Positions 1 through 64,000 of a stretch of 64,000 nucleotides of DNA are shown here, one piece after another; within the stretch, counting starts at the first letter, position 1, and each line of letters opens with the position of its first letter. The position numbers and the translations under genes are program-made. The stretch lies in assembly GCA_014376445.1 (NCBI GenBank), contig JACMRM010000091.1, positions 1 through 64,000 of the forward strand, read 5' to 3'. Under the pieces are notes generated by a model. It worked only from the letters and a program-made list of their open reading frames with translations. It did not search any database and had not been told where the DNA came from. This stretch comes from Bacteriovorax sp. (GTDB lineage Bacteria > Bdellovibrionota > Bacteriovoracia > Bacteriovoracales > Bacteriovoracaceae).

Positions 1-411
1 ATTGAAGAAAAACCGGTTGATCCGAAATCGAATTATGCAATTCCTGGACTCTATATTTTTGATTCCACTGCAGCGGCGCGAGCGAAAGCTTTGACTCCTT
101 CTCCAAGAGGGGAAACTGAGATTGTTGATTTGATTTTATCTTATAAAAAAGAAGACAAACTGGGAGTTGAGATTATTACCAGAGGAGTGGCATGGCTTGA
201 TACGGGGACTCCGCGTTCGCTTTTAGAAGCCTCTGCTTATATTGGGGCGATTGAAGAGAGACAGGGGTTGAAAGTGGCTTGTCTGGAAGAAGTCGCTTTT
301 AGAATGGGTTTTATTGATGCAGATGGATTAAAGAAATGTATCGAAGCATTGCCTAAATCATTTTATAGGTCCTATGTTGAAAGATTTTTAAAAGAAGTTG
401 TTGAAGAGTAA
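1..411 (+). CDS. rfbA: Glucose-1-phosphate thymidylyltransferase, C-terminal part (5' truncated by window)
   Basis: Frame +1 is open from base 1: IEEKPVDPKSNYAIPGLYIFD...RGETEIVDL...RGVAWLDTGTPRSLLEAS, typical RmlA C-terminal half. Confidence 0.93.
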   Translation: MEEKPVDPKSNYAIPGLYIFDSTAAARAKALTPSPRGETEIVDLILSYKKEDKLGVEIITRGVAWLDTGTPRSLLEASAYIGAIEERQGLKVACLEEVAFRMGFIDADGLKKCIEALPKSFYRSYVERFLKEVVEE

Positions 412-425
412 ATTAAAAATGTAAT

Positions 426-1628
426 ATGGAAAACATGAATCAATCATTAGAAAAAACTTTGTGCTTTATGATCTATGGCTCTTTGATGGTGCTTGCTATA
501 GGTCTGGTCACGTCACCAACAATATTAGCTTTATCGCACATACTGATGGCAGTTCCGATGATTTATTTCGCCGGGAAAGCTAACTATAAATCTTTTTCTA
601 AAAGTGCTTGGGCCTTATTGATAATGGCTATTATGATTATTCTTTCTGTTCTATGTAATCAGGATATCGCGGTTAAAGGTTATGCTCCATTAACTAAGAC
701 GAAATATTTCTTAATCGGATTTTTCTCACTGGCGCCTTATGCGTGGTATTTTCAAAATCATTATGATGTGAAAAAAATTTCGAGACTGTTTTATGTGTTT
801 TGTACGGCGACGACGTTTGCATCTTTAGTGGGTATTTTTTCGCGTTACTGGGGATTTAATCCGGTGACCTGGAGAGAGATTTCTACAGTAAGAAATGCAG
901 GATTGTTCGGGATGGTGATGAACTATGCACATAATCTTTCGTTCTTTTTAATTATCATTACAGGTATGGTTTTTTATAGAAACAAGATTAAGGAGTATAT
1001 AAATCTTAATTTTCTCTATGCTGTTTTTTTAATAAACCTGATCGGATTATATCTGACCTACACTCGTGGTGCATGGTTAGCATATCTGGTTGCAGTTCCG
1101 TTTTTCCTCTTCAAAAGTAACAAAAAAACTTTTGGAATTGTTATTGTCGCGGCCGCTATTCTCGGTGGAGTATTATTTAAGCTTGCGGGTAATAATGTTA
1201 TCAGACCCGACTCTGAAAAAGAGCGCATAAGTCAGTGGCAAGCTGCCTTCGCTGCATTTCAAGAACGTCCGGTGCTTGGATATGGTTATTTAAATTTCGA
1301 GCAGCATTCTCGTGATATCAAAGAGCATTATGATCTTCCTGAAAAGCAATTTGGCGGACATGCTCATAGCAATTTATTTGAAATGCTTGGAAGCACTGGT
1401 CTTTTAGGGTTTATTGCATTTTCAGGTTGGCTACTTTTCTGGTTAAAAGAAACAATTGATGATACTGGTACAATAGCCAACATAAGCTTTCCATTTATTT
1501 TGGTTTTCTTTGTTGGTGGATTGTCTCAGTCTACGATCAGTCTAGGAATAAATTTATTTTTTATAATGGCAGTTTATTCTTTAACTCAAATAAATTCTAA
1601 GGTTTCAAAATTCAACCAAAACTTATGA
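426..1628 (+). CDS. O-antigen ligase/polymerase-like multi-spanning membrane protein (WaaL/Wzy superfamily)
   Basis: Many hydrophobic segments; motif RPVLGYGYLNFEQHS...GGHAHSNLFEMLGSTGLLGFIAF typical of Wzy_C/O-antigen ligase proteins. Confidence 0.8.
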   Translation: MENMNQSLEKTLCFMIYGSLMVLAIGLVTSPTILALSHILMAVPMIYFAGKANYKSFSKSAWALLIMAIMIILSVLCNQDIAVKGYAPLTKTKYFLIGFFSLAPYAWYFQNHYDVKKISRLFYVFCTATTFASLVGIFSRYWGFNPVTWREISTVRNAGLFGMVMNYAHNLSFFLIIITGMVFYRNKIKEYINLNFLYAVFLINLIGLYLTYTRGAWLAYLVAVPFFLFKSNKKTFGIVIVAAAILGGVLFKLAGNNVIRPDSEKERISQWQAAFAAFQERPVLGYGYLNFEQHSRDIKEHYDLPEKQFGGHAHSNLFEMLGSTGLLGFIAFSGWLLFWLKETIDDTGTIANISFPFILVFFVGGLSQSTISLGINLFFIMAVYSLTQINSKVSKFNQNL

Positions 1629-1782
1629 ATCACCCATGCAGTGGCACCATGAGTCTACTTTTTGATCAATTCTCGATAGTTTGTATTCTGTTCAAAATAC
1701 TTTGAGTAGTAATGATAATCTCCTTTACGGTTACATGTGAAAATTAATAAAATGGCATTTCAAAAATTTTAAGTGAGTAAGA

Positions 1783-2868
1783 ATGAAAAAAGCGTTAATT
1801 ACAGGTATTACGGGACAAGACGGAGCCTATCTTGCTGAGCTTCTTCTAGAGAAGGGTTACGAAGTTCATGGGATTAAGAGAAGAAGCTCTCTTTTTAACA
1901 CTGATCGTATCGATCACCTCTATCAAGATCCTCATGAAAAGCATGTAAGATTTAAGCTTCATTATGGTGACTTAACCGATTCAACAAATATAATTCGAAT
2001 CATTCAAGAGGTGCAACCAGACGAAATTTATAATTTAGGTGCGATGTCACATGTTCAGGTAAGTTTTGATAGCCCTGAATACACGGCCAATGTCGATGGA
2101 CTTGGAACTTTGAGAATCCTGGAAGCTGTAAGAATTTTAGGATTAACTAAAAAGACAAAAATTTACCAAGCGTCTACAAGTGAGCTTTACGGTCTGGTTC
2201 AGGAAATTCCTCAAAGAGAATCAACTCCATTCTATCCAAGATCACCATACGCATGTGCAAAAATTTACGGATACTGGATTACTGTTAACTACCGTGAAGC
2301 CTATGACATGTTTGCGTGTAATGGAATTCTGTTCAACCATGAGTCTCCAATCAGAGGTGAAACTTTCGTTACAAGAAAAATTACAAGAGCAGCTGCCAGA
2401 ATTAAGTTAGGTCTTCAGGAAAGGTTGTATCTTGGTAATCTTGAAGCTAAGCGCGACTGGGGTCATGCTAAAGATTATGTTGAAGCAATGTGGTTAATGC
2501 TTCAGCAGGATAAACCGGAAGATTTTGTTATCGCGACAGGAGTTACAAACACTGTCAGAGATTTCTGTAGAATCGCCTTTTCTGAACTTGGAATAGAACT
2601 AGAATTTAAAGGAGTTGGAGTTGAAGAAGTAGCCGTTGATAAAGCGACAGGAAAAACTCTGATTTCTGTTGATGCAAAATACTTCCGTCCTACAGAAGTA
2701 GAACTTCTTATTGGAGATGCAACTAAATCTAAAACTAAATTAGGTTGGGTTCCAAAGTATGATTTAAATATGCTTGTTAAAGAGATGGTACAGTCTGATT
2801 ACGAGCTATTTAAGCGCGATGAATACCTTAAGAAGGGTGGACATAAAGTTTATCAAAAGAACGACTAG
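1783..2868 (+). CDS. gmd: GDP-mannose 4,6-dehydratase
   Basis: [55 protein letters not shown] and YACAK active-site motifs. Confidence 0.96.
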
Positions 2869-2880
2869 GAAAGAATTAAT

Positions 2881-2922
2881 AAAAAAGGGAGGCAATGATC
2901 ACAATTGCCTCCCTTTTTTTTA
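2881..2922. terminator. Bidirectional rho-independent terminator between convergent gmd and fcl
   Basis: aaaaaaGGGAGGCAAT-gatcaca-ATTGCCTCCCtttttttt: perfect 10-bp GC-containing stem extended by A6/T8, usable from both strands. Confidence 0.9.
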
Positions 2923-3864
2923 TTGTTTAATTTTCTCAAGATAAGAATCAATTGCTCTTTTAAGGCCTTCTTCCAGGGGAATTTCAGGTTTCCAACCCAG
3001 AGCTTTAATTCTCGATACATCTAGAACTTTTCTCATATTCCCATCAGGTTGATTTGTGTTGAAGACAAGTTCACCTTTAAAGTCCATCAACTTTTTAATC
3101 ATAAACGCAAGTTCCTTAATTGAAATATCTTCTCCTGTGCCGACGTTAAGCAAGTCAGGAATTGCTCCCTCATATTCCATAATAAAAACACACGCTCGCG
3201 CCATGTCGTCTACGTACAGGAATTCTCTGCGTGGATTACCACTACCCCAGACTTCAAAGGTAGGTGAATTTTCATCAATGGCCTTTTTCATGCGGGCAAT
3301 TAATCCAGGGATCACGTGAGAATTCTCAGGATGGAAATTGTCATTTATTCCATAAAGGTTGGTCGGCATAATTGAGTAATAATTACATCCGTACTGTCTT
3401 CTGAAGCTCTCTGCCATTTTTAAGCCGGCAATTTTAGCAATAGCATAAGGCTCATTGGTTGGTTCCAGAGGAGCAGTGAGAAGTGATTCTTCTTTTAAGG
3501 GAAGTGGTGCTCCTAATGGATAAATGCAAGATGAACCCAGGAAAAGAAGTTTGTCGACTTTATTTTTAAAACAAGCTTCGAATACATTATTTTGAATCGC
3601 AAGATTTTCCCAGATGAAGTCGGCGCGATAAGTATTGTTGGCATGTATTCCGCCAACTCGAGCGGCTGCCAGAACTACATGTTGAGGTTTGCTTTTTTCA
3701 AAATAATCAAGCGTGGCCTGTTGGTTTAACAAATTTAATTCATCTCTCACAGGAGTCAGAAGGTTATTGTAGCCGGAGGTTTTTAACTGGCGTGTAATAG
3801 CAGATCCAACAAGTCCTCGTGCTCCAAGGATAAGAATTTTGTCTGATTTTTTCATTTTTTCCAT
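2920..3864 (-). CDS. fcl: GDP-L-fucose synthase
   Basis: ILGARGLVGSAITRQL...VGGIHANNTYRADFIWENLAIQNNVFEA...FLGSSCIYP...YAIAK. Confidence 0.95.
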   Translation of the reverse strand: MEKMKKSDKILILGARGLVGSAITRQLKTSGYNNLLTPVRDELNLLNQQATLDYFEKSKPQHVVLAAARVGGIHANNTYRADFIWENLAIQNNVFEACFKNKVDKLLFLGSSCIYPLGAPLPLKEESLLTAPLEPTNEPYAIAKIAGLKMAESFRRQYGCNYYSIMPTNLYGINDNFHPENSHVIPGLIARMKKAIDENSPTFEVWGSGNPRREFLYVDDMARACVFIMEYEGAIPDLLNVGTGEDISIKELAFMIKKLMDFKGELVFNTNQPDGNMRKVLDVSRIKALGWKPEIPLEEGLKRAIDSYLEKIKQ

Positions 3865-5030
3865 GTCTTTAGTTTAATTGCATAATCTTCTAAAATATTT
3901 TCAAGTATATTAATCACAGTCACTTCTCTAAGTTCTTCAAGTCTTCGTGAACCTTTTTTAATAAGTGATTGTCTTAATTCATCTGAAGCCAGAAGTCCTT
4001 TTAAGTGGTCAGCTAAATTTTGAGTATTTTTCAAATCGCAAAGGAGAGCAGCATCAGCAACCTGATCTCTTAGGCCATCGATGTCGGAGTAGACGACAGG
4101 GACGCCGATTGCGAAAGCTTCCAGTGGAGGAATGTTTGTCGGCCCAAAAAAGCTTGGCATAACCATCGCTAGTGAATTTTTATAGAGCGAGTAAATTTCT
4201 TCATTAGGAGCGAATCCAATGTATTTTATCAGTTCACTGACTCCTTTTGATTGTGCATAAGAAAGAATGTGATTTAAATTTCCTTTATTGGATCCGCTGA
4301 ATATTGCAGTCAGTCTGATACCTTCGTTTTTAAGCAGAGAAATTGCGTCGATAATGTACACATGATTTTTGTGCGACCAAAGCTGTGCAGGATAATAAAT
4401 ATATTCCTCGGGAATTGCATACTTCGCTTTTATGTCAACTTGTGTTCCAGCTTCACTGTTCACTGAAGGAGCAAACGGCGCGACGTAAACCCGTGCTTCG
4501 TCAACACCATACCTTCTTGTAACGTTTTGTTTCCCTAATGGTGAATCCACCAGAACTGCGACCGCCTTAGTAAGACTTTTTGTATAAAGATCCTGACGTC
4601 TTTCAAATTCGCGGTAGTGATTAACTTCTGGAAACTCAGGTGTATCACGATGAGATAAATCCCAGTTGGTAAAAATAAAATTGTGAGTCAGTAAATCCAG
4701 AGATAAAAATGAAGGTGACAGAAAATAGACCAGATCAATATCTGACTCATCAAGTTTTCTTTCAAACAATGTTTTAAACTTAAACTTTAAAGAAAAAGCA
4801 TAAAACCATTCCATACGGTTGATGGCCCTAAAAATTCTATCAAATATATTATTCGCTACATAGACCGCAGTGATTCCGAAAGATTCTAAAACCTTTTTGT
4901 TATCCTCTGAAAAAACAAATGCAACGACATTGTATTTATTATTTTTTTTAAGTTCGATTATTGTGGAGAGCTGTTGCTGGTATCCACCGCCACCTTGCAG
5001 GTCACCTTCCAGAACTAATGCAATATTCAT
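3852..5030 (-). CDS. Glycosyltransferase family 4 / group 1
   Basis: YIYYPAQLWSHKNH...IKYIGFAPNEEIYSLYKNSLAMVMPSFFGPTNIPPLEAFAIGVPVVYSD GT-B motif; overlaps fcl start by 13 nt. Confidence 0.88.
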   Translation of the reverse strand: MNIALVLEGDLQGGGGYQQQLSTIIELKKNNKYNVVAFVFSEDNKKVLESFGITAVYVANNIFDRIFRAINRMEWFYAFSLKFKFKTLFERKLDESDIDLVYFLSPSFLSLDLLTHNFIFTNWDLSHRDTPEFPEVNHYREFERRQDLYTKSLTKAVAVLVDSPLGKQNVTRRYGVDEARVYVAPFAPSVNSEAGTQVDIKAKYAIPEEYIYYPAQLWSHKNHVYIIDAISLLKNEGIRLTAIFSGSNKGNLNHILSYAQSKGVSELIKYIGFAPNEEIYSLYKNSLAMVMPSFFGPTNIPPLEAFAIGVPVVYSDIDGLRDQVADAALLCDLKNTQNLADHLKGLLASDELRQSLIKKGSRRLEELREVTVINILENILEDYAIKLKTWKK

Positions 5031-5719
5031 TATAGAGCTCCCTGACTAGTCTCAAATCGATTTCTGATTCTTTTGGCCGGCTGACCAGCAATGTATGAAT
5101 TCTCAGGAAATTGTCCCATCAAAACAGAGTTGCTAACCGTAAAAGAATTTTTATCGATATGAGTTCCTGGCATTAGAATTGAGTTTATTCCTAACCAGAC
5201 ATTGTAATTTAAAACAACGGGAGATATTAAAAAATGCGCCTGGTCGTAGGGCATAATCGAAGTGATTTTTGTTCTGTCATTCAGATCATAAGAAGTATTT
5301 GTAAGCGAGTAGATTTTACTATTAGCGCTTAAAACGCAGTTGTCTTCAATATGAACGCCACCAAATCCCATGATGATGCAAAATTGAGTAATATGAATAT
5401 TGTTACCAATAACAATTTCGCCTTCTGTGCCTTTGAAGGATACATTTTGCTTTCTATTGATGATACCCGTAAGAGTTTTACCTGTAGAAATAATACAAAA
5501 TTTATCAATGTGAACATTGTCGCCGAGGCTGATAAGTTCGGCCCCTTCTATTTGCACACCAACATCAATGATGACATTCGAACCACATTTTTTGAATTTA
5601 TTCCTGTAGTATAGAATTCTAAATCTGTTTCCCATGCTTCCAGGCATGTAAGTCACAAGACATTTTACAATGTCCCTGATAATTACAAATGGAGCTTTGA
5701 GAATTTTAAACAATATCAA
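5030..5719 (-). CDS. Hexapeptide-repeat acyltransferase (WbbJ/WcaB-like)
   Basis: Left-handed beta-helix repeats (ISLGDNVHIDKFCII..IVIGNNIHITQFCII..NVWLGINSILMPGTHIDKNS..IAGQPAKRI). Confidence 0.85.
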   Translation of the reverse strand: MILFKILKAPFVIIRDIVKCLVTYMPGSMGNRFRILYYRNKFKKCGSNVIIDVGVQIEGAELISLGDNVHIDKFCIISTGKTLTGIINRKQNVSFKGTEGEIVIGNNIHITQFCIIMGFGGVHIEDNCVLSANSKIYSLTNTSYDLNDRTKITSIMPYDQAHFLISPVVLNYNVWLGINSILMPGTHIDKNSFTVSNSVLMGQFPENSYIAGQPAKRIRNRFETSQGAL

Positions 5720-6825
5720 ACCAGAACCTCATGTAACACACGAGAGACTTCTTTTATCTGTTCAAGTGTAAGTGCAAGACCGCTTGGGATGTAAAAACCT
5801 TTTTCTGCTAGCGTTTCACTGTTAGGCATTTTGTCATTTAAAAATAGACCCATTTTATTAAACACAGGTTGCTTGTGCATAGGATAGAAAAACGGTCGTG
5901 TTCCGATTTTATGATTAGCAAGCTCTTTCATAACTTGTTCTGCATTCTTTGGATAGCTGTCTTTTAAAACCAGAGCAAAAACCCAATAGATATTTTCTGA
6001 AGATTCATTTTTGGGAATTGGCAGGTGAACATTCTTAAGGTCACCAAGAAGTTCTTGGTACATTTTTCCTATCCATCGTTTTTTTGCGACGAACTCTTCA
6101 ATTCTTTCAAGCTGAGCTACGCCAAGAGCTGCCTGAATGTTTGTCATTCTTAAGTTCCATCCCATCTCTTCGTGTACAAAGCGTCTTGGTGGAATGAAGC
6201 AAAGATTTCTCAGGTTTTCACAACGTTTAGCAAGAGCTTCATCATCTGTAAGAACCATTCCACCTTCACCAGTCGTAATGTGCTTGTTGGGGTAAAAACT
6301 GAAAATGCTGATATCGCCGAAGCTTCCGCACATTTTGCCTTTGTAAGTCTGGCCATGGACTTCTGCTGCATCTTCAATAATTTTCAGGTTATGTTTTTTT
6401 GCAAGAGCAATAACGGGATCCATATCTACCGGAAGACCGTAAATGTGAACTACCATAATAGCTTTTGTTCTAGGTGTGATTTTAGCTTCAATATCTTCAA
6501 CTTTCATGTTGAACGTATCAAGATCGCTGTCTACCAGTACAGGTTTAGCTCCGGCCTTAACTACGGCCTGCGCACAGGAAATAATTGTAAAGCTTGGCAT
6601 GATCACTTCATCGCCATCTTTTAAGTTAAGAGCGACAGCTGCTAATTCAAGAGCTGCGGTACCATTTGCAACAGCAATGGCATATTTTTTTCCAACATAA
6701 GAGGCCATGCCTTCTTCAAACTTTTTAATAAACGGACCTTCGGAACTTATCCATCCCGTATCGATGCATTCATTTAAATATTTTTTCTCATTTCCATTCA
6801 GTAACGGTTCATTCACAGCGATCAT
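5716..6825 (-). CDS. DegT/DnrJ/EryC1/StrS aminotransferase
   Basis: YAIAVANGTAALELAAVAL...IIEDAAEVHGQTYKGKMCGSFGDISIFSFYPNKHITTGEGGMV; PLP lysine in NKHITTGEGG. Confidence 0.93.
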   Translation of the reverse strand: MIAVNEPLLNGNEKKYLNECIDTGWISSEGPFIKKFEEGMASYVGKKYAIAVANGTAALELAAVALNLKDGDEVIMPSFTIISCAQAVVKAGAKPVLVDSDLDTFNMKVEDIEAKITPRTKAIMVVHIYGLPVDMDPVIALAKKHNLKIIEDAAEVHGQTYKGKMCGSFGDISIFSFYPNKHITTGEGGMVLTDDEALAKRCENLRNLCFIPPRRFVHEEMGWNLRMTNIQAALGVAQLERIEEFVAKKRWIGKMYQELLGDLKNVHLPIPKNESSENIYWVFALVLKDSYPKNAEQVMKELANHKIGTRPFFYPMHKQPVFNKMGLFLNDKMPNSETLAEKGFYIPSGLALTLEQIKEVSRVLHEVLV

Positions 6826-7250
6826 TATTTAATCTCCAGTTTTTCTTTTGCTACAGGTTGAAATCTTACCTTGTCCATTTCGCCTCCGAATGGCCCTTGT
6901 TTAACTTCGATAATTTCACTTTCTTCAATCATCTCAAATCCATGTCCTCCAAAGGCAAGCAGAATGACGTCGCCGGCTTCCAGAACGGTGCTCTCCAGGT
7001 AAGTTGTCTCGTCATAAAAATCAACGCGCACACGACCGCTCTTGATATAGAGAACTTCCTGAGTAAATTTTACTTCACGGACAACGGCGTTGTGCATGTG
7101 AGGTGGTATAACATAATCTTTCGGGCGTTTCATGTACGCAAGCTGCTGGGAAAAATCATCTGGAGTAAAAAATTCTATTCCATCTTTTTCATAATTTCGT
7201 CGGATGATTATTGAGAGCAACTGATTGTTATGCACTATTTGTTGAATCAT
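6825..7250 (-). CDS. Cupin-like sugar biosynthesis protein (possible sugar isomerase)
   Basis: [36 protein letters not shown]...[16 protein letters not shown] cupin beta-barrel motifs; coupled to the aminotransferase. Confidence 0.65.
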
Positions 7251-7834
7251 TTATTTTCCTTATCTGTTTCAAGGTTTTTTATTACTTTGGCAGGATTGCC
7301 TGCAACGATAGACATGGCGGGAACACTTTTTGTAACAACGCTACCGGCACCGATGATTGATCCTTTCCCGATATGAACGCCTTTTAAAATAACGGCGTTC
7401 ACACCTATCCACGCATCATCTTCAATTGTGACATCAGACATGTGTACATCATCCCAGGTTTTAATTCCCTTAAATGTATTGGTCAGATCACGACGTCTTT
7501 CATTGAGATCCAGTGAATGAGAATTATGATCTAAAATATTCACGCCCCATGCAATCTGAACATTGTTTCCGATTGTGATTTTTTTTGCACAGGAAATAGT
7601 GGCTCCACTGATAAAAGTATTTGAACCGACAAATATTTCAGAATTACTTTTTTCAAAAACCAGATTTGAATTCACAAGTGATTTATCAAGAATGGTAAGC
7701 TTGCAATCTACATTGTTCTTAAAATTTATTTTTCGGTAATCAATCATCGAATCCGATGAAGTATGAACGTTACGCATTTTCGTTATTTTAATTTTTTTTA
7801 AAAGATTAGATACCTTGTGTAGAAGACTCATCAT
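7247..7834 (-). CDS. Hexapeptide-repeat acetyltransferase
   Basis: [23 protein letters not shown]...[52 protein letters not shown]. Confidence 0.88.
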
Positions 7835-8757
7835 GAGAGACTCCTTTTAAATTTAGCGAATACTCTTTCCCAAAGGGTAGGAGAAGAAAAATATTGTGTA
7901 GAAAGGAAATTATCGTTCTCCAGAGACACATACATATCCTTGGGGTGGACAATTTTATCAATGTTTCCGGCTTTTAGTTTTGACAAGGCAGATTCAGGAT
8001 CAATCGTATGGGTAGCTCCGGCCCCAAAGCCGATGTTAGAAATTTGATTGATGTTCGGAGTTATTGCAAAACCATTTTTCATCCATACAGTGAAGACCCA
8101 TTGAAAATCCCATGTATCAATTTGTTTGGCCTTCATCCTGTGAAAAATAGCTGTCCAATATTTGATAGTATTTTTATTGGACAATACATTTTTAATAAAG
8201 CTTTCATCGTTTACTTGCTTTAGTTCAGAATCATAGTGCTGCCACCTGTTTGCCCAACTGGCCCAGCCCCACACACCCGGATAAACTGAAAAATGATAAG
8301 TGTATTCTGATTTTAGATCTCCGCCACGAACGTTGGCTCCAGATATGTGCCATACACGCATGTCATCTTTGTAACGTTTTAAAAGATTTTCACAGTATCC
8401 AAAAAAACCTGGACTCGGAACGCAGTCATCTTCAAGAATAATTCCCATTTCTTCATTTTCAAAAAACCAGGTTACAGCTTCACTGACAGCTTTTTTACAG
8501 CCTAGGTTTTTTTCACGGAAAAGTGTTTTAACTTCACAGTCCCAGTCGATTTGTCCGAGAATATATTTTCGAACTTGTTGAACTTTTTGTTCTTCGTCAG
8601 TACGAGATTCTCTTGCTCCGTCTGCAGCAATGTAAAGCCTCGTAGGTCTGGCATTACGAATCGCTTCAAGCACTTTTGTTGATGTATCAAGACGGTTAAA
8701 TACTAAAAACAATACCGGAGTGTTTAGAGCTTGAGTTGTTGTTAAGACATCGGTCAT
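7831..8757 (-). CDS. Glycosyltransferase (GT2/GNT-I-like)
   Basis: [36 protein letters not shown]...[23 protein letters not shown]. Confidence 0.75.
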
Positions 8758-8867
8758 TTTATCTCTTTGAGCCCAATAGAGCTTAGTGTTTGATTTTAAT
8801 CCTTCATTTACTGTTTAAATCTATCAATGTTATAGTCACTTTTAAAGTTATTTTAGGTTGTCTTTTT

Positions 8868-9977
8868 ATGAATAGAAATTTGAAATTTTATTTCTTTTGC
8901 CACCCGCATGCTCCGGCAGATAAATCTAGTTATGAGCACGGCATTGTCGCAATCGCTGAAGGTTTGAGTGAGCTTGGCATTGAGACTTACAGTAATTTGG
9001 ATTACTGGGAGAAAACACCTGGATCAAATGATTTTTTAATAAAGAACCATAAAGAAATTAAGTATTCTGATTGTGATGTAGTAATTTTTAGCACTGAAAC
9101 TTACACATCAAGTACACCTGATATATTGCCTAAAGATCTTTTTCAGGATCAAAGAAAGTATAAATTAATTTTCATTGATTCTTCTGACGCTATTCCATCA
9201 GCTAAGGGGTACATAACACCAGGGTTTGATCAGAAAATTAGAAAAGTTGACTTCGTGCTCAAGTCTCATTTTTGTAAAAAATTCGAATATCCGTCTAATT
9301 TTATTCCATGGCAATTTGGATTAACCAATCGAATGATCTCATCTTTAAAGCCTTTACCTTTCAAAGATCGGAATGATGAAGTGCTTGTGAATTTTAGATG
9401 TAAGCATCAATTAAGAGATTTGGCAGAAAAAAAAGTAATGAAAACTGTTTATGAAAGCCTTGTGAAAAACTCAGAAACAGATTCATACGATGAGAAGCAT
9501 ATTGATACTCTTGAACATCACTATTGGACACTAACCGGTAGAAGGCATTATTCTAGTTATTACAAAAGACTGGGAAGAAGTAAGGCATGTGCTGCATTTG
9601 GTGGCTTTTTGCAAACGCCAAAGTCAAATAGCACAAATATTTGGTTTAAAGTTCTAAGAAGGATTGATGCGAAGTTTAATATATTTGACTATGATAGGAT
9701 ACTGCAGTTTGACTCTTGGAGATTTTGGGAGTCTTTAGCATCAGGGTGCTTAACAATTCATATAGATTTTGACAAATATGGTGTTGTTCTTCCCGTGATG
9801 CCTATTAATGGAATTCATTATCTGGGAGTAGATTTTTCCAATTTAGAGAAATCAAAAAAAGATTTGAAACAGGTGAAGAAATTTGAATCTATAGCTAATG
9901 CTGGAAGAGAATGGGTGCTAAACAATTACTCGCCAGTGAAAGTTGCTGAGCGCTTAATTAAGATATTGGATAGTTAA
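8868..9977 (+). CDS. Probable glycosyltransferase (start moved to ATG 8868)
   Basis: ORF 8790-9977; MNRNLKFYFFCHPHAPADKSSYEHGIVAIAEGLSELG, C-terminal DSWRFWESLASGCLTIHIDFDKYG... glycosyltransferase-like; internal ATG at 8868 fits the conserved N-terminus better. Confidence 0.55.
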   Translation: MNRNLKFYFFCHPHAPADKSSYEHGIVAIAEGLSELGIETYSNLDYWEKTPGSNDFLIKNHKEIKYSDCDVVIFSTETYTSSTPDILPKDLFQDQRKYKLIFIDSSDAIPSAKGYITPGFDQKIRKVDFVLKSHFCKKFEYPSNFIPWQFGLTNRMISSLKPLPFKDRNDEVLVNFRCKHQLRDLAEKKVMKTVYESLVKNSETDSYDEKHIDTLEHHYWTLTGRRHYSSYYKRLGRSKACAAFGGFLQTPKSNSTNIWFKVLRRIDAKFNIFDYDRILQFDSWRFWESLASGCLTIHIDFDKYGVVLPVMPINGIHYLGVDFSNLEKSKKDLKQVKKFESIANAGREWVLNNYSPVKVAERLIKILDS

Positions 9978-9993
9978 CACATATGGAGTTTTT

Positions 9994-11673
9994 TTGTTTT
10001 TAAGTCGCATAAAAAAATTAACAGATTTTTTGGGTAACAGTCTCTGCTGGAAGCTGCTATTTTCAACGATTCTTGGAGTCTTACTTTTTTTAACGGAGTC
10101 TTCATTTGTTGTTATTCTGCAACTTTTTTTATTTTCACTTGGTTTGATTTCAAAAGATCAACTTCTGATTCCAAGCTGGCTTCCAACAACGCAGAATTTT
10201 GCGGTAGGAATGTTTTTTATGTTCGGGCTTTGCAGAGGCTTGATCCAAATGAGTAAATCATATCTGGCCGGAGTGATAGGACAGGAATTTGTAAAACAAC
10301 AACGCGGAAGAACTATTGAATACGGTTTATCTTTTGCTAGTAACGTTTCAACAAGTCAGATTATAACTTTGTGTACAGAGCGTGTCTCTCAGGGAGGAGC
10401 ATTCTTACAAAATTTTTCTAATTTGATATTGGTTTTAACTTCTTCATGTCTGTTCTTTGTAACCGGTCTTAAGTTAGCTCCTTATGAAATGATTATTGGA
10501 GTCTTGCTCCTGGCTGTGTTTTTATTTCCTCTTAAATGGTTTAATAAAAGAATTAATCATGCAGGAGATGGCGTAAGAGATGAATGGAATTTTGTCAGCG
10601 AAACTTTGATTTCAGGACTAAAGAATAATTTTTTCTTGAGAGTTTACGATGTGGTTGACCTAGAAATTAAAAAATCTATTCAATCATTGAATAATTATCT
10701 ACAGCATTATAAAAGATATTTTTTAATATCATCTTTTAAGAATTCATTGCCGCCGATTCTCGGCATTTTTGTCGTTTGTATTATAACATTTGTCAGTCTT
10801 AAATTCATTCATACACAGGCGATATTGCTTGTTGCTTTTTTTTACATCTTTATGAAACTCGCGCAGAGTATGAGCGAGGTAAGTTCAGGTCTCACGGAAT
10901 GTGCATTAAATAGACGAAATTTTCTAGAGCTTTATGATTTGTACTTGCTTCACAAGAACTATCAACAGAAAGTTAGTTTAAAAACGTCAAAAAATGCAAA
11001 GTATTTTAGCAGCGATGTAAAAACTATTACAATTAAAGCTGATAATCTTTCCTTTTCTTATGATGGCATTTTGTTTTTATTTAAAGATCTCTCTTTCGAA
11101 ATCGATACTGGAGATGTTCTTTTAATTAAGGGACCTTCAGGGGTTGGAAAGAGTAGCTTATTAATGCTGTTATTAGGGCTAACTAAACCAACCCATGGCA
11201 CGGTATTGATCAATAAAGTTAAGGTTGATGAATTTGATGGATCGTTATCACCCTATATTGGTTATGTCGGGCCAGAGCCTTATTTAATAATCGGTTCTCT
11301 GAAAGACAATTTATTATTTGGCCATCTGAAACCTGAAGAGGTTTGTAATAGTGAATTATTGAAAGCTTTAGAGTTTGCTTGCCTTGATGCGATTGCTTTT
11401 CCATTAGAGTTAAAAATATCAGAACACGCCTCACTTTCAACAGGACAGAAGCAAAGAATATCAGTGGCCAGGGCCATTTTGAGAAAACCTAAGCTTTTAA
11501 TTCTTGATGAGGCCACTGCCAATTTAGACGGGAATACTGAAGAAAAAATCTTACAAAATTTAAAATCTCTAATTCCCAATATGATAACTATTGTTGTCAG
11601 TCACAAACCGAGTTTTGATGATATCGCTACTGTAGTTTTAAATTTAGAAAAAACTAAAGATTTACAAGGTTAG
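9994..11673 (+). CDS. ABC transporter, fused permease/ATPase (PglK/MsbA-like)
   Basis: TTG start; TM N-half; GPSGVGKSS Walker A, LSTGQKQRISVARAILRKPKLLILDEATANLD signature/Walker B. Confidence 0.9.
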   Translation: MFLSRIKKLTDFLGNSLCWKLLFSTILGVLLFLTESSFVVILQLFLFSLGLISKDQLLIPSWLPTTQNFAVGMFFMFGLCRGLIQMSKSYLAGVIGQEFVKQQRGRTIEYGLSFASNVSTSQIITLCTERVSQGGAFLQNFSNLILVLTSSCLFFVTGLKLAPYEMIIGVLLLAVFLFPLKWFNKRINHAGDGVRDEWNFVSETLISGLKNNFFLRVYDVVDLEIKKSIQSLNNYLQHYKRYFLISSFKNSLPPILGIFVVCIITFVSLKFIHTQAILLVAFFYIFMKLAQSMSEVSSGLTECALNRRNFLELYDLYLLHKNYQQKVSLKTSKNAKYFSSDVKTITIKADNLSFSYDGILFLFKDLSFEIDTGDVLLIKGPSGVGKSSLLMLLLGLTKPTHGTVLINKVKVDEFDGSLSPYIGYVGPEPYLIIGSLKDNLLFGHLKPEEVCNSELLKALEFACLDAIAFPLELKISEHASLSTGQKQRISVARAILRKPKLLILDEATANLDGNTEEKILQNLKSLIPNMITIVVSHKPSFDDIATVVLNLEKTKDLQG

Positions 11674-11710
11674 CAAAAGTCAGGTCTTTTAAAAACATGT
11701 GAATGATTGA

Positions 11711-12610
11711 CTATGGAATCCATTTAAAAAGTTTACGTTTCTCTTGTCTTGCAAAATGAAAATATACTTTAAAGTTAAGATATCCGACCTTTTTTGCAAC
11801 TGACCACCACTCAGTTATTCCATTAAATTTTTTGGCATCCCATGGTGGGATAGTCCAGGGTTTCGGACCCCCTGCAAAATGTAGTATTGTTGCATCCTTC
11901 ATTTTTTCAGAATCTTTAATGTTTGCTAAGTTTAGGTTTGGAAAATAATTATATTTGTAAGAATCCTGGATCTTAACATAAGGATTAAAGCAATAATTAA
12001 TAGTATCCTGATCCCAGCACGTAAATTGATTTTTAGAATACAGGTCTAGAAACTCTTGGAATGATAATTTCGATCGAGTTTCTTTTAGATTAATCAAGAC
12101 TACATCTCCATTTATGTATCTTTTCTTATCTATAAATCCCACTCTATCCATATCATCTTTGATATTCTGCCACTCTGAAGAATCTGTATTGTTGATGTTC
12201 ATATCAGGTGTACCGGCGAAATAATATCCTGTCATATCCTGGAAATAAAAATCGCTAATATCGTCTTTCGTATAGGTATCAAGGCCTAATAATAATACTC
12301 TGTCATAATCTTTTGAAAGAAAATCGAGTGCATACCATCTACACCAAAGATCTATTGCCCAGCCTTTGCCGTTATCAACTTTTTTCAACAACTCCGAATC
12401 TACTTTTATAAAAGATACTGAGTTAGCTTTATTATGGTGGGAGCTCTGACTTTTTAATACTTTCTGAAATGGCGCAACTTCATCATTAAGATAGAATACA
12501 AATAAATTAATTTTGTGATCGGGATGTGCCGCATAGACTGATCCCATCATTACTCTAGCGTAATTGATATAAGACTTCGAAGATGCTATTGCGATATTTA
12601 TTTCTTTCAT
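11711..12610 (-). CDS. Glycosyltransferase family 8-like protein
   Basis: MKEINIAIASSKSYINYARVMMGSVYAAHPDHKINLFVFYLND...VLLLGLDTYTKDDISDFY...INGDVVLINL, GT8-like architecture. Confidence 0.6.
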   Translation of the reverse strand: MKEINIAIASSKSYINYARVMMGSVYAAHPDHKINLFVFYLNDEVAPFQKVLKSQSSHHNKANSVSFIKVDSELLKKVDNGKGWAIDLWCRWYALDFLSKDYDRVLLLGLDTYTKDDISDFYFQDMTGYYFAGTPDMNINNTDSSEWQNIKDDMDRVGFIDKKRYINGDVVLINLKETRSKLSFQEFLDLYSKNQFTCWDQDTINYCFNPYVKIQDSYKYNYFPNLNLANIKDSEKMKDATILHFAGGPKPWTIPPWDAKKFNGITEWWSVAKKVGYLNFKVYFHFARQEKRKLFKWIP

Positions 12611-12612
12611 CC

Positions 12613-13662
12613 TTAGGCTTTTATTCTTGAGATCATTTTCTTCAAATCATCTTTTGTTGATACACTTTTTTGCAAATAAAATGCTTTGTACCAGTTAGTA
12701 GTTAATTCAATTGACTCGTTGGCAGTGAAAGTCGGATTCCAGTTTAGATACTTAATGGCCTTTTCAATATCAAGCTTTAGTAAGCCTGCTTCATGCTTTT
12801 TTGTATCTTCAGGATTTTCTGTAACCTGAATATTGATTTTATCCCAATGTTCTTTCGCTATTTTCCAAACTTCACCGACACTTAAATTGTGAGTCATGTG
12901 AGGCCCAAAATTAAAACTTTCGGAAAATGTTTTATCATTCTTCAGTAATTTTTCACCAAGAAGTAAATATCCATGCAACGGTTCAAGCACATGTTGCCAA
13001 GGCCTTACTGAGTGTGGATTTCTAATAGGTGTTGTTTTGTTCGCGTTAGCATTTTTTACTAAATCAGGAATTAACCTATCCTTTGCCCAGTCACCACCAC
13101 CAATAACATTTCCGGCACGTGCAGTAGCAAGCAGCATCTTGTGATCAGAAAGAAATGATTTTCTAAAAGAAGATGTCATTAATTCCACACAAGCTTTTGA
13201 AGAACTATATGGATCGTGGCCACCAAGCTGGTCATTTTCACGATAGCCCCAAAGCCATTCCTTGTTTTCATAGACTTTATCGGTAGTAATACTGACGATT
13301 GCACCAACATTTGCCTTAAGTGCTGCCATGTAAACTTTAAGAGAGCCAAGAACATTAGTTTCGTAGGTTGTAATCGGATCATCATATGAGTCGCGAACCA
13401 GTGGTTGAGCGGCGAGATGAAAAACAATGTCTGGTTTAAACTCCATCATTGCTTTTTCTAATGTCACTTGATCATTTATATTATTGAAATAATTTTTCAT
13501 CTTCAAATCAAGAAGATTAAAATGGCTTAATTGTTCTGGCGCTAAAGAATATCCAACAACCTCAGCTCCAAGCTCTTGAAGCCATAAGGCCAGCCAGGAT
13601 CCTTTGAAACCAGTGTGACCAGTGAGAAAAACTTTTTTATTTTTATAAATTTCGTGAGTCAC
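12613..13662 (-). CDS. rfbG: CDP-glucose 4,6-dehydratase
   Basis: KKVFLTGHTGFKGSWLALWLQELGAEVVGYSL; DPYSSSKACVELM; SVRPWQHVLEPLHGYLLL. Confidence 0.95.
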   Translation of the reverse strand: MTHEIYKNKKVFLTGHTGFKGSWLALWLQELGAEVVGYSLAPEQLSHFNLLDLKMKNYFNNINDQVTLEKAMMEFKPDIVFHLAAQPLVRDSYDDPITTYETNVLGSLKVYMAALKANVGAIVSITTDKVYENKEWLWGYRENDQLGGHDPYSSSKACVELMTSSFRKSFLSDHKMLLATARAGNVIGGGDWAKDRLIPDLVKNANANKTTPIRNPHSVRPWQHVLEPLHGYLLLGEKLLKNDKTFSESFNFGPHMTHNLSVGEVWKIAKEHWDKINIQVTENPEDTKKHEAGLLKLDIEKAIKYLNWNPTFTANESIELTTNWYKAFYLQKSVSTKDDLKKMISRIKA

Positions 13663-14433
13663 TTACCAAACCTTCCATTTTGCTTTACCAGTTGCCCACA
13701 TATCGTTGAGTTGATTTTTGTCTCGTAATGTATCCATGCATTTCCAAAAGCCTTCATGCTTGAATGAATACAATTGTCCTTCTTTTGCCAAAGTTTCAAG
13801 TGGGGACTGCTCCAGCACAGTTGTGTCGTTCTGGATGTAATCAAGAAGTGAAGGTTCACAAACAAAGAAGCCACCATTAATCCAGGACCCATCACCTTTG
13901 GGCTTTTCAAGAAAGCTTGAGATACTACGATCTGATTCAATTACTAAAGCACCAAAGCGGCCCTCTGGTTGAATAGATGTCATCGTAACTTTTTTACCAT
14001 GTGATTTGTGAAAACTTAAAAGTTCCTTCAAGTTAACATTTGAAACGCCATCACCATAAGTTAAGAAAAAAGGTTCATCCCCAATATACTTGGCAGCTCT
14101 TTTAACTCGGCCACCAGTCATTGTATCAAGCCCGGTATCAATTAAAGTGATTTTCCAATCTTCAGAAGTATTGTTGTGAACTTCCATTTTCTGATTTGCT
14201 GTATTGATAGTCACATCACTGTTGTGTAAGTAATAATTGGCAAAATATTCTTTAATGACGTAACTTTTGTAACCTAAAAGAATAACAAACTCATTAAATC
14301 CATAATGAGAGTAATGCTTCATGATATGCCATAGAATTGGCTTGCCACCAATTTCAATCATTGGCTTTGGCTTAATATCACTTTCTTCTGAAATTCTTGT
14401 CCCATAGCCACCTGCGAGTATTATAACTTTCAT
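13663..14433 (-). CDS. rfbF: Glucose-1-phosphate cytidylyltransferase
   Basis: [56 protein letters not shown]. Confidence 0.97.
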
Positions 14434-15719
14434 AACAGAAGTCCTTCCTTTAATTTATCTGAGATATAATCCATATGAGTTTCGTCAAGTGCCGGATAAA
14501 TACCAACCCAAAATGTATTATTCATAATCATATCAGTATTAGTTAATTCACCAACGACTCTATATTCTTTGTCTTTATAAAGTGGCTGTCGAATGAGATT
14601 TCCTGCAAACAATAGCCTTGTTCCAATTTTGTTTTTTTCTAGAAAGTTTATCAGATCTCTTCTCTTGTTATTCAATTTTAGTGTAATAGGAAAACCAAAC
14701 CAGCTCGCCTGAGCATTTGGAAGAGCAGTCGGTAAAATCATTAGTTCTTCATGATTTGGAATTTTAGTCATAATCATTTTTCTTAATGTTTCAGTATTTT
14801 TATTTCTTTTTTCAATGAAAGTTGGAAGTTTATTTAATTGAGAGCATCCTACCGCTGCCTGCATATCAGAAACTTTTAAATTATAACCAACATGCGAGTA
14901 TACATACTTATGATCATAGCCATCTGGCAGATCTGCAAATTTTTGATCAAATCTTTTGTTACAAGTATTATCTTTTCCAGGGGGACACCAGCAATCACGA
15001 CCCCAGTCACGAAAGCTTTCCGCTAATTTTTTTAATCTGGGATTATTTGTTAGAACAGCTCCTCCTTCTCCCATCGTCATATGGTGAGCAGGATAAAAAC
15101 TAACAGTGGCGATATCACCAAAGGTTCCAACTAATTTTCCGTCAAACTTAGCTCCAACAGCATCACAGCAATCCTCAATTAGCCATAAACCGTGCTTATC
15201 GCAAAATTCTTTTACTGTTTTTACATCAAAAGGATTTCCCAAAGTATGAGCAATCATGATGGCCTTTGTTTTAGGCGATAATGCTTTTTCCAGCGTATCA
15301 GTATTCACACCGTAATCAGGAAAATTCACATCGATAAAAACGGGAATACAGCCATTTTGGATAATTGGATTTACAGTAGTAGGAAAGCCTGCAGCAACTG
15401 TAATGACTTCGTCACCTGGCTTAATCTGGCGAGCACCAAGAGTTGGAGATGTTAAAGCAGAAAATGCGACTAAGTTAGCACTTGATCCTGAATTGACCAA
15501 CAAGCAAAACTTTTGATTCATGAAATCTGCAAAGCGTTTTTCAAACTCAACAGCAAAGCGACCTGCTGTAAGCCACATATCAAAACATGAGTCCAAAAGA
15601 TTTACCAGATCCTCTTTATCCATGACTTTTCCAGAAGGTGGTATGTAATCGATAGAAGGAACTATTTTTTTATCTAATTTACTGACGCTCATTTCAAAGG
15701 ATTTCTCTAAATTCTGCAA
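14430..15719 (-). CDS. rfbH: CDP-6-deoxy-4-hexulose 3-dehydrase (lipopolysaccharide biosynthesis protein RfbH)
   Basis: [50 protein letters not shown]...[15 protein letters not shown] (His in place of PLP Lys, characteristic of this dehydrase family). Confidence 0.95.
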
Positions 15720-15801
15720 CTAATTGCTCCTTGCCAAATTTAACAGGAATTAACTAAGATAATTTTTTAACACTCTATCCATAATCATAAGTATTTTCAA
15801 T

Positions 15802-15915
15802 ATGAATAAACCACCAATATCTCTGATAAACTTAGCCTGCAGCTCCCATAGAGGCTTTGCCCATAAGATTAACGCGGCCTATGCTCTTTTACGAATGGTA
15901 GGTACTAAGTTATGA
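15802..15915 (+). other. Short ORF (37 aa) upstream of and ATGA-coupled to the SDR gene; function unknown
   Basis: MNKPPISLINLACSSHRGFAHKINAAYALLRMVGTKL*; TGA 15913-15915 overlaps ATG 15912-15914; no strong RBS visible. Confidence 0.25.
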
Positions 15916-16781
15916 ATATACTAATTACAGGCGGAACTGGATTTATTGGAAAAGCTCTTACCAAAAGACTATTGGATGAGGGAAACACACTTTTATTTAC
16001 AACTCGGGAAAATGATCCTGATAATAAATCTATCAATCTTGCCCACTCAACTCACCATGAAGTAACAAGTTTTTTTGAAAGACATCAGATTGATGGGATT
16101 ATTCATCTGGCTTCTCTTGTTTTAGTAACCCATTCTCCAGATGATATAAAAAATTTAATTGAATCTAATATCACTTTTCCAACGCTACTGCTTGAAGCAG
16201 CAAGAGAAGCGAAAATTAAATGGTTTATCAATACAGGAACTTTTTGGCAGCATTACAATAACGAAGAATATAATCCAGTTAATCTTTACGCTGCCACCAA
16301 GCAAGCATTTGAAGATATTTTAAAATACTATAGTGAAATTAGTACAATTCAATTTCTAACATTAGAAGTTAGCGATACTTTTGGGCCAGATGATACACGA
16401 GGAAAGATTTTTAACAAATGGATGAATGCAAAAAATTCAAATGAAGAAATAAATATGTCTCCAGGTAATCAAATGATAGATATCTTATATATCGATGATG
16501 TTATCGATGCTTTTAGACACTCTATTGATCGTCTGCAGAACAATAAAAATAAACTTGAAAAGTTCAGCCTTTATTCAAGAAAACCAATTTCGTTAAGAGA
16601 AGTATCTGCCACTTTCGACACTGTTTTTAATTCTCAGTTAAAAATAAACTGGGGAAAATTACCTTATAGAGAAAGAGAAGTTATGCAAACATGGAGTAAG
16701 GGACTAAGTCTTCCTGGCTGGAAGCCCAAGAAAACTTTTGATCAAGGTTGTGAAGAGATAAAAAAGTTGATTAAGTCTTAA
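15912..16781 (+). CDS. NAD-dependent epimerase/dehydratase, probable CDP-dideoxyhexose reductase/epimerase step
   Basis: MNILITGGTGFIGKALTKRLLDEG; YAATK; position next to rfbF/G/H. Confidence 0.75.
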   Translation: MNILITGGTGFIGKALTKRLLDEGNTLLFTTRENDPDNKSINLAHSTHHEVTSFFERHQIDGIIHLASLVLVTHSPDDIKNLIESNITFPTLLLEAAREAKIKWFINTGTFWQHYNNEEYNPVNLYAATKQAFEDILKYYSEISTIQFLTLEVSDTFGPDDTRGKIFNKWMNAKNSNEEINMSPGNQMIDILYIDDVIDAFRHSIDRLQNNKNKLEKFSLYSRKPISLREVSATFDTVFNSQLKINWGKLPYREREVMQTWSKGLSLPGWKPKKTFDQGCEEIKKLIKS

Positions 16782-16932
16782 ATTTTTCTTCCAGTATGAT
16801 TTAATCATGACGCAGGTATTGAGAGGTGGAAGTATTTAGACGCTAGCCGCAAAGCCAATTTGGCACTTATTATTTTTACAAGCTACACAATCAAATTTAT
16901 AATAATTTAAAAAATTTCCAAGAGGTTAGGGC

Positions 16933-18162
16933 GTGTATAAAGAAATTACCGAATGCAGAATTTGTAAAAATTCGAATTTAAAAATTGTTCTTTCTTTGGG
17001 AGAGCAATTTTTGACCGGAGTATTTCCCAAAATAAAAGAAGAAAAGATTACTAAGGGTCCTTTGGATCTAGTGTGGTGTAACCGCTGTGGTCTGCTTCAG
17101 CTTAAGCAATCTTACAGCTTAGAAGAAATGTATGGTGATAATTATGGTTATAGATCGGGACTAAATACGTCGATGGTTAAGCACCTTCAGCAAAAAGTTT
17201 CTTTTTTAGAAAAATTAGTTCCTTTATCTGAAACTGATTTAGTTATCGATATCGGAAGTAACGATGCCACAACTTTAAAATCATATAAGAAAAAACATTC
17301 AAAGGTAGGGATAGATCCTACTGGTAAAAAATTTAAAGAATATTATCCAGAGGGTATTGACCTGATCCCAGATTTCTTTTCTGCAGAAGTTTTCAAAAAA
17401 CATTTCAAGGAAAGAAAAGCTAAAATCATTACATCAATTGCTATGTTCTATGATTTAGAAGATCCAAGAAAATTTGTTCAGGATATTGAATCTATCCTTG
17501 ACGACAATGGAGTATGGCATTTTGAGCAAAGTTACATGCCTTCTATGCTTAGAACAAATGCTTACGACACAATCTGCCATGAGCATTTAGAGTTTTATTC
17601 ATTCAAAGTAATAAAAAATTTAATAGAGTCGTGTGGTTTAACAGTTGTCGATGTACAGATGAATGCAGTTAACGGTGGAAGTTTTGCGGTTACTGTATGT
17701 AAGGCAAAAGCGAATATCGTTTGTAATTTACCTATTATAAACTGGTTGTTAAGCCAGGAAAAAAATATGGGACTTGATACAGAACAACCTTATCTGGATT
17801 TTGCTAAAAAAGTTGAACAACACAGACGTGATCTAAAGAGCTTGATCTCATCACTGGTTGCCGATGGCAAGAAAATCATAGGGTACGGGGCGAGCACTAA
17901 AGGCAATGTACTTTTACAATACTGCAGTATCGACAGTATCGAAATTCCATTCATCGCAGAAGTTAACAAAGAAAAGTTTGGATCTTTTACACCTGGTTCT
18001 TTAATCCCGATTATTTCTGAAGCTGAAGCCCATGATATGCGTGCAGATTATTTTTTAGTTCTACCATGGCACTTTAAACATAATATTCTTGAACGAGAGA
18101 ATGCTTATATCGTAAATGGAGGCAAGTTTATTTTCCCTATGCCTGAAATTGAAATTATATAA
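16933..18162 (+). CDS. SAM-dependent sugar C-methyltransferase with N-terminal zinc-binding region
   Basis: GTG start; CRICKNSNLKIVLSLGEQFLTGVFP...CNRCGLLQL; VIDIGSNDATTLKSY; C-terminal IIGYGASTKGNVLLQYC typical of the sugar C-methyltransferase family. Confidence 0.88.
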   Translation: MYKEITECRICKNSNLKIVLSLGEQFLTGVFPKIKEEKITKGPLDLVWCNRCGLLQLKQSYSLEEMYGDNYGYRSGLNTSMVKHLQQKVSFLEKLVPLSETDLVIDIGSNDATTLKSYKKKHSKVGIDPTGKKFKEYYPEGIDLIPDFFSAEVFKKHFKERKAKIITSIAMFYDLEDPRKFVQDIESILDDNGVWHFEQSYMPSMLRTNAYDTICHEHLEFYSFKVIKNLIESCGLTVVDVQMNAVNGGSFAVTVCKAKANIVCNLPIINWLLSQEKNMGLDTEQPYLDFAKKVEQHRRDLKSLISSLVADGKKIIGYGASTKGNVLLQYCSIDSIEIPFIAEVNKEKFGSFTPGSLIPIISEAEAHDMRADYFLVLPWHFKHNILERENAYIVNGGKFIFPMPEIEII

Positions 18163-18164
18163 AA

Positions 18165-19040
18165 ATGAATGCAATAATTTTTGGCTATAATGGACAAGAT
18201 GGAATTTATTTAAAAGAATTATTGCTGGAAAATTCAATTGAAGTTGTAACCGTTTCAAGAAAAAATGCAGACATAATTTGCAATATCCAAGATTACAATT
18301 CGGTTGAAAAAATCATAAGAGAAAAAAATCCTGATTTTATCTTCCACTTCGCCGCGAATTCAACAGTCTCTCACTCTGCCTTGTTTGAAAATAACGATGC
18401 AATATCAAATGGTACATTGAATATATTAGAATCTGTTTTCAAAAACAAACTTACGAGTAAGGTTTTTATTTCTGGAAGCGCTATGCAGTTCAGTAATAAC
18501 GGCACACCAATAAACGAGTTAACTCCATTTGAGCCCAGCAGTCCTTATTCAGTTGCTAGGATTCATTCTGTCTACCTTGCCCGCTACTATCGAAACTATT
18601 GCGGTCTGAAAACTTATGTTGGCTACTTTTTTAATCACGATAGCCCTATGAGAACCGAAAGACATTTCAATCAGAAGATTGTTCAAGCTGTTCTAAGAAT
18701 TGCAAATGGCAGTAAAGAGAAACCGGATCTTGGTGATTTAAGTATTAAAAAAGAATTTAACTTTGCCGGTGATTTTATGAAAGCTGTCTGGTGTCTTGTG
18801 AATCAGGAAGATGTTCATGAAGTTGTCATTGGTTCCGGAGTTACAAACTCGCTTCAGGACTGGGTTGAGTATTGCTTTAAGAAAAAAGGTTTAAACTGGA
18901 AAGATTATATTACAGGTGAGCAATCATTTAAAAATGATTATCAATGCCTGGTAAGTGATCCTTCACTATTAATGAGCCTGGGATGGAAACCATCGTTTGA
19001 TATAGCAGGTTTGGCTGATTTAATGCTGGAGAGTAAATGA
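18165..19040 (+). CDS. GDP-mannose 4,6-dehydratase-like SDR with altered active site
   Basis: FGYNGQDGIYLKELLLENSIEV...FFNHDSPMRTERHFNQKI...GVTNSLQDWVEY aligns by eye with the gmd in this window; YSVAR replaces YxxxK. Confidence 0.75.
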   Translation: MNAIIFGYNGQDGIYLKELLLENSIEVVTVSRKNADIICNIQDYNSVEKIIREKNPDFIFHFAANSTVSHSALFENNDAISNGTLNILESVFKNKLTSKVFISGSAMQFSNNGTPINELTPFEPSSPYSVARIHSVYLARYYRNYCGLKTYVGYFFNHDSPMRTERHFNQKIVQAVLRIANGSKEKPDLGDLSIKKEFNFAGDFMKAVWCLVNQEDVHEVVIGSGVTNSLQDWVEYCFKKKGLNWKDYITGEQSFKNDYQCLVSDPSLLMSLGWKPSFDIAGLADLMLESK

Positions 19041-20344
19041 TCTGGGTTTGTGAACCATTATGTCGCAGCTTTAGTCACGAAAAAGTTAATAGTGGTTTTT
19101 TATATTCGATGTCTCTTGCTTACCATGATGAAAAGATTATTTTTTTATCACATAAGTCTCATTTAAAATCGATTAGCGATATTCTAAAGCACGATAATGT
19201 AAAAATTGAAAACCTTGAGTATAGAGAAATTCCTTTCAAACAGGCAGGAACTTTTTATTCATTTATTTGTTACTTTTTCCAGTTATATTTTATTTTGTCT
19301 TCTGTAATCAGATCAGGGGAAAACAAGATCTTTTTCCTATCATACAGTGCACCGTTATTGTGGATAGTTAAGAAATTAAAATCAGGATTTTCAAAATTTC
19401 AAAATTTAAATTTTTTAATTGTCCTACATGGAAGTTTTGAAAATATTAATACTGAAGTAGTCGCTCAGAGTGCACCGGTTTTTAACGGCACTGTGAACGC
19501 CATAGGGCCTGGAAATAGATTAAGTAGTAAGTTAAGGAAAGTAGCCTCAACAAGTCCTAAAAATATCATTAAGAAGATAATAAATAGAATCACAGACTAT
19601 TTAGTGCGAGTGATGTCTTTCTGGCCTCAAATATCAGAATCGCTCTTCATCGAAAAAAATATTGTCGGGTTCAACAACGCGGGCTTCAGATACCTGGCCC
19701 TTTCACCGTATATTATAGAAAACGCCTATAAAATTTTAGACCCAAGACATATTGATATCAGATATATCTATATGCCTATTGTCTTTGCTAAAGAAAAGGT
19801 CGAAATAAATAATAAACATCTAAAAGTTGCTACTTTTGGCTACGGAAATTCTAAAAAGCTTTCAGAAGTTTCAAACTATATATCGAACTCAAGAGAGATT
19901 TTTAGTTTCGAAATCAGAGTTATTGGTATGGATAACAGAGAAACGGAAGGTTTTTCTTTTGTGAGCACTCCCTGTCTTGGTAGACCACCAAGCAGGGAGG
20001 AGATGGAGTCTTTGGCAAAGGACATCGATTTCTTTATCATTTTATACGATAAGCATAAGTACCGTCTAAGCTGCAGCGGCTCAATTTATGAGGCACTTTC
20101 ATACAGAAAGCCCATCATTTACCTAGATAATGAATGCATAAATTTTTATAACGTTGAAGCTGGTGTCATAGGAATTAATTGTGAGAATACTAAAGAGATT
20201 GCTGAAACAATTCTTAAATTGTCAGATAATTTTGAGGAGTCGAGAATTATGATTAACGCCTTCATACAAAATATCGACTTAGTGAGAGAAAAGGTGCGCA
20301 TTGAGAATAATTTTAGATTATTAAAAGAGGCCTATACTTTTTAA
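19037..20344 (+). CDS. Glycosyltransferase-like protein
   Basis: LSCSGSIYEALSYRKPIIYLDNECINFYNVEAGVIGIN C-terminal GT-B like; context. Confidence 0.55.
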   Translation: MIWVCEPLCRSFSHEKVNSGFLYSMSLAYHDEKIIFLSHKSHLKSISDILKHDNVKIENLEYREIPFKQAGTFYSFICYFFQLYFILSSVIRSGENKIFFLSYSAPLLWIVKKLKSGFSKFQNLNFLIVLHGSFENINTEVVAQSAPVFNGTVNAIGPGNRLSSKLRKVASTSPKNIIKKIINRITDYLVRVMSFWPQISESLFIEKNIVGFNNAGFRYLALSPYIIENAYKILDPRHIDIRYIYMPIVFAKEKVEINNKHLKVATFGYGNSKKLSEVSNYISNSREIFSFEIRVIGMDNRETEGFSFVSTPCLGRPPSREEMESLAKDIDFFIILYDKHKYRLSCSGSIYEALSYRKPIIYLDNECINFYNVEAGVIGINCENTKEIAETILKLSDNFEESRIMINAFIQNIDLVREKVRIENNFRLLKEAYTF

Positions 20345-20438
20345 AAATCTGCCTCTTGGCACACGAATTTCAATTAGATATTATTCGTGTATAATAGTAT
20401 GCGGTGTTACGAATGTCCCTCTATTGGAAATAAAAGTG

Positions 20439-21611
20439 ATGAGAAAAATGATGAATGTTTCGTATGGTAAGCAGTCTATTAAACAAGAAGATATTGATGC
20501 TGTTGTCGAGGTATTGAAGTCAGATTGGCTAACTCAGGGGCCAGCAGTTTCACAATTCGAAGAAGCTTTTGCAAAAAAAGTTGGTGCAAAATATGCTGTT
20601 GCTTTTAGTAATGCCACGGCTGCATTACATTCAGGATTTAAAGTTTTAAACAAAGACATTTCAAAAAAAGTTTTAGTGACTCCGATAACTTTTGCGGCCA
20701 GTAGTAATTGTGTACTTTATGAAAGTGGATCTGTTGAGTTTGTTGACATTGATCCTGTTACTTTCAATATCGATTTAAATCTTGTTGAAGAAAAGTTAAA
20801 AGCTAATCCAAACGCTTATCAAGGAATCATTCCTGTTGATTTTGCCGGTCTTCCTGTCGATACAGAAAAATTAAAACAAATTGCAGACCGTTATGGTCTT
20901 TGGATTATGGAAGATGCATGTCATGCTATTGGTGGTGGTTTTTACAATTCAAAGAATGAATTTATAAAATGCGGACAAGGTATATATAGTGATTTAACTA
21001 GTTTCTCATTTCATCCGGTTAAGCATATTGCTACTGGAGAAGGTGGCATGATTACAACGAATAATCTAAGTCACTATAAGCACTTAATGAAGTTAAGATC
21101 TCATGGAATGGAGCGCGAAGTAAGTTTGTTTGAAGAAGCAACTCATGGCGGCTGGTACTATGAAATGCAGGAACTTGGTTATAATTATAGAATGCCTGAT
21201 ATAAATGCAGCTTTGGGAACAACCCAATTAAAGAGACTTGATACCAATATTGAAAATAGAAATGTAATTGCAACAAAATATAAAAATTTTGCAAAAGAAA
21301 CTAATTTACCTTACCAGGTATATGATGAAAAAAAATTCCTGAACGGGTATCACTTGTTTGTCATCCAAAGTGACAGAAGAAGAGAACTCTATGATTACCT
21401 AAAGCTTCAGAATATTTATTCTCAAGTTCACTATATGCCTGTTTACAAGCATCCTTATTACCAGAGAAATGGTTTCAGCGAAGTGAGTCTGCCTCATGCA
21501 GAGAAATATTATTCAAAAGCGCTAAGTCTTCCGATGTATCACTCTCTAACTCCGGACGTTCAAGAGTATGTCATTGATACTTTAAAAGAGTTCAACAATG
21601 GGATCCGATAA
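20439..21611 (+). CDS. pseC: UDP-4-amino-4,6-dideoxy-N-acetyl-beta-L-altrosamine transaminase
   Basis: ORF 20424-21611 (TTG); ATG at 20439 more likely. YGKQSIKQEDIDAVVEVLKSDWLTQGPAVSQFEEAFAKKVGAKYAVAFSNATAALH...FSFHPVKHIATGEGGM. Confidence 0.93.
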   Translation: MRKMMNVSYGKQSIKQEDIDAVVEVLKSDWLTQGPAVSQFEEAFAKKVGAKYAVAFSNATAALHSGFKVLNKDISKKVLVTPITFAASSNCVLYESGSVEFVDIDPVTFNIDLNLVEEKLKANPNAYQGIIPVDFAGLPVDTEKLKQIADRYGLWIMEDACHAIGGGFYNSKNEFIKCGQGIYSDLTSFSFHPVKHIATGEGGMITTNNLSHYKHLMKLRSHGMEREVSLFEEATHGGWYYEMQELGYNYRMPDINAALGTTQLKRLDTNIENRNVIATKYKNFAKETNLPYQVYDEKKFLNGYHLFVIQSDRRRELYDYLKLQNIYSQVHYMPVYKHPYYQRNGFSEVSLPHAEKYYSKALSLPMYHSLTPDVQEYVIDTLKEFNNGIR

Positions 21612-22332
21612 GAAGATCGGAATTATTACTCAGGCCCGTACAACCAGTACAAGACTTCCACGCAAAGTCCTTATGAAACTTGATGGGAAAACACTCCTCG
21701 AGCATCACATGGACAGATTAAAATGGTCAGGTCTTCCTGTTTTTTTGGCTACCACAATTAATCAGTCTGATGACGAAATCGTTGCACTTTCTGATAAGCT
21801 CCTGATTCCTAATTTCAGAGGGAGCGAAGATGATGTACTATCCCGCTACTATGGATGTGCACAAAAATATAAACTTGATGTCATAGTCAGAGTTACCTCT
21901 GATTGCCCCCTGATAGATGGCAATCTTATTAAAGACGGGGTTGAGAAATTCCTAGCTGCGGGTAACGATGCTTATGTTTCTAATTGTCTAATAAGAACTT
22001 ATCCCAGAGGATTTGATTTTGAAGTCTTTAGCTTCGAAGCTTTAGAGAAGGCATTTAAAAATGCTGTTGAAAAACCTGAACGCGAGCATGTCACTCCTTA
22101 TATCAGAAACCCGGATAAAAATAAAAACCTTCAGATCATTGATCAGGTAAGACCGGCTAGCGCTGGCAAGCATCGAATCACTGTTGATGAGGAAGACGAT
22201 TTTAAATTAATTCAGTTATTGATAGAAAAATATCACCTGGCCGACAAAAAGGCTGATGAGATTATTGAATTTTTAGAGCGTCATCCAGAGATTTCTAAAA
22301 TAAATGCTCATGTGGAACAAAAGAAAGTTTAA
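21598..22332 (+). CDS. pseF: Pseudaminic acid cytidylyltransferase-like (PseF/SpsF family)
   Basis: IGIITQARTTSTRLPRKVLMKLDGKTLLEHHMDRL...DVIVRVTSDCPLIDGNLI. Confidence 0.85.
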   Translation: MGSDKKIGIITQARTTSTRLPRKVLMKLDGKTLLEHHMDRLKWSGLPVFLATTINQSDDEIVALSDKLLIPNFRGSEDDVLSRYYGCAQKYKLDVIVRVTSDCPLIDGNLIKDGVEKFLAAGNDAYVSNCLIRTYPRGFDFEVFSFEALEKAFKNAVEKPEREHVTPYIRNPDKNKNLQIIDQVRPASAGKHRITVDEEDDFKLIQLLIEKYHLADKKADEIIEFLERHPEISKINAHVEQKKV

Positions 22333-23432
22333 TGAGAAAAGTTGTTTTCCGTGTGGATTCAGGCATTCATATAGGCATGGGACATGTTATGAGATGCCTG
22401 ACTCTTGCTTACGAGTTTAAAAGTAGTGGATGGGAAGTTATTTTTATAACTAAAGATCACCTAGGCTTCTCGGAAGAATTAATTTCTAAAAACTATCAGG
22501 TTTTTGTCATAGAGGGCGGTGTTAAACACGAACTTCCTCCCGAACTAAAAAATGACTATGAAAGCTGGTTGGGCGATAACTGGAAAAATGATTTAGAAAA
22601 AACTAATCACACTTTAGAATCACTTGGAAAAGTTGAATTGGTAGTTATTGATAATTATGCCCTAGATGAAAATTACGAAAAGCTTGTTAAAGCTGAAAGA
22701 ATTTTAGTTATAGATGATCTGATGAATAGAAAACATTGTTGCGATTTTCTATTAAATCAAAATTCTTCAAGTAACGAAAAAACCTATACTAACTTAACTG
22801 CTCAAAAAAAGAGCCGTTTATTTCTAGGACCTTCTTTTTCACTGTTGAGACGAGAGTTTTCAGACCTGAGAGCCTTAAACTATCAACAAAGATTGCAGAA
22901 ATTTAAGATAAAAAACATTCTTGTCTTTTTTGGAGCAGGAGATGTGGCCGGTTGCTGTCAAAAGGTAGCAAACTCCTTAACTGAAAAAGAATTAACTCAA
23001 TACAGGTTTACATTTATTTTAAATGAATCACACCCTAGTTTTAAAGCACTGCTAAACTGGACAAATGAGCAAAAATCAGTTGTGAAAGTTCTTTCTTATG
23101 TAGAAAACATGGCCCAGTTAATAACCGAGCACGATTTTTTTATTGGTGCTGGTGGATCTACAAGTTGGGAGAGAGTGTGTCTTGGAATTCCCTCTGCTAT
23201 CATTTCTGTTTCCGACAATCAGGTACAAATCAGTGAAACACTAGTTAGGGATGGATTGATCCATTACCTTGGTGAAGCACATGATGTTGATAATAAGCAA
23301 TTGAGAGAGTTTTTTGAGAGCGTGTTAATTCAATCTGAAGTTTTTTATAAAATGTCACAAGATTGTTTTAAGGTAACGGATGGAAAAGGAGCTTCAAAGC
23401 TGGTCCAGGAAATCAGCGGAGCCTGGAAATGA
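22332..23432 (+). CDS. pseG: UDP-2,4-diacetamido-2,4,6-trideoxy-beta-L-altropyranose hydrolase
   Basis: VVFRVDSGIHIGMGHVMRCLTLA...LLNQNSSS...FFIGAGGSTSWERVCLGIPS. Confidence 0.92.
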   Translation: MRKVVFRVDSGIHIGMGHVMRCLTLAYEFKSSGWEVIFITKDHLGFSEELISKNYQVFVIEGGVKHELPPELKNDYESWLGDNWKNDLEKTNHTLESLGKVELVVIDNYALDENYEKLVKAERILVIDDLMNRKHCCDFLLNQNSSSNEKTYTNLTAQKKSRLFLGPSFSLLRREFSDLRALNYQQRLQKFKIKNILVFFGAGDVAGCCQKVANSLTEKELTQYRFTFILNESHPSFKALLNWTNEQKSVVKVLSYVENMAQLITEHDFFIGAGGSTSWERVCLGIPSAIISVSDNQVQISETLVRDGLIHYLGEAHDVDNKQLREFFESVLIQSEVFYKMSQDCFKVTDGKGASKLVQEISGAWK

Positions 23433-24322
23433 GTTTGAAGGCTTTAATCTGTGCGAGTGGAGAGTTAGGTTATACAACACTTAAAGCAATTAGCTCAAAA
23501 ATTTCAATTGTAGGAATTCTTACAGACTTTTCTTCCGTTAAGATAATTGATTGGGCCGATGAAAATAAATTACCAATACTCATTGGTAATCCTCGAAAAG
23601 ATTTATTTTCACAAAAAGTTCAATCAATCGGACCATTCGATATTTTGCTTTCAATAAATTATCTTTTCATCATCGAGAAGCACTTAATAGAGCTTCCTCG
23701 CATAATTGCCATTAATATACACGGTAGCAAGCTTCCTAAATATCGCGGAAGGGCACCGCATATATGGGCACTTATAAATGGTGAAAAGAGTTTAGGAATT
23801 ACTGTGCATCAGATTGATGAAGGGTGCGATACTGGAGATATTATTCTTCAAAAAGAAATAGAACTTTCTAATCACATAACGGGTGGGGAAGTTTTAAAAA
23901 TATTTGAGAGAGAATACCCAATACTATTAACAGAAGTATTGAGGTCAATTGAAGCAAGTAAAATAAAATTCGTAAAACAGAATCATTTGGAGGCTACTGT
24001 CTTTGGGAAGAGGCAACCTGGCGATGGAGAGGTTTCCTGGGATTGGGATTCAAAGCGTATACTAAACTGGACAAGAGCATTGACAGCTCCCTATCCCGGC
24101 GCTTTTACTTTTCTGAGAGGGAAAAAAATATTCATCTGGAATATTGAAGAGTCTGATTTAAATCCAGATACATTTGAAAAAAATGGAAAAATTGTTAAAG
24201 TAACTGAAGATGCATTATTTATTAAAATTCCTGATAAGATTTTAAAAATTACCCATTTTAGCCAGGTGGATAATTTGAAAATTAATGTTGGCGATATTTT
24301 TCAAGGTGAAAATAGTTTATGA
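23429..24322 (+). CDS. Methionyl-tRNA-formyltransferase-like sugar N-formyltransferase
   Basis: AINIHGSKLPKYRGRAPHIWALINGEKSLGITVHQIDEGCDTGDIILQ: N-H...D catalytic set of formyltransferases; sits where PseH acetyltransferase would be expected. Confidence 0.85.
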   Translation: MSLKALICASGELGYTTLKAISSKISIVGILTDFSSVKIIDWADENKLPILIGNPRKDLFSQKVQSIGPFDILLSINYLFIIEKHLIELPRIIAINIHGSKLPKYRGRAPHIWALINGEKSLGITVHQIDEGCDTGDIILQKEIELSNHITGGEVLKIFEREYPILLTEVLRSIEASKIKFVKQNHLEATVFGKRQPGDGEVSWDWDSKRILNWTRALTAPYPGAFTFLRGKKIFIWNIEESDLNPDTFEKNGKIVKVTEDALFIKIPDKILKITHFSQVDNLKINVGDIFQGENSL

Positions 24323-25371
24323 GTATAAAAATAGGATCACGCGAGATTGGACCTGCCTGCCCACCATTTGTTATAGCAGAAATGTCTGGAAATCATAATC
24401 AGTCATTAGATAGAGCTCTTAGTATTGTTGATGCTGCAGCCGCATCAGGAGCACATGCCCTAAAAATTCAAACTTATACTCCCGAGACAATGACTTTAAA
24501 TATTTCAACTAATGAATTTTTTATTAGTGACCCAAAAAGTTTATGGAAAGGAAAAAGTCTTTACGAGTTATATGGTGAAGCGATGACTCCATGGGAGTGG
24601 CACCAGCCTATAAAGGATAGATGTGAAAAATACGGTATGCTTTTTTTTAGTACACCTTTTGATAGTACAGCAGTAGATTTTCTGGAAGAACTGAATATAG
24701 ATTTTTATAAAATTGCTTCATTCGAAAATACAGATATCCCTCTTATTAAACGAGTCGCTCAAACAGGTAAGCCTTTAATCATCTCTACTGGAATGGCTTC
24801 GCTTGAAGAACTTGAGGAGACTGTGGAAGCAGCTAAAAGTGCAGGCTGCAAAGAGCTTATACTTTTAAAATGCACAAGTGCTTATCCCTCATTGCCAAAA
24901 GATGCAAACCTTCTGACTATCCAGGATTTACGCAATCGATTCGATGTTGAAGTTGGATTGTCAGATCATACGATGGGAATAGGTGTTGCCATTGCAAGTG
25001 TGACCTTAGGTGCAACTGTTATTGAAAAACATTTTACACTTGATAGAAGTGAAGGTGGCGTTGACTCATCTTTTTCTATGGAGCCAGCTGAGTTTAAGTT
25101 ACTCGTTGAAGAATCTAAAAAAGCCTGGGAATCCCTGGGACGTGTATCCTACGAGCGAACAGAAGCTGAAACAAAATCTTTAATTTTTAGAAGATCACTT
25201 TATATAGCTGAAGATATGAAGGCCGGGGAAGTGTTAACGACAAAAAATTTACGCACAATCAGACCTGGATTTGGATTACCACCGAAACATTATGAATCGC
25301 TTCTTGGTAAAAAAATTAACAAAGATACTAAAAAGGGAACACCTGTTTCTTTTGAACTAATATTGAATTAA
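24319..25371 (+). CDS. pseI: Pseudaminic acid synthase
   Basis: FVIAEMSGNHNQSLDRALSIVDAAAASGAHALKIQTYTPETMTL; C-terminal SAF domain. Confidence 0.95.
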   Translation: MSIKIGSREIGPACPPFVIAEMSGNHNQSLDRALSIVDAAAASGAHALKIQTYTPETMTLNISTNEFFISDPKSLWKGKSLYELYGEAMTPWEWHQPIKDRCEKYGMLFFSTPFDSTAVDFLEELNIDFYKIASFENTDIPLIKRVAQTGKPLIISTGMASLEELEETVEAAKSAGCKELILLKCTSAYPSLPKDANLLTIQDLRNRFDVEVGLSDHTMGIGVAIASVTLGATVIEKHFTLDRSEGGVDSSFSMEPAEFKLLVEESKKAWESLGRVSYERTEAETKSLIFRRSLYIAEDMKAGEVLTTKNLRTIRPGFGLPPKHYESLLGKKINKDTKKGTPVSFELILN

Positions 25372-26120
25372 ATTTTTACTAAAATACCGGCTGCATTCAT
25401 TGCAATTTTACAGTCCAGCGGAGTGTAGTTGGTAAAGTGAAAAATACTTGAAATCCCGACTCCCGAAGCTCCGGCCTTAGCTATTTTTACAGCATCTTCC
25501 GGTACAGCGACTCCGCCACTAGCAATTAATGGAATGTTGATGGCGTTGGCGATTTGATTAATATAATCATGAGCAACTCCTGCCATTGTGCCATCCAGAT
25601 CAACGAAATTTACCAGGAGCTCACCAGCTCCCAGCTCTTCACATTTTTTACACCATTCGATGGGATTAAGTTTGGTAGTTTCGTTATCAATACTCGAGTA
25701 TATAAAATATCCATCAGGTCCTTTTTTTAAATCAATCGAGACAACTATGCATTGAGAGCCAAAAATAGCTGCCGATTCACTTATAAAGTCAGGATTTTCG
25801 AGAGCATAAGTATTTATAGAAATTTTATCAGCTCCTCTCTTCAGGAGATTTCTGATGTCTTCAATTTTTCTGATTCCACCACCAACAGTAAGAGGCATAA
25901 AGCACTCAGAGGCGATGTCTTGAATTGTAAAAAAATCAATAGCCCTTTTTTGTTTGGAAGCATCAATATCTAGTAGAACTAATTCATCTACGTTTCTAGT
26001 ATTGTAAATTCTTGCGATAGTGATGGGGTTTCCGAGATTTCTTCTTTCGTCGAATTTGATAGTTTTCAAAACCGAATAACCACTTAATAAAACGATAGGA
26101 ATGACTCTTGTTCTTAGCAT
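25368..26120 (-). CDS. HisF-like (imidazole glycerol phosphate synthase cyclase-like) subunit for sugar amidation
   Basis: MLRTRVIPIVLLSGYSVLKTIKF...RNLGNPITIARIYNTRNVDELVLLDID...PLTVGGGIRKIEDIRNLL; linked to HisH- and WbpG-like genes. Confidence 0.9.
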   Translation of the reverse strand: MLRTRVIPIVLLSGYSVLKTIKFDERRNLGNPITIARIYNTRNVDELVLLDIDASKQKRAIDFFTIQDIASECFMPLTVGGGIRKIEDIRNLLKRGADKISINTYALENPDFISESAAIFGSQCIVVSIDLKKGPDGYFIYSSIDNETTKLNPIEWCKKCEELGAGELLVNFVDLDGTMAGVAHDYINQIANAINIPLIASGGVAVPEDAVKIAKAGASGVGISSIFHFTNYTPLDCKIAMNAAGILVKI

Positions 26121-26731
26121 ATTGATTGCAATTCTATAAAATTTTTCATAATTTTCAGACCCTGTTCCTGACTCTTTTCAGGGTGGAATTGGGTTGCATA
26201 AATATTATCTTTTTCGATCATTGCAACTATGTCTGTACCGTATTCAGTGGTTAAGTGAGAGATATTTTCATTTAACTTCATTTCATAGCTATGAACAAAG
26301 TAAAAACACGCATTAGCTGTTGTACCATCTAATAATTTTAGATTGGAGCTGGATAAGTTATTCCATCCCATATGAGGAAGTCGAAGATTTTGTTTCTTTG
26401 CTTCTATGAGTTTGACTTCAGCATCAATGAATCCAAAACCTGGAAATATTCCACCTTCGAAACCGATCTTCGCAAAAAGCTGCATACCAAGACAAATTCC
26501 TAGAATAGGAATTTGTTTTACCAGGACTTGATGTTCAATAATTTCTTTTAGACCAGAAGCTTCAAGTTTTCTTGAAGCTTCTGCAAAGCTGCCTACACCA
26601 GGGAAAAGAAGTTTGGTTGAATTTTCAATATCTTCTTTTTTGTCAGTCACAATGTATTTGCACTTTAAAAACTTAAGCGCCCTTGTGACACTTCCAATAT
26701 TACCAATCCCAATATCTATAATTGTAATCAT
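26114..26731 (-). CDS. HisH-like glutamine amidotransferase subunit
   Basis: ITIIDIGIGNIGSVTRALKFL; LFPGVGSFAEA; LGICLGMQLFAK; TQFHPEKS. Confidence 0.93.
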   Translation of the reverse strand: MITIIDIGIGNIGSVTRALKFLKCKYIVTDKKEDIENSTKLLFPGVGSFAEASRKLEASGLKEIIEHQVLVKQIPILGICLGMQLFAKIGFEGGIFPGFGFIDAEVKLIEAKKQNLRLPHMGWNNLSSSNLKLLDGTTANACFYFVHSYEMKLNENISHLTTEYGTDIVAMIEKDNIYATQFHPEKSQEQGLKIMKNFIELQSIC

Positions 26732-27873
26732 GATTTTTCAGGAGAAAATATTGGAATAAGGTTACCCTCGTTGTCTTTTACTAAATCACCCTCGTCATTG
26801 GTCTTGAAGAGAGATTTATTTGTGAAGCGGTCAAGGTTATCAAGAAATTCCTCTTGAGTAATATTCAAATACCTTAAGAAATCAGGAATATATTTCCACG
26901 GAATTTTACCTTCAGTGGTCTTTTTTAATTTATTGATAGCTTCATTTCTAGTCATTCGTCCGTGACGAATTTCAATATTGAGCTGATCAGTCGCCCTGCT
27001 GTAACCGTACTTGATATATTTCATGTAATCGTGAAGTCCGCCAATCCATTTACAGTCAAGATTTTCATACTCGTTATAAGCATTTTCAACCGGCCCGTCT
27101 GGATTTGGGTGCCAACCTCTGTGAAGACAGAATTCGATATTTCCCAACGTATCCCATTTTTCAAAGTAACCTAGGAATAAACCAGTCACTCCAACTCTTA
27201 TAATTTCTTCGTCAGTTGGATATTGTGAAACTTTAATATCTTTTAAATTGATACCATCATGAACAACATCAGAAATTCGATAACCTAACATTTGAAATTG
27301 CTCTAACCAATTACGATCAAGGAAATTATTGTCTTTTTTAGAAGCTGGTCCACCGTATTCAAACTGTGAATTCTCGCCCCAAATAATAAGGGGAATATTG
27401 TATTGAACGGCTACTCTTACCGGCGCTGTGAAAATTCCAATGTGTTCAGGCCAGCAGCAATCACCAAGTTTAAAAAAGCCGATTCGAACCAGTTCTTTAT
27501 ATGATTTGATATTGGCCCCAACTTGAATAACGTCAAAACCCTGCTCTCTCAAAAAAATGATATTTTCTTTTCCAACTTCAGTCTGTTCACATGGAATGTG
27601 ATTAACGCAAAGTGGATTCATGCCGTACTTATCTCTCATCGTGATAGCTTGATAGCAACTATCCTTTCCACCGCTGACAGGAATAACACAATCGTACTTC
27701 GCAGGATCACTGGTTCTATAATTGACAAGAATTTCTTCAAATTCCTTTTTTCTTTGATCCCAATCAATATCTAATTTCTTTTTTACAGATTTGCATGCAT
27801 CACAAATTCCATCGTTGCCAAAAACTTGTTCTGGTCTCGTTGAAGGAATGAGGCAAGACTTACAATAAAGCAT
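26728..27873 (-). CDS. N-acetyl sugar amidotransferase (WbpG/PseA family)
   Basis: MLYCKSCLIPSTRPEQVFGNDGICDACKS; VIPVSGGKDSCYQA PP-loop; HRGWHPNPDGPVENAYNEYENLDCKW. Confidence 0.94.
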   Translation of the reverse strand: MLYCKSCLIPSTRPEQVFGNDGICDACKSVKKKLDIDWDQRKKEFEEILVNYRTSDPAKYDCVIPVSGGKDSCYQAITMRDKYGMNPLCVNHIPCEQTEVGKENIIFLREQGFDVIQVGANIKSYKELVRIGFFKLGDCCWPEHIGIFTAPVRVAVQYNIPLIIWGENSQFEYGGPASKKDNNFLDRNWLEQFQMLGYRISDVVHDGINLKDIKVSQYPTDEEIIRVGVTGLFLGYFEKWDTLGNIEFCLHRGWHPNPDGPVENAYNEYENLDCKWIGGLHDYMKYIKYGYSRATDQLNIEIRHGRMTRNEAINKLKKTTEGKIPWKYIPDFLRYLNITQEEFLDNLDRFTNKSLFKTNDEGDLVKDNEGNLIPIFSPEKS

Positions 27874-27887
27874 TTATCGTTTCCTAT

Positions 27888-28862
27888 TTAAGATTTTTTC
27901 TTTAAGAAAATTTGGAATTTATAGCCTAGGTTATTACCTAGAATGTATTCATCCGTCACAACATCTTTAAGCTCAAGTTTATCAGTGCTGCCCAGATAAG
28001 GATCTTTGTAGTTCAGGTAATTGTTAATTACACCTTTCTCACTAATCACTGTGCAATAACTATAAACTTCAAAGCCTGTTTTCTCAGCAAGCTGTCTGAT
28101 ATTTTCAAAAGTATATAAGTTAACGTGTTCTAGGCCATCAAACATATTGCATTTTTCATGCAGGATCTTCGGGGCCAGTGCAGTCGGAGTAGGTGATTGA
28201 ATGAAAACTCCACCGTTAGCATTAAGAACTGTTCTTGCCTGAGCTAACAATGCCTCTCCATTTTTAATATGTTCAAAAACATCCCACAGAGTGATGGCAT
28301 CAAATTTTAAATCAGAAGTCTTTACAAAGGTTCCAAGATCCATTTCAAAAACTTCATGCTGGCTCTTTCTCGAAACTGCAGCTTCTTGTTTGTTAAATTC
28401 AAGCCCAAAAGTTTTCCACCCAAATTCTTTAGCAATGTTTAAAAAACCACCAGCCGAACAGCCAATATCCAGAATTGTAGGATTTGGTTTATCAAAAATT
28501 TTCTGGAAGCCAGTTAATCCTTTTGTATAAAGCTCTCTGTAAAACCCAAAATCATTGGCAACAATAGTTGATTGAAGGTTGTGATTGCCTCTGTAGTATT
28601 CTTCAATAGCTGAATCTTTAAAAACAGGGTTTAGATAAACCATTTCGCATTCAGCGCAGCGAACATATGTTCCACCACTTTTAATAAATAGAGTTTCATC
28701 GTTTTGAGTTTCACATGTCGGACATGATCTTGTTTCCAAAAAGCTATTTTGAAACATGCCCGTTTCTTTGTTAAGAAACTTCTCATGATTTGCAATGCTG
28801 CTGTCCCACATAACTTTTCTTTCTAGGTGCAAATCGCGTGTAGATAAGGTCTTTTTAGTCAT
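27888..28862 (-). CDS. Class I SAM-dependent methyltransferase with zinc-ribbon-like N-terminus
   Basis: CPTCETQNDETLFIKSGGTYVRCAECEMVYLNP; ILDIGCSAGGFLNIAKEFGW; ITLWDVFEHI. Confidence 0.87.
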   Translation of the reverse strand: MTKKTLSTRDLHLERKVMWDSSIANHEKFLNKETGMFQNSFLETRSCPTCETQNDETLFIKSGGTYVRCAECEMVYLNPVFKDSAIEEYYRGNHNLQSTIVANDFGFYRELYTKGLTGFQKIFDKPNPTILDIGCSAGGFLNIAKEFGWKTFGLEFNKQEAAVSRKSQHEVFEMDLGTFVKTSDLKFDAITLWDVFEHIKNGEALLAQARTVLNANGGVFIQSPTPTALAPKILHEKCNMFDGLEHVNLYTFENIRQLAEKTGFEVYSYCTVISEKGVINNYLNYKDPYLGSTDKLELKDVVTDEYILGNNLGYKFQIFLKKKS

Positions 28863-29147
28863 AAAAATCTTCGCCTCAAAGTTTTAAAATGGTAGACTAA
28901 CATTGTAGCATTTTAATTAAACAGTCTATACATTAAGCAGTAACAATTTTTTTTCGAGATAGCATAAGACACAAGCAAAATAGCGCATGTCACGGTGCGT
29001 TTTTTTCGTGAAATCGAATGTCTTTTTGGTTCTTGGCATTAAGATTCCAATTGAGTATCTTCAAGGATAAAGATTTAGTATCGGAGATAGTAGAATTATT
29101 TATATAAAGTAGCGATGTTAGCAATGATTCGATAATAAAAAGTAATA

Positions 29148-30587
29148 ATGAAAAATATATTGATCTACGCACCCATAGCAATTTTTTCTCCACACTTTGA
29201 GACAGATCTTGAAATCGCAATGAGAGAACTTTCTAAAGGCAACAAGGTTTCAATCTTGCCTTGTAAAGCTAAATTAATTAATTCCTGTACTGAGCTAGCG
29301 CGTGATCCTGATTTGTGCATAGTTTGCAAATCCAGATTTAATATCGGTGTAAAGTTACTTCCACAAGAAGTCGAAATTCTATCATGGAGAAACTTATCAC
29401 CAAGAAAAGATTATAACTTTGATTTTAAGTCATTAAATGATTTTAACAATTTTAAATATAAAGAAATAGAAGTTGGACAATTTATTATTTCGACATTTAT
29501 TTCAATTTATAGAGAACCCAAGCTAGATTTTAATAAACATAAAATAAAACTGGAAAAGTCTTTAAACGAAATTATAGATTTGATTGATGATTTTTTAGTA
29601 AGTGTTGATCTCTCTCAATTCGATGAATGCTATTTGTTTAATGGCAGGTTCTCAATACTATATCCAATCCTAAAACTTTTTCAATTACATGATAAAAAAT
29701 TTTATGTTCATGAAGGTGCAGGACCACTAGGTTACTATTCATTATCGCTTGGAACATACCCTCATGATCTAGATTATAAAAAAATTGAAATTTTGGAAAC
29801 TTGTAAGACGGGCTCTGCTCAAGATGTAGAGCAAATCGGACAGGAATGGTATTATGAGCGAAGAGGTAGATCTAAAGATGAGTCACTGCCTTCTTTCTTA
29901 TCTGATCAAGTAAAGGAATTATTGCCAGATAATTTTGATACAAGCAAAAGAAATATCTCAATTTTTGTATCAAGTGAGGATGAATTTGTAAGTATCAATG
30001 GCTGGGAAAATCCATACTTTTTAAATCAAAATGATGGAATAAAATATATTTTACAAAATTTGGATCATGAACAATTCAAAGTTTATATTCGGGTTCACCC
30101 ATGCTTAAAAAATATTTATAATTCTCAGACAGAAGGATTACTTCTTCTGAAAGATGAATTTAAAAATGCTTATTTTATAGATGCAGATGCCGCTATAGAT
30201 ACTTATGCACTGCTGGAAAAGTCAGAAAAAATTATCAGCTTTGGAAGTACTTTAGGAATAGAGGCTACTTTCTGGAGAATTCCATCATTGCTCGCAGGAA
30301 GAGCGCTATATGAAGGCCTAAATGTTTGTTATGTCCCTAAATCTAAAGAAGATTTAATTTCCTTAATAAATTCAAATCTACTTCCTAGAGATAAGTCAGG
30401 ATGTTTAGAGTTTGCCTATTGGTTACGAAAACATGGAATTAAGTATGAGTTTTTTAAACCTGATGGTCACTTTTCGGGTCATTTCTTAGATCAGAAAATT
30501 AAGCCAAGTTATTTATCACGAATCATATATAAAATAAAAAAAATGAGCAAGGTAATGAAAAAGGAAAACCATGAATTCCAATCTTAA
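29148..30587 (+). CDS. Conserved hypothetical, glycosyltransferase/capsule-synthesis-like
   Basis: 479 aa; KFYVHEGAGPLGYYS...IRVHPCLKN...EKIISFGSTLGIEATFWRIPSLLAGRALYEGLNVCYVP resembles capsule polysaccharide/GT-B C-terminal domains. Confidence 0.5.
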   Translation: MKNILIYAPIAIFSPHFETDLEIAMRELSKGNKVSILPCKAKLINSCTELARDPDLCIVCKSRFNIGVKLLPQEVEILSWRNLSPRKDYNFDFKSLNDFNNFKYKEIEVGQFIISTFISIYREPKLDFNKHKIKLEKSLNEIIDLIDDFLVSVDLSQFDECYLFNGRFSILYPILKLFQLHDKKFYVHEGAGPLGYYSLSLGTYPHDLDYKKIEILETCKTGSAQDVEQIGQEWYYERRGRSKDESLPSFLSDQVKELLPDNFDTSKRNISIFVSSEDEFVSINGWENPYFLNQNDGIKYILQNLDHEQFKVYIRVHPCLKNIYNSQTEGLLLLKDEFKNAYFIDADAAIDTYALLEKSEKIISFGSTLGIEATFWRIPSLLAGRALYEGLNVCYVPKSKEDLISLINSNLLPRDKSGCLEFAYWLRKHGIKYEFFKPDGHFSGHFLDQKIKPSYLSRIIYKIKKMSKVMKKENHEFQS

Positions 30588-31227
30588 AAAGTTTGCAAGA
30601 GGGAAGTTGCCACTTTTATTGCTTGCAGTCAATACAGTCATTAGTTTTGTAAGGCATTCACAATCCCGTAGAAAAATTAAAAATATTTTAAGTAATAGAA
30701 AAACATTCTTTGTTGAACTTGGGGCCGGAGAAAAAAAAGGAACAGGTAACTGGATCACTCTGGATATGTCCACAAAATGCGATGTCTTCTGGGATCTAAG
30801 AAATGGAATTCCATTTCCAGATCAAAGTGTATCAAAGCTTTATTCATCTCACCTATTCGAGCATCTTACCTTTAAGGAAGGTCAATTACTTCTTGATGAG
30901 TGTATCCGCGTTCTAGCCCCAGGGGGAACATTTTCAATCTGTGTTCCCAATGCCAGATTATATATTGAAGCTTATTTAAATCCAGACACAGTTGATAAAA
31001 ATAACTTCTTTGATCATAGACCAGCCTATAATAACACATCGAAAATAGACGCTATAAATTATATGGCGTATATGGATGGTCATCATAAGTATATGTTTGA
31101 TGAAGAGAACTTGGTTGAAATATTAAGGTTAAAAAGATTTAATAAGGTACAGCTAAGAAAATATGATCCAAATCTTGATCGTCTAGAAAGAGACTTTGAG
31201 TCAATTTATGCAGAGGCTGAAAAGTAG
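30571..31227 (+). CDS. SAM-dependent methyltransferase
   Basis: FFVELGAGEKKGTGNWITLDMSTKCDVFWDLRNGIPFPDQSVSKLYSSHLFEHL...ECIRVLAPGGTFSICVPN. Confidence 0.85.
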   Translation: MNSNLKKFARGKLPLLLLAVNTVISFVRHSQSRRKIKNILSNRKTFFVELGAGEKKGTGNWITLDMSTKCDVFWDLRNGIPFPDQSVSKLYSSHLFEHLTFKEGQLLLDECIRVLAPGGTFSICVPNARLYIEAYLNPDTVDKNNFFDHRPAYNNTSKIDAINYMAYMDGHHKYMFDEENLVEILRLKRFNKVQLRKYDPNLDRLERDFESIYAEAEK

Positions 31228-31295
31228 ATGCAGCGATTTTTCTTCTACTAGAGATTCTTTAATGCGCGGGGTTGCTGAGTTGGGAGTATGTTTCT

Positions 31296-32072
31296 TTGAT
31301 TTCTATAATTTCAATCACATTTAATAATTTCGAAGAGCTTAAAAATACAATTAACTCAATTTCCAACATTCCAAATGTAGAGTCAATTGTTATTAATGGT
31401 GGCTCCTGCGAATTAACCAAAGAATTTTTAAAAACTTATAGTGGAATTTCGATATCTGAAAAAGATGAAGGTATTTCAGATGCATTCAATAAAGGGCTAA
31501 AGCTTGTTACTGGTGAAGCTATTATGTTCTTAAATAGTGGCGATCTATTAATTGATCCTACTTATTTAAAAGAAGTAGATGATTTACTAAAGTTAAATTC
31601 AGAAATCTCTTATGTTCATTCAGATATCTTATACGACGATGTTATGCTGGGCCCTATTCACATTGAATCAACTTCAAAACCTCGTTCATTGGCTAAGGGA
31701 ATGCCTTACCCACATCAATCTTTAATCATAAGAAAAGAGGTGTTTAATACAATTGGAAATTTTGATAAAGCATTTAAACTTGCTATGGATTATGACCTAG
31801 TCTTAAGAATGTTTAAAATTCGATGTAAAGGGTTTCATGTACCAAGAATGACCGTACGTATGGATGGCGGTGGTGTCTCATCAAAATTTGATTATCGCAT
31901 TTTAAATGAAAACTTTAAAGCCCTGAGAAAAAATCATTTCTTAACCCCTAAGATATGCCTAAGAATGATTATGTCTTACCTTTTAATGACTGTTAAAATT
32001 ACTCTTGTCAAAATTAATTGCACATTAATTTTAAAGATTATAAAAAGGGTTGGAAGAAAGGTGAAGATTTGA
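31296..32072 (+). CDS. Glycosyltransferase family 2
   Basis: ORF 31272-32072; likely TTG 31296 start: (M)ISIISITFNNFEELKNTINSI...SEKDEGISDAFNKGLKLVTGEAIMFLNSGD. Confidence 0.85.
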   Translation: MISIISITFNNFEELKNTINSISNIPNVESIVINGGSCELTKEFLKTYSGISISEKDEGISDAFNKGLKLVTGEAIMFLNSGDLLIDPTYLKEVDDLLKLNSEISYVHSDILYDDVMLGPIHIESTSKPRSLAKGMPYPHQSLIIRKEVFNTIGNFDKAFKLAMDYDLVLRMFKIRCKGFHVPRMTVRMDGGGVSSKFDYRILNENFKALRKNHFLTPKICLRMIMSYLLMTVKITLVKINCTLILKIIKRVGRKVKI

Positions 32073-33730
32073 TTAGTTCACTAAAATCAAATTACTTATT
32101 TATTGATCCCAAATCAAGAAAACTTTTAGGCGTATCGATTCTTCTCGGAATTGTCTGGTTTATTCTCGAACTCTCTTTTGTTTATATCCTTCAAAGCTTC
32201 CTTCTGTCCTTAAATCTATTACAACCTGATAAACTCCAGGTTCCTTCATGGTTTCCCACTGGTATTTATCACACAATGATTCTCCTGATCTCTTTCGGTA
32301 TCATCCGAGCATTCATTAGTTATGCAAAATCATTTTTCGCAATCCAGGCCATGCATTCATCAATTCGCTACTGTCGAACATTTTTAATTGATAGAGGTCT
32401 CGATTCTAAATATTTTAATTCATCTGCAGATTATTTAACGCTATTTTCAGATAGAGTTAATCAAGCTGGTATTTTTGTTCAATATCTCTCCTTGGGAATT
32501 GTCTGCTTTTTTTCAGTTATCTTGTTTTTTGCATTCGGTATTTTTTACGCCCCTAAAGAAATGGTCTTTTCACTTACCTTGACCGTTATTCTGATGATTC
32601 CGATAAAAAAAGTGACTTACAAAATTCAAAGTGTAGCTGAAACACTAATGTCTGAATGGAATGGAATAAATTCTAAAGTGATCATGGTGAAGAGAAATAT
32701 ATTTTTCCTTGCCGTTTATGACTTAATTAATTTTGAAAAAAAAGAAATTCGAAAAAACCTTCTATCTTTTGAAAAAAGTTACAGTCATTTTGCTTCGGCT
32801 TCTTCGTTGCTTGGAGCTCTGCCGCTACTTGTAGGAATTTTTGTACTAAGTATCTGTTCATATTTATCTGTAGAATTTTTTCATACTGATGGAATGAAGG
32901 TGCTTTCATTTTTTTATATTTTTCTTAGAATGACACAAGGGTTGAGTGAACTAAATTCAACTTATGCAATTCTAAAATTAAGTTATCCATCTTTTAGAGA
33001 AGTGAAAAAAAGTATTGAAGATCTAAATCTTGAAAAAGAAAAGACCCTTGGTACAAAACAACTAGTGAGCGGAAATAGCGTTAACCTATCAATTAATAAC
33101 TTAAGTTTTGGTTATCCAAATGATTCATTGTTATTTAAAGATCTCTTATTGAATTTAACTCCTGGAGATAAGCTTATAATTAAAGGCCCTTCTGGAGCCG
33201 GGAAAAGCACCCTTTTAAAATTGATTCTTGGATTAGAGAAACCAACGTCAGGCAATGTAACGATTAACGATAATGCTGTTCACGAACTCGATTCTAAATG
33301 GAGAATGAATTTGGGTTATGTTGGTCCGGAGCCCTTCCTCATTCCTGGAACGATTAAAGAAAATCTGGCCTTTGGTAATGTCGAAACTAAACATCTGGAA
33401 GATTCAGACTACAACAAAGTTCTAGAGCTCTCTGGTTTACTCGGCGATTTTAAAAATAATAACGTTACATTAAATACTTCGCTGGCAGAAGCATCTTTTC
33501 TTTCAACAGGGCAAAGGCAGCGTATGGCCATTGCTAGGGCCTTTTTAAGGAAGCCCTCAATTATGATTTTTGATGAAGCCACGGCAAATCTGGATTCTGA
33601 AACAGAAGAACAGATTGTAAGTAATTTAAAAAATATCGGAAATGAGAGCATTACTATCATCGTCACTCATAAAAATTCTTTTGATAAAATTGGAACAAAG
33701 TTTCTGAATGTAGGACTCTTGAATGGATAA
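32018..33730 (+). CDS. ABC transporter, fused permease/ATPase (PglK/MsbA-like), paralogue of 9994-11673
   Basis: GPSGAGKSTLLKLILGLEKPTSG; LSTGQRQRMAIARAFLRKPSIMIFDEATANLDSETE; true start probably a TTG near 32069. Confidence 0.88.
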   Translation: MHINFKDYKKGWKKGEDLISSLKSNYLFIDPKSRKLLGVSILLGIVWFILELSFVYILQSFLLSLNLLQPDKLQVPSWFPTGIYHTMILLISFGIIRAFISYAKSFFAIQAMHSSIRYCRTFLIDRGLDSKYFNSSADYLTLFSDRVNQAGIFVQYLSLGIVCFFSVILFFAFGIFYAPKEMVFSLTLTVILMIPIKKVTYKIQSVAETLMSEWNGINSKVIMVKRNIFFLAVYDLINFEKKEIRKNLLSFEKSYSHFASASSLLGALPLLVGIFVLSICSYLSVEFFHTDGMKVLSFFYIFLRMTQGLSELNSTYAILKLSYPSFREVKKSIEDLNLEKEKTLGTKQLVSGNSVNLSINNLSFGYPNDSLLFKDLLLNLTPGDKLIIKGPSGAGKSTLLKLILGLEKPTSGNVTINDNAVHELDSKWRMNLGYVGPEPFLIPGTIKENLAFGNVETKHLEDSDYNKVLELSGLLGDFKNNNVTLNTSLAEASFLSTGQRQRMAIARAFLRKPSIMIFDEATANLDSETEEQIVSNLKNIGNESITIIVTHKNSFDKIGTKFLNVGLLNG

Positions 33731-34775
33731 CTGGCAAAAAGTTTGTATTAACGAGCAGGATACTATTCTTCAGGCAATGAAAAGTCTGATGGATACCGGA
33801 GCAAGATTCTGCATTGTTGTTTCTAAAGATCTTGAGCTTAGGGGGTCGTTAACTGATGGCGATATCCGTGCTGCTATTTTAAATGGGGCTAATGTGAATG
33901 ATGTAGTTGCAGTCGCCATGAATAGAAATCCCATTACTGCCCCTTCAACATTCTCAAATGCCGAACTCAAAGTTGCTATGAAGAGTAACGACATAACTCA
34001 CATACCGGTAATTGATGAAAAAGGAACACTGCTTAAAATAGTATCTTTTAAAGAAGTACAGAATGAAGTTTCTGCAAAAGAAAATTCTATTATTCTTATG
34101 GTCGGTGGTTTGGGTTCAAGACTTGGAGAGTTGACTGCCAACTGTCCTAAGCCAATGCTTAAGTTGGGGAATAAGCCAATTCTTGAAATAATAATTGAAA
34201 ATTTTAAAGAATATGGATTCAAGAATTTTTTTCTCTCGGTAAATTATAAATCTGAAATGATTGAAACGTATTTTGGTGATGGAAGTAAATTTAACATCAA
34301 AATTGACTACATTAGAGAAAAAGATCGCATGGGAACTGCGGGCTCTTTAAGTCTTTATAAACCAATTAATAATTTACCAGTTATCGTTATGAATGGTGAT
34401 GTTCTTACGAAAGTTAATTTTTCTTCATTGATCAATTTTCATAACTCCAAAAATCTTGATGCTTGTATGTGCACTTTTAGACACGATTATCAGGTTCCAT
34501 TTGGAGTCGTGCACTTTGATGGAGATCAGGTCTTAAAGATTGAAGAGAAGCCTATTCAATCTTCTATGGTTAATGCCGGTATCTACTCACTCAAGCCTGA
34601 ACTTTTTAAGCTTCTTCCAGCAGATACTTTTTATGACATGCCGACATTCCTTGAGAAAATAATTCAAGAGAAAAAACGAGTAGGTACATTTCAAGTGCAG
34701 GACTACTGGCTAGATATTGGAAGGAGTGATGATTTTTACCGTGCAGAATCTGAATATAAAAATAAACTTAAATAG
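33723..34775 (+). CDS. CBS-domain sugar-1-phosphate nucleotidyltransferase (PtmE-like)
   Basis: N-terminal CBS pair (DTGARFCIVVSKDLELRGSLTDGDIRAAIL; DITHIPVIDEKGTLLKIVS) followed by ILMVGGLGSRLGELTANCPKPMLKLGNKPILEIIIENF. Confidence 0.9.
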   Translation: MDNWQKVCINEQDTILQAMKSLMDTGARFCIVVSKDLELRGSLTDGDIRAAILNGANVNDVVAVAMNRNPITAPSTFSNAELKVAMKSNDITHIPVIDEKGTLLKIVSFKEVQNEVSAKENSIILMVGGLGSRLGELTANCPKPMLKLGNKPILEIIIENFKEYGFKNFFLSVNYKSEMIETYFGDGSKFNIKIDYIREKDRMGTAGSLSLYKPINNLPVIVMNGDVLTKVNFSSLINFHNSKNLDACMCTFRHDYQVPFGVVHFDGDQVLKIEEKPIQSSMVNAGIYSLKPELFKLLPADTFYDMPTFLEKIIQEKKRVGTFQVQDYWLDIGRSDDFYRAESEYKNKLK

Positions 34776-36080
34776 GTGAGATATATGACTAGCTATAGTG
34801 AAAGATTAAACAAAGTAATTCCTGGTGGGGCTCATACATACAGTAGAGGTGATGACCAGTTTCCTGCAAATGCTCCTCAAATTCTTGCACGTGGAAAAGG
34901 TGCCTACGTTTGGGATGATAAAGGAAATAAATTTCTTGATTATGGTATGGCCTTAAGAGCTATCACACTTGGATATTCGAATGATGAAGTAAACCGAGCA
35001 GCTTTTGCACAGGCCGAATTAGGAAATAACCTAACAAGAGCTTCTTTGATAGAACTTGAAGCAGCAGAAAAACTTGTCGATTTAATTCCATGTGCAGAGA
35101 TGGTGAAATTTGCAAAGAATGGATCGTCTGTTACTAGTGCAGCAGTAAAACTGGCTCGTGCCTTCACTGGAAGAAAAATAATTGCAAGGTGTTTGCAACA
35201 GCCTTTCTTTTCATATGACGATTGGTTCATTGGAGACACAATTATTAAGAGAGGTGTTCCTTCAGAAATTTCTGAGTCCACAACTAATTTTAACTTTAAT
35301 GACATTGCTTCAGTCGAAGCACTGTTCAATAAATTTCCAAATCAAATTGCCGCCATCATTCTGGAGCCTGCGGCAACAGAAGAACCTAAAAATAATTTCC
35401 TACAGGATGTAAAAAAACTGTGTGAAAAGAATGGAACAGTTTTCATTTTAGATGAAATGATTTCAGGATTTCGTTGGCACCTTCAGGGTGCACATACTTA
35501 TTACAACGTACAACCAGATTTAGTAACTTTTGGTAAGGCAATGGCCAATGGTTATTCGGTTGCTGCTCTGGCCGGTAAAAAAGAAATTATGGATTTAGGC
35601 GGAATTAAAACTCTGGGACAGGAAAGAGTTTTCTTAATGTCGAGTACTCATGGAGCAGAAATGTCGAGCTTAGGCGCCTTTGTTGCTTCTATAAATATTT
35701 ACGAAAGAGATAATGTAATTTCTCACTTATGGTCTTACGGGAAAAAATTAAAAGATGGAATGAATTCTATTTCAAATGAATTTGGGATTTCTCAATTTCT
35801 AGGTTTCGATGGAGTGGATTGTTCACCAGGGTATTTTGCCAAAGATAAAAATGCACAAGTCTCTTTAGAGTTAAGAACACTTTTCTCTCAGGAAATGATT
35901 AAAAATGGTGTCATGATTCCATGGGTAGCATTGAGTACAGCACACACATCGACAGAATTGGATATGACATTAGAAGCTGCTAAAAAAGCAATGAAAGTCT
36001 ATGCAATGGCATTGGAAGATGGAGCATCAAAATACCTTGTTGGTCCAGCCATTAAGCCAGTATTTCGTAAGGTTAATTAG
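34776..36080 (+). CDS. Class III aminotransferase (glutamate-1-semialdehyde aminomutase-like)
   Basis: IPGGAHTYSRGDDQFP...LDYGMALRAITLGYSNDEVN...FILDEMISGFRWHLQGAH...VTFGKAMANGYSVAALAG. Confidence 0.9.
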   Translation: MRYMTSYSERLNKVIPGGAHTYSRGDDQFPANAPQILARGKGAYVWDDKGNKFLDYGMALRAITLGYSNDEVNRAAFAQAELGNNLTRASLIELEAAEKLVDLIPCAEMVKFAKNGSSVTSAAVKLARAFTGRKIIARCLQQPFFSYDDWFIGDTIIKRGVPSEISESTTNFNFNDIASVEALFNKFPNQIAAIILEPAATEEPKNNFLQDVKKLCEKNGTVFILDEMISGFRWHLQGAHTYYNVQPDLVTFGKAMANGYSVAALAGKKEIMDLGGIKTLGQERVFLMSSTHGAEMSSLGAFVASINIYERDNVISHLWSYGKKLKDGMNSISNEFGISQFLGFDGVDCSPGYFAKDKNAQVSLELRTLFSQEMIKNGVMIPWVALSTAHTSTELDMTLEAAKKAMKVYAMALEDGASKYLVGPAIKPVFRKVN

Positions 36081-36086
36081 GTATTT

Positions 36087-36812
36087 ATGAGTAAATTAAA
36101 AGTCGGACTTATTGGTTATGGTCTTATTGGAAAAGCGATTCATGAATCTCTAGAGGGTTCAAGCGCTGAAGTTTTTATTTTTGATATTGCTACAATGAAT
36201 CAGCCAAATTTTTTTCACACAGATATTACTTCACATGAAGCTTTAGCTGCGACGATATTAGAGCTGAATAAAAAAAATATTAAGCTTGATAGTATTGTTA
36301 ACTGTAGTTATCCAAGAACAAAAAGTTATGGAAAAAAATTAGAAGACGTAACGATTGATTCTTTTAATGAAAATGTTTCTATTCACCTAGGTGGATATTT
36401 CAATGTCATGAAGCAGTTTGGTGCTTATTTCAAAGCTCTTGGCAAAGGATCTATCGTTTCATTTTCATCTGTATACGGTATTAATGCTCCAAGATTCGAT
36501 ATTTATGAAAAAGAAAATTTTACGATGCCTGTAGAGTACGCTGCTATCAAATCTGCAGTTATTCATCTTAATAAGTATATGGCCTCATACTTCAAGGGAA
36601 GTAACGTAAGGTTTAATGTTCTATCCCCAGGTGGAGTTTTCAGTAATCATGAGGATTCTTTTGTACAGTCTTATGGAAAATACTCCCTTAGTTCCAGAGG
36701 GGGAATGCTGGATCCTCAAGATCTCACAGGAGCGATTAAGTTTCTTGTGTCAGATGAATCAAAATTTGTGAATGGCCAAAATCTTATAGTTGATGATGGA
36801 TGGACTCTTTAG
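36087..36812 (+). CDS. SDR family oxidoreductase (PtmA-like)
   Basis: KVGLIGYGLIGKAIHESL; SVYGINAP; YAAIKSAVIHL; VRFNVLSPGGV; FVNGQNLIVDDGWTL. Confidence 0.85.
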   Translation: MSKLKVGLIGYGLIGKAIHESLEGSSAEVFIFDIATMNQPNFFHTDITSHEALAATILELNKKNIKLDSIVNCSYPRTKSYGKKLEDVTIDSFNENVSIHLGGYFNVMKQFGAYFKALGKGSIVSFSSVYGINAPRFDIYEKENFTMPVEYAAIKSAVIHLNKYMASYFKGSNVRFNVLSPGGVFSNHEDSFVQSYGKYSLSSRGGMLDPQDLTGAIKFLVSDESKFVNGQNLIVDDGWTL

Positions 36813-36825
36813 TTTAAGGATTGTT

Positions 36826-37818
36826 ATGAATAAATTTCTTGTCGTAGGTTTAGGATCAATGGGGAAGCGACGAATTCGTTGTCTTCAAACATTAGGATAT
36901 AAAAATATTTCTGGATTTGATCCGCGTGAAGATCGAAAAGAAGAAGCTAAAAAAACATATAACATTGATTTAGTTTCTGATGTCTCAGCATATGTGGCCG
37001 AGCATAAACCGCATTTGATTATATCGGTGCCTCCACATCTTCACAATATATATATGAAAATGGCCGTTGATAATGGCTGCCACTTTTTTGTCGAGGCCAG
37101 TGTTCTAGATGATGATTTTGCAGAGATTATTTCAGAAGTTCAAAATAAAAAACTGGTGGCTGCTCCATCTTGTACACTTTTTTTTCATCCAGCAATTCAA
37201 CTCATAAAAAAAATTGTTGAAGGAACTGAGTTAGGTAAACTTTCTAACTGGCTATATCATTCAGGACAATACCTACCTGATTGGCATCCTTATGAAAAAG
37301 TTGCTGACTATTATGTTTCAAGAAAAGATACATCTGGTGGAAGAGAAATTGTTCCATTCGAATTAAGTTGGTTATGTCGAGTTTTTGATTTCCCGGAATC
37401 TATTGCATCTACTTTTGGTAAAACCATCGTATTTGAAGGTGGGGATAATGTAGATGATACCTATAATCTTCTGATGAAATATCGAAAAGGATTTTTTGGA
37501 GTTTTAACAGTTGATGTCGTTTCACGTTATGCGACCAGAAGAATGACTATTAATGGACAAGATGGACAACTAAGATGGGATTGGGAGCACGACTATGTCG
37601 AACTTTACACTGCTAAAACTGGTAAGTGGGAAAAAGTAAGTTTTGAAAAAGGTGCAGCTCATGCAGGCTATAATCCTAACATCGCTGAAGATATGTATGT
37701 GAATGAAATTAAATCTTTCATGAGTGCTGTGGAAAATACTGGAAATTATCCAACTGACTTAACTTATGACTGGAATGTTTTAAAAACTTTATATAAGGCC
37801 GAGAAAAATGCACTCTAA
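36826..37818 (+). CDS. Gfo/Idh/MocA family oxidoreductase
   Basis: ORF 36790-37818; ATG at 36826 gives MNKFLVVGLGSMGKRRIRCLQTLGYKNISGFD Rossmann start. Confidence 0.88.
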   Translation: MNKFLVVGLGSMGKRRIRCLQTLGYKNISGFDPREDRKEEAKKTYNIDLVSDVSAYVAEHKPHLIISVPPHLHNIYMKMAVDNGCHFFVEASVLDDDFAEIISEVQNKKLVAAPSCTLFFHPAIQLIKKIVEGTELGKLSNWLYHSGQYLPDWHPYEKVADYYVSRKDTSGGREIVPFELSWLCRVFDFPESIASTFGKTIVFEGGDNVDDTYNLLMKYRKGFFGVLTVDVVSRYATRRMTINGQDGQLRWDWEHDYVELYTAKTGKWEKVSFEKGAAHAGYNPNIAEDMYVNEIKSFMSAVENTGNYPTDLTYDWNVLKTLYKAEKNAL

Positions 37819-38569
37819 TAGATTTGCACTTTTTATAACGGCCAGACTTGGTTCAAAACGTCTTCCCAATAAGCATATTATTGACATGGGTGGAGTTCGT
37901 CCTATTGAACTATTGATTAGAAGATTAAAAATACTTGGACTTCCTATTGTTGTGACAACGGGTGATGAGCCAATTAATTATGGATTTAAAGAGATCTGTA
38001 AGAATGAAGAAGTACAGTTGTTTTTTGGTGAAGCCGAAAATATCCCTTTAAGACATCTTCAGGCGGCCAAAGAACTCAATTATGATTTTATTTTTGCCAT
38101 TGATGGTGATGATCTTCTAACAGCACCGGAAGGTGTTATGGCCATTGTCAAAAAAATTCAAAATGAAGATTTTTCTAAAAGCTTTTATAATACTAGCGGA
38201 TTTCCCTTCGGAATGAATTCTAGCGGATACTCAAAAACTTTCCTAGAAACGGCCATTAATAATTTTAAGGGCGAAAATCTGGAAACAGGCTGGGGAAGAA
38301 TCTTTAGTAAAGAAAGCGTGGTCGTTATTCCTTGTGAATCAAAAAATGCAGACAATTGGCGCTTAAGCCTTGATTACGATGAAGATTTTGCAGTTTTCAA
38401 GAATATTTGGATGCATTTTAAAAGTGATTTGATTACTGCTTCCAGTAAGGAAGTTTTAGAATATTTTGATAAAAACGAAGTCTATAAATTGAATCAAACA
38501 GTTATCGAAAAATACTGGGAAAACTTCCAGTCAGAAAGATCAAAAGAAATACAAAAAGAATTAAAGTAG
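37808..38569 (+). CDS. CMP-nonulosonate cytidylyltransferase-like (PtmB/NeuA-type)
   Basis: RFALFITARLGSKRLPNKHIIDMGGVRPIELLIRRL...FIFAIDGDDLLTAPEG. Confidence 0.78.
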   Translation: MHSNRFALFITARLGSKRLPNKHIIDMGGVRPIELLIRRLKILGLPIVVTTGDEPINYGFKEICKNEEVQLFFGEAENIPLRHLQAAKELNYDFIFAIDGDDLLTAPEGVMAIVKKIQNEDFSKSFYNTSGFPFGMNSSGYSKTFLETAINNFKGENLETGWGRIFSKESVVVIPCESKNADNWRLSLDYDEDFAVFKNIWMHFKSDLITASSKEVLEYFDKNEVYKLNQTVIEKYWENFQSERSKEIQKELK

Positions 38570-38587
38570 ACATATTAAGGGTTAAAG

Positions 38588-39571
38588 ATGAAGAGAGTAT
38601 TGGTTACTGGTGCAGATGGTTTTATTGGTTCACACTTAACAGAGTTATTAGTTCGCAAAGGTTATCAAGTTCGTGCTCTTGCACTTTATAATTCTTTTAA
38701 TGACTGGGGATGGCTGGAAACGATCAATGACTTAAAAAAAGTTGAAGTGATTACGGGAGACATACGCGATCCTTTTTTTTGTAATGAAATTACAAAAGAC
38801 ATAGATATTGTTTTTCACCTAGCGGCACTTATTGCTATTCCATTTTCTTATAAAGCACCACAAAGTTATGTTGAGACAAATGTCACTGGAACTTTAAATA
38901 TATGCAAAGCGGCCTTGGATAATAACGTTAAGCGAGTTATGCATACATCAACTAGTGAAGTATATGGTACAGCTAGATACGTACCAATCGATGAAAAACA
39001 TCCTATGCAGCCTCAGTCTCCATATAGTGCTTCGAAAATCGGCGCAGATGCAATGGCCATGAGTTTTTATTTATCTTTTAACCTGCCAGTTACAATCGCT
39101 AGGCCATTTAATACTTTCGGTCCGAGACAATCGGCCAGAGCAGTTATCCCAACTATTATTTCTCAAATTGCTTCAGGAAAGAAAGAAATCTCTTTGGGAG
39201 ATACTACACCTACGCGCGATTTTAACTTTGTTCAAGATACATGTATTGGAATGTTAAAACTTGCAACATCAGAAAACACAATCGGACAAACGGTTAACAT
39301 TGGTTCTAATCGTGAATATTCAATTGAAGATACTTTTAACATGATCAAAAAGATTATGGGGAAAGAAGATGTGAAGTTAATTAAAGATCAAAATAGAATA
39401 AGACCTGAAAACTCAGAAGTTCATCGCTTATGGTGTGACAATACTCTTGTAAATGAACTTACCGGATTCAAGACGTCATATACTTTCGAGCAAGGCTTAA
39501 AAGAAACAATTGAATGGTTCTTAAATCCTGAAAACTTAAAAAGATATAAGGTAGATATTTACAATGTATAA
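38588..39571 (+). CDS. legB: NAD-dependent 4,6-dehydratase LegB-type
   Basis: MKRVLVTGADGFIGSHLTELLVRKGYQVRALALYNSFNDWGWLE; SPYSASKIGADAMA; TPTRDFNFVQDTC. Confidence 0.92.
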   Translation: MKRVLVTGADGFIGSHLTELLVRKGYQVRALALYNSFNDWGWLETINDLKKVEVITGDIRDPFFCNEITKDIDIVFHLAALIAIPFSYKAPQSYVETNVTGTLNICKAALDNNVKRVMHTSTSEVYGTARYVPIDEKHPMQPQSPYSASKIGADAMAMSFYLSFNLPVTIARPFNTFGPRQSARAVIPTIISQIASGKKEISLGDTTPTRDFNFVQDTCIGMLKLATSENTIGQTVNIGSNREYSIEDTFNMIKKIMGKEDVKLIKDQNRIRPENSEVHRLWCDNTLVNELTGFKTSYTFEQGLKETIEWFLNPENLKRYKVDIYNV

Positions 39572-40709
39572 AAATATTGTTGAGTTTGTTAAAGACCTTT
39601 ATCCTAGTAAAGAATTCATTCCTCTTCATGCACCAGTTTTTCAGGGCAATGAAAAAAAATATCTCAATGATTGTATCGACTCTACATTTGTTTCAAGTGT
39701 AGGTGAGTATGTTAATAAATTTGAAAAAATGATGTGCGACTACACTAAAGCTAAATATGCTGTAGCCACAACTAACGGAACGTCTGCATTACATACAGCT
39801 CTAATGATCGTTGGTGTTGAGCCTGGCACAGAAGTATTATCACAGGCCCTTACGTTTGTAGCCACAGCAAATGCAATTTCATACGTTGGAGCAACTCCGA
39901 TCTTTATTGATAGCGCCGTAAATAATCTCGGGATGTGCCCTGAGAGTCTAGAAGAATTTTTAAATGCTAATGCTCAAATCATTGGTGAGCAGGCATTTAA
40001 CAAAATTTCCAAAAAAAGAATTTCAGCATGCGTGCCTATGCATGTTTTTGGAAATCCTGTTGATATTAATTCAATTCAAAAAATCTGCAAAAAATTTAAA
40101 ATACCTTTGGTTGAAGATGCTGCAGAGTCTCTTGGAAGCTATTATCATAATGAACACACTGGACTTAAAGGTGATGTTGGAATTCTGAGTTTCAATGGTA
40201 ATAAAGTTGTAACATGTGGTGGTGGTGGAATGATCATTACAAACAATGAGCAACTTGCTAAAAAAGCAAAACACATCACGACAACTGCTAAACAGCCACA
40301 TAAATGGGAATTTTATCATGACGAAGTCGGATATAACTATCGCCTGCCGAATATAAATGCTGCCATGGCATGTGCTCAAATGGAGCAGTTAGAAGGTTTT
40401 ATAATCAACAAACGACAAACTGCAGATGCTTATAGAAAATTTTTTTCAAACGGAAATATAAAATTTGTCGATGAATCTAAAGATTGCCAGTCAAATTTTT
40501 GGTTAAATGCAGTAGAGGTAGAGTCTAAAGAAGCTCGAGATGAGCTGTTAGAATACACTAATAAAAATGGTGTTATGACTAGACCTATCTGGCGCCTCAT
40601 GACTGAGCTTCCGGCATTTGCCCATTCGTTAAAAATGCCAATGAAAAATGCTGAGAAATATGTAAATACTATAGTGAATTTACCAAGCAGCGTGAGGTTA
40701 CCAAAATGA
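39564..40709 (+). CDS. legC: LegC-type aminotransferase
   Basis: HAPVFQGNEKKYLNDCIDSTFVSSVGEYVNKFEKMM...YAVATTNGTSALHTALMIVGV...ILSFNGNKVVTCGGGGMI. Confidence 0.92.
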   Translation: MYKNIVEFVKDLYPSKEFIPLHAPVFQGNEKKYLNDCIDSTFVSSVGEYVNKFEKMMCDYTKAKYAVATTNGTSALHTALMIVGVEPGTEVLSQALTFVATANAISYVGATPIFIDSAVNNLGMCPESLEEFLNANAQIIGEQAFNKISKKRISACVPMHVFGNPVDINSIQKICKKFKIPLVEDAAESLGSYYHNEHTGLKGDVGILSFNGNKVVTCGGGGMIITNNEQLAKKAKHITTTAKQPHKWEFYHDEVGYNYRLPNINAAMACAQMEQLEGFIINKRQTADAYRKFFSNGNIKFVDESKDCQSNFWLNAVEVESKEARDELLEYTNKNGVMTRPIWRLMTELPAFAHSLKMPMKNAEKYVNTIVNLPSSVRLPK

Positions 40710-41290
40710 AGAATATTTTTCTCATTGGTGGCGGCGGACATTGTCACTCTTGTATTGATGTAATTGAGCAAGAGCAAGTTTATCTAATTAAAGGCATCTT
40801 TGATGTAAAAGAAAATATTGGTAAAACGGTAATGGGTTATCCCATTGTCGGGTGCGATGAAGATTTGAAGAATTTTATTTCTCCTGATCATTTCTTTCTA
40901 ATTACATTAGGACAAATTAAATCAGCTGATCTTAGAGTTAAAATTGCAAATGAGCTTAAAGTATTAAATGCAATGCTTGCAACCGTGGTTTCACCAAGGG
41001 CCTACGTTTCAAAACATGCTTCAATCGGTGAAGGAACAATTATTCTTCATAGTGCTCTTGTTAACTCAAATGTAAAAATCGGTACTCACTGTATCATTAA
41101 TAGTCAGGCCCTCGTTGAACACGATTCTATAATTAGCAATTTTTGCCATGTTTCAACTGCTGCCATAGTTAATGGTAACTGCAAAATTGAAAGAGAAAGT
41201 TTTGTTGGAAGTAATTGCGTACTAAGAGAAGGTTCAATTGTGACCGAGAAATCTGTTTTGAGAGCAGGGAGCTTTTTTAATGGAAAATAA
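40706..41290 (+). CDS. NeuD/PglD/LegH-type sugar O/N-acyltransferase
   Basis: MKNIFLIGGGGHCHSCIDVIEQE; hexapeptide repeats (IGEGTIILHSALVNSNVKIGTHCIINSQALVEHDSII). Confidence 0.87.
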   Translation: MKNIFLIGGGGHCHSCIDVIEQEQVYLIKGIFDVKENIGKTVMGYPIVGCDEDLKNFISPDHFFLITLGQIKSADLRVKIANELKVLNAMLATVVSPRAYVSKHASIGEGTIILHSALVNSNVKIGTHCIINSQALVEHDSIISNFCHVSTAAIVNGNCKIERESFVGSNCVLREGSIVTEKSVLRAGSFFNGK

Positions 41291-42284
41291 AAATGTCTTA
41301 ATTATTGCTGAAGCAGGAGTGAATCACAATGGTGACATTCTTTTAGCTAAAAAACTAATTGATCTTGCAGTCGATTGCGGCGTCGATATTATTAAGTTCC
41401 AGACTTTTAAAGCAGAAAATCTTGTAACCAAGAAAGCTCAAATGGCAGACTATCAAGTCACTAATACCGGAGAAGAAGACTCTCAGTTTTCAATGCTAAA
41501 AAAACTTGAATTAAAAGAAAGTGATTTCAAAGAGCTTCAGGATTATTGCAAAACTAAACATATTCAATTTTTTTCTACAGGCTTTGACCTTGAAAGTCTC
41601 GCATTTCTAAAAACTTTAAAAATGGGGTTGTGGAAAATTCCTTCAGGGGAAATTACCAATCTACCGTATTTGGAATTTATAGGTAAATGTAATGAGCCTA
41701 CAATCCTATCAACTGGAATGGCCACTTTGCAGGAAGTTGAGGCTGCAGTAGTTGCATTGGAAAAAGCAGGAACTTCGAGAAATAAAATAACTGTTCTTCA
41801 ATGTAATACTGATTATCCAACTCATTTTGAAGACGTGAATTTAAATGCGATGAATACTATTAAAGAATCACTGAAAGTTGAAATTGGATATTCAGATCAT
41901 ACACCAGGTATAGAAATCTCTCTGGCGGCCGTCGCTTTAGGGGCAAAAATTATTGAAAAGCATTATACGTTAGATAAAGAAATGCAGGGGCCTGATCACA
42001 AGGCTTCACTCGATCCATTAGAGTTAAAGCAATTAGTAACTCAGATAAGAAATATTGAAAAATCTCTGGGTAAGTTTGAAAAGACTCCAAATGAACGAGA
42101 GAGTAAAAATATTGTGATTGCTCGAAAATCAATTGTAGCTAAAAAAGATATCAAAGCAGGTGAGGTTTTTACGAGCGAGAATCTTACAACCAAGCGTCCA
42201 GGTACTGGGATCAATCCAATGAAGTGGCATGAAATTTTGGGTACTAAATCATTAAAAAATTATCAAGCAGATGATTTAATATGA
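41280..42284 (+). CDS. legI: N-acetylneuraminate/legionaminate synthase
   Basis: VLIIAEAGVNHNGDILLAKKLIDLAVDCGVDIIKFQTFKAENLVTKKAQMADYQ; C-terminal SAF domain. Confidence 0.93.
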   Translation: MENKNVLIIAEAGVNHNGDILLAKKLIDLAVDCGVDIIKFQTFKAENLVTKKAQMADYQVTNTGEEDSQFSMLKKLELKESDFKELQDYCKTKHIQFFSTGFDLESLAFLKTLKMGLWKIPSGEITNLPYLEFIGKCNEPTILSTGMATLQEVEAAVVALEKAGTSRNKITVLQCNTDYPTHFEDVNLNAMNTIKESLKVEIGYSDHTPGIEISLAAVALGAKIIEKHYTLDKEMQGPDHKASLDPLELKQLVTQIRNIEKSLGKFEKTPNERESKNIVIARKSIVAKKDIKAGEVFTSENLTTKRPGTGINPMKWHEILGTKSLKNYQADDLI

Positions 42285-43438
42285 AAAAAATCTGTATCGT
42301 TACGAGTACCAGAGCTGATTATGGACTATTATACTGGCCTATTAAGGAGCTGCAAAAGCTTACGGATATAGAAGTAAATTTAGTTGCTACAGGGACTCAT
42401 TTAAGCAAATTGCATGGTGAAACAGTTGAGGCCATCAAGGCAGATGGGTTTGAACTTAGCGAGCAAATTGATTTAGAAATTTCTGGTGACAGGCCTAAAG
42501 ATATATTAAGAGTGATGGCCGTTGCTCTAAATAAATTCTCAAATTATTTTGAAAAAAATCGCCCTGATTTATTACTCATCCTGGGTGATCGATTTGAGAT
42601 TTTTTCAGTTGTACAGGCAGCCCTTATCCAAAACATACCTACGGCACATATTCATGGCGGTGAGGTCACTGAAGGGGCTATAGATGATTCAATCAGGCAC
42701 TCAATAACGAAGCTGTCACATCTTCATTTTACTTCTACGGAAGATCATCGAAAAAGAGTTTTGCAATTAGGTGAAGATCCCACAAAGGTTTTTTGCGTTG
42801 GAGCTCCGGGATTAGATAACATAAAAAAACTAAATCTATTAAATCGAGTTGAGTTAGAAAAAATTCTTGATTGCAAATTTAATGCAAAGAATATTTTAAT
42901 TACTTTTCACCCTGTTACTACAAGTGAAGACCAGACAATTGAAGAGACGAGATCTTTTTTCAAAGCCTTAGAACAACTTCCAGATGACATATCTTTCTTT
43001 ATAACAATGCCCAATGCCGACACTTTCTCATCGGGAATTCTTAAAACAATTGATGATTTCAAAAATCAATTCTCGAAACGAGTCTATGTGTACACAAGCC
43101 TGGGACAGTTAAAATATTTAAGCCTTATGAAAGTAGTTGATGTTGTAGCCGGAAATTCATCTAGCGGTATTATTGAAGCTCCGTTTATGAATAAGGCTGT
43201 GGTCAATGTTGGAGTTAGGCAAAAAGGGCGATCTTCAAGTCACCATGTTATTCATTCATCTAGCAATGTTCAGGATCTAAATAAGGCCTTTACGAGGGCA
43301 TTGTCTGATGAATTTCAAAACGAGCTAAGTAATTTTAAAAGTATTTATGGTGAGGGGGATTCTGGAGCAAAGATAGCATCAATTATGAGTAAAATTGATT
43401 TTTCGAAGCTTAATCCTAAGAAATTTTTCGATATTTAG
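42281..43438 (+). CDS. legG: Hydrolysing UDP/GDP-N-acetylhexosamine 2-epimerase (NeuC/LegG)
   Basis: MKKICIVTSTRADYGLLYWPIKEL...LLILGDRFEIFSVVQAALIQNIPTAHIHGGEVTEGAIDDSIRHSITKLSHLHF. Confidence 0.93.
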   Translation: MKKICIVTSTRADYGLLYWPIKELQKLTDIEVNLVATGTHLSKLHGETVEAIKADGFELSEQIDLEISGDRPKDILRVMAVALNKFSNYFEKNRPDLLLILGDRFEIFSVVQAALIQNIPTAHIHGGEVTEGAIDDSIRHSITKLSHLHFTSTEDHRKRVLQLGEDPTKVFCVGAPGLDNIKKLNLLNRVELEKILDCKFNAKNILITFHPVTTSEDQTIEETRSFFKALEQLPDDISFFITMPNADTFSSGILKTIDDFKNQFSKRVYVYTSLGQLKYLSLMKVVDVVAGNSSSGIIEAPFMNKAVVNVGVRQKGRSSSHHVIHSSSNVQDLNKAFTRALSDEFQNELSNFKSIYGEGDSGAKIASIMSKIDFSKLNPKKFFDI

Positions 43439-44586
43439 TTATTAAATACTTCAAGTAAGTCTTTTATAATTATATCTTTTGTCAAAACGTTTTGAGTTTG
43501 GATTGTTGTTAAATAATTTAACTTAAAATTGTTATATGCCACTTGATCAATCTGATTGGCTTCTTCATTCCAAGGCATAAGTGGTTCGCTTAAATTTACA
43601 ACTGGACGATTAAGGTGAGTAGCGAAGTTATGAATATACTCATTAAAAGGCTGGAATTTTTTAGAGAAGGAAATAATATTATCGTCAGTTAAAAAATATA
43701 TAGGTTTATTGTAACAAACAGCAAAGCTAATAGATGAACTGCAATGACATAAAACTATTTTAGAATTTTGAACTAATTCTCGGCTTCTGTTTAAGACAAC
43801 TTCTCGGCTACCAAAAAAGTTATCAGTATAGTTTACTTTAGGGTGAGGCGAGACAATCACTTTAATTTTCATAGTCTTTTCAACGAAATCGAAAAAATGA
43901 TTTAAAGATTTTCTATAGTTACTTTGAAGTTCAGAGGTAATTATGTTTCCTACTATTTTATCATCTGGATGCTGAAATAGACCATCATCTAGAAAGACAG
44001 CATAACATTCTGTTTTTGACGAGGAAGATTCAAGGTAGCGATCATAATCAAAAAAGTTAATAGGAAATTTCGCTTTTTTGGCAGGAAGTGAGGATAAAGT
44101 TTCTCCTGCATAAAATAAAATATTCTGAAGCTTTAAGAAATTTAATTTGAATAATAATCTACTTATGATTTGAGTAACTATTTTTTTTGGTAATTTAGAA
44201 ATAGATGTTGTAAAAAACTTATCTACTAATGAGTGTTGAGAATGAAATGGCAATTGACCTAGAAGGAAGATGCTAAATTTATGCTGGTTAAGTCTCGACA
44301 TCATTCTAAAAATCTCTTTAAAACGCCATTCGTAGGTAATTTGAATATTAACTATTGAGTTTTTAATCTCCAGTCGACTAATAAAATCAAAAAGCTCATT
44401 GTACGTATCTATTTCAATTACAAGTTTTTTAAATTGCTTTGAATGTTGAGGTTTGGGAAAGTTGAAAATCTTGCTGATATCTAAAATCTTAACATCAATA
44501 TTATTATTTAAGCATGTATCTATTTGCAAACCATAGCCAAGATAGTCAGTAATAGATGCAAAAGTTATATGATATATAGAATACAT
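43435..44586 (-). CDS. Hypothetical, candidate glycosyltransferase
   Basis: 383 aa; IKVIVSPHPKVNY...NSKIVLCHCSSSISFAVCYNKPIYFLTDD resembles GT-B C-terminal motifs. Confidence 0.5.
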   Translation of the reverse strand: MYSIYHITFASITDYLGYGLQIDTCLNNNIDVKILDISKIFNFPKPQHSKQFKKLVIEIDTYNELFDFISRLEIKNSIVNIQITYEWRFKEIFRMMSRLNQHKFSIFLLGQLPFHSQHSLVDKFFTTSISKLPKKIVTQIISRLLFKLNFLKLQNILFYAGETLSSLPAKKAKFPINFFDYDRYLESSSSKTECYAVFLDDGLFQHPDDKIVGNIITSELQSNYRKSLNHFFDFVEKTMKIKVIVSPHPKVNYTDNFFGSREVVLNRSRELVQNSKIVLCHCSSSISFAVCYNKPIYFLTDDNIISFSKKFQPFNEYIHNFATHLNRPVVNLSEPLMPWNEEANQIDQVAYNNFKLNYLTTIQTQNVLTKDIIIKDLLEVFNN

Positions 44587-45389
44587 TATTGCTCTTTAAT
44601 GAAATCTAAAATGTTTCTACATTTAAAAAGTGCTAATTTTTTAAGTTTTGTAATGTTCGCTCGGGAATAAATTGTTTCGGTGCTATTGGTTTGGTGATTG
44701 ATTAAAATCTTCCCATGTACATTTTCAACAGCATTTACGAGATCAATAATTTTCACAGAATTACCTGATCCGATATTGATAACTTCATTTTTAAGATTTT
44801 TATCTAATAATATATGAATGATTTGAGCAACATCATCAATGTGAATAAAGTCTCTTTCTGCAAGTCCATCATTCATGAGATTAAATTCTTTATGCTCTTT
44901 AGAGCATGTAATAATTTTTTGAACTACCGAGAAGTGATCTTCACCTCCATATGAATTAAACACTCTGAAAATAACAAAATTAATGTTATTAGCCTTGCAA
45001 AATGTTTTAACAAGCTCCTCGTTGAATGCTTTTATATGTCCGTTCATCGTTATAGGGATACAAGGCTTTTCTTCTGATGAGTTACTTGAATCACCATATA
45101 CAGAACAGCTGCTTATGAAATAAAAGTTTGCTATTTTTTTTTCTTTGCAAATTCTCAATAGTTTTGCAGTCGTTACAATATTTGAATTTAAAACATCATC
45201 AGGAAACTCATTTAAATTTTTTTTCAAGTCATATGCACAGTGAATTACAGAGTTGTATTCGCTAAGGCCGATATTGTTAAAATTTGTCCAATTGTCGCGA
45301 TTAACAGTCATTATTTCTTGATCTATAAATTTTAGTAGGCTTTTTCCAAGATTACCTTGAGAGCCAGTGAGTATAATTTTCTGCTTAAT
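44586..45389 (-). CDS. NAD-dependent epimerase/dehydratase-like SDR; N-terminus extends upstream of called ATG (45311), possible AUU start
   Basis: Upstream in-frame sequence encodes KQKIILTGSQGNLGKSLLKFIDQEI (Rossmann GxxGxxG) before MTVNRDNW; no ATG/GTG/TTG/CTG between the in-frame stop and this motif; ATT at 45387-45389 sits 6 nt after AGG. Confidence 0.6.
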   Translation of the reverse strand: MKQKIILTGSQGNLGKSLLKFIDQEIMTVNRDNWTNFNNIGLSEYNSVIHCAYDLKKNLNEFPDDVLNSNIVTTAKLLRICKEKKIANFYFISSCSVYGDSSNSSEEKPCIPITMNGHIKAFNEELVKTFCKANNINFVIFRVFNSYGGEDHFSVVQKIITCSKEHKEFNLMNDGLAERDFIHIDDVAQIIHILLDKNLKNEVINIGSGNSVKIIDLVNAVENVHGKILINHQTNSTETIYSRANITKLKKLALFKCRNILDFIKEQ

Positions 45390-45450
45390 AAAATACCTAT
45401 TGTTTAGAATAGATTAGAAAATATCATATTTGATAAATATACGTAAACAT

Positions 45451-46611
45451 TTAACGCAAAAGGACTCGCGTCTGAGCTTTCATCTTTTCGTAGGTGAACA
45501 GTGTCTCATAACTTTTGCGAGCATTTGATGCCAACTCTTTTCTAAAGGATGCATCTTCAATGACCAATGAAAGAGCATTGAATAGTTCTTCACTGCTACG
45601 TGGGGATATAAGAAGCCCAGACACCTGATCTTCGATAATCTCAGGTATGCCGCCAACATTTGTAGCTACGACAGTGCATTTAGCCATGCATGCTTCAATT
45701 ACACTGTAGGGCAGTCCTTCCTGGTAAGAAGGGAGGGTGAAAATATCTATTTGTTCAAAAATATATTTTAGGTCTCCTGAAATATGACCAAGTATCTTTA
45801 TCGTAGAATTTTTCTCTGAAGCTCTTTGAACGAAAAAGTCTAGAAGGCCATTTCCGACAATAAGCAATTCAAGATTATTATATTTAAAACTTAATTTTTC
45901 ATAAGCTTCCAAGAGCTCAGTAATTCCTTTAGTACTTTCAACTCTAGAAACGAAACCTAACGTTATTTTATTTTGTTTTGAAATCTTCTCTATTGCTATG
46001 TCTTCTACACCATTTCTTACTATATTTATTTTATCTTCTGCAAAATTTAATTTGATACACATGTCATTTTTTATGGCTTGAGAATTAACAATAATCATGT
46101 GAGTTTTAGTTTGAACTATACTATTTATACTTTTCCAGAATATTTTAGAAAGAATATTCTTTGGAATTGTAGGGGTACTTACAATTGTCATTACAGGTTT
46201 ATATTTTATTGGAATAAAAAATAGAGAAAAAATTAGATAATTGGAAGCTGGATAGCCTCCATTGCATAAAATTACGAACTGAGGTCTCTTGGAAATAATA
46301 AAGAAATATAGTGAAATATAAGAAATAAAATTTTGAAAAAAACCTACTGGAAATAATAATAACTTTAATAACCCACGTTTAAAGCGAGAGAGGTGTTTAA
46401 CTTTTTCACTTGAGTTAAAAATATTTATTGATTGAAAAAAAGCATCAAAAGGAAGCCTGGAATGATTAAATGCTTTAATGGCTTCAACATTCCCTAATAT
46501 ATATATATTCTCGAATTCATCGGCAATTGCGGAAACTATGTCTTCAATATACTTGTTTGCACCACCTGAAACATAGTTTTCAGTAACGAAGATTATTGAT
46601 TTAGATTTCAT
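45451..46611 (-). CDS. Glycosyltransferase family 4 / group 1
   Basis: GGANKYIEDIVSAI...LGFVSRVESTKGITELLEAYEKL...LPSYQEGLPYSVIEACMAKCTVVATNVGGIPEII. Confidence 0.93.
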   Translation of the reverse strand: MKSKSIIFVTENYVSGGANKYIEDIVSAIADEFENIYILGNVEAIKAFNHSRLPFDAFFQSINIFNSSEKVKHLSRFKRGLLKLLLFPVGFFQNFISYISLYFFIISKRPQFVILCNGGYPASNYLIFSLFFIPIKYKPVMTIVSTPTIPKNILSKIFWKSINSIVQTKTHMIIVNSQAIKNDMCIKLNFAEDKINIVRNGVEDIAIEKISKQNKITLGFVSRVESTKGITELLEAYEKLSFKYNNLELLIVGNGLLDFFVQRASEKNSTIKILGHISGDLKYIFEQIDIFTLPSYQEGLPYSVIEACMAKCTVVATNVGGIPEIIEDQVSGLLISPRSSEELFNALSLVIEDASFRKELASNARKSYETLFTYEKMKAQTRVLLR

Positions 46612-47369
46612 TTCTTGTATATTGCTATTTGATAACTAGAGGTAAAGTTAGAATTTATTTTTCCGAAAGTCCACTTGAGAATTCTCATAGCTATTTTGAC
46701 AATAACTCTAACAAGAGAATTTTTAATTTCAGCTACTGGGAAAAGACCATGCTCGAAGCCACCGATATATTTGTTAGAAATAATTTTTAAATTATATTTT
46801 TTCCCAAATTTAGAAAAGTTTTTTAATTGCATAGTTTTTAAGTTGTGACCCGGGATTAACTTATTTTCAATAAATTGATCTATGATTTTTTGTAAGTAGA
46901 AGTTTATGCCTACGAATCTAGGAATACCTATAATTAAGTAACCATCGTCCTTGACGAGATCCATTTGATTCTTAAGAACTGATTCATAATTTTCAAAGTG
47001 CTCTATAAAGCCTAATGAGAGGACAATATCAAACTTTTCGTTAAGCTGATGATTAAAAAAATCACCTGTAATAACGCGATAATTCTTTATATTTTGCAAT
47101 TCAAGATTTTCAATTGTCTTACTCGCAGCCAATGGAATATATTCGATTCCCGTCACTTTGCATTGTAGTTCTGTGGCTAAGAAACTTAACCATTTTCCTG
47201 GTGCGCAACCTATTTCCAGTGCAGTTGTTTTGTCAGACTTATTAATCACTCTAAGAATTTCGTTAGCAATGACTCGATCATTCTTAAAGCCCATATCAAC
47301 TTTTACGGGTAGACTTAGAGTGGCCCAATAATTTGCCCAAAAATCTTCAGTTGTAAGGTCATTGCTCAT
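46608..47369 (-). CDS. Class I SAM-dependent methyltransferase
   Basis: ALEIGCAPGKWLSFLATELQCKVTGIEY...FDIVLSLGFIEHFENYESVL. Confidence 0.88.
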   Translation of the reverse strand: MSNDLTTEDFWANYWATLSLPVKVDMGFKNDRVIANEILRVINKSDKTTALEIGCAPGKWLSFLATELQCKVTGIEYIPLAASKTIENLELQNIKNYRVITGDFFNHQLNEKFDIVLSLGFIEHFENYESVLKNQMDLVKDDGYLIIGIPRFVGINFYLQKIIDQFIENKLIPGHNLKTMQLKNFSKFGKKYNLKIISNKYIGGFEHGLFPVAEIKNSLVRVIVKIAMRILKWTFGKINSNFTSSYQIAIYKK

Positions 47370-47486
47370 AGAGTTCCGTAGTCACTAAGTGTTATTTTTT
47401 TAGAAATATCATAGTATTATATAGTATTAAAGTGTAATGTTAGTAACATATAATTTGAAAATTTTGCTAAACATGGCTCTCGTAAA

Positions 47487-48419
47487 ATGAAATTTAGTGT
47501 CATTATTCCAACGTATAATAGAGCTGATTTGCTAAAGGTCTGTTTAGAGTCTTTAGTTGCTCAGTCTTTTAAAGATTTTGAAGTTATAGTATGTGATGAC
47601 GGTTCAACTGATAACAGTAAAGAAATTGTCGAGTTATTCCATGCCCATTTAAATTTAACTTATTTTTATGAAGAAAACTGGGGTGGTCCTGCCCGCCCTA
47701 GAAATAATGGTATTCGTCTTTCAAGGGGTGAATGGTTAGCTTTTTTAGATTCTGACGATTATTGGTCAAGCCATAAGCTTGAAACGATAAATAATTATAT
47801 TTCTAAGGGCGAAGTTTTTTATCATCGTATGATTGTTCTAAATGAAAAAAATGTACAAATTTCTTCAATAAATTCTAAAGATATAAAAATGCCTGTTTTT
47901 GAAACCATGCTAGTTGAAGGAAATCGAATTCCACTTTCAAGTGTAGTTTGTAGAAAATCAAAAGTCTTAGAAGCCGGTGGCTTCTCGGAAGAGAAGAAGT
48001 TTATAGCTGTTGAAGATTTTGATCTTTGGTTGAAGTTAAGTTTGTTGAAATGTGAATTTCTATTTGTCCCTGAGTTTCTAGGGTTTTATTATGCAGGAGG
48101 AGGCAATATTTCCCAAGCTAGTTTAAAGCAGATTAAAAAATTAAGATCTATATATTTAAAATATCTTCCATATATTTTAGATAAAAGTACAAAACGACAA
48201 GTTATAGGTTCGTTCTACTATCAAAAATTTAGAATGATATTTATGATGGATAGGGATCCTGAAAACTATAGTATTTTGAAAAAAGCTTTTTTATTTTCTA
48301 ATTTTAAAACCAAGATAAAGATTATTGTTGTCTTTATTGTAGAGTTTTGTAATTTGATCGCTCTATATCGTAAAGCCCGCCTATTGTTATCTCTTCGGTT
48401 TATGGGTAGGAATAATTGA
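47487..48419 (+). CDS. Glycosyltransferase family 2
   Basis: MKFSVIIPTYNRADLLKVCLESLVAQSFKDFEVIVCDDGSTDNS...ARPRNNGIRLSRGEWLAFLDSDDYW. Confidence 0.95.
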   Translation: MKFSVIIPTYNRADLLKVCLESLVAQSFKDFEVIVCDDGSTDNSKEIVELFHAHLNLTYFYEENWGGPARPRNNGIRLSRGEWLAFLDSDDYWSSHKLETINNYISKGEVFYHRMIVLNEKNVQISSINSKDIKMPVFETMLVEGNRIPLSSVVCRKSKVLEAGGFSEEKKFIAVEDFDLWLKLSLLKCEFLFVPEFLGFYYAGGGNISQASLKQIKKLRSIYLKYLPYILDKSTKRQVIGSFYYQKFRMIFMMDRDPENYSILKKAFLFSNFKTKIKIIVVFIVEFCNLIALYRKARLLLSLRFMGRNN

Positions 48420-49657
48420 AAAACATTAAACTGACTTTCCTGTTATTGATTGCTTTTTATTTTTCTTTTCATTTTGTAATTCCGGCAGTTTGTTATTGGA
48501 AGCTCGGTTATGTATCGACTTATAATGCAAATGTTTTGGACTTCCAATCTATGAGAATAGGTTTTTTGTTAAACTTTACCAGTCTTTTTGTTGGAGGAAT
48601 TGCGATTGCGGTTACTCCAACTAAAAAGATAGTTCCCCCTGTTTGGAAAGAGAAGAACTCATTGATCTTTTTATTGCTTTCTCTTTTTTTTACGGTCGGT
48701 GTTTTTTTAACCAATCTAGATTTTTTTGATTCTTTAAAAACTTCATTGACACGACATGATTATTGGGTTTTCGGTGAAATGTTTTTCAATCTTGATTTTT
48801 ATATTTTATTTGCAATGACATATTCTTTTAATTTTATAAGTGAGTCTCAGTTATTTTATGTTTTTATCAAGATTCTATCAGCAGCCAGGTCTGCCCCATT
48901 GGTTTTATTTCATTATGGGATGTGTTCTATTGCCAGCCCTGTTGCCATAAAGTATAGAAAAAAAATTATAGTCTATTTAGTAATATCATTTGCTTTCAGT
49001 ATTTTTGGTTTTAATTGGGCAACAAAAATTAGAAACGAAAAAATTACAGGAGAAATAGTTACTAATCAGCCAATGGGGCATCGATTATCTCAAACTGTAA
49101 CTGTAAGCCATCAACTTTTTTATCAGATATTAGGGCGAATATCATATTTAGAAAATGCCATGCTACCTATTCATTTCAAAGATGACCCTAAGAGATCTGA
49201 GATTTTTAAGAATAAATATTCTTTCAAGAGACAGATGGAGCTTTTTATAAATAATATAGTTCCAGGTGATATTTTCGAATTCGATGTTTATCCTAATCAA
49301 TATTATCGTGCAGCTTTTATGAATATGTCAGTAGCTCAGGCTAAGGAGTTTTATACTTCAGTCAACCTTACGTTGCCTGTTTATTTTTATATGTATTCCA
49401 ATTTCGTTGTCAGTTGTCTTGCTTCTTCTGTAGTCATTTGGATTTACTTTGTTGTGACTTCTGCTTTTTTCAAGCTTCATCCATTATTAGGAATGGGATG
49501 GCTCGCAACATTTTATCCTGGCTTATTAACATTTTTTGATTTTGTTATGATTGGAAAAGCACTTGTCTTGATTGCCATTTCTACCGGGTTGTTTTTGGTT
49601 CTAGCTAGGATCAATTTAAGGGCGATCTTAGGACGTTGGGGTAGGGTAGAGGATTAA
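48416..49657 (+). CDS. Multi-spanning membrane protein, candidate Wzy-like polymerase
   Basis: 413 aa highly hydrophobic; TTGA start/stop overlap with upstream GT2; resembles oligosaccharide repeat-unit polymerases in architecture only. Confidence 0.45.
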   Translation: MKNIKLTFLLLIAFYFSFHFVIPAVCYWKLGYVSTYNANVLDFQSMRIGFLLNFTSLFVGGIAIAVTPTKKIVPPVWKEKNSLIFLLLSLFFTVGVFLTNLDFFDSLKTSLTRHDYWVFGEMFFNLDFYILFAMTYSFNFISESQLFYVFIKILSAARSAPLVLFHYGMCSIASPVAIKYRKKIIVYLVISFAFSIFGFNWATKIRNEKITGEIVTNQPMGHRLSQTVTVSHQLFYQILGRISYLENAMLPIHFKDDPKRSEIFKNKYSFKRQMELFINNIVPGDIFEFDVYPNQYYRAAFMNMSVAQAKEFYTSVNLTLPVYFYMYSNFVVSCLASSVVIWIYFVVTSAFFKLHPLLGMGWLATFYPGLLTFFDFVMIGKALVLIAISTGLFLVLARINLRAILGRWGRVED

Positions 49658-49690
49658 ATTCTTTTTATCTCTTTAGAGAATTGCAAAGCC

Positions 49691-50626
49691 TTAGCAATAT
49701 TCCTTAAATACATTTAAAATGACAGATCCAAAGTCTGGAGCATTAGGTGTAGAAATATACCTATCGACTGGAGCTTCCTGGGCAAAAGCTTTTTTTGGTG
49801 CCAAAACTTTTAATTTATAATTTTTAGCTTCATAAATAGGCAAACAAAATGATTCAATTTGAGAAGTCACAATCAGGACTTTCGCTTCTTGATATAGTTC
49901 AAAAATAGTTTCTCTTGAAACATTGTATACAATTTTAATGTTGTTATTTTTTAAATTCACTATTGTGTTTAAGATTTTTTTATTTGGTTTTTCAGTTACA
50001 ACAAGTAAGCTTGGGCCAACAATAGGGAATTTATCCCATTCAATTAAAAGCTCATTTAATTGCTTATGTTTTGCATTTCCAGAAATTGTTATGAAGTCAT
50101 ATTTTTTTTCAACCTTTGGTTTTGCTTCAGGAAAAAATGGAAGGAAAGGCTTCAAGAAAACTGGCTTGTGAAATTTGGTCAGAGAGTTTTTCATCCACTC
50201 TGTCTGAACCCATATCTGATCGACATGATTGATAAAAAGATAGAGCCATAATTTTTCATAAGATAATCTGAGATAAGATTTTAAAGAATCGGCGATAATT
50301 TTACTTTTTGGCAGTAAGAGAGCATTTTGAAGATAAAGAATTACATTGGACTTTAATTTAAATGCTGGCGGAAGATTTGAGAAACAGAGAATGTCTTCCA
50401 TGGGATATTTTTGGCTAAGTTTTTTTAACAAAAATTCAGCCTTCCAACGATTAAAAAGTGAAGGTTTGATGCGAGAAACTTGCATTTGAGTTAAATTAAT
50501 CGAAGAGAGGTTATAACGTTCATCACAAACAAGATGAGTGATTTTACCGAAAATCTCTTTATCGAGCAGATGATCCAGCAAAACCTTACCACCACCTGAA
50601 TGAATGCTCGTAGCATAAATTATCAT
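49691..50626 (-). CDS. Glycosyltransferase (group 1-like)
   Basis: SIHSGGGKVLLDHLLD...VWVQTEWMKNSLTKFH-like segment...ELYQEAKVLIVTSQIESFCLPIYEAKNYKLKVLAP. Confidence 0.75.
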   Translation of the reverse strand: MIIYATSIHSGGGKVLLDHLLDKEIFGKITHLVCDERYNLSSINLTQMQVSRIKPSLFNRWKAEFLLKKLSQKYPMEDILCFSNLPPAFKLKSNVILYLQNALLLPKSKIIADSLKSYLRLSYEKLWLYLFINHVDQIWVQTEWMKNSLTKFHKPVFLKPFLPFFPEAKPKVEKKYDFITISGNAKHKQLNELLIEWDKFPIVGPSLLVVTEKPNKKILNTIVNLKNNNIKIVYNVSRETIFELYQEAKVLIVTSQIESFCLPIYEAKNYKLKVLAPKKAFAQEAPVDRYISTPNAPDFGSVILNVFKEYC

Positions 50627-50699
50627 TTTACTTTCTCGATCCTGTAAATTAGTACAATATATTATCTTAAATTAAGCGATTGTTACAGGAAAGTTACTC

Positions 50700-51578
50700 A
50701 TGAAAATATTAATTTTTGGTGTAGGTGGAATGATTGGACATAGGGTATGGCTTGAGGCTAATCAGATCCCAAATGTTGAAGTATTCGGTCTTGTTCGAAA
50801 GTCTAAAACTCACTATGAAAAATTTGGAATTTTTAACGATAATGTATATTATGATACTGATGTATCTGATTGGGTAAATGTAGAACATATTCTTAATAAG
50901 CTTAAACCGGATGTAATCGTTAATGCATTAGGGATTACGATTAGAAAACCAGAAATGGGGGATTTTAATCTAGCCCTTACAGTGAACTCTTTTTTCCCTC
51001 ACAAATTATTAAAATGGGCCCAAGCTATCCAATCTCGCATTATACATTTATCTACGGACTGTGTATTCGATGGTGATCAGGGTCATTACCTAGAAACAAG
51101 TCAACCATCGGCCAAAGACATTTATGGCAAAACAAAATTTCTAGGAGAAATTGAAGGCAGTGGTGCATTAACTTTAAGGTTCTCATGTATTGGACGAGAG
51201 CTTGAGTCCCATACTGAATTATTAGATTGGTTCTTGTTGCAAGAAGGAAAAAAAATTAAAGGTTTTTCGAAGGCCATATATTCCGGATTAACCAACATTG
51301 TAATCGCTAAAGAGATTTGCAGAGTTATTACTAATTTTTCCGAGTTAACTGGAGTTTATCAGCTATCTAGCACTCCCATTACCAAATATGATTTGCTGTG
51401 CTTGGCTAAAACATATTTTAAATTAGACGTGGAAATAGAGAAATTTGATAATTATATTTCTGATAAATCATTAATATGCGATAAGTATAAAAAAGGCACT
51501 GGGTTTAATGCTCCGAGTTGGGCGGCAATGTTGGAAGAAGTGGTAAACGATAAGAAGATTGATTATAAAATTTTTTAG
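50700..51578 (+). CDS. RmlD-family sugar-nucleotide reductase (FnlB/WbvR-like)
   Basis: MKILIFGVGGMIGHRVWLEANQIPNVEVFGLVRKS; RIIHLSTDCVFDGDQGHYLE; YGKTKFLGE; followed by fnlA- and fnlC-like genes. Confidence 0.88.
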   Translation: MKILIFGVGGMIGHRVWLEANQIPNVEVFGLVRKSKTHYEKFGIFNDNVYYDTDVSDWVNVEHILNKLKPDVIVNALGITIRKPEMGDFNLALTVNSFFPHKLLKWAQAIQSRIIHLSTDCVFDGDQGHYLETSQPSAKDIYGKTKFLGEIEGSGALTLRFSCIGRELESHTELLDWFLLQEGKKIKGFSKAIYSGLTNIVIAKEICRVITNFSELTGVYQLSSTPITKYDLLCLAKTYFKLDVEIEKFDNYISDKSLICDKYKKGTGFNAPSWAAMLEEVVNDKKIDYKIF

Positions 51579-51587
51579 GGAATTATT

Positions 51588-52652
51588 ATGTTTAGTGGAA
51601 AGCGAATTTTAGTAACTGGCGGAACAGGTTCAATGGGGAAAACTTTTGTAAAAAGAGTTTTATCTGGAGAGCATGGTATTCCTGAGAAAGTCATAGTTTT
51701 TTCCAGAGACGAAGGAAAGCAGCATTATATGCGCCTGGATTACTTACATAAAAAAGTTAGTACAGATGAAGTCATTTACAATAATTTTAAAAATGTTCTG
51801 GAATTTAGAATTGGTGATGTTAGAGACTATGCAAGTATATGCTCGGCTCTGAGAGACGTAGATATCGTTATCAATGCTGCAGCTTTAAAGCAGGTGCCTT
51901 CTTGTGAATACTTCCCATATCAAGCAGTTCTTACAAATATTATGGGTGCAGAAAATATTGTAAGAGCTATCACTGAAAATAATTTGCCGGTTGAAACAGT
52001 CGTCGGAATCAGTACAGATAAAGCTGCAAAGCCAGTCAATGTAATGGGTATGACGAAAGCTATCCAAGAAAGAATTTTTACAACAGCAAACGTTTTAAAT
52101 AAAAAAACACGCTTCATGTGTGTTCGTTATGGAAACGTGCTGGCTTCAAGAGGATCAGTGATTCCACTTTTCCATGAGCAAATTAGACAAGGTGGACCTG
52201 TAACTTTAACTGTTCCAGAGATGACAAGATTTTTACTCAGCTTAGATCAAGCAGTTGATACCGTCTTTGCAGTTATTCAAAATGGAAAACCTGGTGATAC
52301 ATTTGTTCCGAGAGCACCATCGGCAACAGTTGAAAATATTGCAAAAGCTCTTATCGGAAACCGAAAAATTGAAACAAATATTACAGGGATTCGTCCCGGT
52401 GAAAAAATGCACGAGATCATGATTTCTGAAGAAGAGATTCACCATTCTCATAAAGCAGGCGACTGGTATGCTATCAGATCAATGCTTCCTGAAGTTGGAC
52501 ACTACTCTGGAAAAAATGCTGAACTTACAAAAGAATATAGCTCAGGAGATGAAGTTTTAGATTTAGAAGGGACAGTTGCTTTGTTAACGAAGCACGGTTT
52601 GATGGATATTTCTAAGACAGATGAAAATAACAGTAGCGAACTTTTAAGATAG
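51588..52652 (+). CDS. fnlA: UDP-GlcNAc C5-inverting 4,6-dehydratase (FnlA/CapE/WbjB family)
   Basis: KRILVTGGTGSMGKTFVKRVLSGEHGIPEKVIVFSRDEGKQHYMR; NAAALKQVPSCEYFPYQAVLTNIMGAENI; STDKAAKPVNVMGMTKA. Confidence 0.93.
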   Translation: MFSGKRILVTGGTGSMGKTFVKRVLSGEHGIPEKVIVFSRDEGKQHYMRLDYLHKKVSTDEVIYNNFKNVLEFRIGDVRDYASICSALRDVDIVINAAALKQVPSCEYFPYQAVLTNIMGAENIVRAITENNLPVETVVGISTDKAAKPVNVMGMTKAIQERIFTTANVLNKKTRFMCVRYGNVLASRGSVIPLFHEQIRQGGPVTLTVPEMTRFLLSLDQAVDTVFAVIQNGKPGDTFVPRAPSATVENIAKALIGNRKIETNITGIRPGEKMHEIMISEEEIHHSHKAGDWYAIRSMLPEVGHYSGKNAELTKEYSSGDEVLDLEGTVALLTKHGLMDISKTDENNSSELLR

Positions 52653-52661
52653 GAAATTTAT

Positions 52662-53786
52662 ATGACTTTAAAAGTAATGACTATTGTGGGGACGAGACCA
52701 GAAATTATTAAAGTAAGCCGTATTGCTGCTTTACTTGATACATATTTCACACACATTCTTGTTCATACTGGACAAAATTATGACTACGAATTAAATGAAG
52801 TTTTCTTCAAAGATTTAGGGGTAAGAAAACCAGACTATTTTCTAGATGCTGCTAAAGAAACAGCTGCCCAAACAATCGCTCAGGTGATAGCCAAGTCTGA
52901 TGAGATCATGCAAAAAATTAAGCCAGATGCACTTTTAGTTTATGGAGATACTAATAGCTGTCTTTCAGTTATATCAGCGAAGCGTTTACAAATCCCTATC
53001 TTTCACATGGAAGCAGGGAATAGATGTTTTGATCAGCGTGTTCCAGAAGAAATCAACAGGAAAATTGTTGATCATCTTTCGGATATCAATATGGTTCATT
53101 GTGAGCACTCACGTCGTTATTTGATCAATGAAGGGCTTCGTCCAGAACTGATCATTAAAACAGGTTCTCCGATGAAGGAAGTTTTAAACTTTTATGCAAA
53201 ACAAATTAACGAATGCGATGTTCTCGCCCGTTTAAATGTTAAATCAAAAGATTTTTTCATTGTAAGCGCTCACAGAGAAGAAAATGTTGATTACGAAGAT
53301 AATTTTAACAATCTTCTAAATTCTCTATACGCTGTTGCTGAAAAATTCAATAAACGCGTAATTGTTTCAACACATCCAAGAACAAGAAAAAAACTCGAAT
53401 CACTAGGAGCGAAAGAATTTAGTCCACTGGTTGAATTTATGAAGCCTATGGGATTCTTTGATTATAACAAACTTCAGAAAGAAGCTTTGTGTGTAATTTC
53501 TGATAGTGGAACTATTACTGAAGAATCTTCAATCTTAAAATTTCCAGCTATCATGATTCGTCAGGCCCATGAGCGTCCAGAAGGAATGGATGTTGGTGCC
53601 GTCATCATGTCCGGGCTGAAGGCCGAAAGAGTTATCGATTCAATTAATATGGCCGTTAAACAATTTGAAAATTTTAAACCTCTCGATATTCCGGACTATG
53701 CTTCTGACAGAGTCTCAGATCAGGTCGTAAAAGTTATTCAAAGCTACGTTGATTATATCAATAGAGTTATCTGGCGTAAAAAGTAG
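52662..53786 (+). CDS. fnlC: Non-hydrolysing UDP-GlcNAc 2-epimerase family (FnlC/WecB/CapG)
   Basis: LKVMTIVGTRPEIIKVSRIAALLDTYFTHILVHTGQNYDYELNEVFF; HMEAGNRCFDQRVPEEINR. Confidence 0.94.
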   Translation: MTLKVMTIVGTRPEIIKVSRIAALLDTYFTHILVHTGQNYDYELNEVFFKDLGVRKPDYFLDAAKETAAQTIAQVIAKSDEIMQKIKPDALLVYGDTNSCLSVISAKRLQIPIFHMEAGNRCFDQRVPEEINRKIVDHLSDINMVHCEHSRRYLINEGLRPELIIKTGSPMKEVLNFYAKQINECDVLARLNVKSKDFFIVSAHREENVDYEDNFNNLLNSLYAVAEKFNKRVIVSTHPRTRKKLESLGAKEFSPLVEFMKPMGFFDYNKLQKEALCVISDSGTITEESSILKFPAIMIRQAHERPEGMDVGAVIMSGLKAERVIDSINMAVKQFENFKPLDIPDYASDRVSDQVVKVIQSYVDYINRVIWRKK

Positions 53787-53788
53787 CA

Positions 53789-55000
53789 ATGAAAATTCTC
53801 GTTGTTACTCAATATTTCTGGCCAGAGAATTTCAGAATTAATGATCTTTGCGATGCCCTGATTGAAAGAGGACATGAAGTCACGGTCTATACAGGGTTGC
53901 CAAATTATCCAGAAGGATCATTCTTTAAAGGTTATTCTTTCAAAGGCCCTTATTTTGAATCCAAAGGTAAAATTAAAATTATTCGAAGCCCTCTCATCAC
54001 TAGAGGGAAAGATAAAAGTTTAAGACTCGCTTTAAACTATTTTTCTTATTTTTTTTGTGCAAGTTTTCTTGCACCATTTTTGGTACGTGGTAAATTTGAT
54101 AAAATTTTTGTCTATGAACCTTCACCTATAACAGTCGCTATTCCCGGTATTGTTTTAAAATATCTCAAAGGCGCACCGATGTTTTTTTGGGTAACAGACT
54201 TGTGGCCGGAGAGTCTGGAAGCTACTGGGGTTGTAAAAAACAAAACGGCCCTAAACATCGTCGCCCGGTTAGTTAAAGTTCTTTATAAACTCTCAGATAA
54301 AATTTTAGTAACTTCAAAAGGATTTATTCCACGAGTAGAAGCTCTGGGAGCAGAGAGAGAGAAAATTATTTACTGGCCTCAGTGGGCAGAAAGTTTTTTT
54401 GGAAAAAAAACGGCCGACTTCAATGATACTAATTTACCTCAAGATGGTTTTACAATTATGTTTGCCGGTAATATCGGATCATCTCAGGACTTTGAAACAA
54501 TTGTTTCGGCCGCAGTATTATTAAAAGAGCACAAAAATATTCATTTTGTTATTCTTGGCGATGGAATAATGAGAGTGCCGGCAGAAGAAAAAGTAAAAAA
54601 AGAAAACATTCAAAACAACTTCCATTTTCTGGGCCGAAAGCCAATCGAGAGCATGCCGTACTATTATTCAAAGGCCGATGTAATGCTGATGAGCCTTACA
54701 GATTCCGATTTGTTTTCTATTACTGTTCCTTCAAAGCTACAAAGTTATCTTGCGAGTGGAAAACCGATTTTAGCATCCATGAATGGAGAAGGTGCAGATA
54801 TCGTCAGGGAATATAAAGCAGGTCTTGCATGTCCTGCGACTAACCCTAAAATTCTATCTGAAACGGTGCTGAAAATGTCACAACTCCCGAAAGAAGAACT
54901 AAGGACGATGGGAGAAAATGCATTTAAATGTTACCAGTCAGAATTTGAGCGTGAAAAACTTATTTCAATTCTTGAAGAAGAATTCAAGAAGTTAAAATGA
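53789..55000 (+). CDS. Glycosyltransferase WbuB-like (GT4)
   Basis: MKILVVTQYFWPENFRINDLCDALIERGHEVTVYTGLPNYPEGSFFKGYSF; follows fnlC as in FucNAc loci. Confidence 0.93.
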   Translation: MKILVVTQYFWPENFRINDLCDALIERGHEVTVYTGLPNYPEGSFFKGYSFKGPYFESKGKIKIIRSPLITRGKDKSLRLALNYFSYFFCASFLAPFLVRGKFDKIFVYEPSPITVAIPGIVLKYLKGAPMFFWVTDLWPESLEATGVVKNKTALNIVARLVKVLYKLSDKILVTSKGFIPRVEALGAEREKIIYWPQWAESFFGKKTADFNDTNLPQDGFTIMFAGNIGSSQDFETIVSAAVLLKEHKNIHFVILGDGIMRVPAEEKVKKENIQNNFHFLGRKPIESMPYYYSKADVMLMSLTDSDLFSITVPSKLQSYLASGKPILASMNGEGADIVREYKAGLACPATNPKILSETVLKMSQLPKEELRTMGENAFKCYQSEFEREKLISILEEEFKKLK

Positions 55001-55893
55001 AAAAAGTTTTTATCACAGGATCTTCAGGATTTGTTGGCTCTAATCTTTTAATCGAATGTGCAAAAAAAAATATTGAATGTATCGCTGGCTCTCGCAAGCT
55101 CTATGGTGATCTGGTTAAGCAGGACCATTGGGAGACGTTTTTAACCGGATGTGATGTTGTCGTTCATCTGGCCGCCCGTGTTCATGTTATGGATGAAACC
55201 GATAGTGATCCGCTTTCTGCCTTTAGAAAAACCAATGTTGAGGCAACATTAAAAATTGCAAGAGCTGCAAAAAAATCAGGAATTAAAAGATTTATTTATA
55301 TTTCCAGCATTAAGGTTAATGGTGAATTTACTTATGACAAACCTTTTAGCTCTTCCGATACACCTAATCCACAAGACCCCTATGGGATTTCTAAAATGGA
55401 AGCTGAGCAGGAGTTATTAAAACTGCAAGAAGATACAATTTTTGAAATTGTTATTATCCGACCACCATTAATTTATGGGCCAGGGGTGAAAGCAAATTTT
55501 GAAAAATTATTAAGACTCGTGCAAAAAAATATACCTCTTCCTTTTGGAAGTGTTCACAATAAAAGAAGTCTTGTTTCTGTTTATAATCTTTGCAGTCTTA
55601 TAATCAATTGCTTTGATAATCCGGCAGCTTCAGGAGAAATTTTTTTGGTTTCTGATGATCATGATTATAGTTTGAAAGCTCTTATTGGCCTCATGGCAGG
55701 GGTTTCAAATAAAAAACCTATCCTGCTACCAATACCTGTTTCTCTCATGAACTTTACTGCTAAAATTTTGAGCAAACAAGATTATGCGGACAGATTATTC
55801 GGTAATCTTCACGTAGATATATATAAAACTAAATCTCTTTTAAATTGGCAGCCACCAGTAAGTTTTAGAGAAACGTATTCTCAGAAAAATTAA
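54997..55893 (+). CDS. NAD-dependent epimerase/reductase (WbpV/WbfT-like)
   Basis: KKVFITGSSGFVGSNLLIECAKKNIECIAGSRK; DPYGISKMEAEQEL; paired with phosphoglycosyltransferase and wbpM-like gene. Confidence 0.88.
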   Translation: MKKVFITGSSGFVGSNLLIECAKKNIECIAGSRKLYGDLVKQDHWETFLTGCDVVVHLAARVHVMDETDSDPLSAFRKTNVEATLKIARAAKKSGIKRFIYISSIKVNGEFTYDKPFSSSDTPNPQDPYGISKMEAEQELLKLQEDTIFEIVIIRPPLIYGPGVKANFEKLLRLVQKNIPLPFGSVHNKRSLVSVYNLCSLIINCFDNPAASGEIFLVSDDHDYSLKALIGLMAGVSNKKPILLPIPVSLMNFTAKILSKQDYADRLFGNLHVDIYKTKSLLNWQPPVSFRETYSQKN

Positions 55894-56465
55894 TGCTGAA
55901 TATTTTTTCTTGATAAAACTTTATATCCGGTTAAAAAAATAATTTTTATATCAAATAAAAGGCTTCTTTTATCAAGATACTCCTTATCAAATTTTACTTT
56001 TTCCTCAATGGATAATTCATCTCTTCCATTTATCTGGGCCCAACCAGTCACACCGGGAGCAATAGTATGAATACTCTTTTTAGTTCTTAATTCCATAAGA
56101 TCATATTGGTTAAACAATGCTGGTCTTGGTCCAACCAAGCTCATGTCACCTTTTAAAACAGACCAAAGCTGAGGAAGTTCATCAAGGCTGGATTTTCTTA
56201 AAAAAGAGCCAATCGGGGTCAAATAGCTTTTTCCATCAGCAAGAAGATGAGTGGCCACTTGCGGTGTGTCGATTTGCATAGTTCTAAACTTGGGCATTAG
56301 AAATATGTCATTATTTTTACCAATGCGTTTCGACCAATGAATAGCAGGCCCTGGACTTGTTATTCTTACCAGGATCCTGACTATAAAGTAAGGAATGCTA
56401 AAGATTAGCAAAGCAAGAAGACTAAAAAAAATATTAAAAGCGCGTATTGTCATTAATTCTCTCAT
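55890..56465 (-). CDS. Initiating polyprenyl-phosphate phosphoglycosyltransferase (small monotopic type, PglC/WcaJ C-domain)
   Basis: SPGPAIHWSKRIGKNNDIFLMPKFRTMQIDTP...LRKSSLDELPQLWSVLKGDMSLVGPRPALFNQYDLMELR...PGVTGWAQINGRDEL. Confidence 0.95.
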   Translation of the reverse strand: MRELMTIRAFNIFFSLLALLIFSIPYFIVRILVRITSPGPAIHWSKRIGKNNDIFLMPKFRTMQIDTPQVATHLLADGKSYLTPIGSFLRKSSLDELPQLWSVLKGDMSLVGPRPALFNQYDLMELRTKKSIHTIAPGVTGWAQINGRDELSIEEKVKFDKEYLDKRSLLFDIKIIFLTGYKVLSRKNIQH

Positions 56466-56521
56466 GACAGTGGTAAAAAGGAATTATAAGATAATTTTTA
56501 TAAATTTACGAAGAGAAATGA

Positions 56522-58420
56522 ATGGCCAACCTGTTTTCAAATTTTAGAAATCCAAGAGTTGTTTTAGCTTTTGCCTACGACCTTCTTATTGCAGCCCTTT
56601 CATTCTGGGGTGCTCTCTATCTTCGATTTGATACTATGGATAATGCTCTCATAGACAACTTATCTTTCAATCGTTTTTTCTTCATGGCCATGGTTATTCA
56701 TTCAGCAAGTTTTGTTCTCAATGGCCTTTATAAAGGTGTGTGGCGCTTCAGTAGTATGTATGACCTTATCAGGGTTGTAAAAGCATCTGCCATCTCAGTA
56801 GTTTTGTCTTTGGTACTCTGTTTTTACATGACGAGACTTTATAATGTCCCAAGATCAATGTTTCTTATCGAATTTCTTTTGTTAGTAATCGGTTTAGGCG
56901 GCGGACGATTTATTTATAGATATTTGAAAGACCAGACATCACTTAGATCTATGATTGGAGGAGCTGATGCCGATGCAAAGAGCGTTCTAATTGTTGGGGC
57001 CGGCAGAGCTGGGGAGAAACTTTTACGTGATATTCATTCAACTCCAGCGCTGCAATTAAATGTAGTCGGATTTGTTGATGATGATAAATTTAAAAAAAAT
57101 GCTTTAATTCACAATGTAAAAGTATACGGTGGGGTAGAACTTATTCCTTCAATCGTAGCTAAAAATCTTGTAGACAAAATTTTTATTGCAATCCCTTCGT
57201 CTAACGGAGAGGAAGTTAAAAGAATTGTAGATTACTGCAAGCAAACATCTGCAGAAGTAAAAATCTTACCAAAGATGGACCAGCTTCTATCTAACCAGGT
57301 AGAACTTTCTTTACTAAGAAACCTGAACATCGAAGATTTACTTGGCCGAGACCAGGTAACACTTGATACTGCTCACTTACATACAATGATTACAAATAAA
57401 GTTGTACTAGTAACCGGTGCTGGCGGATCAATCGGTAGTGAGTTGTGTGCACAAATCGCAAAGTTCAATCCAAGCATGCTTGTTATGTGCGATTACTGTG
57501 AATTGTTCATGTACGAACTAGAAATGAAATTTAAAGAAGATTACCCTGAAGTTCCTTTCTTCCCAAAAATCGTCGATGTTAGAAATGCACATAAATTAGA
57601 TCAGGTTTTTGCAGAATATAGTCCACATATCGTTTTCCACGCGGCCGCGCACAAACATGTACCAATGATGGAACACAATCCAATCGAAGCAATCGAAACA
57701 AATATTAAAGGTACCAAGATTGTTGGTGAAGCAGCATTAAAGTATGGCGCTGAAAAATTCATCATGATCTCTACAGATAAAGCAGTAAACCCTACAAACG
57801 TAATGGGTGCGAGTAAGAGAATTGCTGAAATGGTTATTACTGATCTTTCCAAGAGAAGCAATACGACCAAGTTTATCTCAGTTCGATTCGGAAACGTTTT
57901 AGGTTCAAACGGTTCTGTAATTCCACTCTTCAGAAAGCAGATTGAAGAAGGGAAAGATATAACAGTTACTCATCCTGATATCATCCGCTACTTCATGTCT
58001 ATTCCTGAAGCCTGCCAGTTAGTTCTTCAGGCGGGTTCTATGGGAGAAGGAGGAGAAATCTTCGTTCTCGATATGGGAGAGCCTGTAAAGATTGTTGATC
58101 TTGCGAAAGAGATGATTCGACTTGCCGGAATGACAGAAGGAAAAGATATCAATATTGTTTTCTCAGGGCTGAGACCTGGAGAGAAATTATATGAAGAGCT
58201 TTTTAGTGATAAAGAAGCTTATGAGTTTACTCATCATGGGAAGATTCGTAAGGCGCTATTCAGAACGTTAGATGAGTCGTTTCATGCTCAGTTGAAGAAT
58301 TTAATCACGCTTGAATCTGCTGAACCGGATACAGTTGTTTATTTGATTAAAGAGATGGTGCCTGAGTTTACGCATTTTCGATTAAAAGCTGAAAACATCT
58401 TAGAGGAAGCGCAACAATAA
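56522..58420 (+). CDS. Membrane-bound UDP-HexNAc 4,6-dehydratase (WbpM/PglF/CapD family)
   Basis: N-terminal TM helices, two Rossmann folds (VLIVGAGRAGEKLLRDI; VVLVTGAGGSIGSELCAQI), STDKAVNPTNVMGASKR. Confidence 0.96.
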   Translation: MANLFSNFRNPRVVLAFAYDLLIAALSFWGALYLRFDTMDNALIDNLSFNRFFFMAMVIHSASFVLNGLYKGVWRFSSMYDLIRVVKASAISVVLSLVLCFYMTRLYNVPRSMFLIEFLLLVIGLGGGRFIYRYLKDQTSLRSMIGGADADAKSVLIVGAGRAGEKLLRDIHSTPALQLNVVGFVDDDKFKKNALIHNVKVYGGVELIPSIVAKNLVDKIFIAIPSSNGEEVKRIVDYCKQTSAEVKILPKMDQLLSNQVELSLLRNLNIEDLLGRDQVTLDTAHLHTMITNKVVLVTGAGGSIGSELCAQIAKFNPSMLVMCDYCELFMYELEMKFKEDYPEVPFFPKIVDVRNAHKLDQVFAEYSPHIVFHAAAHKHVPMMEHNPIEAIETNIKGTKIVGEAALKYGAEKFIMISTDKAVNPTNVMGASKRIAEMVITDLSKRSNTTKFISVRFGNVLGSNGSVIPLFRKQIEEGKDITVTHPDIIRYFMSIPEACQLVLQAGSMGEGGEIFVLDMGEPVKIVDLAKEMIRLAGMTEGKDINIVFSGLRPGEKLYEELFSDKEAYEFTHHGKIRKALFRTLDESFHAQLKNLITLESAEPDTVVYLIKEMVPEFTHFRLKAENILEEAQQ

Positions 58421-58523
58421 ATATTTTATTAAATAATTCGGTATTATTTATGTTGAAAATTTTTGTTAAAGTTAGCGACTATGTTTTTACGGTTTTTAAG
58501 CAACTATCTATTTAAAAAAAGTT

Positions 58524-58889
58524 GGAGAAATCTTCGTTCTGGATATGGGCGAGCCGGTTAAGATTGTTGATCTTGCGAGAGGGATGATTCGCCTTGCGGG
58601 TATGACGGAAGGAGAAGATATCAATATTGTTTTTTCCGGCTTGAGACCAGGTGAGAAGCTTTTTGAAGAGTTGTTTAGTGATAAAGAAGCTTATGAGTTC
58701 ACTCATCACGGGAAGATTCGGAAGGCGTTTTTTAGAACGCTGGATGAATCGTTTCATGGGCAGTTGAAGAATTTAATTTAGTTAGAGTCTGCTGAGCCGG
58801 ATACTGTAGTTTATTTGATTAAAGAAATGGTGCCGGAGTTTACGCATTTTAGATTGAAGGCCGAAGTAGCGTTGGAAGAAACTCAGTAG
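58524..58889 (+). pseudogene. Truncated, diverged second copy of the wbpM/pglF-like 3' end
   Basis: Colinear with 58052-58420: [85 protein letters not shown]-stop-LESAEPDTVVYLIKEMVPEFTHFRLKAEVALEETQ*; in-frame TAG (58779-58781) replaces ACG (Thr). Confidence 0.93.
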
Positions 58890-59128
58890 TAGTTCAGTTT
58901 TTAATCGCAAATATTTATAAAAACCAAAAATACTATTAAAGAAATCGCAGACTTGAATCTCGAGTTGATCGACACGAGATGCAAACATAAAATTATTAAA
59001 TCCGTGTTGGCAAAATTGCCCACGAAGTGCTATTGTGCAGTTGTAAGTGATCAAGCGATCTGAAGGATTCGTTTTTTGTGATTGTATTGATGATCTTCAG
59101 GCAATTGGATTTTTACTTTGAGGTGTAC

Positions 59129-59410
59129 ATGAATCCATATGATATAGATTATAGCCAATTCAAAATCTCTAAAAAGATTACTGACGAAAGAGATCTTTTG
59201 AAATTAAGACTTTTATCTCAACTAAGAATGATTATGGACAAGATGGAGAATTCCGAAATTTTAGATATTACGGGCCTTGATAAATCAGATTTATCACGTC
59301 TTCGCATCGGAAGTTTTGAAAGATTTTCTATAGACAGGCTTATTAAAATTTTTGACCAACTAGGGTTTAAAGTTGAATTTTCATTTACAAAAAAGAGGAA
59401 GAATTCTTAA
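59129..59410 (+). CDS. Small XRE/HigA-like helix-turn-helix protein
   Basis: MNPYDIDYSQFKISKKITDERDLLKLRLLSQLRMIMDKMENSEILDITGLDKSDLSRLRIGSFERFSIDRLIKIFDQLGFKVEFSFTKKRKNS; ATG 59129 preceded by gaggtg; resembles HigA-type DNA-binding domains. Confidence 0.7.
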   Translation: MNPYDIDYSQFKISKKITDERDLLKLRLLSQLRMIMDKMENSEILDITGLDKSDLSRLRIGSFERFSIDRLIKIFDQLGFKVEFSFTKKRKNS

Positions 59411-59755
59411 TCGAACTTGTAGTATAGCTTTTGGCTAACCATTTTTTAGGCTTCCTTTAACTTCAGAAAGAAACCTTTAAGCATGTATGAGTTTTTAGAA
59501 TTTATCTTTAAGGATTTAGGTCATGATCAGTATTGAGTACCTAGAAATCTTTAATAGCTAAAAAATATACATATGAACTAAAGTCATTAATCCAAATTTA
59601 TTATCTCATTCATATTAATAGCGTTCTTCGTAATTACATCAACTTAACCGATGCGTATAATTTTCACGAAAAGCATTTTGATTTAATAATATCTCTAATG
59701 TTTAGTATGCTCACTGGAATCCATTTTAGATTCTATTTTATACTAAGGAGACTTT

Positions 59756-59980
59756 ATGAAACGAAATTTACTACTATTTTTGTCAACTTTCTTGCCAATG
59801 ATTTCATTTGCATCAAGTGAGATCCCTAGAAATATTAATAAAATTTCAATAAATAACCCAAGTGCGGAGCAATCATTATTTGAAAAATTAGAGTATCGTG
59901 GAAGAGTTGAAACAAGGGATGCTGCAGATTCTGGAAGATCTACAGGGGGCGGTCATCATTGTGTAACTACAGAAAAATGA
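59756..59980 (+). CDS. Secreted small peptide, candidate precursor of the YcaO-linked system
   Basis: 74 aa: MKRNLLLFLSTFLPMISFASS (Sec-like signal) EIPRNINKISINNPSAEQSLFEKLEYRGRVETRDAADSGRSTGGGHHCVTTEK; strong RBS aaggaga at 59745-59751; TGA overlaps next ATG (ATGA at 59977-59980). Confidence 0.75.
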   Translation: MKRNLLLFLSTFLPMISFASSEIPRNINKISINNPSAEQSLFEKLEYRGRVETRDAADSGRSTGGGHHCVTTEK

Positions 59981-61497
59981 TTTTAGAAAATAAAAATAAG
60001 CTGATGCTAATAATGTTTATTACTATCATAATAAGCATTAGTTTAATTTTAAAATCTAAACTTGATGACAAGGCTGATATAATGAAAATCAATATTGGAT
60101 ATGAATTTAATTCGTCTGCAAAAACTTTGGACCCATCCAAAATTGAAGATATATATCAATCTAATTTAATCGAAAATCTATATAGTAGAATTATCGAATA
60201 CGATACAAAGGGAAATTTAACTTGTGTTTTGTGCAAGAAATTCTGGATAGAAAAATCAACAATTGTGTTCGAATTTAGAAATGATATTAAAACTATTGAT
60301 GGAATTGTTATTTCAGCAGACGATGCAAAGCTCTCTTATCAAAGGTTGATAAATTCTAAAACAAATACTCACGGAAATTTTTCTAACTTTATTGATATTG
60401 AGAATAGTAATTCAATAAGTACAGTTGGAAATATTTTAAGAATAGAAGTTCTAAAGCCTCATTATGTACAATTCGTGCTTCCACTTTTGGCCAGTATGGA
60501 TTTTTCAATAATAACATCAAAGGCAATCGACGAGGAAAAAAAACTAGGTTATTTAGAGCTCAGGAATACATCTGGGCCATATTATTTAAAGCAAGACGAT
60601 GAAAGCGGAAAACTAATCTTGCACGCAAATTTACATCATCCATTTTATAGTAAAAGTATGGCACAAGAAATTAATATTGTGCCAGTGGTTTATGGGCACG
60701 GTATTGATGACTTTCTAGATGATAAGATTGATGTTTTAGATGTTACTTATTATCCAAGTTTACCTCAATATGAAAGACTATTTAATCAAAAAATTAAAAA
60801 ATTTAATGCACATAAAACACTTCTAATTAATGTCTTTTTAATAAATTTTTCTTTAAGGGCCAACAAGAAATTTACATCAGAGCAACTTTTTTATGCAGGC
60901 TCAATTGTTAGTGATATTTGTAAGGGATTTAAGAAATATGGATATGGTTTTCAAGATGTATTTGAATTTTTCCAATCTACTGGTACAGGACATTTGAATG
61001 AATCTCAAATTGAGCATCTAAAAAAATTACGATTGGTAGATAAAAAAATTAATTTTACTACACCTATTGAATTAGGTGTAAGTCAGATTGTCTTTGAAAA
61101 AATGAAAAAAGCATTTGAACAATATCCCGAGATTAAAGTTAGGTCATTTCCAATAGATCCCGCATCAATGCCAGCTGAGGAACGCCCCGACATGTATTTA
61201 CAAACAACTGATTCTAGTTTTAATGAGGACATTTCTTTAATGAGTTATAACTTTTCTATGGGGTACTTTGGGACTAGCAAAATTGAAGGTGATAACTGGA
61301 TAAAAGATTTTAGTGATTTACCCAACAAGGAAGATAGAGTTAAAAAACTGCAAAATTTTCAATTAAACTTACTTGAAAAACCTATAATTATGCCTATAGG
61401 TGCATCACCTTATTGGGCAATTGCTAGGGAAGACTTAGAATTAAATTTCGCTGAAAATTTTCCTGGGAGTTCTTGGTGGAAGATACGAAAAAAATAA
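59977..61497 (+). CDS. Oligopeptide-binding-like extracellular solute-binding protein (SBP_bac_5/OppA-like), N-terminally anchored or exported
   Basis: NKLMLIMFITIIISISLIL TM/signal; INIGYEFNSSAKTLDPSKIEDIYQSNLIENLYSRIIEYDTKGNLTCVLCKKFWIEKSTIVFEFRNDIKTIDGIVISADDAKLSYQRL. ORF track TTG (59959) is less likely than ATG 59977. Confidence 0.8.
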   Translation: MILENKNKLMLIMFITIIISISLILKSKLDDKADIMKINIGYEFNSSAKTLDPSKIEDIYQSNLIENLYSRIIEYDTKGNLTCVLCKKFWIEKSTIVFEFRNDIKTIDGIVISADDAKLSYQRLINSKTNTHGNFSNFIDIENSNSISTVGNILRIEVLKPHYVQFVLPLLASMDFSIITSKAIDEEKKLGYLELRNTSGPYYLKQDDESGKLILHANLHHPFYSKSMAQEINIVPVVYGHGIDDFLDDKIDVLDVTYYPSLPQYERLFNQKIKKFNAHKTLLINVFLINFSLRANKKFTSEQLFYAGSIVSDICKGFKKYGYGFQDVFEFFQSTGTGHLNESQIEHLKKLRLVDKKINFTTPIELGVSQIVFEKMKKAFEQYPEIKVRSFPIDPASMPAEERPDMYLQTTDSSFNEDISLMSYNFSMGYFGTSKIEGDNWIKDFSDLPNKEDRVKKLQNFQLNLLEKPIIMPIGASPYWAIAREDLELNFAENFPGSSWWKIRKK

Positions 61498-62441
61498 TTA
61501 ACTGGTCATTGGAAAATGCTGATCTATTATCATTAAAAGTAGAATATTATACAGGTTTAAGAAAAATATTTCCTCATATTTTCGATATTGGAATTTTTAT
61601 TGAAGTAGAAGGTAAAGTATCACATGGTCGTGGCACTGATGACTTTGAGGAAGTAGCTTACGCAAAAGCATTGTCTGAGGCTTTAGAAAGAGCATCAATA
61701 AATTACTTCAATATTAAAAATACAAATGGCCTGGCAGTTCACTTTGACATTGATTCTGCTAAGAAAAATGGACGAGAAGAATTACTTGAAAGAGATGCAT
61801 TTCTCTGTCATTTTCTTTTGGGCAAAGGTTTTATTGAAAGGAATCCTTTTAATAATAAATTTAATTTTGAACATTTAAGTAATCAAAATATTTCTATAAA
61901 ATTTTTTGAGATGTGTAGATATCAAGATGGAGTTGGCATACTTTGTATTGCTAATGGAGAAAGCTTTAAGCGTCCTTTTGGTAATATTTTTGGAAGTGCT
62001 TTTGGAGATAATGAGGAAATTGTTTTCAAAAAAGCTTATATTGAGGTTTTAAGACTCGTTATGCATATAAAAGATAAAGAAATTGTTTCAATTAATTTAG
62101 CTAAATTTAAAGAATTAGAAAAATATAACTTTTCTGACCATGGAAAGTTATCTTTGGATCTAGAGTACTCAAAAAAAATTAATTCCTTTATTAATGAAAA
62201 TGTTTTAGATATGACAAAAGAAGTTCAAAGTGAAGACTTTCAATATGAAATTCTTGATTTAAGTCTTATTCCGTTACCTAACCTACCATTACATATAGTT
62301 TGGACTAGAAACTTCAAACTTCAAAACCTCTTTACTGGAAAAAGTGAAGAGACAAAAATAAATATGAAACGTCTTTCTCAAGTAAGTAATTGCGTTATAG
62401 AGTTTAAAAATATTAATTCGTTCCCACACCCTTTTGACTAA
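61476..62441 (+). CDS. YcaO-domain protein
   Basis: VSHGRGTDDFEEVAYAKALSEALERASINYF and KKNGREELLERDAFLCHFLLGKGFIER (YcaO SxxxE/ExxER-type motifs), FGNIFGSAFGDNEEIVFKKAYIEVLRL; GTG 61476 preceded by GGGAG (TTG 61473 also possible). Confidence 0.85.
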   Translation: MEDTKKIINWSLENADLLSLKVEYYTGLRKIFPHIFDIGIFIEVEGKVSHGRGTDDFEEVAYAKALSEALERASINYFNIKNTNGLAVHFDIDSAKKNGREELLERDAFLCHFLLGKGFIERNPFNNKFNFEHLSNQNISIKFFEMCRYQDGVGILCIANGESFKRPFGNIFGSAFGDNEEIVFKKAYIEVLRLVMHIKDKEIVSINLAKFKELEKYNFSDHGKLSLDLEYSKKINSFINENVLDMTKEVQSEDFQYEILDLSLIPLPNLPLHIVWTRNFKLQNLFTGKSEETKINMKRLSQVSNCVIEFKNINSFPHPFD

Positions 62442-63940
62442 TGAAAATTAAAAATTTTTGGAAAAAATCAATTACTAGGTTTGCAATATTTCAAATTACA
62501 CTTCTTGTTATCCTTATTGCTGTATTTAGCTTGTTCGGCTCGTACTCAAGAAAATCACAGGCGGATCTCCTTAGTTCAACAGTGAGAAATAGTTTTTTAA
62601 CGGGAGATAATAGGAATGTAATTAATTCTTTAAGCAGTACAATTAATAATAATTTTGGACTTATTGTTGTTTACAATATTAAAGGCGAAGAAATTTTTAA
62701 AATTGGTGACGAAAATGCTAGGGAAAATTTTTTTACTAAAGTGCATACGTATGAAGTACTTGCCAATTTAGACTTCTCTCAATCTTCAGTAGGAAAAATT
62801 GTATACTATTATAGTTTATTTATTTTTTTAAAAAATAGTATATTGGTATGGTTGATATTTTTAGGAGTCAGCTTGCCTTTTTTAATTTTTGAAAAAAGAC
62901 GTTTGGAACAGATACATCAAGACCAATTAAGGCATTTGAAGATTGAAACAGCTAAACAAATCACTGAACAAATGTCTCATGATATTCGATCTCCTTTAGC
63001 AGTCTTAAGAAATGTAATTGAAGATATTACAAATGTTTCTAACATAGACTTGCTAATTTTAAATCATGCAATAACAAGAATAGATGAAATAGCTCAAGAT
63101 ATTCTAGAAACCAGAGACAGGGATAATCTTGATAATGTAAAATTAATTAACATAAACAAAATTTTAGAATCTATTATTACAGATAAAAAAATTCAATTTA
63201 AAAAATTAGACAATATAGAAATTGTTTTTTCAAACTACAACGAAATATTATTTTCAGAAATTAACTCAATTAATTTTTACAGGATAATATCAAACATAAT
63301 TAACAATTCAGTAGAATCCATAAAAGAACATGGGAAGGTCTACATTGAACTGACAAAACTGAATAATAATGCTTTAATTTTTATTAAAGATAATGGAAAA
63401 GGTATACCTGAAGAAATTTTAAGTAGAATTGGCCAGCGTGGCTTTTCATTCGCTAAGTCTGGCTCTGGGTTAGGACTTTCTCATGCTAAGAACAATATTG
63501 AGCTCTGGAATGGTCAACTAGAAGTTACTTCAAAACTAGGATCCGGAACTGAGATTAAAATATCAATCCCATTAAAAAATGATTTTACCAACGCTTTACA
63601 TATAGAAGATAAAGATGAATATGAATATGAATATGTTTATATCGACAATGATGAATTGTTACGTTTAGTTTGGGATGAAATTGCAATTAAGAAAAAAATA
63701 AATTTGATAACTTTGAAATCTCCTGCTGAATTTGATATCAACAGTAAAAAATTTAGCAAAGAATTTACGAAAATATATCTTGATAGTGATTTTGGTAAAG
63801 ATATAATAAGAGGTGAGGATTTTGCTATAATGTTGCATGAAGAAGGTTACAAATATATTTTTATATCTACAGGTTATGGGCCAGAAAAATTTTCTCATCT
63901 TCCTTGGCTGAAATATGCTGGAAAAAAGTGCCCACTTTAA
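62441..63940 (+). CDS. Hybrid sensor histidine kinase with C-terminal receiver (REC) domain
   Basis: Two TM helices with short extracytoplasmic segment; QMSHDIRSPLAVL H-box, NIINNSVESI N-box, DNGKGIPEEILSRIGQRGFSFAKSGSGLGLSHAKNNIE; C-term YIDNDELLRLVWDEI..IYLDSDFGKDIIRGEDFAIMLHEEGYKYIFISTGY..AGKKCPL fits REC acidic pocket, Asp, Thr and Lys. TAATG overlap with the YcaO gene. Confidence 0.9.
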   Translation: MKIKNFWKKSITRFAIFQITLLVILIAVFSLFGSYSRKSQADLLSSTVRNSFLTGDNRNVINSLSSTINNNFGLIVVYNIKGEEIFKIGDENARENFFTKVHTYEVLANLDFSQSSVGKIVYYYSLFIFLKNSILVWLIFLGVSLPFLIFEKRRLEQIHQDQLRHLKIETAKQITEQMSHDIRSPLAVLRNVIEDITNVSNIDLLILNHAITRIDEIAQDILETRDRDNLDNVKLININKILESIITDKKIQFKKLDNIEIVFSNYNEILFSEINSINFYRIISNIINNSVESIKEHGKVYIELTKLNNNALIFIKDNGKGIPEEILSRIGQRGFSFAKSGSGLGLSHAKNNIELWNGQLEVTSKLGSGTEIKISIPLKNDFTNALHIEDKDEYEYEYVYIDNDELLRLVWDEIAIKKKINLITLKSPAEFDINSKKFSKEFTKIYLDSDFGKDIIRGEDFAIMLHEEGYKYIFISTGYGPEKFSHLPWLKYAGKKCPL

Positions 63941-63975
63941 AGTGACTATTTAACCTTAATTTAAATAATATAAGT

Positions 63976-64000
63976 ATGACTCTTCAAGATAAACTAGTAG
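63976..64000 (+). other. Possible start of next gene (MTLQDKLV...), truncated by window
   Basis: ATG at 63976 with an open frame to the window end, 35 nt after the HK stop; too short to assign. Confidence 0.25.

Follow-up and report, generated by a model that had tools for sequence, protein, structure and literature searches.

A conserved peptide, binding protein, YcaO and histidine kinase cassette of Bdellovibrionota with a possible role in modified-peptide signalling

The locus described here raises the question of whether four coupled genes, for a small exported peptide, an oligopeptide-binding protein, a YcaO enzyme and a histidine kinase, together form a circuit in which a modified peptide is made, bound outside the cytoplasm and sensed, as a preliminary description had proposed. 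The window (the whole 64,000-nucleotide stretch of DNA that was analysed) carries at 59756-63940 a single coupled operon of a Sec-signal peptide gene, an SBP_bac_5 protein (SBP), a divergent YcaO and a hybrid histidine kinase, with the following features.

59756..59980, + strand: precursor/signal peptide gene, 74 aa, with predicted Sec signal peptide, leader-like segment and one-Cys C-terminal core (from sequence)
59756..59812, + strand: predicted Sec signal peptide MKRNLLLFLSTFLPMISFA, residues 1-19 (sequence and hydropathy; cleavage site inferred)
59876..59908, + strand: leader-like motif LFEKLEYRGRV, residues 41-51 (matches h..h...G.h in other cassette peptides)
59960..59962, + strand: codon of Cys69 in the core (GGGHHCVTTEK), where modification is likely (peptide comparison)
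59977..61497, + strand: membrane-anchored SBP_bac_5 (OppA/PrgZ-like) peptide-binding protein, anchor helix close to the N-terminus (Pfam, profile comparison)
61473..62441, + strand: divergent stand-alone YcaO with E69xxER, NGxAxH, E103xxER, E191 and C-terminal PHPF (alignment, AlphaFold2, Foldseek)
62441..63940, + strand: hybrid histidine kinase with C-terminal receiver-like domain (Pfam HATPase_c; motifs)
62978..62980, + strand: codon for the phosphoacceptor His180 of the kinase (HDIRSP), conserved in 61/61 kinases
63976..64000, + strand: beginning of the following gene, uracil-DNA glycosylase (to ~64653 on the contig), outside the cassette (reads as ung)

Rechecking of the open reading frames bore out the four same-strand genes and overlapping junctions of the preliminary description: the peptide and SBP genes share an ATGA at 59977-59980, the end of the SBP gene at 61497 reaches 25 or 22 nt into YcaO, whose start is TTG 61473 or GTG 61476, and a TAATG joins YcaO and kinase (62439-62443). 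The operon ends with the kinase, since the gene that follows looks like uracil-DNA glycosylase (ung) and the contig continues for only 730 nt beyond the window; a known YcaO pathway just past 64000, which would have undone the claim of novelty, is not found there. The ung gene is a conserved neighbour in three relatives.

The window YcaO scores 20.5 bits against the Pfam YcaO model, under the cut-off of 25.7, and its identity was therefore re-tested by profile, AlphaFold2 and Foldseek. A family profile recovers the protein, its AlphaFold2 model has a pLDDT of 91, and the first 41 PDB matches found by Foldseek comprise only YcaO or YcaO-type heterocyclase chains. Residues E69, R73, E103, E106 and R107 are kept in 61/61 YcaOs, leaving the ATP/Mg glutamates intact, and judged by alignment and predicted model the protein belongs to the YcaO superfamily, for which fold and ExxER...ExxER glutamates are the criterion. 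As regards the proline-rich YcaO C-terminus of azol(in)e-forming (TOMM) RiPP clusters, a PHPx end is conserved (P318 in 39, H319 in 44 and P320 in 33 of the 61), the full PxPxP being absent. The best non-archaeal matches, by profile and Foldseek, are azoline-forming enzymes, namely the SagD model, McbD, LynD and TruD. Most azoline-forming YcaOs use an E1-like or RRE partner. Between the cassette members there is no E1-like/ocin-ThiF or RRE gene, and clustering revealed no extra family recurring in the flanks, E1 and RRE profiles not having been run on every ORF; nor, by clustering without TfuA's own profile, does any unassigned gene family recur beside the cassette that could represent TfuA. 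The lack of an ABC permease, E1-like/TfuA partner or peptidase, previously remarked upon for the window, is matched elsewhere to the extent that no unassigned partner family of these kinds recurs among the 553 flanking ORFs that were clustered. The YcaOs of bottromycin biosynthesis function without a partner protein (PMC8442711).

The small gene meets the criterion for a RiPP precursor in that a leader and variable core are encoded close to the enzyme gene. The window signal peptide reaches a hydropathy maximum of 2.3 over 12 residues; across the cassettes this feature was partly selected for, because peptides were chosen by position and hydrophobic N-terminus. Many cassette peptides share a leader-like h..h...G.h motif followed by a C-terminal Cys, a pattern present in 28/48 type I peptides as against 0.8 expected by shuffling (maximum 4), with a leader-to-Cys spacing of 10 residues in 18 of the 28. 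A single Cys is usual in the core and the residues preceding it favour G-[ST]-[IV]. The window peptide is atypical, its Cys69 lying 17 residues past the leader motif and lacking the usual [ST]-I before it, and since some peptides have no Cys (L022, L034/L035/L037, L102 and L110), Cys cyclisation cannot be universal. The peptides are under purifying selection (dN/dS 0.05-0.30 in 8 usable pairs), and in one pair the peptide is 81% conserved versus 63% for YcaO, its last 18 residues being identical.

The window SBP scores 33.7 bits against Pfam SBP_bac_5 (cut-off 32.4), and the SBP profile matches OppA, MppA and, over nearly its full length (6-490), the sex-pheromone receptor PrgZ. On profile evidence the protein would belong to the OppA family of PrgZ, with its ligand unknown. 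An ABC ATPase motif occurs within 7 kb in 2/63 loci and no permease family recurs beside the SBP, so that the requirement for an ABC oligopeptide importer, permease and ATPase beside the SBP, is not met. The kinase contains HATPase_c (9e-20, Pfam), two transmembrane segments (14-32 and 132-150) separated by a periplasmic loop of ~100 aa, and the phosphoacceptor His180, which together with N285, N289, G319 and G341 is kept in all 61 kinases. Its earlier designation as a hybrid kinase rests, for the receiver domain, on a reading of the C-terminal motifs YIDND, LDSD and GKKCP, without a Pfam hit.

The YcaO profile matches 120/369 Bdellovibrionota genomes. Loci were located by YcaO alone, and SBP and YcaO occur together in 67 of the 78 that were fetched, nearly always with the kinase, 61 sets being complete enough for comparison. 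Synteny in other genomes, on which the preliminary description had staked its claim, is therefore phylum-wide. The cassette, present in up to ~1/3 of Bdellovibrio-group species and several times in some genomes, is conserved and, it would seem, undescribed; we found no description of it in the open-access literature, NCBIfam, Pfam or PADLOC. A defence role was discarded, PADLOC giving no match. Also set aside were an E. coli-type YcaO of a different family (G000:C143, 730 aa), a long YcaO of another type (L036), and family YcaOs without adjoining SBP or kinase (L025, L030, L092, L096, L105-L107); at L089 and L125 the locus is incomplete or truncated by the end of a contig. A scan of genome contigs with the window YcaO as single-sequence query gave no match, a broad YcaO alignment offered no sufficiently conserved stretch, and a narrower alignment motif found 15 loci, in Bdellovibrionota groups where titles were specific and otherwise labelled only 'Proteobacteria'. 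Restriction of the cassette to Bdellovibrionota is likely but, because the search motif is narrow, not proved.

Two gene orders exist among the cassettes. In type I loci of other genomes, genes overlapped or lay at most 10 nt apart at 51/51 SBP-YcaO junctions (most commonly with a value of 22 nt, 17 loci), 49/50 YcaO-kinase junctions and 43/47 peptide-SBP junctions, and because such close junctions recur in other genomes the coupling exceeds chance. SBP, YcaO and kinase also co-diverge, with Mantel r of 0.67-0.70 between their distances and permuted maxima of 0.14-0.22.

A two-component system, in the sense of an intact HisKA/HATPase kinase with a regulator, is recognizable in that an NtrC-type sigma-54 response regulator occurs in 35/67 cassettes (adjacent in 24/51 type I and 11/16 type II loci), none being adjacent in the window. 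Strict -24/-12 sites stand at the operon head in 6/16 type II and 4/24 type I loci, with 0.01 expected in each case. No sigma-54 site lies upstream of the peptide where the regulator gene precedes the peptide gene, and the window operon has neither an adjacent response regulator nor such a site; we therefore claim sigma-54 control only for a subset. Activation of sensor kinases by SBP-bound ligands has been described (PMC9602780).

We favour, with a probability of roughly 0.6 and without biochemical or expression data, a self-contained peptide-signalling cassette of Bdellovibrionota. The small gene would encode a precursor with Sec signal peptide, leader-like h..h...G.h element and C-terminal Cys core, which the stand-alone YcaO is inferred to modify in the cytoplasm using ATP/Mg, most likely by cyclising the Cys to a thiazoline and less likely by forming a backbone thioamide or amidine. 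The autoinducing peptide, inferred to be modified before export, would leave by Sec, be processed, and be bound in the periplasm by the anchored OppA/PrgZ-like protein, whose ligand it is taken to be and which may then engage the short periplasmic loop of the kinase. The kinase would phosphorylate an NtrC-type sigma-54 activator, presumably encoded elsewhere in the window's genome, and in a number of species the activator may induce the cassette (autoinduction), self-activation in trans and the targets being likewise inferred; where the cassette lies inside a conjugative module, transfer genes are probably also switched on. Gene content, order, coupling, active sites, precursor anatomy, selection, co-divergence, sigma-54 regulators and promoters, and tra linkage are established at the level of sequence. 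The modified-peptide sensing circuit first proposed for the window gains support from the precursor-like peptides, YcaO catalytic residues, co-divergence and sigma-54 regulators and promoters; chemistry, ligand and SBP-kinase contact remain to be demonstrated.

The modified peptide could instead be mainly an effector, that is a metal-binding, antimicrobial or anti-competitor RiPP, with SBP and kinase providing product feedback and not communication. Nisin-type RiPPs do autoinduce through a kinase, and the SBP profile weakly reaches MbnE, a methanobactin-related SBP. Bufferins, Sec-exported Cys RiPPs, bind copper (PMC12452194). However, the neighbourhood of the cassette shows no recurrent gene family for export, immunity, detoxification or uptake, the usually single Cys per core offers little for chelation, and it is the sensing genes that form the constant part, which leaves this explanation unlikely. 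The tight core conservation and fixed leader-to-Cys geometry suggest a specific matched ligand, and with the direct coupling of peptide and receptor genes in most type I loci they speak against sensing of an outside peptide, prey-derived or murein, by the SBP-kinase pair, with the YcaO-modified peptide as periplasmic antagonist or cofactor of the receptor. Such a role nevertheless finds some basis in the hosts, predators that release prey peptides, and in the SBP profile, which MppA and OppA match at least as well as PrgZ. PrgZ itself binds both inducer and inhibitor (PMC7117660), but on balance we consider the proposal improbable.

A third possibility is that the YcaO forms no heterocycle on the peptide and is a MusD-like ATP-dependent peptidase, or that it modifies another protein such as the SBP or the kinase. 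Among the Foldseek and profile matches is MusD, a YcaO for which ATP-dependent peptidase activity has been reported (title of 7u58), and the E. coli YcaO carries an annotation as accessory factor in the modification of ribosomal protein S12. The best non-archaeal matches are nonetheless the azoline-forming enzymes named above, and both SBP and kinase reside in the periplasm or membrane, making this the most doubtful of the explanations considered.

RiPP autoinduction through a two-component system is known from the NisRK type. There, as proposed for the cassette, a ribosomal, enzyme-modified peptide induces its own operon via a histidine kinase; the cassette has another class of enzyme, export through Sec, an SBP as co-receptor and a sigma-54 output, belongs to Gram-negative hosts and lacks immunity genes. 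LuxPQ and TorT-TorS are sensor kinases activated by SBPs with small-molecule ligands, whereas the cassette encodes a probable peptide ligand together with its modifying enzyme. The shared principle, a periplasmic binding protein relaying ligand state to a membrane kinase, extends to BctC-BctE, again with a small-molecule ligand (PMC9602780). YcaOs without a fused E1/RRE domain are likewise found in the stand-alone YcaO clusters of bottromycin and streptamidine. We know of no report of a signal peptide, SBP or kinase in these. Unlike the cassette, they are actinobacterial and encode further tailoring enzymes, a hydrolase among them (PMC8442711). The enterococcal pheromone conjugation system of pCF10 (PrgZ/PrgX) has a dedicated OppA-family small-peptide receptor, to which the cassette SBP would correspond by its profile match, and many cassettes adjoin conjugation genes; the pCF10 peptide, however, has no YcaO modification and passes from PrgZ by Opp import to cytoplasmic PrgX (PMC7117660), in contrast to a cassette with YcaO, kinase and sigma-54 activator and no permease. 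Export of RiPP precursors by Sec is known but uncommon, and the bufferins resemble the cassette in having a Cys precursor with signal peptide that is thought to be modified before export, while differing in their MNIO iron enzymes, DUF2063 partners and copper function (PMC12452194).

Extended to the phylum, our interpretation becomes one of YcaO-modified, Sec-exported pheromones of predators, sensed by way of an anchored OppA/PrgZ-like receptor, a kinase and a sigma-54 relay, with several specificities per genome and, in many cases, control of conjugative transfer, a proposal for which we see even odds. To our knowledge no peptide pheromone system is known in Bdellovibrionota and no YcaO enzyme has been assigned to signalling. 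The cassette bears on mutual sensing among these predators and on the timing of mobile-element transfer, supplies testable precursor-receptor pairs, several in some genomes, and sets a YcaO without E1/RRE partner beside a precursor of short fixed leader-to-Cys distance; RiPP-based signalling would be extended by a further class of enzyme, route of export and receptor chain.

The frequent position of the cassette beside DNA-transfer genes is what makes it look like a peptide pheromone system. In TraC-bearing genomes 26/39 YcaO places have F-type conjugation genes no more than 20 kb away, where 1.5 would be expected, and TraC, TraL and TrbC pilin genes adjoin cassettes. No TraC was found in the window's draft genome, in which the cassette copy is chromosomal and adjoins ung. 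The conjugation link, like the sigma-54 response regulator and the second gene order, goes beyond what the window alone could show.

Re-examination of the open reading frames bore out exactly the four genes that the preliminary description had placed at 59756-63940, translationally coupled on one strand and encoding a putative precursor peptide, an SBP_bac_5 peptide-binding protein (SBP), a YcaO protein and a hybrid histidine kinase. The kinase gene is the last of the operon, since the next gene reads as a uracil-DNA glycosylase (ung) and the contig ends 730 nt past the window; the possibility that an already known YcaO pathway continued past 64000 was checked, and only this ung-like gene precedes the contig end. 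The window YcaO is divergent (20.5 bits against a Pfam cut-off of 25.7, with a weakly SagD-like NCBIfam match), and it is identified as a YcaO by the family profile match, conserved motifs and the predicted fold, the AlphaFold2 model (pLDDT 91) having YcaO or YcaO-type heterocyclase chains as all of its first 41 Foldseek matches in the PDB.

A YcaO profile of 16 sequences matched 120 of 369 Bdellovibrionota genomes (E<=1e-5), a complete cassette not lying behind every match. In 67 of the 78 loci fetched around the best matches, selected on YcaO score only, a same-strand SBP gene adjoins the YcaO gene and a kinase gene is almost always present too, so the synteny on which the novelty of the proposed modified-peptide sensing circuit had been made to depend does recur elsewhere. 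The genome of the window, a 3.41 Mb draft that is 87.8% complete, is placed in the Bdellovibrionota by its relatives, among which GTDB-based records name Bacteriovoracaceae, Bdellovibrionaceae, Bdellovibrionales, Oligoflexia and Silvanigrella. Several genomes contain more than one copy, from two to five, by the YcaO profile. The order peptide-SBP-YcaO-kinase (type I) is found in 51 loci plus the window and YcaO-peptide-SBP-kinase (type II) in 16, with extremely tight spacing, the SBP/YcaO overlap being 22 nt in 17 type I loci. The SBP tree sets 40 main type I rows apart from type II and seven further type I rows beside it. Pairwise distances of SBP, YcaO and kinase correlate (Mantel 0.67-0.70 against <=0.22 in permutations): these three genes travel together. 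Apart from a regulator and, in some loci only, transfer genes, no further gene family recurs widely among the flanking ORFs.

The putative precursors (48-171 aa) were picked on position and N-terminal hydrophobicity, so that a signal peptide was in part built into the choice; their C-terminal pattern played no part. An element h..h...[GN].h precedes a C-terminal Cys in 28/48 type I peptides (shuffled expectation 0.8, maximum 4 in 1000), exactly 10 residues away in 18 of the 28, the expression having been composed only after the peptides had been inspected. G-[ST]-[IV]-C is favoured at the type I core Cys, and GG[AS][ST]C or PSCWT is frequent in type II cores. Peptide dN/dS is 0.05-0.30 (eight pairs with usable dS), and in one pair of loci (L077/L081) the last 18 peptide residues are identical at 63% YcaO identity. 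A few peptides lack Cys, notably those of L022 and of L034, L035 and L037; the latter three, in complete SBP-YcaO-kinase cassettes, have a near-identical 64-aa peptide ending SSVSDGSKTEKASK under strong purifying selection, which suggests Ser/Thr or backbone modification.

Against the PDB the SBP profile retrieves the oligopeptide receptors OppA3, AapF, MppA, OppA and PrgZ, the receptor of the pCF10 pheromone (PMC7117660), whose alignment spans nearly the full length. A membrane helix lies at the N-terminus of the window SBP, and nine other cassette SBPs have a lipobox-like site. In the comparison set of 61 sufficiently complete gene sets, window included, kinase catalytic residues are intact and D-x-R is frequent (D 39/61, R 46/61); most kinases carry two TM segments, and their periplasmic loop measures 78-130 residues. 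From the coupling, leader geometry and conserved active sites we infer, with a probability of about 0.8, that the peptide is the YcaO substrate; that it is also the SBP/kinase ligand, inferred from co-divergence and the receptor family, is reasonably probable, while for thiazoline as the inferred modification the odds are even. We propose that the cassette operates in the manner of peptide quorum sensing, its ligand being of the RiPP type. Azoline clusters mostly have a partner protein beside YcaO and ABC importers a permease gene, whereas neither lies within the cassette or recurs in its flanks, and it fails both membership criteria; there is a real chance that it merits its own class. YcaO action without a partner is known for bottromycin (PMC8442711), about ten SBP-sensor kinase pairs are characterised (PMC9602780), and Sec signals on RiPP precursors are termed rare, with export proven experimentally for bufferins only (PMC12452194). 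Searches for YcaO in Bdellovibrio, or with a histidine kinase and solute-binding protein, found no description of the system in the literature covered, subscription papers and most preprints lying outside its scope.

An NtrC-type response regulator gene (receiver and sigma-54 AAA+, with Fis HTH in some) lies upstream in 24/51 type I and downstream in 11/16 type II loci. Strict -24/-12 sites stand at the operon head in 6/16 type II and 4/24 regulator-led type I loci (expected 0.01 per set, from mononucleotide shuffles; a few loci are closely related), which suggests that these operons are autoinduced. None precedes the peptide gene where the regulator gene leads the operon. Where regulator and promoter are both present, autoinduction via sigma-54 is somewhat favoured. 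The window operon has no adjacent NtrC-type gene and no -24/-12 site.

TraC, TraL and TrbC/VirB2-type genes occur in the flanks of 14 loci, two with an integrase or resolvase nearby. A TraC search of 25 cassette-bearing genomes, about half picked owing to the link already seen, was positive in 17, where TraC is no more than 20 kb away from 26/39 YcaO places (1.5 expected); in the positives picked without knowledge of the link (G070, G057, G053, G225, G246, G183, G009) the figure is 9/15. The cassette is also retained in the genomes of this sample in which no TraC was detected, that of the window among them; conjugation is thus one use of it and not what defines it. Whether tra-linked copies control transfer is evenly balanced on linkage alone. 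At L101:12026-15551 a cassette that adjoins F-type transfer genes has a RecD2-like helicase and a phage-type integrase beside it; this is probably an integrative conjugative element of a Bdellovibrionota genome.

Other YcaO genes were seen. The window genome has a second, long one (G000:C143:14813-15808, L001/L038; 730 aa), above the Pfam cut-off and unrelated to the cassette. An orphan family member (L025:9026-9439, G022) lies beside a glycosyltransferase-like gene and a 137-aa protein without Pfam hit whose sequence resembles a fusion of a PqqD-like domain with a Cys-ending tail (SSSYCDST), possibly an RRE-fused precursor cluster of another RiPP type. A further orphan (L030:7368-9082, G017), without SBP or kinase, precedes a cupin-like 289-aa gene and may belong to another pathway.

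Besides directly adjoining the window cassette, ung lies within a few kilobases of the cassettes at L021, L022 and L026. Upstream of the window operon is a small HTH_37 regulator gene (59078-59410; Pfam E 8e-10), not seen at a fixed position in other cassettes. Between the polysaccharide locus and the operon there is a partial duplication, possibly an insertion scar: just after a polysaccharide nucleotide-sugar dehydratase gene (56522-58420), a 359-nt stretch at 58530-58890 has 83% identity to the 3' end of that gene and a frame-breaking stop.
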